Source: Candidatus Polarisedimenticolia bacterium (GTDB lineage Bacteria; Acidobacteriota; Polarisedimenticolia; Gp22-AA2; AA152). From it: a stretch of DNA of 38,895 nt. Positions 1 to 38,895 of the stretch are shown piece by piece. Numbering within the stretch: position 1 is the first letter of the stretch; each line of letters starts with the position of its first letter. Made by a program: the position numbers and the translations under genes. The DNA is taken from assembly GCA_035764505.1 (NCBI GenBank), contig DASTZC010000210.1, forward strand, positions 1 to 38,895. The letters run 5' to 3'. The notes below the pieces were generated by a model. That model ran no database searches. It had not been told where the DNA came from and saw only the letters and a list, made by a program, of their open reading frames with translations.

Positions 1-816
1 GGCGGGTATCACGAAGGGATCATCGGCGCCACCCTGTTCCGCCACTTCGCAGTGAGCCTCGACAACGATCGCAGCTTGATGACGCTGCGCCGCCCGGAGG
101 ATTACACCCCGCCCGAGGGGGCCGGCGTGCTTCCCCTGGTCTTCGATGACGGCGGCAAGCCATTCGCAGATGCCCGGGTGCGGATTGCCGACGGCGGGGC
201 GAAGCCAATACAGCTCGCGGTCGACCTGGGCGCCTCGCACGTCGTCTCCCTCAACGAGACCGAGGGAAACGGCCTCCTGGCTCCCGCCGGCTCGATTGCC
301 GCCACGATCGGACGCGGCGTGAGCGGCGCAGTGCTGGGAAAGGTAGGCCGCATCGCCTCCCTGGAGCTGGGACCGTTCAAGCTCGAACATCTCGTGGCCA
401 CCTTCCCCGACAAGGCATACCAGAACCCGCGCGGCATGGACTCCAAGGATGGCAACCTCGGCAACGGAGCGCTGTCGCGCTTCCTCGTGACCTTCGACTA
501 CGCCCACGAGCGGCTGGTGCTCTTCCCCGCTGCCGGCTTCACCGAGCCCTCGGAGTGGGACATGTCGGGCATGCAGGGCGATCTCACCGGCAAAGGCACC
601 GTCGAAGTGAGCCGCGTACTCGCTGGCTCCCCCGCGGAGGCGGCGGGAATTCGCCAAGGCGACACGCTGGTGCGCATCGCCGGGGAAGAGGTGACCCAGG
701 CGAGCTACTTCACCCTGAAGGAGCGCTTCAAGAAGGACGGCGAGACGGTGACCGTGGAGCTGCGGCGCAAGGACAAGCCGGTTTTGGCCTCGCTCAAGCT
801 CCGCCGCCTGGTCTGA
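1..816 (+). CDS. Retropepsin-like aspartyl protease with C-terminal PDZ domain (5' end outside window)
   Basis: The reading frame is open from the first base, so only the C-terminal 271 residues are present and the start lies upstream. The fragment begins with the end of one protease lobe (GIIGATLFRHF followed by a VSLD strand). A second lobe follows, with a DLGAS motif near residue 78 in the place of the catalytic D-T/S-G, and it closes with another copy of the lobe ending (GNGALSRFLVTFDY). The last 75 or so residues are a PDZ domain (VLAGSPAEAAGIRQGDTL). Retropepsin-like proteins fused to PDZ domains are common secreted bacterial proteins of mostly unknown substrate. Two lobes in one chain would make a pepsin-like pseudo-dimer, but the DLG in place of DTG makes activity of the second lobe uncertain. 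The signal peptide and first catalytic motif cannot be seen. Confidence 0.85.
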   Translation, partial: GGYHEGIIGATLFRHFAVSLDNDRSLMTLRRPEDYTPPEGAGVLPLVFDDGGKPFADARVRIADGGAKPIQLAVDLGASHVVSLNETEGNGLLAPAGSIAATIGRGVSGAVLGKVGRIASLELGPFKLEHLVATFPDKAYQNPRGMDSKDGNLGNGALSRFLVTFDYAHERLVLFPAAGFTEPSEWDMSGMQGDLTGKGTVEVSRVLAGSPAEAAGIRQGDTLVRIAGEEVTQASYFTLKERFKKDGETVTVELRRKDKPVLASLKLRRLV

Positions 817-1049
817 TTCCGTCCGGCGGCAGCTCGAAGATTCGCCGAGGCCCGTCCGGTTGCGGGAAGGCGTCGTCCCGGAAGCGGACGGCCGGCGGCC
901 CCTGCGCGCCGCCTCGTGCGGCACAACCCCCTGAGAATCCATATCCTGGGCTCTTCCCGGCGGATGGCACGCCGCTTGCCGGACGCGATGGCTTTCCCGA
1001 CCCCGCGTCGCCCCGCGACGCCCACCGACCGCTAGGCAGGAGCGCTCCC
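817..1049. other. Intergenic region upstream of the ADOP permease
   Basis: There is no convincing gene in this stretch. The AGGAG at 1037-1041, nine bases before the ATG at 1050, is the ribosome binding site of the permease. I do not see a good promoter hexamer pair or a terminator hairpin. Confidence 0.5.
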
Positions 1050-3506
1050 ATGATTCATCCGATTCAGGACCTCAAGGTCGCCCTTCGGGTGCTGGCGAAA
1101 TCGCCGGGCTTCACGGTGGTGACCGTGGCCACCCTGGCGCTCGCCATCGGAGTGAACAGCGTCATCTTCGGACTGGTGGATGCGGTGCTCTTCCGTCCGC
1201 TGCCGATCCGGGAGCCGCAGTCGCTGGTGCGGCTGGGAATGGTCTTCGACGAAGGGATGAGCGGGAACATTTCCTATCCGGAGATCGGGGATATCCGCGA
1301 GCAGGTCGGCGCGTTCAGCGGCGTGGCGGGGTTCACCAGCGGCAACAATGTCTACCTGGGGATGGGCGAGGAATCTCCCGAGCCGCTCCGGGCTTCGCTG
1401 GTGGGGGGTGGCTTCTTTTCGCTTTTGGGCGTCAGCCCCGCACAAGGACGGTTGATTGACGCCCAGGACGATGGCGCGCCCGGCGGCAGTCCCGTTCTGG
1501 TGCTGAGCCACGCGCTCTGGCAGAAGCGCTTCGGCGGCGATCCGGGAGTCATCGGATCGACGGTTCGGATGAACACGCAGCGGTTCACCATTGTCGGGGT
1601 GGCGCCCCGCGGATTTCTCGGCCTCGACCTGGAGCAGGTGCCCGACGTCTGGATGCCGCTGAACATGCTCGTGCAGGCCGCGCCCAATCTCGAGCAGTTC
1701 AAGCCCTTCGAGCGCCGCGGCTTCGCATGGGTGGACGCCGTCGCCCGCCTGCGGCCGGGCGTCTCGGCGCGCGAGGCCGAGGTGCAGATGCGCACCGTCC
1801 ACGCGCGCCTGACGCGCGAGCTGAAGCTCCAGGATCACTCGCGCCCGACGATCGCGCCGCTTGCCGGCTCCCTGTTCGACCGGGAACGCCGTGGACCGAT
1901 CCGGCAGACTTCCTGGATCCTGGCCGGCGTGACAGCGATGGTGCTCGCCATCGCCTGCGCCGTGGTCTCCGGACTGCTGCTGGCGCGTGGCGAGCGGCGG
2001 CGGCGCGAGGTTGCGGTGCGCTCCGCCCTGGGCGCGTCGCGCGGGCGCATCGTGGGCCATCTCATGACGGAGAGCCTGGTCCTGGCGGCGGCAGGCTGCC
2101 TGCTCGGCATGCTCTTCGCCCAGTGGTCCAACGATCTCTTCCTGGGAGTCGTCTCTCCCGGCTTCCCGCTTCCCTCCGCGGCGGCGACCCCCATCTTCAC
2201 CTCGCGCGTCCTGTGGTTCGCGGGCGGCGCCTCGATCTTGTGCGCCCTGGCGTTCGGTCTGCTGCCGGCCTGGCACACCTCGAAATCCAATCTGGTCGAG
2301 GCCATGCGGCGCGAGGCGGCCCCGGCCGGCGGACGCCAGCGCTGGCTGTCGCTGGGCCATGCCTTCGTGGTGGCCCAGGTGGCGCTCTCCACCGTGCTGC
2401 TGATCGGCGCCGGGCTGCTGCTGCGCACCCTGCTGCACGCCTCGAGCGTCGATCTGGGCTTCGATCCGCGCCACGCCTGGGTCGTCTCGATCGACGTCTC
2501 CAAGAGCGGTTACGGCCGCGAGGCGGGATTGCGTTTCTATCGAGATCTGCTCGATGAGGTGCGGCGCGTTCCAGGGGTGAAAAACGCGGCGATATCGCGC
2601 CACGTGCCCGTGTCCGGAGGTGGAAATGCCACCTCGGTGGAGCTGACGAATTTCACGCCGCCGCCGGGCCAGGAGCCGCGCGTCGCCTTCACCGCGGTAT
2701 CGCCCGGCTTCTTCCGCACGCTGGGGATTCCGATGCTGCAGGGACGCGACTTCGAGACCTCGGACGCGGGAGGTCCGGAGAGGTTGATCGTCAACCGCGC
2801 CTTCGCCGAGCGGTTCTGGCCGGGGCGGGACGCGCTGCGCGAGCGGGTGCGCAACTTTGGGGAAGGCGGCGCGGAGGTCATCGGGGTGGCGTCCGATGCG
2901 AAGCAGTTCAGCATACGCGAGGATCCGCAGCCGATGCTCTACGTCCTCGACGCCTCGTTCTTCATGCCCAACACCAACCTGGTGGTGCGTACCGAGCCTT
3001 CGGCGGCGGGGGTGCTTCCGGCGATCCGCGCGATCGTCAACAAGATGGATCCGAAGGTCCCGCTATTCGGCATCCGCACGCTCGAGGAGCATGTCGGGAT
3101 CGCGTTGGGCGAAGAGCGCACCATCGCGGGGCTGCTGGGCGCCTTTGCTCTTCTGGGACTGGCCCTGGCGGTGATCGGCCTGTACGGGGTCGTCTCCTAC
3201 TCCGCGCAATCGCGTGCCCGCGAGTTCGGCATTCGCCTGGCGCTGGGCGCCCGGCCCGGAAACCTGCTGCGCACCGTCCTGGGACAGGGGGCGGCGCTCG
3301 CTCTCACCGGGCTGGTGATCGGGCTGGCAGCCGGGCTCGCGGCGAGCCGGACGCTCTCCGCTCTTCTCTTCGGAGTGAGCCCGACCGACGGGGCCACTTT
3401 CCTCGGCATCGCCGGGCTGCTCCTGCTGGTGGCCACCGCCGCCAGCGCGCTTCCCGCGCTGCGTGCGGCGCGGCTCGATCCGTCGCAGACTCTGCGGGTC
3501 GAATAG
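1050..3506 (+). CDS. ADOP-type ABC transporter permease (MacB/FtsX family)
   Basis: This 818-residue membrane protein has the duplicated MacB_PCD-FtsX layout of the ADOP permeases that are expanded in Acidobacteriota. The N-terminal helix comes directly after the start (SPGFTVVTVATLALAIGVNS), followed by a large extracytoplasmic domain. A middle membrane block contains GERRRREVAVRSALGASRGR, the typical FtsX cytoplasmic loop. A second extracytoplasmic domain follows, and a final block has the matching SRAREFGIRLALGARPGNLL loop. The reading frame is open further upstream, but ATG 1050 has an AGGAG site at 1037-1041 and gives the usual family N terminus (MIHPIQDLKVALR). No MacB-like ATPase is adjacent, so its ATPase must be elsewhere or it is an orphan. 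The transported substrate is unknown; relatives export peptides, antibiotics or lipoproteins. Confidence 0.92.
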   Translation: MIHPIQDLKVALRVLAKSPGFTVVTVATLALAIGVNSVIFGLVDAVLFRPLPIREPQSLVRLGMVFDEGMSGNISYPEIGDIREQVGAFSGVAGFTSGNNVYLGMGEESPEPLRASLVGGGFFSLLGVSPAQGRLIDAQDDGAPGGSPVLVLSHALWQKRFGGDPGVIGSTVRMNTQRFTIVGVAPRGFLGLDLEQVPDVWMPLNMLVQAAPNLEQFKPFERRGFAWVDAVARLRPGVSAREAEVQMRTVHARLTRELKLQDHSRPTIAPLAGSLFDRERRGPIRQTSWILAGVTAMVLAIACAVVSGLLLARGERRRREVAVRSALGASRGRIVGHLMTESLVLAAAGCLLGMLFAQWSNDLFLGVVSPGFPLPSAAATPIFTSRVLWFAGGASILCALAFGLLPAWHTSKSNLVEAMRREAAPAGGRQRWLSLGHAFVVAQVALSTVLLIGAGLLLRTLLHASSVDLGFDPRHAWVVSIDVSKSGYGREAGLRFYRDLLDEVRRVPGVKNAAISRHVPVSGGGNATSVELTNFTPPPGQEPRVAFTAVSPGFFRTLGIPMLQGRDFETSDAGGPERLIVNRAFAERFWPGRDALRERVRNFGEGGAEVIGVASDAKQFSIREDPQPMLYVLDASFFMPNTNLVVRTEPSAAGVLPAIRAIVNKMDPKVPLFGIRTLEEHVGIALGEERTIAGLLGAFALLGLALAVIGLYGVVSYSAQSRAREFGIRLALGARPGNLLRTVLGQGAALALTGLVIGLAAGLAASRTLSALLFGVSPTDGATFLGIAGLLLLVATAASALPALRAARLDPSQTLRVE

Positions 3507-3635
3507 CGGCCGCTTCGTCCTATCCGCGCCTGCCGGCGCTGCGGCCCCCTCCAGCCCGCAGGCAATCGGCGGGGAAGATCCCGGCGGCCCTCACGGTTGT
3601 CAGCCTCGATCATGGCGCCTCTCCCGCCCGGGAGG

Positions 3636-3641
3636 CATAAT
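3636..3641 (+). promoter_or_regulatory. Possible -10 element of the Atm1-type exporter
   Basis: CATAAT lies 21 bases before ATG 3663 and so favours that start over the upstream ATG 3612 and TTG 3597. I see no good -35 hexamer at the right distance, so this is weak evidence. Confidence 0.3.
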
Positions 3642-3662
3642 GGCGCCCCGAGGCGCCGCTTC

Positions 3663-5531
3663 ATGTCGCAGACACCGGAAACGCCCCAGGCTTCGGCCGG
3701 GAATCCCGCTCCCGCGGACGGAGAGGCTTTCGCACCGCCGAAGCCGGCGGGCAGCCGCGGCGATCTCGCCGTCCTGAGCGAGCTGCTGCCCTATCTGCGC
3801 CCCTACCTGGGGCGGATCATCCTCGCGCTGAGCCTCATCCTCGCCGCCAAGCTGGCCAACCTTCTGGTGCCTTACGCCCTGAAGCGGATCGTGGACCAGC
3901 TCAACGTGCGCCCCTCGCCGCTGCTGCTGCCGGTGGGACTGCTGCTGGCCTACGGCGCCGCGCGCATCGGGGTGACCCTGTTCACCGAGCTGCGCCAGGT
4001 CGTCTTCGCCCGCGTCATGGCCCGGGCGGCGCGCCAGATCACCTTGAAAGTGTTCCGGCACCTGCACGCGCTGAGCCTCAAGTTCCACCTCGGGCGGCGC
4101 ACCGGCGGCGTGGCGCGCGACGTGGAGCGCGGCGGCAGTGCGATTTCCGACCTGCTCGACTGGACGCTGTACACGATCGTCCCGACCGCCATGGAGGTGC
4201 TGCTGGTCACCGCCGTGCTGGTCTGGGCCTACGACTGGGGCTTCGCTCTCATCGCGCTGGCCACCCTGTCCGCCTACGGCGCCTGGACTTTCGTGGTGAC
4301 CGAATGGCGCACCCGCTTCCACCGCGCGGCGGTGGAGGCCGACACGCGCGCCAGCGAGCGGGCGGTCGATTCCCTGCTCAACTACGAGACGGTCAAGTAC
4401 TTCAACAACGAGCGGCACGAGGCGGCGCGCTACGACCAGAACCTCATGCGCCTGGAGGACGCCCGCGTCAAGGCGCAGAAGACGTTGGCGCTGCTGAACC
4501 TGGGGCAGACGGTGGTGGTGGCCCTGGGAGTGACGGCGATGATGTGGCGCGCGGCGGCGGGGGTGGTGGCCGGCCGCCTGACGCTCGGCGATCTGGTGCT
4601 GGTGAACGCCTACCTGCTGCAGCTCTCGGCGCCGCTGTTCCTGCTGGGGATGATGTACCGCGAGGTCAAGCAGGCGCTCACCGACATGGAGCGGCTGTTC
4701 CGGCTGCTGGACGAGCCGCTGGACGTGCAGGACCGTCCCGCGGCCCGGCCGCTCGCGACGCACCGCCCGCGGGTGAGCTTCGAGAGCGTCCGCTTCGGCT
4801 ACGACCCGCGCCGCCAGATCCTGCGGGGCGTGGACTTCGAGATCCCGCCCGGCGGAACCATTGCCGTGGTCGGCCATTCCGGCTCCGGCAAGTCGACCCT
4901 GGCGCGCCTGATGTACCGCTTCTACGACGTCGACGGGGGACGGATCCTGATCGACGGATCCGACCTGCGCGATTTCACCCAGGCCTCGCTGCGCGCCGCC
5001 ATCGGGATCGTCCCGCAGGACACCGTCCTGTTCAATGACACGATCTTCTACAACATCCAGTACGGCCGCCCCGAGGCGAGCGGCGAGGAAGTGGAGTCGG
5101 CGGCTCGCGCCGCCCACATCCACGAGTTCATCGCCGCCTTGCCCGACGGTTACGAGACGGAGGTGGGGGAGCGGGGGCTGAAGCTCTCGGGGGGCGAGAA
5201 GCAGCGGGTGGCCATCGCCCGCGCGCTGCTCAAGAACCCGGCGATCCTGATCTTCGACGAGGCGACCTCGGCGCTCGACTCGCAATCGGAGAAGGCGATC
5301 CAGGCGGAGCTGGATCGCATCCAGGTGGGGCGCACGACCCTCATGATCGCGCACCGGCTGTCGACGGTGATGGGGGCCGATCAGATCCTGGTGATGGAGG
5401 ATGGGCGAATCGTGGAGCGCGGGACCCACGCGCAGCTGCTGGCCGCGGAAGGGCGCTACGCGCACATGTGGCGCCTGCAGCAGCAGGAGCCGGCCTTCGA
5501 GACCTCGCCCGCGCATCCCGCGAAGCCGTAG
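3663..5531 (+). CDS. Atm1-type ABC exporter, fused membrane and ATPase domains
   Basis: This 622-residue half-transporter has an N-terminal six-helix membrane domain and a C-terminal ATPase. The motif NYETVKYFNNE in the membrane domain is typical of the Atm1/ABCB7/HMT1 group, which exports glutathione-linked sulfur species or heavy-metal conjugates. The ATPase has Walker A GHSGSGKST near residue 404, signature LSGGE near 508, Walker B ILIFDEATSALD near 528 and the H-loop histidine near 564, so it should be active. Starts at 3597 (TTG) and 3612 (ATG) are in frame. I chose ATG 3663 because the upstream residues look non-conserved and a -10-like CATAAT lies between them. It probably works as a homodimer. 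The exact cargo cannot be read from the sequence; a GST-like gene at 16979 is too distant to be used as context. Confidence 0.93.
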   Translation: MSQTPETPQASAGNPAPADGEAFAPPKPAGSRGDLAVLSELLPYLRPYLGRIILALSLILAAKLANLLVPYALKRIVDQLNVRPSPLLLPVGLLLAYGAARIGVTLFTELRQVVFARVMARAARQITLKVFRHLHALSLKFHLGRRTGGVARDVERGGSAISDLLDWTLYTIVPTAMEVLLVTAVLVWAYDWGFALIALATLSAYGAWTFVVTEWRTRFHRAAVEADTRASERAVDSLLNYETVKYFNNERHEAARYDQNLMRLEDARVKAQKTLALLNLGQTVVVALGVTAMMWRAAAGVVAGRLTLGDLVLVNAYLLQLSAPLFLLGMMYREVKQALTDMERLFRLLDEPLDVQDRPAARPLATHRPRVSFESVRFGYDPRRQILRGVDFEIPPGGTIAVVGHSGSGKSTLARLMYRFYDVDGGRILIDGSDLRDFTQASLRAAIGIVPQDTVLFNDTIFYNIQYGRPEASGEEVESAARAAHIHEFIAALPDGYETEVGERGLKLSGGEKQRVAIARALLKNPAILIFDEATSALDSQSEKAIQAELDRIQVGRTTLMIAHRLSTVMGADQILVMEDGRIVERGTHAQLLAAEGRYAHMWRLQQQEPAFETSPAHPAKP

Positions 5532-5560
5532 AATCCGCCCCGGTGAGAGCGGGGCCGAAA

Positions 5561-5569
5561 TGCTACAAT
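5561..5569 (+). promoter_or_regulatory. Extended -10 promoter immediately before a start codon
   Basis: TGCTACAAT matches the extended -10 consensus (TG-N-TANAAT). It ends six bases before the ATG at 5576, so transcription would start at or next to the start codon. No Shine-Dalgarno sequence fits between them. This suggests a leaderless transcript for the methyltransferase-glycosyltransferase pair. Confidence 0.5.
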
Positions 5570-5575
5570 CCCACG

Positions 5576-6409
5576 ATGCAGTCACCCCAGTTCGAGCTCC
5601 ACGCCGACATCGAGAGGCAGCATTGGTGGTTCCGCGGACGGCGGAGAATCATGCGCTCGCTCATCGAGAGGATCCTTCCCGCCGAGAAGGGGAGCACCAT
5701 CCTGGACATCGGGTGCGGCACCGGGGGGAACATCGGGGCGCTGGGCAAGGACTTTTCATGCAGCGGCGTCGACAGCTCTCCCCAGGCCATCGAGCTGGCG
5801 AAGGCCACCTACCCCGACGTCCGCTTCTGGTGCGGCGCCTTTCCGGACGGCGAGAGCCACGCCGGGGAAGACGCCAATCTCTTCCTGATCATGGACGTGC
5901 TGGAGCACGTCCCGGACGATTTTCTGCTCTTCTCCCAGATTTTCTCGGTCATCCGCCCCGGCGCCCATGTCCTGATCACCGTGCCCGCCGACATGGCGCT
6001 GTGGAGCAAGCATGACGAGAGCTTCGGCCACTATCGCCGCTACGACATCGATCGCCTGGCGCTGCTGTGGAAAGATCTTCCCGTGACGCCCCTCCTGATC
6101 TCCTACTTCAACTCGCGTCTCTATCCCATCATCCGGCTCGAACGGACGATCTCGCGGTGGCGCGGCCGTCCCTTCGGCCGGGCGGGTACCGACTTCCGCA
6201 TCCCCAGTCGGCCGCTCAACAACTTCCTGGAGGAGGTATTCGCCCGCGAGACGCGGGTCCTTTCCCGCGTGCTCGAGGGATTGAGCCCCCGGGGATACTC
6301 GCGGGGTGCCAGCCTGATCGCGGTGCTGCGGCGGGAGACCGGAAAAATCTCTCCCCGAGTGCGGCCGCCGGGGCTGCCCCCCGAGCCGGGCCTGCGGAGC
6401 TCGAATTGA
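5576..6409 (+). CDS. Class I SAM-dependent methyltransferase
   Basis: The 277-residue protein has the class I methyltransferase fold. Motif I is LDIGCGTGGN near residues 43-52, an acidic residue ends the second strand (GVDSSPQAIELAK), and the motif around DVLEHVPDD is typical of small-molecule and sugar or lipid methyltransferases of the Methyltransf_11/23 type. The HWWFRGRRR segment near residue 15 recurs in methyltransferases found beside polysaccharide genes. ATG 5576 is chosen because an extended -10 lies just upstream and the earlier in-frame residues overlap the previous gene without conservation. Its TGA overlaps the TTG start of the glycosyltransferase, so the two are translationally coupled and probably act on the same surface glycan or lipid-linked sugar. 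The substrate is unknown. Confidence 0.88.
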   Translation: MQSPQFELHADIERQHWWFRGRRRIMRSLIERILPAEKGSTILDIGCGTGGNIGALGKDFSCSGVDSSPQAIELAKATYPDVRFWCGAFPDGESHAGEDANLFLIMDVLEHVPDDFLLFSQIFSVIRPGAHVLITVPADMALWSKHDESFGHYRRYDIDRLALLWKDLPVTPLLISYFNSRLYPIIRLERTISRWRGRPFGRAGTDFRIPSRPLNNFLEEVFARETRVLSRVLEGLSPRGYSRGASLIAVLRRETGKISPRVRPPGLPPEPGLRSSN

Positions 6410-7416
6410 GTCCCTCGGAGATCGGGGTGCCTCCTGCCGGAGAAGACGGGCTGCCGCTCACGATCTCCGTCGTCGCGCCGGTCCACAACGAGGAGCACCT
6501 CGTCGGGGAGCTGGTGCGCCGCGTCGTGGAGAGCTGCCGGAGCCTGGGAGTCCCTTTCGAGCTCATCGTCGTCGATGACGGGAGCAATGACACGACGAAG
6601 CCGCAGCTCGTCTCCCTGAGCCGCAGCGTTCCGGAGCTGAGAGTCGTGAGCCTGTTCCGGAACTTCGGGCACATGCCCGCGCTGAGCGCCGGCTTGAGCA
6701 TGACCCGCGGCGCGGGGGTCGTCGTGATGGATGGAGATCTGCAGGATCCTCCCGAGCTGATACCCGATTTTTACCGCGAATGGCAGGCGGGCGCGGACGT
6801 CGTCTACGGGCTGCGGACCAGCCGCAACGAGGCCGGCGTGATCCGGCGGGGGACTTCCATCTTCTACCTTCTGCTGGATCGCCTGGCGGAGATTCCGATT
6901 CCCAAGCAGGTCGGGACCTTCTGCCTGATGGATCGCAGGGTCGTGGACATCCTGAACACCATGCCGGAGCGCAGCCGCTATTTCGCCGGGATCAGGGCCT
7001 GGGTGGGAGGCCACCAGTCCTTCGTGCCTTATGACCGGCCGGCGCGACCGGCCGGCAGCAGCCAGGTCGGCCTCCGAGGACTGATCCGGCTCGGCAGGAT
7101 GGCGCTGATTTCCTTCTCGAAGGTGCCGCTGCGCTACGCCAGCGTCTTCTCGCTCCTTTGCGGCATGGTCCTCTTCCTGGTGGGCTCGGTGGCCATCGTC
7201 CTGCGGCTGTTCACGAACCTGGCGATTCCCGGCTGGGCCACTTACACGACCCTGATCGGGATGATGGGCTTCGTCCAATCCTTCGTCATGGCCATCCTCT
7301 CCGAGTATGTCTCCGTCATCTTCGATGAAGTGAAGGCCCGGCCTCTGTTCCTGACCCGCGAGGAAATCGTTCACGGGGAAGCGGTCCGCCGGCCGGGTCG
7401 GACCTCAACGCTCTAG
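6406..7416 (+). CDS. Polyprenyl-phosphate glycosyltransferase, GT2 family (GtrB/ArnC/DPM1-like)
   Basis: This 336-residue enzyme would transfer a sugar from a nucleotide donor to polyprenyl phosphate at the cytoplasmic face of the membrane. The GT-A domain starts with ISVVAPVHNEEHL, carries the metal-binding DGD at about 109-111 within MDGDLQDPPE, and is followed by two hydrophobic helices near the C terminus, as in GtrB, ArnC and related proteins. There is no ATG ahead of the domain. TTG 6406 overlaps the previous stop as TTGA and has GGAG at 6396-6399, so it is the best start. Such enzymes supply lipid-linked sugars to GT-C transferases, and the next gene, convergent and overlapping by 4 bases, is of that type. 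The sugar is not predictable from this sequence. Confidence 0.9.
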   Translation: MSPSEIGVPPAGEDGLPLTISVVAPVHNEEHLVGELVRRVVESCRSLGVPFELIVVDDGSNDTTKPQLVSLSRSVPELRVVSLFRNFGHMPALSAGLSMTRGAGVVVMDGDLQDPPELIPDFYREWQAGADVVYGLRTSRNEAGVIRRGTSIFYLLLDRLAEIPIPKQVGTFCLMDRRVVDILNTMPERSRYFAGIRAWVGGHQSFVPYDRPARPAGSSQVGLRGLIRLGRMALISFSKVPLRYASVFSLLCGMVLFLVGSVAIVLRLFTNLAIPGWATYTTLIGMMGFVQSFVMAILSEYVSVIFDEVKARPLFLTREEIVHGEAVRRPGRTSTL

Positions 7417-9038
7417 GGAGCGAGAAGCGCCGTCGCCGTTTCCGGGTCGCTCTCGAGGCGGATGGCGTCCGCCGCCGGTGAGCGGCGCTTGAAGATCCGC
7501 ATGCGGCCGTATCGGAAATACGGGCCGGCGGGGAACTCCTTCACCAGATCGTACCGCTGCTGCAGAGCCGCCTCGATCTCCTCCAGGAAGCCCGGGACCG
7601 AACCGATCGACTGATCCGTCAGCTGCTGCGTCAGGGCGATGCCGTCGGCGCGTCCCGACAGCACGAGCTGCACGTAGGACTTGCGGTTCAGGACGTGAAA
7701 CTCGCGGGCGAGGTCATCGGGAAGATCGGGCATCACCGAATGTCGACCCCCCTCGTTTCCCGGGACGACCCTGCGGTTCGCGTCGATCGCCAGCGGCAGG
7801 TAGTCGGTGAACAACCAACCGTCGGGTGGAACGACCTCGGCCGTCACGCGGGCCATCTCCCGCTGCGGGCCGTTTCGCCAGGTTCCCACCTCCAATCCGA
7901 TCTTGCTGAGATCCAATCCCGCCAGCAGGTGCAGGGCGCACAGGAGGACGGGCAGACCAAGCGTCCGGATTGCGCCGATCCCCCGGTCGGAAGCGTCCAG
8001 CGAGCGGGTGTAGCGCAGCGCGATGACCAGCGTCAGCGTGGGAAGCAGCAGAAACAGGTAGTTCGGATAGCACGGAAAAGGAACCAGGAAGTGGAAGAGC
8101 GCGCCGACCACCAGGGAGGCGGTGATGGGGAGGCTCGCCTCCCCGAGCACCCCCGGCGATCGGACCGCTTTGGGAGGGCGGAGGGGCCAGCCGAGGAAGG
8201 CGAGGACCAGCGCCGGGACGTGCCACAGGAGAATGGTCCGCAGCGCCTCGACCTTTTGGCCCCAGCCGAACTCGAGGAACTGATCCAGCGGGTCGGCCTT
8301 GTGCATGAAGGCGAAGAGACGGCCCCGCTGCGTCGGCGTCGTGATGACGTCGAAGATGAAGGCTTTGGGATCCGCGAGGAAGAGCGGGCCCACCGAGGCC
8401 AGAAGCGTTGCGAGAAAGGCCAGAACGCCCCAGGCCACCGCCCGGCGATCCTGGCGGCGCTTCCACAGAAGCCCTCCCAGCCAGATCACGGCGACCAGGC
8501 CGATGCTGGCTTTCGCGGCGCCCGCCAGGACGAGCAGGATCCCCTGCAGCGCCATTTTGCGGGCCATCGGCCAGGACGACAGCTCCACGGCGATCGCCAG
8601 GGCCAGCAGCAGCGTGATCAGAGGATAGGTGACATCGATGGCGAAGTATTCTGCCTGGGCGGCGTTCGAGAACAGGAGCAGCGCCGCCAGCGCCGCGCCC
8701 AGGCGGCCCCCGGCGCGGGCGGCGCAACCGACCAGCACCAGCAGTCCGGCGAGGCCGGTGAGGGTCGAAAGCAGCCGCACCGAGAGCATGGTGATTCCGC
8801 ACCCCTTCAGCAGGAAGGCGTAATAGTAGGGGAGCCCCGGGCTCTCGAGATAGTAGAAGTCCCGGTACGGGAGAATTCCTTGAGCGACCAGCCGGAAGGC
8901 GAGATTGTAAAAGCCTTCGTCCTTCTCCACCTGAGCCAGGAAGGCATTGTAGAACGCCAGGAAGGTATAGATTGCCAGCGCGGCCAGCGCGGCCCGGGCG
9001 AGCCAGCGGGGGCAGGTCCTGTCGGCGGCACCTATCAT
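7413..9038 (-). CDS. GT-C/GT39-like membrane glycosyltransferase
   Basis: The 541-residue protein has about ten hydrophobic segments and the GT39 (PMT/ArnT-like) first-loop signature: KDEGFYNLAF near the first helix, then LPYRDFYYLESPGLPYYY. The acidic pair DE is the expected catalytic or metal-binding site facing the periplasm. A soluble C-terminal tail of roughly 150 residues follows the last helices. In-frame codons extend upstream to 9149, but ATG 9038 places the start right before the first helix (WLARAALAALAIYTFLAF), and a -10-like TAGACT lies at 9097-9102. Enzymes of this class use polyprenyl-phosphate sugars, which the convergent GT2 gene could supply. The acceptor may be a glycolipid or protein and is unknown. 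Confidence 0.85.
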   Translation of the reverse strand: MIGAADRTCPRWLARAALAALAIYTFLAFYNAFLAQVEKDEGFYNLAFRLVAQGILPYRDFYYLESPGLPYYYAFLLKGCGITMLSVRLLSTLTGLAGLLVLVGCAARAGGRLGAALAALLLFSNAAQAEYFAIDVTYPLITLLLALAIAVELSSWPMARKMALQGILLVLAGAAKASIGLVAVIWLGGLLWKRRQDRRAVAWGVLAFLATLLASVGPLFLADPKAFIFDVITTPTQRGRLFAFMHKADPLDQFLEFGWGQKVEALRTILLWHVPALVLAFLGWPLRPPKAVRSPGVLGEASLPITASLVVGALFHFLVPFPCYPNYLFLLLPTLTLVIALRYTRSLDASDRGIGAIRTLGLPVLLCALHLLAGLDLSKIGLEVGTWRNGPQREMARVTAEVVPPDGWLFTDYLPLAIDANRRVVPGNEGGRHSVMPDLPDDLAREFHVLNRKSYVQLVLSGRADGIALTQQLTDQSIGSVPGFLEEIEAALQQRYDLVKEFPAGPYFRYGRMRIFKRRSPAADAIRLESDPETATALLAP

Positions 9039-9096
9039 TCTGCGGTTGGACTCCAGGGGCTGTGGTCGTGGGTGGGGCTGCACGTGAAACGCCGAA

Positions 9097-9150
9097 AGTC
9101 TAGCACGCCGGAAAGAATCGACGCTCGGCTCGGCGAGGGCGAAGTACAAT
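9097..9150. promoter_or_regulatory. Divergent promoter region of the GT39-like gene and the TlpA remnant
   Basis: On the minus strand TGC-TAGACT (hexamer 9097-9102) resembles an extended -10. On the plus strand TACAAT (9145-9150) ends six bases before the ATG at 9157. The plus-strand arrangement repeats the leaderless layout seen at 5561. No strong -35 hexamers are obvious. Confidence 0.4.
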
Positions 9151-9156
9151 GACGAA

Positions 9157-9676
9157 ATGAATCATGCCCGGTGGATACGGGCGGCGATCGCCTGCCTCGC
9201 CGCGCTCTGGCTCTCCTGCTCGGAGCCGGGCAGAGCCCCGAGCGACAGCCTGATGAATGCGCCGCCGACATCCTGAAATCGGTGCGATCCTCCGGCGCCG
9301 CCGCCGTTCTGGTCAATCGATGGGCGACCTGGTGCGATCCCTGCCGCGAGGAGTTCCCCCACCTGCTGCGCCTGGCGCGGAAGTACCGGCCGCGGGGCTT
9401 GAAGATCCTGCTGGTTTCCGCCGACAGCCAGGACGAGGCCGAGGCGGTGCGTCGCTTCCTGAAGGAGCAGGGGGTCGATTTCCCCACCTACCTGAAGGCC
9501 GAGGAGGATCCACCGTTCCCATCGACGGATTGGAGCAGCACTGGACGGGGGCGCTGCCGGCGACCTTGCTGTTCGACGCCAGCGGCCGCCGGCGCGGCTT
9601 CTGGGAGGGGCCGGTGGCGACGCCCGAGCTGGAGAAAGAGATCATCGGAGTGCTGGGCCAGCCCGCCCATTCCTGA
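9157..9676 (+). pseudogene. TlpA-like thioredoxin lipoprotein, broken by two frameshifts
   Basis: The pieces read as one TlpA/ResA-type disulfide reductase spread over three frames. From ATG 9157 the first frame gives a lipoprotein signal (LAALWLSC, lipobox cysteine near residue 22) and stops at 9276. The second frame, used from roughly 9255 to 9510, carries VLVNRWATWCDPCREEF with the WC-x-x-C active site, then the helix and strand of the thioredoxin fold. The third frame, from about 9512 to the TGA at 9676, supplies VPIDGLEQHW, the conserved GALPATLLFD with its cis-proline, and a normal C-terminal helix. Both shifts have the same sense, each equivalent to one missing base. The homology is clear and the gene looks only recently broken. 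Sequencing or assembly error is as likely as true decay. GTG 9171 opens the second frame but gives no sensible signal peptide. Confidence 0.75.
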
Positions 9677-9688
9677 GGGAGGAGCGAC

Positions 9689-10285
9689 ATGAAGCGGATC
9701 CTGCTTTGCGCGACGGCGGCGGCAGTCTCCCTGAGCGCCGCCTTCGCCCTCGGCATCGGCGACAAGGCGCCTTCCACCCGCGTCAAGATGAAGAACGTCG
9801 ACGGCCGGGAGCTTTCCATCAAGGATGTGGCGGGGGAGAAGGGGACGCTCGTCGTCTTCTCCTGCAACCATTGCCCCTACGTGACGGCGTGGCAGGAGCG
9901 CATCGCCGCCATCGGCAACGCGGCGATGGAGCGCTCCATCGGCGTGATCGTCATCAACTCGAACGATCCCAAGGCCCATGCCGAGGACGGCTACGAGCAG
10001 ATGCGGCAGCGCGCCGGGGAGCTGCGCTTCAATTTCCCCTACGTCGTGGACAAGACCTCGGATGTGGCGCGCAACTTCGGGGCGACGAGGACCCCGGAGA
10101 GCTTCCTCTTCTCCAAGGAGGGGACGCTCGTCTACCACGGGGCCATCGACGACTCGCATAAGCCGGCCAACGTGCAGCAGCACTACCTGAAGGACGCCAT
10201 CGAGGCGCTGGTTTCCGGCAAGAACGTCAGAGTGAAGGAGACCAAGTCGGTAGGGTGCAGCATCAAATTCCGCGAATCGAAGTAG
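9689..10285 (+). CDS. Periplasmic thioredoxin-like (redoxin) protein
   Basis: This 198-residue protein starts with a signal peptide (KRILLCATAAAVSLSAAFA) and continues as a thioredoxin-fold redoxin. The active-site region is FSCNHCPYVTAW, giving a C-x-x-C pair near residues 55-58. The later part has VVDKTSDVARNFGATRTPE with the cis-proline loop, then FLFSKEGTLVYHGAIDD, as in the widespread AhpC/TSA-like thioredoxin family proteins with a CNHCPY site. GGGAGGAG just before ATG 9689 is a strong ribosome binding site. It lies 12 bases after the broken TlpA-like gene, so the two probably formed one extracytoplasmic redox operon. Its partner and substrate are unknown. Confidence 0.9.
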   Translation: MKRILLCATAAAVSLSAAFALGIGDKAPSTRVKMKNVDGRELSIKDVAGEKGTLVVFSCNHCPYVTAWQERIAAIGNAAMERSIGVIVINSNDPKAHAEDGYEQMRQRAGELRFNFPYVVDKTSDVARNFGATRTPESFLFSKEGTLVYHGAIDDSHKPANVQQHYLKDAIEALVSGKNVRVKETKSVGCSIKFRESK

Positions 10286-10310
10286 CGAGGCGGTCCTGCG
10301 GCGAGGAACA

Positions 10311-10337
10311 GGCCCGGCCGCCCACGGCGGCCGGGCC
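10311..10337. terminator. Perfect 12-bp hairpin between convergent genes
   Basis: GGCCCGGCCGCC and its exact complement are separated by a three-base loop. The hairpin lies between the redoxin gene and the convergent Cys-rich peptide gene. There is no clear T-run on either side, so it may be a bidirectional transcription barrier and not a classical intrinsic terminator. Confidence 0.5.
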
Positions 10338-10348
10338 CATGAAACGAC

Positions 10349-10678
10349 CTAGCGACACTTGCAGAGGCGCGGCGGGCAGTTGCTGTGGACGCACTTGCCG
10401 AGGCCCGCGCCGCAGCGTGCGTCGCAATCGGAGTCGCTCCAGCATTCGGGTAGCAGGCGGCAGATGGCCACCGGCTCGGGATTAACGGCTCCCTGGTCGA
10501 AGAAGCCCGGCGGGAGCTGGCCGGGATCCAGGCCGCAATCGCTTCCTGCCGGGAACTGCGCCGGGTCGATCCCCGGATCGAGGTTTACCGCCGGGGTCGG
10601 GCCCGTGGCGCTCATGACCGCCAGTCCCGCCAGGACCACCATGACGGCCGCCAGCTTCCCAATCCAGACGCTGCGCAT
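10349..10678 (-). CDS. Small secreted Cys-rich, defensin-like protein A
   Basis: This 109-residue protein has a signal peptide (KLAAVMVVLAGLAVMSA), a short Pro/Asp-rich middle part with IDPAQFP and LPPGFFDQ, and a Cys-rich C terminus. Its cysteines are at 48, 73, 79, 85, 89, 96, 101, 106 and 108, so from C73 the spacing is C-x5-C-x5-C-x3-C-x6-C-x4-C-x4-C-x-C. The C-x3-C with a final C-x-C and a G-K-C resemble the CS-alpha-beta and gamma-core features of defensins. AGGAGG at 10685-10690 is an ideal ribosome binding site. It is a tandem paralog of protein B at 10775, with the same cysteine spacing and upstream region. I do not recognise a named family. It could be a secreted antimicrobial or signalling peptide, a metal-binding protein or a small structural protein. 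Confidence 0.8.
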   Translation of the reverse strand: MRSVWIGKLAAVMVVLAGLAVMSATGPTPAVNLDPGIDPAQFPAGSDCGLDPGQLPPGFFDQGAVNPEPVAICRLLPECWSDSDCDARCGAGLGKCVHSNCPPRLCKCR

Positions 10679-10714
10679 TCTAATCCTCCTATGAAAGGGA
10701 AGAGATTTGCTCTC

Positions 10715-10743
10715 CCAATGCGCGGATTCCCCGGGTGTGTCAA
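10715..10743 (-). promoter_or_regulatory. Predicted promoter of Cys-rich protein A
   Basis: Read on the minus strand, TTGACA (10738-10743) is followed after exactly 17 bases by CATTGG (10715-10720). The -35 is consensus and the -10 is poor. The same arrangement, including most of the spacer (CCGGGGAATCCGCG), is present upstream of protein B. Confidence 0.55.
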
Positions 10744-10774
10744 GGCTTCCGGAAGGCGGTCGGGCCCGGTGAAT

Positions 10775-11101
10775 CTAGCGGCACTTGCAGATGCGAGTCG
10801 GGCAGTTGCTGTGAACGCACTTTCCCCCGCCGCCGCCGCAGAGGACGTCACAATCGGAATCGGAGAAGCATTCCGGCAGCCTGCGGCAGGCCATCGGCTC
10901 CGGCGCCGCGCCGTCCTGGTCGAAAAAGCCGGGGGGGATCTGGCCGGTATCCAGACCGCAGTCGCTCGCTGCCGGGAACTGTGCCGGGTCGATGCGGGAG
11001 TCGGGAACCGCCGTAGGGACGGGGATGGCCGAACTCATGACCGCAAGCCCCACGAGCACCACCGCGACCGCCGCCAGCTTCGGCATCCAGGTTCTGTTCA
11101 T
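10775..11101 (-). CDS. Small secreted Cys-rich, defensin-like protein B
   Basis: This 108-residue paralog of the neighbouring protein A has the same design: signal peptide (KLAAVAVVLVGLAVMSS), IDPAQFP, a PPGFFDQ linker and a Cys-rich tail. The cysteines at 72, 78, 84, 88, 95, 100, 105 and 107, plus 48, keep exactly the same spacing as in A while many residues between them differ. That is the pattern expected if disulfide bonds are under selection. The frame is open further upstream to 11347, but ATG 11101 has CCTCCT complementary to the 16S tail at 11108-11113 and a full signal peptide. It is divergent from the sigma-factor operon, with about 115 bases between the start codons. The function is unknown. 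Confidence 0.8.
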   Translation of the reverse strand: MNRTWMPKLAAVAVVLVGLAVMSSAIPVPTAVPDSRIDPAQFPAASDCGLDTGQIPPGFFDQDGAAPEPMACRRLPECFSDSDCDVLCGGGGGKCVHSNCPTRICKCR

Positions 11102-11135
11102 CGCGAACCTCCTGTGCAAGAAAAGAGTTTGTCTT

Positions 11136-11164
11136 CCAATACGCGGATTTCCCGGACCTGTCAA
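11136..11164 (-). promoter_or_regulatory. Predicted promoter of Cys-rich protein B
   Basis: On the minus strand TTGACA (11159-11164) and TATTGG (11136-11141) are 17 bases apart. The spacer ends in CCGGGAAATCCGCG, nearly the same as upstream of protein A. The promoter and leader were therefore duplicated with the gene or kept by a common regulator. Confidence 0.55.
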
Positions 11165-11216
11165 GGCACCATCGGGCCGCACCATTTTTCTTGAAAAAAG
11201 AACGAACGGAACCGCG

Positions 11217-11855
11217 ATGAAGCGTGTTCTAAGAAGCATGAAGAACTCCTGGACCGGCGGCGAGGCGGCCATCGTCGTCGAATCAGTTGAAGAGAACCTG
11301 GCCCTGTCGGTGCGCCGGGGCACCCCCGGGGCCTTCGAGCGGCTCATGGATCGCTACGAGGGGTCTTTGTTCACCTACGCTCTCGGGTTTCTGCAGAACC
11401 GTCAGGACGCGCAGGAGGTGGTGCAGGACGCCCTGGTGCGGGCGCACCGGGCGTTGACCCGGCAGTACGACGAGAGGCGCTGCGCCTCGCTGGCGCTGCG
11501 CCCCTGGCTGTTCCGGGCGGTGCGCAACCTCTGCCTCAACAAACGCCGCCCCAAAGGACGCGCCCTGGAGCGGCCGCTGGAGGAGTACGACGACGGGCGG
11601 ATCGGGCCGTTCGTCCGGTCACGGCGCAGCGATTTCGAGCAGCACGAGGAAGCCGACGTGCTGCGAGCCACGCTGGCCTCGCTGCCGGTGGAGGCACGGG
11701 AGCTGATCGTTCTGCGGTTCATGGAGGAGATGTCGTACGCCGAGATCGCCCGAACGGTCGGGACGACGCAGGCGGCCTTGCGAGCCAAGGTGTTTCGCGC
11801 CCTGAAGATGCTGCGCGAGTCGCTGGAGAAGAAGGGAGTCACCCATGCGGTGTAG
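11217..11855 (+). CDS. ECF-type RNA polymerase sigma factor
   Basis: This protein of about 212 residues has only the two domains of group IV (ECF) sigma factors. Region 2 is FTYALGFLQNRQDAQEVVQD with the core-binding and -10 recognition helices, and LALRPWLFRAVRNLCLNKRR completes that domain. Region 4 is LPVEARELIVLRFMEEMSYA followed by the EIARTVGTTQAALRAKVFRA helix-turn-helix. ATG 11217 and ATG 11238 are both plausible starts, and neither has a strong ribosome binding site. The 3' end overlaps the next gene by 11 bases, the usual coupling of an ECF sigma factor to its anti-sigma factor. The partner here is an unusual zinc-finger/Ogt/Ada fusion, so the sigma factor may control genes responding to DNA alkylation. 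Its target promoters are not known. Confidence 0.92.
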   Translation: MKRVLRSMKNSWTGGEAAIVVESVEENLALSVRRGTPGAFERLMDRYEGSLFTYALGFLQNRQDAQEVVQDALVRAHRALTRQYDERRCASLALRPWLFRAVRNLCLNKRRPKGRALERPLEEYDDGRIGPFVRSRRSDFEQHEEADVLRATLASLPVEARELIVLRFMEEMSYAEIARTVGTTQAALRAKVFRALKMLRESLEKKGVTHAV

Positions 11856-12726
11856 AACGGTATTGACGAGAATCGACGCGCTGCGGACGGGGGAGCTGCA
11901 TCCCGCACAGCGGGGAGCGGTGCGCAAGCACCTGCGCACCTGCGCCAGCTGCGACGAGTCGGTCGCGGACCTGGCGCAGCTGGCGCGGGCGGTGAAATCG
12001 CTGGCGGCGGTCCCTTCCGGCGCTCTGCGCGAGGCGCTGGAGCCCGCCGGATCCTATGCGCGCCTGTCCACCTCCTTCGGGCCCCTCTGGGTGGCCTTCT
12101 CGCGCCGCGGCCTGCGCATGATCCACCTGGGGGGCGGGGAGGAAGCCTTCCTGTCGCGGCTGGCGGCGCGCTATGCCCGGCGTCCGCGCCGCGCCGATCT
12201 CCCGGCCCCGTTGCGCCGGCGCATCCTGGCGACCCTGGAAGGGAAGGCCAGCGGCCGGGTGCCGATCGATCTCGGCGGCGCCTCGCCGCTCGAGACGCAG
12301 GTGCTCGAGGCGATGGCGCGAATCCCGCGCGGCGAGGTGCGCAGCTACTCCTGGCTCGCGGCGTGTGTCGGCCGCCCGCGCGCGGTGCGTGCGGTGGCCC
12401 GCGTCGTCGCCGGCAACCGGATTCCCTTCGTGCTGCCCTGCCATCGCGTGGTTCCGGCAGGAGGAGGGACCGGGGAATATGCTTTCGGCAGTGAGAAAAA
12501 GCGACGTCTGCTGCGCCGGGAGGGGGTCGACGTCGATCAGCTCGATGATCTCGCCCGGCGAGGCGTGCGCCTGATCGGATCGCGCACGACCGGTATTGCC
12601 TGCGTTCCCACCTGCCGCGACGCGCGCCGCATCCGCGCAGACAACCAGGTGCCGCTGCGCGGCCCCGCCGATGCGCATCAGGAAGGATTCCGGCCATGCC
12701 GCCACTGCCGGCCCTTCGCGGCCTAG
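11845..12726 (+). CDS. Anti-sigma zinc finger / O6-methylguanine methyltransferase / Ada zinc-domain fusion
   Basis: Three domains can be read in this 293-residue protein. Residues 1-55 form a zinc-binding anti-sigma (zf-HC2) module, with C3 and the H29-x3-C33-x2-C36 motif. Residues 70-228 are a complete Ogt-type methyltransferase: the HTH arginine finger is near R182, N191 precedes the active site, PCHRV at 198-202 has acceptor C199, and a terminal LLRREG is present. Residues 240-291 match the Ada N-terminal zinc domain, with C253, C257, C285 and C288 in the C-x3-C...C-x2-C pattern and the segments SRTTGIACVPTCRDARR and GFRPCRHCRP. In Ada this domain repairs methyl phosphotriesters and works as a switch. 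There is no AraC-type DNA-binding domain and no membrane segment. It overlaps the ECF sigma gene by 11 bases and the phosphatase gene by 31. A role as a methylation-sensing anti-sigma factor with repair activity is inferred. Confidence 0.9.
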   Translation: MRCRTVLTRIDALRTGELHPAQRGAVRKHLRTCASCDESVADLAQLARAVKSLAAVPSGALREALEPAGSYARLSTSFGPLWVAFSRRGLRMIHLGGGEEAFLSRLAARYARRPRRADLPAPLRRRILATLEGKASGRVPIDLGGASPLETQVLEAMARIPRGEVRSYSWLAACVGRPRAVRAVARVVAGNRIPFVLPCHRVVPAGGGTGEYAFGSEKKRRLLRREGVDVDQLDDLARRGVRLIGSRTTGIACVPTCRDARRIRADNQVPLRGPADAHQEGFRPCRHCRPFAA

Positions 12727-13466
12727 AGATCGGCACGCCGCCGCTGCCGCCCGGGCGGCGCCACGGCTGGGACGTGCATGCCTTCTCCCGTCCGGCCCGG
12801 ACGTTCACCGGTGATTTCTACTTAACGCGCCGCGGCGGCGGGAGTCTCTGGCTGGCGCTTGGCGACGTCGCGGGCAAAGGACTGCCCGCCGCCGTCTTCA
12901 TGGCAATGATCCAGGAAAAGCTGGAGGAATTACTGGACGGTTGCGCGTCACGATCGCTGCGGCCCGCGCAGGCGTTGCGACATCTGAATGAGTTTCTCCT
13001 GGCGCAGCTCCCCGCCAATCGCTTCGCCACGGCGGTGGTGGCGCGCCTGTCTGCGGACGGAGCGCTCGAGATTGCGAATGCCGGACATTGCGTGCCGCTC
13101 ATCCGCCGGCGGGAGGGCAGCCTCCAGGGGATCGCTCCTACAGGACCGGTTCTCGGGATCCTGGCCGACCCACAATGGACCGCCGTCAGGACGCGCCTGC
13201 GCGCCACCGAGACGCTGCTGCTCTACAGCGACGGCCTGGTCGAGGCGCCTTCGGGGCGCGCCGAAGAGTTCGGGATGGGACGAATCCGGTCGCTTCTGGC
13301 GGGTGCGGCCGCATCCGATGCGCGAGGCATCGCGGGGAAAATGGTAAAGGCCGCGGAGGAGCACGCCGGCGGGACGCGACACGACGATCTCACGGTGGTG
13401 GTGGCGCAACGCCCGGCGGGGCCGTCCCTGCTTCGGAGCGGATTGGGTCGCGGCTCGGCGGCCTGA
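12696..13466 (+). CDS. SpoIIE/RsbU-type PP2C serine phosphatase
   Basis: The 256-residue protein is a bare PP2C-like SpoIIE domain with no N-terminal sensor. The expected metal ligands are present: D40 in TGDFY, D57 in GDVAGKGLPAA, D179 in LLYSDGLVE and D231 in HDDLTVVV. Family members dephosphorylate anti-anti-sigma proteins in partner-switching pathways and so release sigma factors. ATG 12696 has AGGAAGGA upstream and overlaps the end of the fusion gene by 31 bases, so it is almost certainly the third gene of the sigma operon. No STAS-domain antagonist or serine kinase is nearby, so its substrate here is unclear. It ends 24 bases before a convergent gene. Confidence 0.9.
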   Translation: MPPLPALRGLEIGTPPLPPGRRHGWDVHAFSRPARTFTGDFYLTRRGGGSLWLALGDVAGKGLPAAVFMAMIQEKLEELLDGCASRSLRPAQALRHLNEFLLAQLPANRFATAVVARLSADGALEIANAGHCVPLIRRREGSLQGIAPTGPVLGILADPQWTAVRTRLRATETLLLYSDGLVEAPSGRAEEFGMGRIRSLLAGAAASDARGIAGKMVKAAEEHAGGTRHDDLTVVVAQRPAGPSLLRSGLGRGSAA

Positions 13467-13490
13467 CTCTCTGCGTGGCTGGACCTGTTT

Positions 13491-15227
13491 CTAATGGCCC
13501 GCGGCGGTCGAGGCTTTGCGGATCGTCACGAAGCGGTCGGCTTCGAGGTCGGTCATCACCGTCTGCGTCCCGTCCGGCCAGCGTACCTCCAGCCGATCGA
13601 CCCGCGTCGAATCTCCCAGCCCGAAGTGCAGGCGCGGATCCTCGACCGAGAGATACGAGCCGCTGCTCGCCAGGTCACGGATCAGCGTGCGTCCTCCCGC
13701 CTCGACCGTCACCAGCGTCCCGATCGGAGTCCCCTTGCCGGGGGGCACCTCCAGGATCACCGTGAGCCAGCTGCCGCGGCGTGGCGTTTCGTTTCTCAAG
13801 AGAGTGGGCGGGGCGTCGAGATTGGAAATCAGCAGGTCCAGATCGCCGTCGTTGTCGTAATCGCCCGCCGCGAGGCCGCGGCTCGAGAGGGTCACGCCGA
13901 ATCCGGGGCCGGCGGAGCCGCTCGCGTCCCGGAAGCGCCCGCTCCCCACGTTCTCCAGGAGCAGGTTGCGCTGCGCAAAGGTGGCGCCGAGCTCCGGATG
14001 CCGGTCGACCTGGGGGTAGATGTGGCCGTTGGCCACGACCAGGTCCAGATCTCCGTCGCTGTCGAGATCGGCGAAGGCGGTCCCCCAGGACAGCGGCTCG
14101 AAGGTCGGCCCGGCCACGCCGGCCTCTTCGGTCACGTCGCGGAAGAAGCCGGCGCCATCGCCGCGATAGAGCGTGCTGTAGTCCTCGGCGAAGTTCGTCA
14201 CGAACAGATCCAGGGACCCGTCGCCGTTGGAATCGCCCGAGGCGATCCCCATGCCGGCCTGCGCCGCCCCTTCCGAGCCGAACGCCGCCCCCGACCAGAG
14301 AGCGGTCTCCAAAAAGTGTCCCCGACCTTCGTTGCGATAGAGGTAGTTGGCATCGGAGTCGTTGGCGACATAGAGATCGGCATCGCCGTCGCGATCCCAG
14401 TCTCCGGCGCGGACGCCGAAACCGAAGGCGAGGATGCGATCCTCGAGCCCTGCCGACGCCGTGGCCTCCTCGAACCGCCCGGCGCCGTCCGAGCGAAAGA
14501 AATGATCCGGCGCTCCGGGAAGTCCGAAGGGACCGAAGGCCACTTTGTCGACTCCCTTCCAGTCGAGGGTGGGGCGGGCCGCGAGGACGTCCTGGAGGGA
14601 GCCGTCGATGTAGGCGGCGATGTAGAGGTCGAGATCGCCGTCGCCGTCGGCGTCGAAGAAGGCGGCTCCGGTGTTCCATCCCGGCGATTCGATCCCGGCG
14701 CGGCGCGCGACGTTCTCGAAGGTGCCGTTTCCACGATTCCGGTAGAGGAGATTCGCACCGAAGGCGGTGACCAGGATGTCCGGGAAGCCGTCCTGATCGA
14801 AATCGGCGACGGCGACGCCGGTATACCAGCCTGCTTCGCCTCCCACCCCCGCCCTGTCGGTGACGTCCTCGAACGTCCCGTTCCCAAGGTTCCGGTACAG
14901 CGCGTTACGCCCCTTCTCGACGATGGCGCTGCCGGAGAGCTTCCAGCCGTTGGGGAGGTAGACGTCGAGAAGACCATCCCGGTCGTAGTCGAGCCAGGCG
15001 ACGCCGGCGCCGGCCGATTCGAGGAGGTGATCCTTGGTCGGGCGTCCCGCCAGAAGGACGCGCGTCAGTCCCGACTGCCGGCCGACGTCCACGAAGCGGA
15101 AAGGATGGCCCGGGGGAAGCGCGGGCGGGCTTCCGGCGCCGGGAGTCCGCTCGCCGGAGCCGCAGCCGGCGAGCACGAGAACCGTGAGGAGGGCCGGGAA
15201 GGCGGATGCCGGGGGCCGATGGATCAG
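13491..15227 (-). CDS. CRTAC1-type FG-GAP/VCBS lipoprotein with ASPIC/UnbV domain
   Basis: The protein contains at least seven calcium-binding FG-GAP/VCBS motifs (DYDRDGLLD, DFDQDGFPD, DADGDGDLD, DWDRDGDAD, DSNGDGSLD, DLDSDGDLD, DYDNDGDLD), which should fold as a beta-propeller. A C-terminal ASPIC/UnbV domain follows (IGTLVTVEAGGRTL to VDRLEVRWPDG). It is an exported surface or periplasmic protein of unknown ligand. GTG 15176 would leave only MLAGC before the lipobox. Reading on to the upstream stop at 15228-15230 gives a good lipoprotein signal (FPALLTVLVLAGC), and the only other NTG codon is CTG 15227. That CTG overlaps the previous gene's TGA and has AAAGGGG upstream. I therefore annotate the CTG start, giving 578 residues, with moderate confidence in the start only. 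Confidence 0.85.
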   Translation of the reverse strand: MIHRPPASAFPALLTVLVLAGCGSGERTPGAGSPPALPPGHPFRFVDVGRQSGLTRVLLAGRPTKDHLLESAGAGVAWLDYDRDGLLDVYLPNGWKLSGSAIVEKGRNALYRNLGNGTFEDVTDRAGVGGEAGWYTGVAVADFDQDGFPDILVTAFGANLLYRNRGNGTFENVARRAGIESPGWNTGAAFFDADGDGDLDLYIAAYIDGSLQDVLAARPTLDWKGVDKVAFGPFGLPGAPDHFFRSDGAGRFEEATASAGLEDRILAFGFGVRAGDWDRDGDADLYVANDSDANYLYRNEGRGHFLETALWSGAAFGSEGAAQAGMGIASGDSNGDGSLDLFVTNFAEDYSTLYRGDGAGFFRDVTEEAGVAGPTFEPLSWGTAFADLDSDGDLDLVVANGHIYPQVDRHPELGATFAQRNLLLENVGSGRFRDASGSAGPGFGVTLSSRGLAAGDYDNDGDLDLLISNLDAPPTLLRNETPRRGSWLTVILEVPPGKGTPIGTLVTVEAGGRTLIRDLASSGSYLSVEDPRLHFGLGDSTRVDRLEVRWPDGTQTVMTDLEADRFVTIRKASTAAGH

Positions 15228-15790
15228 CTATGCCCCTTTGCCATCAGCTCGGAAAACTGCGTGGAGACCTTCTGCCATTCGGCATCCAGGGCGGCCGCAT
15301 CCGGAGCAGCCGCTAGCTTGCCGATCGCTCCGGCGGCGTCCAGGAAGACCTTCTTCGCCGCCCGGGTGACAATGACGAAGCCCTCGTCGTAGATCCCCTT
15401 CTGCTCGCCCTGGGCGTTGTGATGGTGCCCGCCTTCCAGCAGCCGCTTGCGGACGCCTGCCACCGATCCGTCGCCTTCATTGCCCAGCTGCGAGACGAGC
15501 GAGGCGAGCTTCTCGATCTCGGCCTTGGCGGGCTTTTTCGCTTTCATGTTGGCGCGGGCTTCCGCCAGCGCTGCCTCGGCATGCCCGTAAGTGCTCCCCA
15601 GAATGGACCGGACGAGATTGGCTTCCGACGATTTCACCGCCAGGATGGCGTCGGAGAGGGACTTGTAGGTGTCGACCAGCGGCGCGGGGGTGCCGGAAGT
15701 GTCTCCGCCCGCCGCGTGGATAGACGAGAGCGCGCCGAATCCAGCCGCAATCAAGGAGAGGCAAATCACGACCCGTGCAGCTCGGCTCAC
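15224..15790 (-). CDS. Small secreted protein of unknown function
   Basis: The 188-residue protein begins with a signal peptide (RVVICLSLIAAGFGALSS). The remainder looks largely alpha-helical, with Ala/Lys-rich helices, a GGHHH cluster near the middle and a conserved-looking EGFVIVTRAAKKVFLDAAG segment. I do not recognise the family; the histidines could bind metal. The frame is open to 15880, but GTG 15790 is preferred because GGAGG at 15797-15801 is correctly spaced and gives the signal peptide a normal N terminus. It is followed directly by the FG-GAP lipoprotein through a 4-base CTGA overlap, so the two are probably co-translated and may act together at the cell surface. Confidence 0.75.
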   Translation of the reverse strand: MSRAARVVICLSLIAAGFGALSSIHAAGGDTSGTPAPLVDTYKSLSDAILAVKSSEANLVRSILGSTYGHAEAALAEARANMKAKKPAKAEIEKLASLVSQLGNEGDGSVAGVRKRLLEGGHHHNAQGEQKGIYDEGFVIVTRAAKKVFLDAAGAIGKLAAAPDAAALDAEWQKVSTQFSELMAKGHS

Positions 15791-15937
15791 CAGGCACCTC
15801 CATCGGTAAAGTTGATCATGGCAATCCCGAAAACCGGCCGCATCATACACGAGGCGCTTTCCCGACGCTGCCCCCGCCACGCGGGCCGCGGGATTCGCGA
15901 TCTTCTTCAGCGCGGCTTTTCGACCTGTCTGGAGATT

Positions 15938-16753
15938 TCAGTGCTGGCGCTGCGGGCGCCGCGCGGCGGGAGCCACCGTCTCGTCGCGCAGCATGCGGAG
16001 AGGATCGAAGGGCTTGCCGAGGCGCCGGGCCTCGAAGTGGAGATGCGTGCCGCGGGCGTTGCCGCTGCGGCCCACCTCGGCGATCGTCTGGCCACGCTCG
16101 ACGCGGTCTCCTTCGTGCACCAGCAGCTTGCTGGCGTGGGCATAGAAGGTGGTGAGCCCGTCGCCATGATCGAGAAGGAGGCAGTTGCCGTACCGCCCGT
16201 CCCGCCCGGCCTGCGCCACCCATCCCGCGGCGGCGGCGTGGATCGGCTCGCCCGACTCCCCGTCGATGTCGATGCCTTCGTGGTGCCGCGACTTCTCATC
16301 TCCGAGGTTGAAGCGGGTGGTGATCGGCCCTTTGAGCGGCCACGACAGCTCGATTCGCGAATCGGCCCGCGGATCGGAGGGAACCTCGAGGAGCTTTTTT
16401 GCTCCCGGGACGAAGATCGGGGTCTTGGCCGGGATGTTCCCGGGATCGTGGATGCCGTTGACCTGGATCAGGGTCTCCACCGGCACGCGATAGGCGCGCG
16501 CCAGATCGGAAAGGGTCTGTCCCTTGCGCAGCGGATGATAGATGCCGCCGGCCGGAAACTGCATGCCGGCCTGCACCGCCAGCGGGCGGGACGCCTCGAC
16601 ATTCTCGCGGGTCGGCTCGCTGACGGGTGCGGGGACGGGCTCGGTGGCGGGTGCCGGGATGGCGGTCACCCCGCAGCCGGTAAACGGAATGAGGGCCAGG
16701 CCGATGAAAAGAATGAGCGCGGATAGGGACCGGGTCGCTGATAAGGGGGCCAT
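15938..16753 (-). CDS. LysM-M23 peptidoglycan peptidase lipoprotein (NlpD-like layout)
   Basis: This 271-residue lipoprotein has a signal peptide ending in the lipobox FTGC (C27) and a Pro/Glu-rich linker. A LysM domain follows at about 72-118 (LRKGQTLSDLARAYRVPVE), then an M23 LytM domain at about 145-250. The metal ligands and catalytic histidines are all present: H158 and D162 in HHEGIDID, H206 in FYAHASKLL, and H237/H239 in GTHLHFE. It could therefore cut peptidoglycan cross-links, unlike degenerate NlpD/EnvC activators. ATG 16753 is chosen because it sits right before the hydrophobic core. An in-frame GTG at 16798 would add a charged extension. It is expected to act in the periplasm, anchored in the outer membrane. 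Confidence 0.9.
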   Translation of the reverse strand: MAPLSATRSLSALILFIGLALIPFTGCGVTAIPAPATEPVPAPVSEPTRENVEASRPLAVQAGMQFPAGGIYHPLRKGQTLSDLARAYRVPVETLIQVNGIHDPGNIPAKTPIFVPGAKKLLEVPSDPRADSRIELSWPLKGPITTRFNLGDEKSRHHEGIDIDGESGEPIHAAAAGWVAQAGRDGRYGNCLLLDHGDGLTTFYAHASKLLVHEGDRVERGQTIAEVGRSGNARGTHLHFEARRLGKPFDPLRMLRDETVAPAARRPQRQH

Positions 16754-16894
16754 GGCGTGTGGAATATGGTCTCGACAGGCTTCGAAATCCAGATTCACGG
16801 TGAGAGGATCGCATCGGGTGACGGCCGGGCGGCGTTTTCACCCGCTTTGTGGCCAGATCCTGGACAGCCGGAGGCCTGGGACAGCGGCCTCGGC

Positions 16895-16900
16895 TATACT
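16895..16900 (+). promoter_or_regulatory. Possible -10 element of the GST-like gene
   Basis: TATACT lies about 80 bases upstream of ATG 16979. I do not see a matching -35 hexamer at 16-18 bases, so support is limited to the -10. Confidence 0.35.
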
Positions 16901-16978
16901 CCGCCCCCAGGCGCCGATCCCCTGATTTTCATTCCGACGGAATCAAACCCAGTCGAGAAAGGCATGGAGGTGGGTCTC

Positions 16979-17578
16979 ATGGGCTTGCTCCTCTACGATT
17001 CCCCGTATTCCGGCAATTGCTACAAGGTCAGGCTGCTGTTCGCGCATCTCGGACTGCCCTACGAGCGCGTCGAGGTGGACGTCAAAGACCGATCCAATCG
17101 AAGGCAGGTGCTCGGAGAGGCCAATCCGGCCCTGCGCGTCCCGACCCTCATCCTGGAAGATGGCCGGCCGCTGGCCGAATCGAACGCCATCCTCTGGTAT
17201 TTCGCCGACGGGACGGATTACGTCCCTACCGATCGCTACGAGCGCGCCCAGGTGCTGCAGTGGCAGTTCTTCGAGCAGTACGACCACGAGCCGAACATCG
17301 CCGTGGCCCGCTTCTGGTTGACCCATGGCGTTGCCTACGATCCAGCGCAGCTGCAGGCGAAGCAGGCGGCCGGAGCCCGCGCGCTCGACGCGATGGAGCG
17401 CCACCTGGCGAAGCACCCTTTCCTGGTGGGCGGGCGCTATTCGATCGCCGACCTCTCCCTGTACGCCTATACCCACGTGGCGGGCGAAGGAGGGTTCGAT
17501 TTGTCGCGCACTCCGGGCGTGGAAGCCTGGATCACGCGCGTGGCCTCCCAGAAGGGGCATGTGCGGATAGAAGACTGA
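16979..17578 (+). CDS. Glutathione S-transferase-like protein
   Basis: The 199-residue protein has the two-domain cytosolic GST fold. The N-terminal thioredoxin-like part contains LYDSPYSGNCYKVRL, RVPTLILEDG with the cis-proline and LAESNAILWYFAD with the glutathione gamma-glutamyl-binding ES pair. The helical C-terminal domain has FLVGGRYSIADLSLYAY, the conserved N-capping box. The first ATG at 16964 is in frame, but GGAGG at 16966-16970 sits eight bases before ATG 16979, so the latter is the likely start. It would conjugate or reduce small electrophiles in the cytoplasm; its substrate is unknown. It is transcribed alone between a divergent peptidase gene and a convergent lipoprotein gene. 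Confidence 0.9.
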   Translation: MGLLLYDSPYSGNCYKVRLLFAHLGLPYERVEVDVKDRSNRRQVLGEANPALRVPTLILEDGRPLAESNAILWYFADGTDYVPTDRYERAQVLQWQFFEQYDHEPNIAVARFWLTHGVAYDPAQLQAKQAAGARALDAMERHLAKHPFLVGGRYSIADLSLYAYTHVAGEGGFDLSRTPGVEAWITRVASQKGHVRIED

Positions 17579-17599
17579 GGCGGGCCGTGGCGAGAGCAT

Positions 17600-17646
17600 A
17601 ATAAAAACGGCCCGCGCCGGCGAGGACAGATAACCGGCACGGGCCG
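17600..17646 (-). terminator. Rho-independent terminator of coiled-coil lipoprotein 1
   Basis: A 13-bp stem with one mismatch (17608-17620 with 17634-17646) is followed on the minus strand by TTTTTATTAT. It lies shortly after the stop codon at 17663. The downstream paralog has a terminator of the same design. Confidence 0.85.
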
Positions 17647-17662
17647 TGAGAAAGCGGTGCGA

Positions 17663-18790
17663 TCAGCCTCCGATGACGAGCAGGACTTCCTTACCCCGGA
17701 AAAGGTCGGGATCGAGGATGACCAGCCTGGCCTGGCTGTTGTCCGCATTCTTCTCGATGGTGAAATCCCGCCCCTCCTGGTAGATGGTCGGCAGCAGCTT
17801 CACATGGCGAATTTCCTGCAGCCCGTACGTCTCGGGCGTCAGGGTGATGGTCGTCCCCTGGCGGAGGTCCAGCGACTCGTCGTAGCTCACGCTCCTGACA
17901 TTCTGCACCCGCTTGAGGACGGGGCTGAGCACTCCCTCGTCTTTCAGGGTCTTCTCGTTGGCGGCATGGTAGTAAAGGCTGTTCTCCCGGGCCGCGATGT
18001 CGTCGTTGAGCTGGCCTACGGTGGTCTCCAGCTCCGCCTTGTTGACCTGCAGGGTCGACACCTCGGCCTTCAGCGTGTCGCGCTCCCTGATCAGCCGGCG
18101 CTGCTTCGCGCGCCGCACGGCCAGGGGCGTCTGTCCGGCCTCGCCTTGCGTCACATAAGTCCGGAAGATGTCCTGCTTCGGATCGTAGAAGAACCAGACC
18201 CTGTTCCCGGGAAGCAGCTCGTCGGAGGTGTCGACCTGCGAGAGCAGCGACTTGGCCTTCTCCGGATCGAGGTTGGCTTCGGTCGTCAGGTAGTTCATCG
18301 CCAGATTCTGCTGCTTGTCCCCTTTCTTGACCATGACGAACTTGTCGGAGAGCGACTGCTCCATGCGCGCGACGTTCTCCTGCAAGCCCTGGATCGTCTC
18401 ACGGTCGGCGATGATCTTCTGGAGGAGCGCCTTGTAGGAGACGTCCCTCTCCTGCTCCACCAGCTGATTGAGCACGTCGCGCTGCTCGGGGCTGAGATCC
18501 TGGTTGAAGATCTCCGCGAACTGCAGCGTCTGCTCCCCCGGCTTGCGCGAGGCGTTGAACATATCGATCCGCTTCATCATGGTGTCGGTGGTCTCGTCGA
18601 TCCGATGCCGGTCGTCCTTGAGCTGAGTGAGCAGCTCGTCGGAGGTCTTGGCGGAGCCTGGACCGGGCTTCGAGCAGCCCACGACTCCGAGGGAGATGGC
18701 GGCGACCGCCACCAGGGCGATGAGGTAGGCGCGCCGGCTTCTGGCCTGACGGGCACTCTCGGCCGTCATGAAGACGTGTAATGCGCTCAT
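17663..18790 (-). CDS. Coiled-coil lipoprotein 1 (tandem paralog)
   Basis: The 375-residue protein has a charged N terminus, a hydrophobic stretch (AYLIALVAVAAISLG) and the lipobox VVGC with C39, so it is probably a lipoprotein. Most of the mature part is helical and charged. A coiled-coil segment (LIRERDTLKAEVSTLQVNK) lies near the middle, and the C-terminal 100 or so residues look like beta strands (TITLTPETYGLQEIR, LVILDPDLFRGKEVL, ending in IGG). ATG 18790 has GGAGG at the right distance. Its paralog at 19174 is very similar throughout and differs in length only by a 21-residue coiled-coil insertion. I do not recognise a named family. A role as an envelope spacer or tether is speculative. 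Confidence 0.82.
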   Translation of the reverse strand: MSALHVFMTAESARQARSRRAYLIALVAVAAISLGVVGCSKPGPGSAKTSDELLTQLKDDRHRIDETTDTMMKRIDMFNASRKPGEQTLQFAEIFNQDLSPEQRDVLNQLVEQERDVSYKALLQKIIADRETIQGLQENVARMEQSLSDKFVMVKKGDKQQNLAMNYLTTEANLDPEKAKSLLSQVDTSDELLPGNRVWFFYDPKQDIFRTYVTQGEAGQTPLAVRRAKQRRLIRERDTLKAEVSTLQVNKAELETTVGQLNDDIAARENSLYYHAANEKTLKDEGVLSPVLKRVQNVRSVSYDESLDLRQGTTITLTPETYGLQEIRHVKLLPTIYQEGRDFTIEKNADNSQARLVILDPDLFRGKEVLLVIGG

Positions 18791-19110
18791 GGGACCTCCC
18801 GCGGGATTCACCCCCGCATCGATGTGAAGATATGTTGAGGCACCAGAAGCGAGCAGGATCCGTGCCCGATTCCTGATCGCTTTCGGACCAAGGCTGGGGC
18901 TGCGTGACAGGCAAGGTCTGCAACCGACTCAATCGAATTGCTCTAGCCTCGATCCAGTGCGCGCGCCGATTTCTCCGGGCGGGAGCCGCGATTCTCCAGG
19001 AAGTTCCGTCGAGTTGTCGTCCGTGGTGGACGGTATCAGACCGCGGATGACGCCGAATCACAAATGTCGTGGGCTGATTGGCTGATGGAGGAAGGCCAGC
19101 GCCGGGGGAG
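18791..19110. other. Leader and upstream region of coiled-coil lipoprotein 1
   Basis: There is no gene here. A hairpin at 18801-18817 (GCGGG and CCCGC arms) sits right next to the ribosome binding site and recurs before paralog 2 at 20375-20391. A further block at 19014-19034 (around GTGGACGGT) is also shared with the region upstream of paralog 2 (20606-20627). The segment between these blocks has diverged. Confidence 0.6.
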
Positions 19111-19155
19111 AAAAAAACGGCGTGCACCGGAGGAACGAGCATCCGGCGCACGCCG
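19111..19155 (-). terminator. Rho-independent terminator of coiled-coil lipoprotein 2
   Basis: A 13-bp stem with one mismatch (19118-19130 with 19143-19155) is followed on the minus strand by seven T residues (19111-19117). It mirrors the terminator of paralog 1 in size, loop length and position, but the stem bases differ. Confidence 0.88.
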
Positions 19156-19173
19156 CAGGAATAGGACGGTGGA

Positions 19174-20364
19174 TCAGCCTCCGATGACGAGCAGGACTTC
19201 CTTCCCCCGGAAAATGTCGGGGTCGAGGATGACCAGCTTGGCTTCGCTGTGATCGTCCTTCTTCTCGATCGCGAAGTCCCTTCCTTCCCGGTAGATGGAG
19301 GGAAGCAGCTTCACATTGCGGATCTCCTGCAGTCCGAAGGTCTCCGGCGTCAGGGTGATGGTGGTTCCCTGGCGGAGATCCAGCGACTCGTCGTAGGTCA
19401 CGCCCTTCACGTTCTGCACCCGCTTGAGGACGGAGGAAAGGACCCCTTCGTTCTTCAGCGTCTTCTCGTCGGCGGCGTGGTAGTAAAGGCTGTTCTCCCG
19501 GTAGGCGATGTCGTCGTTGAGCTGGCTGACCGTGCCCTCCAGCTCCGCCTTGTTCGCTGTCAGCGTCGTCACCTCGGCCTGCGCGGAGTCGCGCTCGCCG
19601 CGTGCTGAGTCCCGCTCGCCCTGCGCGGTATCGCGCTCGGCCCTGTAGGCGTCGCGCTCCTGGATCAGCTGGCGCTGGCGCGCACGCCGCACCGCCAGGG
19701 GCGTCTGTCCGGCCTCGCCCTGGGTGACGTAGGTCCGGAAGGTGTCATCCTTGGGATTGTAGAAGAACCAGACCTTGTTTCCGGGAAGCAGCTCGTCGGT
19801 CGTGTCGACCTGCGAGATCAGGGACTTGGCCTTCTGGGCATCGAGGCTGGCTTCGGTCGTCAGGTAGTTCATCGCCAGGTCCCGCTGCTTGTCTCCCTTC
19901 TTGACGACGACGAACTTGTCGGAGAGCGACTGCTCGAGGTGCATGACGTTCTCCTGCAAGCCGTGAATCGTCTCGCGGTCGGCGATGATCTTCTGGAGGA
20001 GGGCCTTGTAGGAGACGTCCTTCTCCTCCTGCACCAACTGGTTGAGCGTGTCACGCTGCTCGGGGCTGAGGTCCTGGTTGAAGATCTCGGCGAACTGCAG
20101 CGTCTGCTCCCCCGGCTTGCGCGAGGCGTTGAACATGTCGATCCGCTTCATCATGGTGTCGGTGGTCGTGTCGATCTGCTGCCGGTCGTCCTTGAGCTGG
20201 GTGAGCAGCTCGTCGGAAGTTTTCGCGGAGCCTGGACCGGGCTTCGAGCAGCCCACGACTCCAAGGGTGACGGCGGCGATTGCCACCAGGGCGATGAGGC
20301 TGGCGCGCCGGCTTGTAGCCGGACGCACACTCCCGGCCGTCATGAAGACCTTCAATGCGCTCAT
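19174..20364 (-). CDS. Coiled-coil lipoprotein 2 (tandem paralog with heptad insertion)
   Basis: The 396-residue protein has the same layout as paralog 1: lipobox VVGC at C39, conserved SKPGPGSAKTSDELLTQLKD after it, and the same C-terminal beta-rich region ending in IGG. It differs by three extra seven-residue units in the coiled coil, giving ERD-initiated heptads four times in a row (ERDAYRA, ERDTAQG, ERDSARG, ERDSAQA), where paralog 1 has one. ATG 20364 has GGAGG upstream in a shared leader. Each paralog has its own terminator and probably its own promoter, so they can be expressed separately. The function is unknown. A longer rod between the lipid anchor and the C-terminal domain is the obvious consequence of the insertion. 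Confidence 0.82.
   Translation of the reverse strand: MSALKVFMTAGSVRPATSRRASLIALVAIAAVTLGVVGCSKPGPGSAKTSDELLTQLKDDRQQIDTTTDTMMKRIDMFNASRKPGEQTLQFAEIFNQDLSPEQRDTLNQLVQEEKDVSYKALLQKIIADRETIHGLQENVMHLEQSLSDKFVVVKKGDKQRDLAMNYLTTEASLDAQKAKSLISQVDTTDELLPGNKVWFFYNPKDDTFRTYVTQGEAGQTPLAVRRARQRQLIQERDAYRAERDTAQGERDSARGERDSAQAEVTTLTANKAELEGTVSQLNDDIAYRENSLYYHAADEKTLKNEGVLSSVLKRVQNVKGVTYDESLDLRQGTTITLTPETFGLQEIRNVKLLPSIYREGRDFAIEKKDDHSEAKLVILDPDIFRGKEVLLVIGG
19576..19659. repeat. 21-base in-frame heptad repeat inside coiled-coil lipoprotein 2
   Basis: The codons for E-R-D recur at 19588-19596, 19609-19617, 19630-19638 and 19651-19659, exactly 21 bases apart. Paralog 1 has a single copy at the matching place. 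The array therefore accounts for the whole length difference between the two proteins. Confidence 0.85.
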
Positions 20365-20725
20365 AGGACCTCCCGCGGGATCCACCCCCGCAACGATGTG
20401 GAAATATGTTGAGGAGCAAATCGCGAGCAGGATCTGTGCCCGATTCCCGCGGCCATGTCGATGGATGACCGAAAGGGTGATCCATGGATCTTGCAGGTGG
20501 ACCCAAGCGACTCATTCGAAAGGTTGTGTTCCTTCACGGCGGCGGGTGAGAAATCTGCGCGGCTCGAGGATCGCGCCAATGGATCTCCCGATTCAGGTCC
20601 GCCGTTTTGTCGTCGGGGGTGGACGGTGGCGAGTCACAGGTGTTCACCTGTAATTACATTTTTGTAGGTTTCTTAAGCGAAGATGAAATGCCGTTACGGC
20701 AACGGGTTGCGCAACGAGGCGACCA
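20365..20725. other. Leader and upstream region of coiled-coil lipoprotein 2
   Basis: There is no gene here. It holds the leader hairpin at 20375-20391, the block shared with paralog 1 at 20606-20627, a perfect 16-base palindrome at 20636-20651 and then a markedly A+T-rich stretch around 20652-20690 that could contain the promoter. The last part lies just after the stop codon of the ABC permease. Confidence 0.55.
20636..20651. promoter_or_regulatory. Perfect 16-base palindrome, possible operator
   Basis: ACAGGTGTTCACCTGT has 7-base arms around a two-base centre. It is about 270 bases upstream of coiled-coil lipoprotein 2 and borders an A+T-rich stretch. It could be a dimeric repressor site or the stem of a weak terminator; nothing else supports either reading. 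Confidence 0.35.
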
Positions 20726-22351
20726 TCATGTTCGGAGTTGTTTATTCCGTCCCGCCGCGGCCAGGGCCAGAAGCAGGCCGGTCACGGCGAGAACGAATAG
20801 AGGCGTGCCGAGGCGTATCGAGACGGGAGAAGCCCCCATGAAATCGATGTACGGGATGGGCTGCAGCGGGCCCGCGTACCAAAGGAAGGTATAGATCGCC
20901 TCGAAGCTCCGGCTGGTGCCGGTCCAGATTCCGAGCGTGAGGGCGAGCGCCGGAATGAAAAGGGCGCCGACCAGGAATCCGCCGAAATCGGCGAGACCAG
21001 CCTGGACCAGCAGACGAATCCCCAGGATGGAGCCGGTCAGCAGTGCGACCGCCACGCCTCCGAGCCAGGCCGCCATCAGCTGGAAGCGCATGGGATGAGG
21101 TGTCGAGAAAACGATCGCGCCGGTCCCGAATCGTCCCTCCCTCGTTCCAAGGGAAGACCAGAGCAGGACCGGCCAGATCCAGGCCAGCGGCAGGATTCTC
21201 AGTCGGGCTGTTTCAAAAGGCAGAAGAGCCGAAGCGACCCACAGCCCCGCCGCGACCAGATACCACCAGGTCGAAACTCCCTTGAGGAGCAGGCGCGTCT
21301 CGGCCGCCGCCAGGCGCGCCAGGCGCGAAAGTCCGGTCGACCGGGCCGCTGGCGCTGAGAAGGAGGCGGGAAGCCCGGCCGCAATGAAGCCGGGGGAGAT
21401 CGGCGCCGGCACGGCGGCGCGCTCGGATTCGGATCGTCGCTTGCGGGGGCGCCGCCGGGCCGCCAGGGGTAAGCTTGCCTCGCTGAAGCGGTCGAAGCAG
21501 AAAGCGGCGGCCGTGGCGAAGGCGGCCGCGACACCTATCCAGAGGAGCCGCGATGCCAGCAGCGGAGCGCTCCAGGAAATCCCGTTCCATACGAAGGTCT
21601 GCATGTTCCAGGCCCCGGTCGTGCTGAAGTTGAGGCCGATCGCGAGCTCGCCCCGGCTCGGATCGTAGCCGGGGAATGCGGCCTTGCAGGCCCGTAGCAT
21701 CGAAGGAAGCAGCCATCCGAAGCCGATGAAATCGCTCCCGCCGCTGCGCGAGCCCACCCCGCTGGCCACCATCCCGAACGACCAGAGGAAGAAATAGGCA
21801 ATGTTCCCCACCCCGCCCCGCAGGCCCGGGACGCACTCGAAGAACACCGCGACCGCGGCGATGCAGAGCATCGAGGGGAGCGTCAGGAAGAGATAAGGGG
21901 CCAGCAGGCGCCATGGCTGCAGGACGGTCGATTCGGCGCGGACCAGCTGGGTGAGGGCCCCCGACAGCGCGACCGAGAGCGCGATGATCGCCAGGACGGC
22001 GAAATTGCTCAGGACCTTGGAGAGAATGTAAGCCGGGCGCGTGAGCGGCGTGGCGGCGAGCAGCGGACCGACCCCGGTGAGGCGATCCCGCTCGACGGCG
22101 TTCTTGATCAGATAAAACCCCACGATTCCCAGGAAGATCGCCGTGAGCAGCGCAATGGCGGCGCCCACCCAGGCGGAGTTGTAGACCCCGCGATACGTTC
22201 CGAGACGCAGCGTCACGTAGGTGGAATGGTTCGGCGGAAGAAAGGCGTACCCGGCGTACAGGGAAAAAGCGAGGGTCACCAGGAAGGCGTAGCGCCGCGT
22301 GCGCTCGAGGAAATCGCCCCACGCCAGGCGGCCTATGGTGCCGGCGCTCAT
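20726..22351 (-). CDS. ABC-2 type transporter permease
   Basis: This 541-residue membrane protein has about twelve hydrophobic segments arranged as two blocks joined by a basic cytoplasmic loop (RRRPRKRRSESERAAV). The layout with helices starting near residue 22, then LIKNAVERDRLTGVGPLLAA and TPLTRPAYILSKVLSNF, matches ABC-2 permeases that pair with CcmA/NatA-type ATPases. Its ATG overlaps the stop of the ATPase gene as ATGA, so the two form a coupled operon. Relatives export drugs, lipids, polysaccharides or sodium ions. No substrate-specific feature is visible and there is no accessory protein next to it. Confidence 0.88.
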   Translation of the reverse strand: MSAGTIGRLAWGDFLERTRRYAFLVTLAFSLYAGYAFLPPNHSTYVTLRLGTYRGVYNSAWVGAAIALLTAIFLGIVGFYLIKNAVERDRLTGVGPLLAATPLTRPAYILSKVLSNFAVLAIIALSVALSGALTQLVRAESTVLQPWRLLAPYLFLTLPSMLCIAAVAVFFECVPGLRGGVGNIAYFFLWSFGMVASGVGSRSGGSDFIGFGWLLPSMLRACKAAFPGYDPSRGELAIGLNFSTTGAWNMQTFVWNGISWSAPLLASRLLWIGVAAAFATAAAFCFDRFSEASLPLAARRRPRKRRSESERAAVPAPISPGFIAAGLPASFSAPAARSTGLSRLARLAAAETRLLLKGVSTWWYLVAAGLWVASALLPFETARLRILPLAWIWPVLLWSSLGTREGRFGTGAIVFSTPHPMRFQLMAAWLGGVAVALLTGSILGIRLLVQAGLADFGGFLVGALFIPALALTLGIWTGTSRSFEAIYTFLWYAGPLQPIPYIDFMGASPVSIRLGTPLFVLAVTGLLLALAAAGRNKQLRT

Positions 22352-23229
22352 CCTGCCGCCTTGCGATCCCTATCCAGATGCATCAGGTAGGCATCTTCCA
22401 GGTTGGGAGCCACCGGCCGCGCCTCGGGGCGGGGAGGTACTGGCGAGACGACCCGCACGCGGACCCCCTCGGCGCGCCGTTGCGTGCCGCTGATCAGCCA
22501 TCTCCCGCGCAGCGCCGCCAGCTCGTCGCCGGCGATCATCCACTCCCACACCTGTCCTTCCGCGCTGCGCAGCAGCTCCTCGGGAGTGGCCTGCCGGACG
22601 AGACGCCCCTGCTGGATCAGGGCGATGCGCGTGGCGACCGCCTCGACATCCGAGACGATGTGTGTCGACAGGATCACGACTCGATCGGAAGAAAGCTCCG
22701 CCAGGAGGTTGCGGAAGCGCACGCGCTCCTCGGGATCCAGTCCAGCGGTCGGCTCGTCGACGATCAGCAGCCTGGGATCGTTCAGCAGCGCCTGGGCAAT
22801 CCCGACCCTCTGGCGCATTCCTCCGGAGAAGCCTCCCAGGGGACGGCGGCGCGCATCGACCAGGTTGACCATCAGCAGCAGGTCCTCGATGCGGCGGCGG
22901 GCATCGGCGGCGGACAGCCCCTTGGCGGCCGCGATGTACTCGAGGAACTCCTGCGCGCTCAGGTTCGGATAGACGCCGAAGTCCTGGGGAAGGTAGCCGA
23001 GGACGGCACGCAGCGGGTCGGGACGGCGCACGATGTCGGATCCGCTCCAGATCACACGCCCACGGGTCGGCCGCGTGACCGTGGCCAGGATCCGCATCAA
23101 GGTGGACTTGCCGGCGCCGTTGGGACCGAGCAGCCCCAGGACTCCCGACTCGAAGGCGAGGGAGAAGTCGCGCAGGCCCCAGACCCCGCCGGGGTATTCC
23201 TTGGACACTTCCTCGATAGACAGGCTCAT
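22348..23229 (-). CDS. ABC transporter ATPase (CcmA/NatA type)
   Basis: The 293-residue protein is a complete ABC ATPase. Walker A is LLGPNGAGKST near residues 33-43 and the Q-loop is GYLPQDFGVYPNLS. The signature is GFSGGMRQRVGIAQALL, with FSGG in place of the canonical LSGG, and Walker B is LLIVDEPTAGLDPEERVRF. The H-loop histidine lies in VILSTHIVSDVE. A C-terminal extension of some 90 residues follows, as in exporters of the DrrA/CcmA group. It is the first gene of a two-gene operon with the ABC-2 permease. ATG 23229 has a modest GAGG site. The region to 23518 holds the divergent promoter of this operon and of the sugar dehydrogenase. Confidence 0.93.
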   Translation of the reverse strand: MSLSIEEVSKEYPGGVWGLRDFSLAFESGVLGLLGPNGAGKSTLMRILATVTRPTRGRVIWSGSDIVRRPDPLRAVLGYLPQDFGVYPNLSAQEFLEYIAAAKGLSAADARRRIEDLLLMVNLVDARRRPLGGFSGGMRQRVGIAQALLNDPRLLIVDEPTAGLDPEERVRFRNLLAELSSDRVVILSTHIVSDVEAVATRIALIQQGRLVRQATPEELLRSAEGQVWEWMIAGDELAALRGRWLISGTQRRAEGVRVRVVSPVPPRPEARPVAPNLEDAYLMHLDRDRKAAG

Positions 23230-23362
23230 GAGGGCCTCGCTTCCATCGACTCGTCCACGCCTATCGCCGGTCGCCCCCGGCGCCGGGAGACGGCGCCGGT
23301 GACTATGAAGCGGCGGATTATAGCCCGGCGGCGCCCGGCACCCCGGTGCGGGGCCGGCATAG

Positions 23363-23392
23363 TTTCCGCGCGCCAGGGTCGCCGGATATACT
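23363..23392 (+). promoter_or_regulatory. Predicted promoter of the nucleotide-sugar dehydrogenase
   Basis: TTTCCG (23363-23368) and TATACT (23387-23392) are 18 bases apart. The -10 is good and the -35 poor. The predicted leader is about 120 bases. It lies in the 288-base divergent spacer 23230-23517, in which I see no gene. Confidence 0.45.
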
Positions 23393-23517
23393 CAGCGCCT
23401 CAATATCGAGCTCGATTCCGGGGACCCTGCCGGGACCCGGTGATTGGCCGGACTGCAAATCATCCCGGATCGGCCGGGATTTCCGGCGGGTTCATCTCAT
23501 CCAGAGGAAGATCGCGT

Positions 23518-25200
23518 ATGGCGAAATACTCGACCGAAGGAGACCAGCAAGCGAGCGCGACGAAGGCCAGGGAGTCCATTTCCCCGGCCGGCGAGCGGTT
23601 TCCGCTGCCCTCGCCAACGGATTACGCCGCGGAGTTCGAGCGTCTCAGCCGCCTGGCGAAAGAGCAGCGCGACCAGGGGCGCCAGATCGTGGTGGTGGTG
23701 GGCGTCGGTTTCGTGGGCGCCGTCATGGCGGCGGTCATCGCCGACAGCGTCGACGACAAGGGGAATCCGGGCAAGTTCGTCATCGGCATGCAGCGCCCGA
23801 GCCCGCGCAGCTTCTGGAAGATTCCGCTGCTGAACCGTGGCGTCTCCCCGGTGAAATCCGAGGACCCCGACGTCGACACGGCCATCGGGCGCTGCGTCAA
23901 GGAGAAGAAGACCCTGGTGGCCACCTACACCTACGACGCGCTGCGCCTGGCCGACGTCGTGGTGGTGGACGTGCAGTGCGACTACCTCAAGGAGTCGCTG
24001 GGAGACTGCCGCAACGGCAGCGCCGACATGCAGGCGCTCGAGGAGTCGATGGCCATCATCGGGGAGAAGATCTCGCCCGACACCCTGGTGCTCATCGAGA
24101 CCACGGTGGCGCCCGGGACGACCGAGCAGATCGTCTACCCGATCCTCAAGAAGATCTTCGAGCGGCGCGGCATCGATTCCGATCCGCTGCTGGCCCACAG
24201 CTACGAGCGGGTCATGCCGGGGCGCAACTACGTGGCGTCGATCCGGGATTTCTGGCGCGTCTGTAGCGGCGTCAACGACAAGGCGCGCGACCGCGTGGCG
24301 CGCTTCCTGCGCGACGTCATCAACACGCGGGAGTATCCGCTCACGGTGCTCGACCGGCCGATCGAGTCGGAGACGGCCAAGATCATGGAGAACAGTTTCC
24401 GCGCCACCATCCTGGCATTCATGGACGAGTGGTCGCTGTTCGCGGAGCGCAACGGCGTCGACCTCAAGAAGGTGATCGAGGCCATCAAGGTGCGGCCGAC
24501 CCACTCCAACATGATCTTCCCGGGCCCCGGGATCGGCGGCTATTGCCTTCCCAAGGACGGCGGGCTGGGAGTCTGGGCCTACCGCCACATCCATGGCTTC
24601 GAGGACGACATCTTCAAGATCACGCCGCTGGCCATCGACATCAACGACACCCGGGCGCTGCATGCCGCGCAGCTGGTGCGCGACGGGCTGCGCAACCTGG
24701 GGAGGCCCATTGCCTCCGCCGAGGTCCTGCTGCTGGGCGCCGCCTACCGGGAGGATGTCGGGGACACGCGCTACAGCGGCTCGGAGCTGATCGTGCGGCG
24801 CCTCACCGAGATGGGCGCCGACATCCGGGTGCACGATCCTTACGTCGAGCACTGGTGGGAGCTGGAGGACCAGGAGCATTACCCGCAGCCGGGCTACAGC
24901 CGCTCGCGCTTCTTCCACCGCCAGAAGAACCTGCAGGAGCTGCGCATCGAGCCGGACCTGTACAAGGCGATGGCGGGGGTGGAGGCGATCGTCCTGGCGG
25001 TGCGCCATGAGGCCTACCTGAAGCTGGATCCCGACCAGGTCGTCAAATCGGTCGGCAGACCCTGCGCCATCGTCGACTGTTTCTGCATCCTCGACGACGA
25101 GAACATCCGCCGCTACTTCGAGCTGGGCTGCGAGGTGAAGGGAATGGGCCGAGGGCACATCCGGCGGATCAAGGAGAGCGTGCGCCGCCCGAATGCGTAA
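23518..25200 (+). CDS. UDP-glucose/GDP-mannose dehydrogenase family protein
   Basis: The 560-residue protein is longer than the usual 430-450 of the family. An N-terminal extension of about 55 residues precedes the Rossmann motif VVVVGVGFVGAVMAAV (GxGxxG), and there are insertions in the C-terminal domain. The middle part has ETTVAPGTTEQIVYPILKK and the dimer helix VLDRPIESETAKIMENSFRA. The catalytic cysteine lies in GIGGYCLPKDGG. The C-terminal UDP-binding domain begins near VLLLGAAYREDVGDTRYSGS. The enzyme would oxidise a nucleotide sugar twice with NAD to a uronic acid, for use in surface polysaccharides. ATG 23518 has AGAGGAAG upstream; although the frame is open for another 1.1 kb, that part overlaps the divergent ATPase gene. 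The donor sugar is not determined. Confidence 0.9.
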   Translation: MAKYSTEGDQQASATKARESISPAGERFPLPSPTDYAAEFERLSRLAKEQRDQGRQIVVVVGVGFVGAVMAAVIADSVDDKGNPGKFVIGMQRPSPRSFWKIPLLNRGVSPVKSEDPDVDTAIGRCVKEKKTLVATYTYDALRLADVVVVDVQCDYLKESLGDCRNGSADMQALEESMAIIGEKISPDTLVLIETTVAPGTTEQIVYPILKKIFERRGIDSDPLLAHSYERVMPGRNYVASIRDFWRVCSGVNDKARDRVARFLRDVINTREYPLTVLDRPIESETAKIMENSFRATILAFMDEWSLFAERNGVDLKKVIEAIKVRPTHSNMIFPGPGIGGYCLPKDGGLGVWAYRHIHGFEDDIFKITPLAIDINDTRALHAAQLVRDGLRNLGRPIASAEVLLLGAAYREDVGDTRYSGSELIVRRLTEMGADIRVHDPYVEHWWELEDQEHYPQPGYSRSRFFHRQKNLQELRIEPDLYKAMAGVEAIVLAVRHEAYLKLDPDQVVKSVGRPCAIVDCFCILDDENIRRYFELGCEVKGMGRGHIRRIKESVRRPNA

Positions 25201-25229
25201 TAATTGACCTCTCACAAGGAGGTCACGCG

Positions 25230-25790
25230 ATGCCTTTCGGAAGCCTCTGGATCCCGGTCGTCGTTTCCGCCGTCGTCGTGTTCGTGGCCAGCTCGATTCT
25301 GCACATGGTCCTCAAGTACCACCGCGCCGATTACAAGCGCCTCCCGTCGGAAGACGCGCTGCGCGAGGCGCTCGCCCGGGCCGACCTCGCTCCGGGCCTC
25401 TACATGACTCCCTTCTGCGACAACATGAAGGAGCTCGAGCAGCCCGCGATGAAGGAGAAGTTCGTGAAAGGCCCCGTCGCCCTGATCACCATGCGCCCCA
25501 AGGGAATGACCTCGATGGGCAAATACCTGGGGCTCTGGTTCGGCTTCACCGTCCTGGTGAGCTTCATCTCCGCCTACGTGGCGCGCCATACCCTGCAGCC
25601 GGGAGACGCCGGCATGCGGGTCGCCCAGATCGTCGGAACGGTCGCCTTCGCGAGCTACGGGCTGTCGCAGATCACCGATTCGATCTGGAAGTCCCAGCCC
25701 TGGTCCAACACGGCGCGCTCCCTGATGGACGCGCTGATTTACGCCCTGCTCACCGGCGCGACCTTCAGCCTGCTCTGGCCTTCCGCCTAG
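25230..25790 (+). CDS. Small membrane protein of unknown function
   Basis: This 186-residue protein has an N-terminal helix (LWIPVVVSAVVVFVASSILH), then a soluble segment of about 70 residues with KRLPSEDALREALARADLAP and GPVALITMRPKGMTSMGK. Three further hydrophobic helices end at LLTGATFSLLWPSA. AAGGAGG just upstream of the ATG is an excellent ribosome binding site. I do not recognise a characterised family, although its well-formed sequence and conserved-looking motifs make it clearly a real protein. It follows the dehydrogenase by 29 bases and may share its transcript. A hairpin within the first 56-base repeat could end that transcript. Confidence 0.85.
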   Translation: MPFGSLWIPVVVSAVVVFVASSILHMVLKYHRADYKRLPSEDALREALARADLAPGLYMTPFCDNMKELEQPAMKEKFVKGPVALITMRPKGMTSMGKYLGLWFGFTVLVSFISAYVARHTLQPGDAGMRVAQIVGTVAFASYGLSQITDSIWKSQPWSNTARSLMDALIYALLTGATFSLLWPSA

Positions 25791-25791
25791 G

Positions 25792-25847
25792 ACCCCAATC
25801 CATGAATTGAACACCGTGACGCCCTGCCCGCAGGCGCGGCGTCACGG
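25792..25847. repeat. 56-base dispersed repeat, copy 1, containing an inverted repeat
   Basis: This copy matches 28292-28347 at all but about six of 56 positions, including an identical central block around CCATGAATTGAACACCGTGA. It contains a perfect 10-bp stem (25814-25823 with 25838-25847). It sits right after the small membrane protein gene and before the GT-C gene, so it may also act as a terminator. Confidence 0.85.
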
Positions 25848-25906
25848 TCTTGGGGGTGCCGTGTCCTGGGGCGACTCGAGTAAAACTCAAAAGGAAGGGT
25901 GAGTCC

Positions 25907-28147
25907 TTGCTTGAGGCATTCTCTCGAAAGGGAATCGTGTGGATTCTGATTGCGGGGTTTGCTTTCGCCGTGCGACTCGCATTCGTCCTGGGGGTGCCCC
26001 AGACCCCCGTCGTGTCCGATTCCCAGGTGTACGATCTGGCAGGCGAGGCGGCTGCCAGCTGGATGGGCCCGCGCCTGCCGGAGCTGCTCTCGGGAGTGGC
26101 ACAATGGAGAACAGACGTGCTGAGGGATTTCGCGGGTGATCTCAGCTGGCTGGTTCTTGCCAAGGGCCCCGTCTATCCGATGTTTCTCGGATTCATCTAC
26201 TTGATCGCTGGTCATCATTATCTCGCCGTGCGTTTGGCGCAAGTAATCCTCGACACATTAACGGTCCTGCTGGTCGGCGGTCTTGGCGGACGGATGCATG
26301 GCTCGAAGTGTGGGCTGATCGCCGCCGCCCTCTATGCTACCTACCTGCCGACCATCTTCATGGCCGGCAGGGTGATGCAGGAGACGCTGATCATGTTCTT
26401 GCTCGCCGGGCTCCTCTGGCTTCTGTCCAGGGGGATTGAGCCCAAGGACACGACCAGGAGGGGGCCGCTGCTCCTCATCGGCGCAGTCCTGGGAACGATC
26501 CTGATCGGGAAACCCTCCTGCCAGTATCTATTCGTCCTTCTCGTGCCCGCGCTCCTTCTCGCGCAGCCGACGACGCCGAAACAGAAGCTGCGCGCTGGCG
26601 CTTCGATGATGGGAGGAGTCCTGATTCCAGTCGGTCCGATGATGTTGCTGCTGGGACTCCTCTTTGGGCGCGTTTCCATCAATGGCGCTCTCGCCCCCAG
26701 CTACGAAAGGGACCTTTTCTTCGGCCTCCACCCTTGCAGTCAGGGTTGGGGCCCGGATATTCCCCAAGCGCCAAAGGTCAACTTACCTCCCGCGTCCTTC
26801 GATATCCCGGATACGAAGGAGGGCCAGACCTACTCTCAGGCGATTGGAAGCTACCTCCGCCGGCATCCCCTCGTCCCGCTGCAGATGGGCTTGCGCAAGG
26901 CCTATCATCTCTACGCCCTCCCCAGCGCCGAGTGGCAGGAGCATTATCTCCTGCCGTGGCCCGTTTTCGTTGTCTGGCACAAGACCTTGGTGATCCTGGG
27001 ACTGCTCGGGATGGCCTGTTCGGTGAGTCAGTGGAGACGAGCCTTGCCACTCCTGGCGGTCGTTATCTACGTTCTGGGTGTCGCCCTGACGGTTCAAACG
27101 CAGGCACGCCTCGCCCTGCCGGCTTTGGTGGCCTGGGCTCCCCTGGCCGCATTGGGCTTGGTTCGCCTGGGGGAGATTCTCGCGAAGAGATCGCCTCGAA
27201 ACTCTTTGTGGTGGGGACTCCTTCTGACGGGATGCATCGCGCTCCTGGCCTTGCCGGTCCTCGAGGTGGCCTCACTAATCTCACTGGCTCCTCTTCTGGA
27301 CCCGCGAAGTGCGCTCTACGCAGGTTGGTTCTTGAGGGCACTGCTACTCGCCTTGATCCTGTTTTCGCTGGACAGGAGCCTGATCACGGGGCCGGACAGG
27401 CTGAGTCGCTGCGTGATCGGCATCCTCGCCCTGTTCGGCGCGTTGGTTGTAGGGACGCACGATTTGGATGGGGGTAACTGGAGGGAGTGGAGGGCCACCC
27501 TGCGCTCTCCTGACTCGAGAATCGAGCAGACCTTTCGTCTGGTAGAGCAAGGTCCGGGAGCGATTCAGGACGGTCGCCTCCTGGTCGACGTGGCGCCTCA
27601 ATTGGCGCCTAGCGACGTCGTGCGCGTGCAGCTCGGAGGGGAAGCCCCGATCCTCCTCCACGGGGATGAGCTCGGAGGGGATTGTCTCCGGGATTACTTC
27701 GCCGAAGCGAACAGCCGGTGGCAGGGAGGTTACTCTCTTCTGCAAGAATACGGGACTTTCGATCTTTCCCGCATGCGACAATGGCTGGAGGTTCCGGTTC
27801 CCCGGTCCATCCTTGCGGGAGAGAGCTTCCGGGTGACGCTCGATCTTCCGCATGGGGGGAGGCTAGGGGTCTTCGGTGATTTTGCTTCCGATCCTCCCGA
27901 CGAATTCGAGACCCCTACACTCCAGGCGTGCCATCTGAGCATCCGAACCTCCTTTTGGAAGTTCCTTAACGACCATGATTACCGGGTGCACGAGAAGGTT
28001 CGATTGAAGCGAGAGGTCAACGGGACCTGGTGGAAGGGATCGCGCCGAGACCTCCACGACCTGGCCCCCGAGCCGGGTCTCCAAACCGGGCATTATCGAA
28101 TTTTCCTTATCATCAGACGGACGGACGGAACTCAGGTTGTCCTTTGA
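25907..28147 (+). CDS. GT-C/GT39-like membrane glycosyltransferase, atypical composition
   Basis: The 746-residue protein has about eleven hydrophobic helices. An early periplasmic loop carries the acidic residue expected in GT39-like enzymes (VSDSQVYDLAG), and LAKGPVYPMFLGFIY follows as in dolichyl-phosphate-mannose-protein mannosyltransferase-like proteins. A soluble C-terminal domain of about 200 residues looks beta-rich. No ATG is suitable. TTG 25907 has GGAAGGG upstream and places the start right before the first helix. Compared with its neighbours the gene uses visibly more A- and T-ending codons, and it is bracketed by the two 56-base repeats, so it may have been acquired. The sugar donor and acceptor are unknown. 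Confidence 0.82.
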   Translation: MLEAFSRKGIVWILIAGFAFAVRLAFVLGVPQTPVVSDSQVYDLAGEAAASWMGPRLPELLSGVAQWRTDVLRDFAGDLSWLVLAKGPVYPMFLGFIYLIAGHHYLAVRLAQVILDTLTVLLVGGLGGRMHGSKCGLIAAALYATYLPTIFMAGRVMQETLIMFLLAGLLWLLSRGIEPKDTTRRGPLLLIGAVLGTILIGKPSCQYLFVLLVPALLLAQPTTPKQKLRAGASMMGGVLIPVGPMMLLLGLLFGRVSINGALAPSYERDLFFGLHPCSQGWGPDIPQAPKVNLPPASFDIPDTKEGQTYSQAIGSYLRRHPLVPLQMGLRKAYHLYALPSAEWQEHYLLPWPVFVVWHKTLVILGLLGMACSVSQWRRALPLLAVVIYVLGVALTVQTQARLALPALVAWAPLAALGLVRLGEILAKRSPRNSLWWGLLLTGCIALLALPVLEVASLISLAPLLDPRSALYAGWFLRALLLALILFSLDRSLITGPDRLSRCVIGILALFGALVVGTHDLDGGNWREWRATLRSPDSRIEQTFRLVEQGPGAIQDGRLLVDVAPQLAPSDVVRVQLGGEAPILLHGDELGGDCLRDYFAEANSRWQGGYSLLQEYGTFDLSRMRQWLEVPVPRSILAGESFRVTLDLPHGGRLGVFGDFASDPPDEFETPTLQACHLSIRTSFWKFLNDHDYRVHEKVRLKREVNGTWWKGSRRDLHDLAPEPGLQTGHYRIFLIIRRTDGTQVVL

Positions 28148-28291
28148 TCGGCGGGGACCCCTTGGTCAACCTTCATCCTGCGCCGGCCCGCGGCGAAGTG
28201 TCGTGGATCGGAAATCACGTTGACATCGAGGCCGACGAGCCGCCCCGATCGACGGCCGAATGTGACGGGGTTCCGGATACGCGACACCAGG

Positions 28292-28347
28292 CCCCCGATC
28301 CATGAATTGAACACCGTGACGCCCTGCACGCGGGCACGGTGTCACGG
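28292..28347. repeat. 56-base dispersed repeat, copy 2, containing an inverted repeat
   Basis: This is the partner of 25792-25847, in the same orientation and exactly 2,500 bases away. Its stem (28314-28323 with 28338-28347) has one G-T pair relative to copy 1, so pairing is kept. The GTTTTCC after it makes a weak intrinsic terminator for the GT-C gene possible. Confidence 0.85.
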
Positions 28348-28461
28348 GTTTTCCTCTCCCTCCGATCGTTCTCCTTTCACGCCCCGCCAATCCGCCGACG
28401 ATTCCACGGATCGCGCCCGCCACGCACTCGAATCCGTCAGAAAAGCGCCGTGCAGGTGTGC

Positions 28462-28490
28462 GTGACGCGGCCCGATCCGAAATCTATATT
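28462..28490 (+). promoter_or_regulatory. Predicted promoter of the YXWGW lipoprotein
   Basis: GTGACG (28462-28467) and TATATT (28485-28490) are 17 bases apart, both close to the sigma-70 consensus. The leader to ATG 28558 would be about 60 bases. Confidence 0.55.
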
Positions 28491-28557
28491 CCTCCGAGGT
28501 CCCCGAAACGCTCCGACGATCTGCGCCGCGGCAGGGGACACGAATCGGAGGACATCG

Positions 28558-30102
28558 ATGACGAGGAAACTGCTCGGATTCGCCTTGCTGTTTTTCGGCG
28601 GCGTGCTGGGACTGGCGTGCGTGACCACCGAGCGGGTCTACGTCCAGCCGGCGCCTCAGCCGCCTCAGGAAGATCCCGCTCCCGTGCAGGAGACGGTGTC
28701 GTACAGCGGCGCGGAGGACGAGCCGTTCTACGACGACCTCCGTCCGTATGGTGAATGGATCTACGTCTCGGGTCCCGGATGGGTCTGGTCTCCCTACAGG
28801 GTGCCGGCCGGCTGGCGTCCCTACGCTTACGGCCACTGGGTCTACACCGATTACGGTCTTACATGGGCTTCGGATGAGAGCTTCGGATGGGCGGTTTATC
28901 ACTACGGCCGCTGGTACGCCGATCCCGGCTACGGGTGGGTCTGGGTCCCGGGAACGGAGTGGGGCCCCGCCTGGGTGGCGTGGCACGAGGGGGGCGGCTA
29001 CGTCGGCTGGGCCCCTCTGCCGTGGCAGGTCACCTGGCGCGCCGGCTTCGGTTTGGATTGGGGCGGAGTGAGCATCAACGTGGCGCTCGGACCTTCCGCC
29101 TGGTACTTCGTCCACGATCGCGACCTGGTGGCGACCAACCTGCACGGCTGCGTTCTGCCGGCGGCGCGCAACGTGACGCTGATTAGGAACACCATCCATG
29201 TCACCAACTATGTCTATGTCGACAACCGGATCGTCGATCGCAGCGTGCGCAAAGAGAAGATCGGGCGGGCCGTGGGACATCCCATTCCCTCCTACCGGGT
29301 GCGGCGCACCGACTCTCCTGACGAGGGGCGCGGAGGGCGGGTGAAAGACCAGGAGTTCGTGGTCTTCCGGCGCGACCCGGGGCGCAGCCCGCAGCGCCGC
29401 GAGGTCCCTCCGGGACACGACGGCAGCCAGACGCGCGGCGACGGCCGTGACGATCGCTCCGAGGATCGTGATCCCCGGCGGCGCGAGATTCCTTCGGGTC
29501 ATGACGCCTACCCGCCGCAGGACGACCCGAATCGCGGCGGCGGATCCCAGGATGGGCAGCACGAGCGCGACTCCATGCAGCCGCGCAACGGCGACTCCCA
29601 CGACCAGCCGCCGGCGCACGAGGATGGCCGGCGCAATCCGCCTCCGGGCGGGGATCCCACTCGGGACCGGGGAAACCAGAGACGTCCGCAGCGTTACGGC
29701 ACCCCCGCGACGGAAAACAGCGAAGGCCAGCCGGCCCAGGGCACGCATGGGAACGGGAATGGCAAGCAGAATTCTCCTGACAGCCGCGCCACACCCGACC
29801 AGGGCTCGCAGGGCCAGCAGGCTGCCCCGCAAGGAAACGGAAACGCGGGGAACACGAGCAAGGGTACCAATGCCCCGCAGCGCGACGGAAAGCAGGGCAA
29901 TGCAGGCCAGGGAGGCAATGCCGGTTCGGTGAGCAAGCCTCCCTCGACTCCTTCGGGCCCATCCAAGCAGGGCAATGCCCCTGCAAAGTCCCAGGGAAAC
30001 AAGCCGACCGGGAAGGGGAAGGGCAAGAAGCCGGCGCCGCCGGATCCGAAGCCGGAAACCGAGAAGCCCGAGGAGCCGCCGAAGGACGGCTCCGGGAGCT
30101 AG
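28558..30102 (+). CDS. YXWGW-type (DUF6600-like) lipoprotein with low-complexity tail
   Basis: This 514-residue protein has a lipoprotein signal (LLGFALLFFGGVLGLAC). A folded N-terminal half follows, rich in Trp, Tyr and Gly and containing the repeated pattern DLRPYGEWIYVSGPGWVW, PYAYGHWVY, WAVYHYGRWYADP and GYGWVWVPGTEWGPAWVAW. This pattern is typical of the DUF6600/YXWGW group, whose function is not known. From about residue 270 the sequence is disordered, first Arg/Asp-rich and then Gly/Asn/Gln/Pro/Lys-rich, ending in KPEEPPKDGSGS. Such tails may bind RNA, peptidoglycan or glycans, but nothing here decides. ATG 28558 has GGAGG at the right distance and an upstream promoter. The following lipoprotein gene starts nine bases after the stop. 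Confidence 0.88.
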   Translation: MTRKLLGFALLFFGGVLGLACVTTERVYVQPAPQPPQEDPAPVQETVSYSGAEDEPFYDDLRPYGEWIYVSGPGWVWSPYRVPAGWRPYAYGHWVYTDYGLTWASDESFGWAVYHYGRWYADPGYGWVWVPGTEWGPAWVAWHEGGGYVGWAPLPWQVTWRAGFGLDWGGVSINVALGPSAWYFVHDRDLVATNLHGCVLPAARNVTLIRNTIHVTNYVYVDNRIVDRSVRKEKIGRAVGHPIPSYRVRRTDSPDEGRGGRVKDQEFVVFRRDPGRSPQRREVPPGHDGSQTRGDGRDDRSEDRDPRRREIPSGHDAYPPQDDPNRGGGSQDGQHERDSMQPRNGDSHDQPPAHEDGRRNPPPGGDPTRDRGNQRRPQRYGTPATENSEGQPAQGTHGNGNGKQNSPDSRATPDQGSQGQQAAPQGNGNAGNTSKGTNAPQRDGKQGNAGQGGNAGSVSKPPSTPSGPSKQGNAPAKSQGNKPTGKGKGKKPAPPDPKPETEKPEEPPKDGSGS

Positions 30103-30111
30103 CGGGCGGCG

Positions 30112-30687
30112 ATGAGGGGGATTCGCGCGGCTCGGGCGCTTCTGACGCTGGGAACCACCTTCGGGCTGATTGCCTGCCAGGAGGCTCTCACCCCGGTGCC
30201 CTATCGGTTGGGCCAGGCGATCCCCTTGGAGCGGTGGATGTTGAAGATCCGCCAGCCGGAGATGGTGGCGGCTTCGATGATCAAGGGCTTCCAGGACTTT
30301 CGGATCAGCAACAAGGACTCGAAGGTCTTGGTGGTGCATCTCGATCTGATGCCCAAGAGCCAGGCGGCCGAAGACGACCCGAACGCCGCCGAGAAGGGCT
30401 TCATCAAGCTGATGTGGGACTGCCGCCTGAAGGACCGGGAAGGTCAGGAATACCGGCTCGGACTGCCGCTGGCCGGCTCGCACTTTCGCATGCTCAAATC
30501 GGGGGGGATGATGAGCGACACGGAAATGCGGGACGCCCTCTTCTCGGTGCCCGAGTCGCGGGTGCCGCGCGATTGGGCCCTGCTGTTCGCGGTTCCTCAG
30601 GGCCGCTCCGGGTTCACTCTTTTCATCCGCAACCGCACCCCGGAAGAAGGACAGCCCGCCCTGGTATCGGTCGACCTGGGTCGCTGA
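30112..30687 (+). CDS. Predicted lipoprotein of unknown function
   Basis: The 191-residue protein has a signal peptide ending in the lipobox LIAC (cysteine near residue 22). The mature part alternates predicted beta strands (RWMLKIRQPE, SKVLVVHLDLMPKS, GFIKLMWDCRLKDREGQEYR) and finishes with WALLFAVPQGRSGFTLFIRN. This arrangement resembles the immunoglobulin-like extracellular domains of DUF4352-type proteins, though I cannot assign it. It begins nine bases after the YXWGW lipoprotein gene and lacks a strong ribosome binding site, so it is probably co-transcribed and translationally coupled. It could act with that lipoprotein at the outer membrane. Confidence 0.8.
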   Translation: MRGIRAARALLTLGTTFGLIACQEALTPVPYRLGQAIPLERWMLKIRQPEMVAASMIKGFQDFRISNKDSKVLVVHLDLMPKSQAAEDDPNAAEKGFIKLMWDCRLKDREGQEYRLGLPLAGSHFRMLKSGGMMSDTEMRDALFSVPESRVPRDWALLFAVPQGRSGFTLFIRNRTPEEGQPALVSVDLGR

Positions 30688-30735
30688 GAGCCGCCGAGAT
30701 GACCGCCTCACCGGCCGGCCGGCAACCTGCCCTGT

Positions 30736-30741
30736 TATAAT
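30736..30741 (+). promoter_or_regulatory. Consensus -10 element upstream of a small gene
   Basis: TATAAT is a perfect -10 hexamer. No -35 hexamer is visible in the G+C-rich sequence before it. The ATG four bases downstream (30746) leads to a short frame that stops after about 30 codons, so the promoter more likely serves the gene starting near 30805. Confidence 0.45.
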
Positions 30742-30804
30742 CAAGATGCTCGCGCGGCGTCGCCGAGATTGTTTTCGCGCCAAAGACCTCACAGGTGCAT
30801 CGCC

Positions 30805-31104
30805 TTGCCTCCGACCACCGGAACGATCAAGCCCGCTCTGATCTCCTGGCTCCTGCGCTCTCTGGGGCGCGAATCGACCCCCTGGAGCGCCGAGCAATCC
30901 GCTTACCTGGAGTCGATCATGGAGACCGAGGAGGGGGCGAGGATTCTCGCCTCTCTGGTGGTGACCACACTGAGGCTCAGGCAAAGCGCGTTGTTCAAGC
31001 CCGATTCGCATGGGACCGCCGGGACGATCCTGCCCGCCATCGAAGCGTTCTGGCAGGACCCCACTTCGCAAACCTATCGCGAGCTCCGGATCGCGCGCTG
31101 GTAA
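30805..31104 (+). CDS. Small protein of unknown function
   Basis: The 99-residue product looks helical: LISWLLRSLGRESTPWSAEQ, YLESIMETEEGARILASLVV and a third helix near ILPAIEAFWQDP. Codon use is normal for the window. There is no signal peptide or membrane segment. TTG 30805 has ACAGGTG upstream, and TTG 30769 is the other candidate, adding 12 residues. I do not recognise a family. It stands between a lipoprotein gene and the adenylate-forming enzyme, with its own -10 element, and nothing in the context suggests a role. Confidence 0.6.
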   Translation: MPPTTGTIKPALISWLLRSLGRESTPWSAEQSAYLESIMETEEGARILASLVVTTLRLRQSALFKPDSHGTAGTILPAIEAFWQDPTSQTYRELRIARW

Positions 31105-31248
31105 AGACCTGGCGGCCCGTTCGACGCATCGCATGATCGGACCGGCGCGCTGGGATGAAGCCCCATTGGATTGCATTGCCGCCATGAACCAGGCTCCTCC
31201 AGACCCGGCCGCGCTCGATAGATCCCTCTTTCCGTGCCGCCCGGACCG

Positions 31249-32682
31249 ATGAACTCCCTGACGCAGCGAATCTACTGGAGCATGCCGGCCGCCTTGCGCG
31301 ATTTCGCGGCTGGGGTGCACGGGGCGCGTCTGACGCGACAGCGCTACGGGAGAGAGACCGATCGGCTGATGGCCGACGCGTTGGATCGCGAGCACTGGAG
31401 CGAGGAGCGCTGGAAGGAATGGCGACAGGCCCGTTTGTCGAAGCTCCTGGAGCTATCCTCCACCAAGGTGCCGTTCTATCGTGAGGCCTGGGCCGCCCGC
31501 CGGCGCGCCGGCGATCGAAGCGATCCCGCCGTGCTGCAGAATTGGCCGCTGCTCGAGAAGGATGATCTCCGGCGACACCCGCGGGCCTTCCTCGCCGAGG
31601 GCAGACGTCCCGAGAGGATGGTCAGCCTGCACACGAGCGGGACGAGCGGCAAGCCTCTCACGCTCTGGCGCAGCCGCGAGACGAATCTCGCCTGGTATGC
31701 GCTATTCGAGGTGCGCAGCCGCCTGTGGCATGGCGTGGATCGCGCCTGCCGGTGGGCCAATCTGGGAGGGCAGCTGGTCACCGCGGCCGGGGCGCGCCGC
31801 CCGCCGTTCTGGGTGTGGAACCGCGGGCTGAACCAGCTCTACATGTCTTCCTATCACCTGGCGCCGGATCTGCTCCCCTATTACCTGGAGGCGCTGCAGC
31901 GTTATCGGATCGAATACCTCTACGGTTATTCATCATCGCTGCATGCGCTGGCGCTCGGCGTCCTGGGCTCGCCTCATCCCGAGGCGGGGCGCGCCTTGAA
32001 GCTGCGCGTCGCTCTGACCAACGCAGAGCCGCTGTTCGAGGGACAGCGCCAGGCGATCCAGCAGGCCTTCGATTGTCCGGTCCGGGAGACTTACGGGATG
32101 GCGGAAATCGCCTCGGCGGCGGGGGAGTGCTCGGAAGGCGGTTTGCACGAGTGGCCCGACGCGGGCCTCGTCGAGCTCCTGGAGGAGGGCGAGGAAGTGC
32201 CGCGTGGACAGGCTGGCGAGGTGGTGGCCACGGGACTGCTGAATGCCGACATGCCGCTGATCCGCTACCGGGTGGGCGATCGCGCCGTGCGCGCGCCAGC
32301 CGGGGCTGCCTGCGGCTGCGGGCGTACGCTGCCGCGCTTCGAGCGCATCGAAGGGCGCGTCGATGACATCCTCTTCACGGCAGACGGCCGCCGTATCGGC
32401 CGTCTGGATCCGGTGTTCAAGGCCGACATCCCGATGAAGGAAGCGCAGATCATCCAGGAAGCGCTGGGGCGGTTGGTCGTGAGATACGTTCCCGATGCGG
32501 GCTTCGCGCGCCGCCACGAATACCTCATCGCCCAGCGTCTGCAGGAGCGGCTCGGCGCGATCGAGGTGGCTTTTGATGCGGTCTCGCGCATCCCCCGCGG
32601 GGCCAACGGCAAGTTTCGCGCCGTGGTCTGCCTGATCCCGCCCGATCAACGGCCCTCGAGCCGGCCGCTTGCGGCGCCTTAG
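31249..32682 (+). CDS. CapK/PaaK-like adenylate-forming enzyme
   Basis: This 477-residue protein belongs to the phenylacetate-CoA ligase (PaaK)/CapK branch of the AMP-forming superfamily. The phosphate-binding loop is SLHTSGTSGKPLTLWRS near residue 129. Other typical segments are IEYLYGYSSSLHALALG, VRETYGMAEIASAAGECSEG and MPLIRYRVGDRAV, with a zinc-finger-like CGCGRTLPRFERIEGRVDD just after. CapK proteins occur in capsule and surface-polysaccharide clusters, often with unknown substrate. They activate a carboxylic acid with ATP and may pass it to a thiol or sugar. GTG 31234 is also in frame; ATG 31249 is preferred because it gives the usual short N terminus. The only related neighbours are other envelope genes in the window. 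Confidence 0.88.
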   Translation: MNSLTQRIYWSMPAALRDFAAGVHGARLTRQRYGRETDRLMADALDREHWSEERWKEWRQARLSKLLELSSTKVPFYREAWAARRRAGDRSDPAVLQNWPLLEKDDLRRHPRAFLAEGRRPERMVSLHTSGTSGKPLTLWRSRETNLAWYALFEVRSRLWHGVDRACRWANLGGQLVTAAGARRPPFWVWNRGLNQLYMSSYHLAPDLLPYYLEALQRYRIEYLYGYSSSLHALALGVLGSPHPEAGRALKLRVALTNAEPLFEGQRQAIQQAFDCPVRETYGMAEIASAAGECSEGGLHEWPDAGLVELLEEGEEVPRGQAGEVVATGLLNADMPLIRYRVGDRAVRAPAGAACGCGRTLPRFERIEGRVDDILFTADGRRIGRLDPVFKADIPMKEAQIIQEALGRLVVRYVPDAGFARRHEYLIAQRLQERLGAIEVAFDAVSRIPRGANGKFRAVVCLIPPDQRPSSRPLAAP

Positions 32683-33159
32683 GAGCGCTGAGCCCGCGTT
32701 CGAGCCGCGTCATCACTCCCCGAAAAAATCGCGTTACATCGGAAGGGTGCGGGAGTATACCTTCGTGCCATCAGCCGGAAAGAAACCTTGTGGAGGAGGG
32801 AGCCGCCGGAGTCTACGCGCCGCCCTACGGCTCGAGTCTCTCCGTCTCCTTCGATGCGGCGAGCTGCAGCGGCGGCTCGCCGCACCACATCCTCTACGGG
32901 CAGCGCACCGGCTTTCCGGCCGTGCCGGGCTGCACCTTCACGCTCCTGGGCAGCGTCTGCTCGATCGGCAACACCGGTCCCTATTCGTGGAGCTCGATAC
33001 CCGCGCCCACGGACGGGACGCCACACCACGCTGCCAACTCCCGGGCGCAGGGGTCGGCCGATTGCGATGCGTAGGCATGGCGCGGCGCATGGCCGCAGCC
33101 TGCCTCATCCGCGCGCGGCACCGCCAGATGGATGAATATGCGGGAGACGGAAAAATTGC
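32683..33159. other. Gene-poor region before the cold-shock gene
   Basis: No intact gene is supported. The stretch contains the Cys-bearing remnant at 32790-33074. Otherwise it has a possible -10 (TATACC near 32756) and no terminator-like hairpin. Confidence 0.5.
32790..33074 (+). pseudogene. Remnant of a secreted Cys-containing beta-sandwich protein
   Basis: The frame gives SLSVSFDAASCSGGSPHHIL, then YGQRTGFPAVPGCTFTLLGS, VCSIGNTGPYSWSSIP and a TAG at 33072. This looks like a domain found near the C terminus of large secreted Acidobacteriota-type proteins (V-x-W/F-D...C...LYG...C-x-IG...Y-x-W). There is no signal peptide, no ribosome binding site before GTG 32790, and nothing domain-like upstream in the frame. 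I therefore read it as a decayed fragment and not as an independent small gene. The resemblance is from memory of such proteins, so the identification is tentative. Confidence 0.45.
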
Positions 33160-33188
33160 TTGACAGAGCCGGAAGTGTCTATTACAGT
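33160..33188 (+). promoter_or_regulatory. Predicted strong promoter of the cold-shock gene
   Basis: TTGACA (33160-33165) and TACAGT (33183-33188) are exactly 17 bases apart, the best sigma-70-type promoter in the window. Transcription would start near 33195 and give a leader of about 150 bases, similar to the long leaders known for cspA-type mRNAs. Confidence 0.8.
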
Positions 33189-33344
33189 ACCGCGTCGAAT
33201 ATCCCGCATTGGTGATCTCACCCGTTGGTAAAACCGCGCTGTATTCCGGTTGTCTGACGAATCCCGATGTCTCAATGTGAGGGTAGACGCGGGGGCAATT
33301 TCGCCCTCAACAAGGCCATTTGTGGCAGAGGAGAAGTGAGTAGC

Positions 33345-33548
33345 ATGGCAAGAGGTAAGGTGAAGTGGTTCAATGACGCGAAGGGATTCGGATTCATCAC
33401 CCCGGACGACGGCTCGAAGGACGTTTTCGTCCATCACTCTGCGATCGAGATGCAGGGTTTCAAGAGCCTTTCCGAGGGTCAGGCCGTGGAGTTCAACATC
33501 GTCCAGGGCCAGAAGGGTCCTGCCGCCGAGAACGTCCGCCCCGCCTAA
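33345..33548 (+). CDS. Cold-shock domain protein (CspA family)
   Basis: The 67-residue protein is a classic single cold-shock domain. RNP1 is [10 protein letters not shown] and RNP2 is DVFVHHSAI, preceded by GKVKWFNDA and ending in [13 protein letters not shown]. It binds single-stranded RNA or DNA and acts as an RNA chaperone in the cytoplasm. ATG 33345 is set by the conserved N terminus [16 protein letters not shown] lies somewhat far upstream, and the frame is open further up to 33267 only through the leader. A strong promoter, a long leader and a good terminator show it is a single-gene transcript. Confidence 0.97.
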
Positions 33549-33564
33549 GACCAATGTTCACCAA

Positions 33565-33604
33565 GCGGCCCCCGGGAACTCTCCGGGGGCCGCAGCTATT
33601 TTGA
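33565..33604 (+). terminator. Rho-independent terminator of the cold-shock gene
   Basis: A perfect 11-bp stem (33565-33575 with 33583-33593) encloses a seven-base loop and is followed by AGCTATTTT. It begins 16 bases after the stop codon. Confidence 0.85.
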
Positions 33605-33726
33605 CCGACAAAATCCCACACCCATTTCCACGAAGACACGCCGTGACCGTTCGACGCGAGCGTACGGGTTGTAAGTCCCAGAGAATCCGCTGTTCTTGAA
33701 AAGGCTGGCCTGGCAGGTCGGGTGCG

Positions 33727-33966
33727 CTAGTATTCCTCGCCCGAGTCCTTCGCCGGCGGGGGAGGAACATAGTTCCATTCGTCGGGAAGGGCTTGGGGGC
33801 CCGGCCGGATTCCGGCGAGATCGGGGTCCTCTTCGCCGGGTGGCCGGGGCGCATTACCCCGCTGCTCGCTCTTCGCCTGGCGCTGGGCGCGCTTGTCCAT
33901 CTGCTTCTGCTGGCGGGCCATTTCCTTCTGGCGTTTCTTGAAGGAAGGTCTCGATTTGTTGCCCAT
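33727..33966 (-). CDS. Small basic protein of unknown function
   Basis: The 79-residue protein has a highly charged Lys/Arg/Gln-rich first half ([20 protein letters not shown]), probably one long helix, and a Pro/Glu-rich second half ending in [18 protein letters not shown]. Short proteins that begin with a FxKRxKE(L/M)AR-x-x-K helix recur in several phyla with no known function; a link to RNA or ribosomes is a guess based on charge. GAGGAGAG just before ATG 33966 is a good ribosome binding site. TCTAAT at 33985-33990 on the minus strand is a possible -10. Confidence 0.75.
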
Positions 33967-34120
33967 GGCTCTCTCCTCAAGCGCATTAGAGTACGGGGAA
34001 CCGGTCGCGCCGTCAAGAGACGCGCGGCACCCGAGCCCAGGCCGCGGCGGTTATGATCGGCGGGGACCAGGTGCCGTGCTGGCGGCTCCGGCGCCGTCGC
34101 GCACGGCCGAGGAGAATCAA

Positions 34121-35050
34121 ATGCCCGAGCTGCCCGACCTCACGATCTATCGAGAGGCGCTGGAGCGTCGCGTCGTTGGAGAGCCGCTGCAGCAAATCAG
34201 GCTGGCGAGCCCGTTCCTGTTGCGTTCCGTCGACCCGCCGCTGACCGAGGCGCGCGGGCGGCGTGTCCGTGAGGTGCGCCTGCTGGGGAAGCGAATCGTC
34301 TTCGGCCTCGAGGCGGATCTCTTTCTCGTCCTGCACCTGATGATCGCCGGAAGGCTGCGCTGGAGGGAAGCCGGAGCGCGCATCCCGCGCCGGCTCGGCT
34401 CGGCGGCGTTCGACTTTCCCGGGGGGACCCTTCTCATGACCGAGGCCGGCTCCAAGAAGCGCGCCTCGCTGCACCTGGTGCGTGGCGCGGCAGCATTGTC
34501 GGCTTTCGATCGGGGCGGTTTGGAAGTCCTTAACGGCTCCGCCGGCGAGCTCGCCGCGGCGCTGGATAGGGAGAACCACACGCTCAAACGGGCCCTCACC
34601 GACCCCCGGCTGTTCAGCGGCATCGGCAATGCCTACTCCGACGAGATCCTGCACCGCGCGCGCCTGTCGCCGATGCGCCTCACCTCGGCCCTGACCGCCC
34701 AGGAAGTCGATCGCCTGTTCGCCGCCACGGTGGACACTCTGCGTGAATGGATCGAACGCCTTCGCAGGGAAGCAGGGGACGATTTTCCCGAAGAAGTCAC
34801 GGCATTCCGGAAGGGTATGGCGGTGCACGGCCGCTTCCGGCAGCCTTGCCCCGTCTGCGGCACCGCGATCCAGCGCATCGTCTACGCAAACAATGAATGC
34901 AACTACTGTCCGCGCTGCCAGACCGGAGGGCGCATGCTTGCCGACCGGGCTCTGTCCCGGCTCCTCAAGAAGGACTGGCCGCGCACCATCGAGGAGCTGG
35001 AGGATCTGGTGCCTTCGCGCCGCCAGTCCGGATCGGGGAAGCGGGAATGA
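34121..35050 (+). CDS. Fpg/Nei family DNA glycosylase/AP lyase
   Basis: The 309-residue enzyme has the invariant N terminus MPELPDL, with P2 as the nucleophile after Met removal and E3 as the acid. The core helices include [20 protein letters not shown] with the catalytic Lys of the beta-hairpin loop (near LLGKRIVFG) and [19 protein letters not shown] of the helix-two-turn-helix. The C-terminal zinc finger has [17 protein letters not shown] and [12 protein letters not shown] (C-x2-C-x16-C-x2-C). It removes oxidised bases from DNA. MPELPDL in place of the more common MPELPEV marks a less studied subgroup, so its lesion preference cannot be given. ATG 34121 follows GGAG; TATGAT at 34052-34057 may be the -10. 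Its stop overlaps the next start as ATGA. Confidence 0.92.
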
Positions 35051-36801
35051 CGCTGTGGAGCGAAGGAGTCTCGCCGGGATGGCGGGCGCTGGCGGCGCTC
35101 GCCATCGTCCTCTATCTGGCGCTGATCCTCCCGACCCTTTCACGCCAGGGGATCGGATGGGACGAGCAGGTGGACCGGGACATCGCGCGGAGCTACGGCT
35201 CGGCCCAGTACGGATGGTTCTCCGGCTCGGGATTCGACGCCAGCCAGAGCCGGCTTCCGATGTATCTGGGAGGCATCGTCTTCGCCGCCACCGGCCGCGA
35301 TTCGCTGCGTCTGTCCCGGGCCATGACGGTGGTGATGGGGGCGCTCACCCTGGCCTGCGTCATCTTTCTCGGACGCCAGGTTTTCGGCCCCGGCGTCGGC
35401 GAGCTTGCGGGGCTGCTCCTCGCGACCAGTCCTTTCTTCCTGTCCTTTTCACGCGTCGCCTTCACTGAATCGGATCTTTTCGTCACCGCTTTTCTGGCCG
35501 GTTTCCTGATCTGCATGGAGGGTCTGCGACGCACCCGGGAGATCGGCTGGACGCTGGCGAGCGGCCTGGCTCTCGGAGGGGCCATCTCTTCGAAGCTCAC
35601 CGCCGGGTCATTCGTCCTTCTGGCACTCGCCCTGCCATGGCTCTGCAAAGGGCGCTGGGATGACGGCGCGAGCGAGCCGCTGCCAAAGAGAGACGGTCGC
35701 ACGCTGTGGGCGGCCACTCTGTTGCTGCTCGTCGGCATCGCCACCGTCTGGTGGTGGGGCTGCCTGAGAATGATGCGCTCCGGAAGCCCGGCGCCGAAGG
35801 GCGCATGGTTTCCGTTGGTTCTCCTGTGGGGGGCGATCGCCGTATGGATGCTCCGACGGCGGCAACGGAGGCTGCCGGCGCGCGCCGTCGGCGCCTGGAT
35901 CGCGGCTTATGCCATCGCGACCTTCTTCCTCGTTCCTCCGGTCCATCTGACCGAGCCCGATCTGCTGGTGGGAATGTTGCGCCGCGCTTTCCACGATCTC
36001 CTGGCCGGCGAGGGGAACCCCGGGCAATTCGCGGTCTTCTACGCCGCCTGCCTGGTGTTCAAATCGAGCCCGGCCATCGGCGCGGCGCTTCTGGCTTCTC
36101 CGGCGGCGGCTCTCTGGCAGGCCCGGCGCCGGGTCGAGCTGCGTCTTCTCCTCGCCGCGCTGCTGCTTTACGGGTTCCTGCTCCTGAGGCTGCCGCTGGC
36201 GCAGACCTTCTACCTGGTGCCGCTGCTGCCGGTTCTTGCGTTGTTGGCCGCCGATCAAGCGCGCCGCTGGCGCGCGCGGCCGGCGCTGCTCGCGGTCGCC
36301 GGGCTCTTGGCGTTCGGCTGGCTGGGTCTGGATGTGGCGCGCTGCTATCCCGACTTCAATCTGAATGGCTACCAGTACCTGGGCGAGCGCCGTCTGGCGG
36401 GGCGCGCGACCCTGGGCTACCGGGGCGTGGTGCAGGTCACGACCGACGGTACGGAGCAGGCGCTGCGCTGGATGGCCGATCACGCCGAGCCGGGCTCGAT
36501 CGTCGCCACCTACCTCCTGGCCTCGCACATCGTGCATGCCGCGGGCCCGCCGGGCATCACCCTGGAGAACGGCCTGCGCTCCCAGGCAGACCTGCTCGCC
36601 GGCGCAGATTATGCCGTGATCGAGCTTGGCTCGACGCTCTCCGACGACCGCGGCACCGACCCGCGGCAAGCGACGATTTACGACCTTCCCTACGATCCGG
36701 TTATCCTGCGGCGCGACTTCTCGCGTGTCTTCTCGGTCCGCCGGGCCTTCGGGCTGGAGGTGGCCTCGGTGTGGAAAAGGCGCGTGCCGCGCTCACCCTG
36801 A
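35047..36801 (+). CDS. GT-C/GT39-like membrane glycosyltransferase
   Basis: The 584-residue protein has about eleven hydrophobic helices. The first periplasmic loop holds [17 protein letters not shown] with the acidic DE pair of PMT/ArnT-like enzymes. The next segment, [20 protein letters not shown], and the later [17 protein letters not shown] fit the same family. A soluble C-terminal part of about 120 residues follows. The start ATG 35047 overlaps the stop of the DNA glycosylase gene as ATGA. This is a tight coupling of two functionally unrelated genes, so it may only reflect compact gene packing. As with the other two GT-C-like proteins in the window, donor and acceptor are unknown. Confidence 0.87.
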
Positions 36802-37163
36802 AAGCGCTTCGGCTCCGAGAGAAAAGCGTGCACCACAATGCACCGTCCCGCCCTCCCTATGCAGTGCCCTGCACTTGTGCGCAAGCCGCTGCACCCGGAT
36901 CGGCGAAAACCGCCGCCCCTCGGCCCTTTCATGAGAAATAAACTTGCGCTCGAATCGCACGAACTGATATAAGATGCGCGACCCTGAGGATTGAAAGGCG
37001 GACTCCCACAGAGCGCCAGCCGGAGCGCTCCGGGTCCGGTTCTTGCTTGCAGCTACCCTGCCTGCACCGGCGATCTCCGTCGAGACATCCGGGTTCCCCT
37101 GTGAAGGCGGTTAAGTCCACTCGCCTGAATCCGGCGACAGCAGAAAGAGAGGGGGGGTCTACC
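36802..37163. other. Intergenic region and structured leader of the Cys-repeat protein
   Basis: No gene is supported. A promoter lies at 36944-36973. The predicted leader of about 185 bases contains a 14-base perfect palindrome (CCGGAGCGCTCCGG) near 37020 and a small hairpin with GGCG/CGCC arms near 37110. It does not match any riboswitch consensus that I know. Confidence 0.5.
36944..36973 (+). promoter_or_regulatory. Predicted promoter of the Cys-repeat protein
   Basis: TTGCGC (36944-36949) and TATAAG (36968-36973) are 18 bases apart. It is the only good promoter-like pair in front of the last gene of the window. Confidence 0.5.
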
Positions 37164-38895
37164 GTGAGGGGGAGAGTTCCTCGGAAGCTCGTCTGGATGG
37201 TTGCCGGTCTTGGGTGCCTGACCTTGACTCTGGGCTCGGCGAGCCTGGCACAGCCGTCGCTCTACCTGATCGACACAACTTTTTCAGGAAGCCTGACCCG
37301 CGTCTACGGCGTCAATCCGGCCAACGGGGTCCTGCAGCTCAAGGCCGATCTCGGGACTGCCTACTCTCCGGTGCTGGCCATGGCTGCTGCCAACGCCAGG
37401 ACACTTTACCTGGCCGCCAGCGACAACACCCCGACCAACCGGTGCGCGACGGACGTTTCGTGCATCCTGCTGAGGGTCGATCTCGACCCCTCGTCCACGA
37501 TTCCCGCGCTGGTCCAGGAGATCGGGGTCATCACCGAGGACGGGTTGACCCGTCCCGGCATGACCGGCCTCACCTTCCGCAACGACGGGACTCTGTACGC
37601 ATTGAACCAGGACACCAACGGCCTGTACACCATCGATCTCACGACCGCCGTCGCGACGCGCATCGGCACGGTCGATCTGCTGATCCATGGAGGCGATCTG
37701 ACCTTCGACAACAGCGATCGTCTGTGGCTCTGGTCCAACATCGGTGAGGGGGCGGGACTTTACGAGGTGAATCCGGCCACCTCGCATGCTTCGCTGTTCG
37801 ATCCCCATCCCAACGTGGAGATGACGGGGCTGGCGGCTCTCGGTCACGGCCCGGCGATGTGGGGCTCCAACGCCATCGCCGATCGCATCCATGAGATGAA
37901 CGGCGTGATCGGCTTCACCGGGACAAACTTCCTGATGACGCTGGGAGGCATCCGCTTCAATCACAGCCGCGGCGACATCGACTCGCCGTTCTGCGAGGAC
38001 GATGCTTCCTGCGCCGATTCGAATGTCTGCACCGTGGATCAGTGCAGGCCCGGCGGATGCCAGAATCCGGCGAAAGAGAACGGATTCTCCTGCGATGACG
38101 CCAACGCCTGCACGCTGACCGACGGCTGTGAGAACGGGACCTGCACCGGGACTCCGGTGATCTGCCAGCCTCCCGACGTGTGCCATGACGCGGGCACCTG
38201 CGATCCCAACTCGGGCAATTGCGAGAACGCCCCGGCGAAGCCGGACGGCATCGCGTGCGACGACGGCAATGCGTGCACCGTGAGCTCGAGCTGCCAGTCG
38301 GGAAGCTGCGCGGGCGGATCCCCGGTCGTTTGCCCGCCGCCCGACGGCTGCCACGCGGCGTCGACCTGCAATCCGGCCACGGGAGTTTGCGATCCGGGCG
38401 CGGCGCTGCCGGACGGCACTTCCTGCAACGACGGAAACCCCTGCACCACGGTCGACTCCTGCCTTGCGGGCACCTGCACCGGCGCGAGCCCCGTCACCTG
38501 TGCTCCGGCCGACAGCTGCCACCAGGCCTCGATCTGCAATCCCGGGACCGGAGTGTGCGAGACGGGCGCGGCCCTGCCGGACGGCACCTCCTGCAGCGAC
38601 GGCAATGCCTGCACCACCGTGGACAGCTGCTCGGCAGGCACGTGCACGGGCGGGAGTCCCGTCACCTGTGCTCCGGCCGCCAGCTGTCACGAAGCCTCGA
38701 CCTGCAACCCGGGGACCGGAGTGTGCGAGACGGGCGCATCGCTGCCGGACGGCACCTCCTGCAACGACGGCAATGCCTGCACCACCGTGGACAGCTGCTC
38801 GGCAGGCACGTGCACGGGCGGGAGTCCCGTCACCTGTGCTCCGGCCGCGAGCTGCCATGAAGCCTCGAGCTGCAACCCGGGGACCGGAGTGTGCG
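37164..38895 (+). CDS. Large secreted protein with propeller-like N terminus and 56-residue Cys-rich repeats (3' end outside window)
   Basis: The frame is open from GTG 37164 to the last base, so the C terminus is missing; 577 codons are visible. A signal peptide (VWMVAGLGCLTLTLGSASLA) precedes about 240 residues with the repeated pattern of a secreted propeller (GTLYALNQDTNGLYTIDL, GGDLTFDNSDRLWLWSN, LYEVNPATSHASLFDP). From 37986 on, 56-residue units follow without a break, each with about eight cysteines, for example PDGTSCNDGNACTTVDSC and GTCTGGSPVTC. Such Cys-rich units are common in secreted proteins of Acidobacteriota and Myxococcota and may form a disulfide-stabilised stalk. GGGGGGT upstream of the GTG can serve as ribosome binding site; ATG 37197 would cut the signal peptide short. 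Its function is unknown. Confidence 0.85.
   Translation, partial: MRGRVPRKLVWMVAGLGCLTLTLGSASLAQPSLYLIDTTFSGSLTRVYGVNPANGVLQLKADLGTAYSPVLAMAAANARTLYLAASDNTPTNRCATDVSCILLRVDLDPSSTIPALVQEIGVITEDGLTRPGMTGLTFRNDGTLYALNQDTNGLYTIDLTTAVATRIGTVDLLIHGGDLTFDNSDRLWLWSNIGEGAGLYEVNPATSHASLFDPHPNVEMTGLAALGHGPAMWGSNAIADRIHEMNGVIGFTGTNFLMTLGGIRFNHSRGDIDSPFCEDDASCADSNVCTVDQCRPGGCQNPAKENGFSCDDANACTLTDGCENGTCTGTPVICQPPDVCHDAGTCDPNSGNCENAPAKPDGIACDDGNACTVSSSCQSGSCAGGSPVVCPPPDGCHAASTCNPATGVCDPGAALPDGTSCNDGNPCTTVDSCLAGTCTGASPVTCAPADSCHQASICNPGTGVCETGAALPDGTSCSDGNACTTVDSCSAGTCTGGSPVTCAPAASCHEASTCNPGTGVCETGASLPDGTSCNDGNACTTVDSCSAGTCTGGSPVTCAPAASCHEASSCNPGTGVC
37986..38895 (+). repeat. 168-base coding tandem repeats in the Cys-rich protein
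   Basis: Units begin at 37986, 38154, 38322, 38490, 38658 and 38826, exactly 168 bases apart, and the last is cut by the window end. The earlier units are diverged. The units at 38490 and 38658 differ at 11 positions by my count, and their second halves are almost identical. Confidence 0.9.

Follow-up and report, generated by a model that had tools for sequence, protein, structure and literature searches.

An ECF Sigma Factor Paired with a Zinc-Finger/Ogt/Ada Fusion Protein: A Candidate Alkylation-Responsive Sigma/Anti-Sigma Switch

Introduction

The methyl groups accepted by Ogt and by N-Ada are bound irreversibly (PMC4437013), and the methylation of Ada serves as a signal of damage (PMC4437013; PMC6818145); Ada turns on transcription via RNA polymerase and sigma (PMC4437013). 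AGTs become unstable once alkylated and are then degraded (PMC4605297). ECF sigma factors are typically partnered by soluble anti-sigma domains with an Hx3Cx2C motif, which is more common among soluble anti-sigma factors than any other (PMC7406223). In class I anti-sigma domains, helix 1 contacts sigma4 and helix 4 contacts sigma2, with or without zinc, and the cytoplasmic zinc-binding domains are often linked to intracellular redox sensing (PMC7406223). For one group of sigma factors, ECF122, the entry in a 2022 review (PMC8999054) records 6-O-methylguanine DNA methyltransferases nearby, lists no anti-sigma factor and gives the mechanism as unknown; according to that entry, the remark goes back to the classification of Casas-Pastor et al. 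(2021).

Here, we analyzed a stretch of 38,895 nucleotides (the window) on contig C210 of a Candidatus Polarisedimenticolia genome (4.46 Mb, 288 contigs), in which an ECF sigma factor gene is followed by a gene that fuses an anti-sigma-like zinc finger (zf-HC2), an Ogt methyltransferase and an Ada-type zinc domain (Ada_Zn). We propose, with a probability of roughly 0.58, that the pair acts as a sigma/anti-sigma switch responsive to alkylation, filling the role of the Ada adaptive response without an AraC domain. An earlier note on this DNA, made from the letters of the sequence, knew of no described system of this kind. That view holds for the anti-sigma fusion, as our literature search found no paper describing a suicide-methyltransferase/Ada_Zn anti-sigma factor; however, the neighbourhood of an ECF gene and a methyltransferase had already been remarked on for ECF122 (PMC8999054). 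What we did not find described are the Ada_Zn anti-sigma-like fusion, its promoter, its cargo genes and the joining of all parts in one protein.

The locus is like ECF122 in that an ECF gene adjoins a methyltransferase gene, a likeness of neighbourhood; it differs in that the methyltransferase bears an anti-sigma-like zinc finger and Ada_Zn, and in its conserved promoter and third gene. With E. coli Ada, the fusion shares the combination of a phosphotriester-acceptor zinc domain and an O6-methylguanine methyltransferase, with cysteines that align with C38 and C321, and presumably self-induction. However, the AraC domain, which in Ada lies between Ada_Zn and Ogt, is absent, the order is reversed (Ogt, then Ada_Zn), and the fusion has an N-terminal zf-HC2 and an ECF sigma factor of its own, whereas Ada works through sigma-70. 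Because of the absent AraC domain and the reversed order, the fusion is not a member of the Ada family, yet it may be Ada-like in its working. The class I (ASDI) zinc anti-sigma factors ChrR, RsrA and RsiW are likewise soluble, with an N-terminal Hx3Cx2C motif and a gene directly behind the ECF gene, but the sensory part here is a suicide DNA-repair methyltransferase with Ada_Zn.

Results and Discussion

Organization of the Locus and Domains of the Fusion Protein

The features of the locus are listed in table 1. The ECF protein matched Sigma70_r2 (E 4e-10) and Sigma70_r4_2 (E 2e-12) in Pfam as well as TIGR02937, and its orthologues show 76% identity in genome G001 and 70% in G003. The earlier note had started this gene at 11217; we consider 11238 the more likely start, since the residues MKNSWTGG are conserved from there and the conserved promoter extends across the ATG at 11217. 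The 11-base overlap with the fusion gene that the note had read was recovered, and the gene block is longer than was described there, with a SpoIIE-type phosphatase gene following the fusion gene and overlapping it by 31 bases.

Table 1. Features of the ECF/fusion locus in the window
Feature	Coordinates	Strand	Basis or remark
Putative ECF-type autoregulatory promoter CGAAC-N16-GTGTT (CGAACGGAACCGCGATGAAGCGTGTT)	11203..11228	+	Conserved element and spacing
ECF sigma factor	11238..11855	+	205 aa from conserved start; 212 aa if ATG 11217
zf-HC2 (ZAS-like)-Ogt-Ada_Zn fusion, 293 aa; proposed alkylation-sensing anti-sigma factor	11845..12726	+	Pfam, conservation
zf-HC2 segment, aa 3-36; C3, H29-x3-C33-x2-C36	11851..11952	+	Pfam above gathering score
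O6-methylguanine methyltransferase (Ogt) region, aa 70-228; nucleophile C199 in PCHRV	12052..12528	+	Alignment with Ada-C 1sfe
Ada_Zn_binding domain, aa 240-290; C253, C257, C285, C288	12562..12714	+	Pfam, N-Ada alignment
SpoIIE-type PP2C phosphatase, third gene of presumed operon	12696..13466	+	Pfam SpoIIE, E 3.5e-44

In the 293-aa fusion, Pfam placed zf-HC2 at residues 3-36 (23.7 bits, cut-off 22.2), DNA_binding_1 of Ogt at residues 149-228 (E 1e-25) and Ada_Zn_binding at residues 240-290 (E 6e-10), and returned no AraC domain. The domain order without AraC is that of the earlier note, and every residue cited there is present, both in the Hx3Cx2C motif and at the two acceptor sites. Residues 70-228 aligned with the Ada-C structure 1sfe (E 2.6e-23), which makes C199 the active site, so that the PCHRV active site of an Ogt is found together with its DNA_binding_1 domain. 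The four cysteines C253, C257, C285 and C288 match the zinc and acceptor cysteines of N-Ada (PDB 1adn, 1u8b and 1zgw), with C253 at the place of C38, the methyl acceptor in E. coli Ada; by sequence, this is the four-cysteine zinc site of Ada with its methyl-acceptor cysteine. Across the related modules described below, C199, H200, R201 and N191 are invariant among the Ogts, and the four Ada_Zn cysteines are invariant across 12 diverse modules. Both acceptor domains look intact in the window fusion. The Ada_Zn match starts at model position 14-20, and the beginning of N-Ada is thus missing.

For the N-terminus, a weak match to the RsrA model TIGR03988 was obtained, and no significant match of the fusion to solved anti-sigma structures was found. 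The AlphaFold model of the fusion, built on an alignment of three distant rows, was poor (mean pLDDT 50.7); its N-terminal helices (residues 2-15, 20-33, 39-55 and 58-64) are all at low pLDDT, and a helical anti-sigma fold is weakly supported by it.

Linkage of the Fusion to ECF Genes in Two Phyla

A single-sequence search of the genome contigs with the fusion returned one unrelated Ogt. We searched 396 genomes of the phylum with profiles, counting full-length relatives with upstream sequence. Eighteen proteins of the Ogt-Ada_Zn type, with Ada_Zn at the C-terminus, were found, and an ECF gene lies directly upstream of all 18; as a background, 3 of the 83 further Ogt loci examined in the phylum have one there. 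The ECF and fusion genes overlap by 11 bases in nine modules, by 4 bases in seven and by 22 bases in one, and are separated by a gap of 87 bases in one; the prevalence of 4- or 11-base overlaps (16/18) suggests translational coupling. Identity is 57-61% within the same family, and the architecture is conserved more widely across the phylum as well, so that it is not due to chance.

In plasmid and replicon records of Actinomycetota, an ECF gene with Ogt-Ada_Zn was present in Rubrobacter radiotolerans (plasmid 2; again with an 11-base overlap), in Nonomuraea gerenzanensis and in Streptomyces strains NBC_01022, NBC_00503 and NBC_00464. In Streptomyces NBC_00212, sigma2, sigma4, Ogt and Ada_Zn are joined in one protein of 448 aa, and this natural joining argues for a physical partnership of the sigma and Ogt-Ada_Zn parts. 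The earlier note had asked whether the architecture recurs beside ECF genes elsewhere; its recurrence in all 18 modules of the phylum and in Actinomycetota, once as a single protein, strongly supports a functional sigma/fusion pair.

A permanent partner of the sigma factor would suit the one-protein form no less than an inhibitor would. The methylated fusion could be a co-activator, binding the ECF and aiding it at the promoter, much as E. coli Ada, once methylated, acts with sigma-70 and the alpha subunit of RNA polymerase. Such a role would agree with the action of Ada on transcription via RNA polymerase and sigma (PMC4437013) and with the f2 and Actinomycetota copies, from which the classical finger is absent. 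However, the finger of the window fusion is the commonest soluble anti-sigma motif (PMC7406223), the order of sigma gene and overlapping partner gene is the layout of a sigma/anti-sigma pair, and the DNA-binding AraC part is gone; we consider a co-activator rather unlikely.

The zf-HC2 finger was present in 11 of the 18 modules (families f1, f34, f48 and f36), with C3 and Hx3Cx2C invariant in all 11. Among those scanned with Pfam, it came close to or over the threshold, and the scores across the modules scanned were marginal (18-29 bits around the cut-off of 22.2). The other seven modules (six of f2 and one of f80) have a short helix-like N-terminus, which may retain just a helix-4-like segment. 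These seven fingerless modules, the marginal zf-HC2 scores, the lack of a significant match among solved anti-sigma structures, the pLDDT of 50.7, the missing start of N-Ada and the absence of a supported wider regulon (see below) speak against an anti-sigma switch. Fingerless modules retain ECF, Ogt and Ada_Zn, so the constant part is not the finger but Ogt or Ada_Zn. This weighs against a finger that senses thiol-reactive or oxidative stress in the style of RsrA and ChrR and leaves Ogt and Ada_Zn as mere repair output, a reading that we regard as distinctly unlikely even though C3 and H29-x3-C33-x2-C36 resemble the zinc site of RsrA (compare the TIGR03988 match) and zinc anti-sigma domains are often tied to redox sensing (PMC7406223).

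Neither acceptor domain is universal among the ECF-Ogt modules. Of the 83 further Ogt loci, the three with an ECF gene directly upstream (genomes G209, G266 and G078) lack Ada_Zn; all three Ogts have N-terminal extensions, which in G266 and G078 contain HxxxCxxC with no Pfam match there. In an Arthrobacter plasmid pair, the ECF, which sits on a long branch, adjoins an N-terminally extended Ogt without Ada_Zn, an arrangement with the look of ECF122. In the Streptomyces copies, conversely, a degraded-looking Ogt is combined with an intact Ada_Zn, and another, separate Ogt gene lies downstream. Judging from these two kinds of modules, the input may come through the Ogt cysteine or through the Ada cysteine, and the Ada zinc cysteine is not established as the switch.

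Loci L097, L098 and L094 (families f37 and f36) show an ECF gene followed by an Ogt with an N-terminal extension, HxxxCxxC in two of them and Ada_Zn absent. At the Streptomyces loci L242 (3635-5067) and L244 (3860-5281), the degraded-looking Ogt with intact Ada_Zn is followed by a separate intact Ogt, with a SARP regulator and metF nearby. In genome G289 (family f35; L198, 123-839), an Ada_Zn-like domain lies at the C-terminus of an Ogt; the reading frame begins 123 bases into the contig, where the upstream sequence is missing. This Ogt is distant from the module clade and is perhaps an independent fusion.

The linkage could also reflect plain co-regulation, with a sigma factor that answers another signal and an Ogt extension that has no part in sigma binding. 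In favour of this, ECF122 stands in its review entry (PMC8999054) without an anti-sigma factor despite the adjoining methyltransferase, and the zf-HC2 scores are marginal. However, the extension is conserved, Hx3Cx2C being invariant across 11 modules, and it occupies the usual position of an anti-sigma domain; the sigma-Ogt-Ada protein exists, and no candidate sensor gene other than the fusion was found to be common to all modules, which makes plain co-regulation quite improbable.

The ECF and Ogt trees were in broad agreement, and the f1 modules cluster with those of f34, from another class, and not with those of f2, from the same order, which suggests that the module moved as a unit by transfer. 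The module Ogts stood apart from the Ogts of classical Ada proteins, in a tree of few columns and modest support with a few other Ogts inside the group.

A Conserved Element Upstream of the ECF Gene

CGAAC-N16-GTGTT precedes the ECF gene in all 11 zf-HC2 modules, and among spacings of 8 to 27 no other occurred. When the Actinomycetota and f80 modules were counted in, AAC-N16-GTGTT was found upstream of the ECF gene in 16 of 23 modules from two phyla; the other spacings scored 0-1 in these 23, except for spacing 11, which scored 7 because many copies bear a second AAC (CGAACGNAAC). The distance from the start of the element to the start codon is 34-37 bases in most modules. The extended f1 form, with at most one mismatch allowed, has a single site per genome, at the operon, in the window genome (G000), G001 and G003. 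The f2 modules, whose ECFs form a separate clade in the tree, have a different element, TTCCACC-N19-GTATAA (6/6), which is mismatch-free only at the operon. The promoter type therefore tracks the ECF type, as would be predicted under autoregulation if each ECF reads its own promoter, suggesting that the ECF activates its own operon.

A regulon beyond the operon was also considered and is unsupported at this stringency, since the promoter pattern gave 23 off-operon matches at the right spacing and 22 at an off-by-one control spacing, which is the level of chance.

Downstream Genes and an Ada-Type Regulator of the Window Genome

A SpoIIE phosphatase gene lies directly downstream of the fusion gene in 9 of the 11 zf-HC2 modules, and a gene for a PF09859 oxygenase, which by its Pfam name acts on damaged DNA, lies downstream in five of the six f2 modules. 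Among the f2 genomes, only G009 has a second PF09859 copy, beside a second module fragment, and the oxygenase was found in none of the other 13 module genomes. With this cargo, the f2 neighbourhood independently points to alkylation repair. The third gene of the window has a full SpoIIE domain, as do the SpoIIE/RsbU-type PP2C phosphatases; unlike for these, neither a partner-switch kinase gene nor a STAS gene was seen next to it. The phosphatase perhaps connects the module to a partner-switching pathway. As the regulator of the module it was dropped, being absent from the f36, f80, f2 and Actinomycetota modules.

Elsewhere, the window genome has a gene for an Ada_Zn-AraC-AlkA regulator, a fusion that lacks Ogt (L199, 767-2404), which counts against the module as the sole alkylation sensor, and the idea of a sole Ada-type sensor in this genome was dropped. 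In roughly half of the 18 genomes, the module carries the genome's only Ada_Zn.

A Model for a Proposed Sigma/Anti-Sigma Switch

What we observed comprises the domains with their key residues, a linkage to ECF genes that holds in every module, a conserved promoter, cargo genes for repair and a protein in which sigma, Ogt and Ada are naturally fused; on these features we base the following model of the switch. In the undamaged cell, the helical zinc-finger domain at the N-terminus of the fusion would keep the ECF sigma factor inactive. Upon damage, C199 of Ogt would accept a methyl group from O6-methylguanine, or a methyl phosphotriester would pass its methyl group to C253 of Ada_Zn. Methylation being irreversible, the fusion would then change shape or be degraded, and the sigma factor would be freed; because alkylated AGTs are degraded and the methylation of Ada is irreversible, a methyl acceptor attached to an anti-sigma domain would be a ready trigger. 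The freed sigma factor would transcribe its own operon from the AAC-N16-GTGTT promoter, yielding more sigma factor, more of the suicide repair/anti-sigma protein and, depending on the lineage, the SpoIIE-type phosphatase or the PF09859 oxygenase. The system would switch off once unmethylated anti-sigma protein is again in excess. We infer the inhibition of sigma, the methylation trigger, the release or degradation, the autoregulation and any role of the phosphatase from these features.

Tentatively, and at somewhat less than even odds, we go a step further: the anti-sigma factor would be the suicide repair enzyme itself, so that each repair destroys one inhibitor and lesions are counted by titration; in several architectures, the one-protein form among them, this principle would govern the adaptive response to alkylation in at least two phyla. 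If the model is true, it would provide a mechanism for ECFs that are listed with unknown regulation (ECF122 and relatives), and a second design for the adaptive response to alkylation, in which an ECF sigma factor replaces the DNA-binding half of Ada. The fusion would also be one of only a few soluble anti-sigma factors whose chemical input is defined; that input would be DNA damage, read in a stoichiometric and self-consuming manner. The promoter element, the residues and the compact three-gene operon make the model directly testable in a laboratory host.

Other Genes in the Window

Immediately upstream of the ECF operon and divergent from it, two tandem genes (10349-10678 and about 10775-11100, both on the minus strand) encode similar small, secreted-looking proteins with the shared end SDSDCDxxCGxGxGKCVHSNCPxRxCKCR; the first gene had no Pfam match. 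A redoxin/AhpC-TSA-like gene (9171-9692, plus strand) has a match that ends half-way and seems to continue in an overlapping frame (9257-9676), a probable frameshift, either genuine or derived from the assembly. Another DNA repair gene of the contig, for a formamidopyrimidine-DNA glycosylase (Fpg/MutM-type), lies at 33893-35047 (plus strand), distant from the module. Two further tandem genes (17663-18811 and 19174-20385, both on the minus strand) encode paralogues of about 380-400 aa without a Pfam family; a relative is found close to the module in genome G001 (L035, 8494-8748), and the two genes are therefore possibly linked neighbours.
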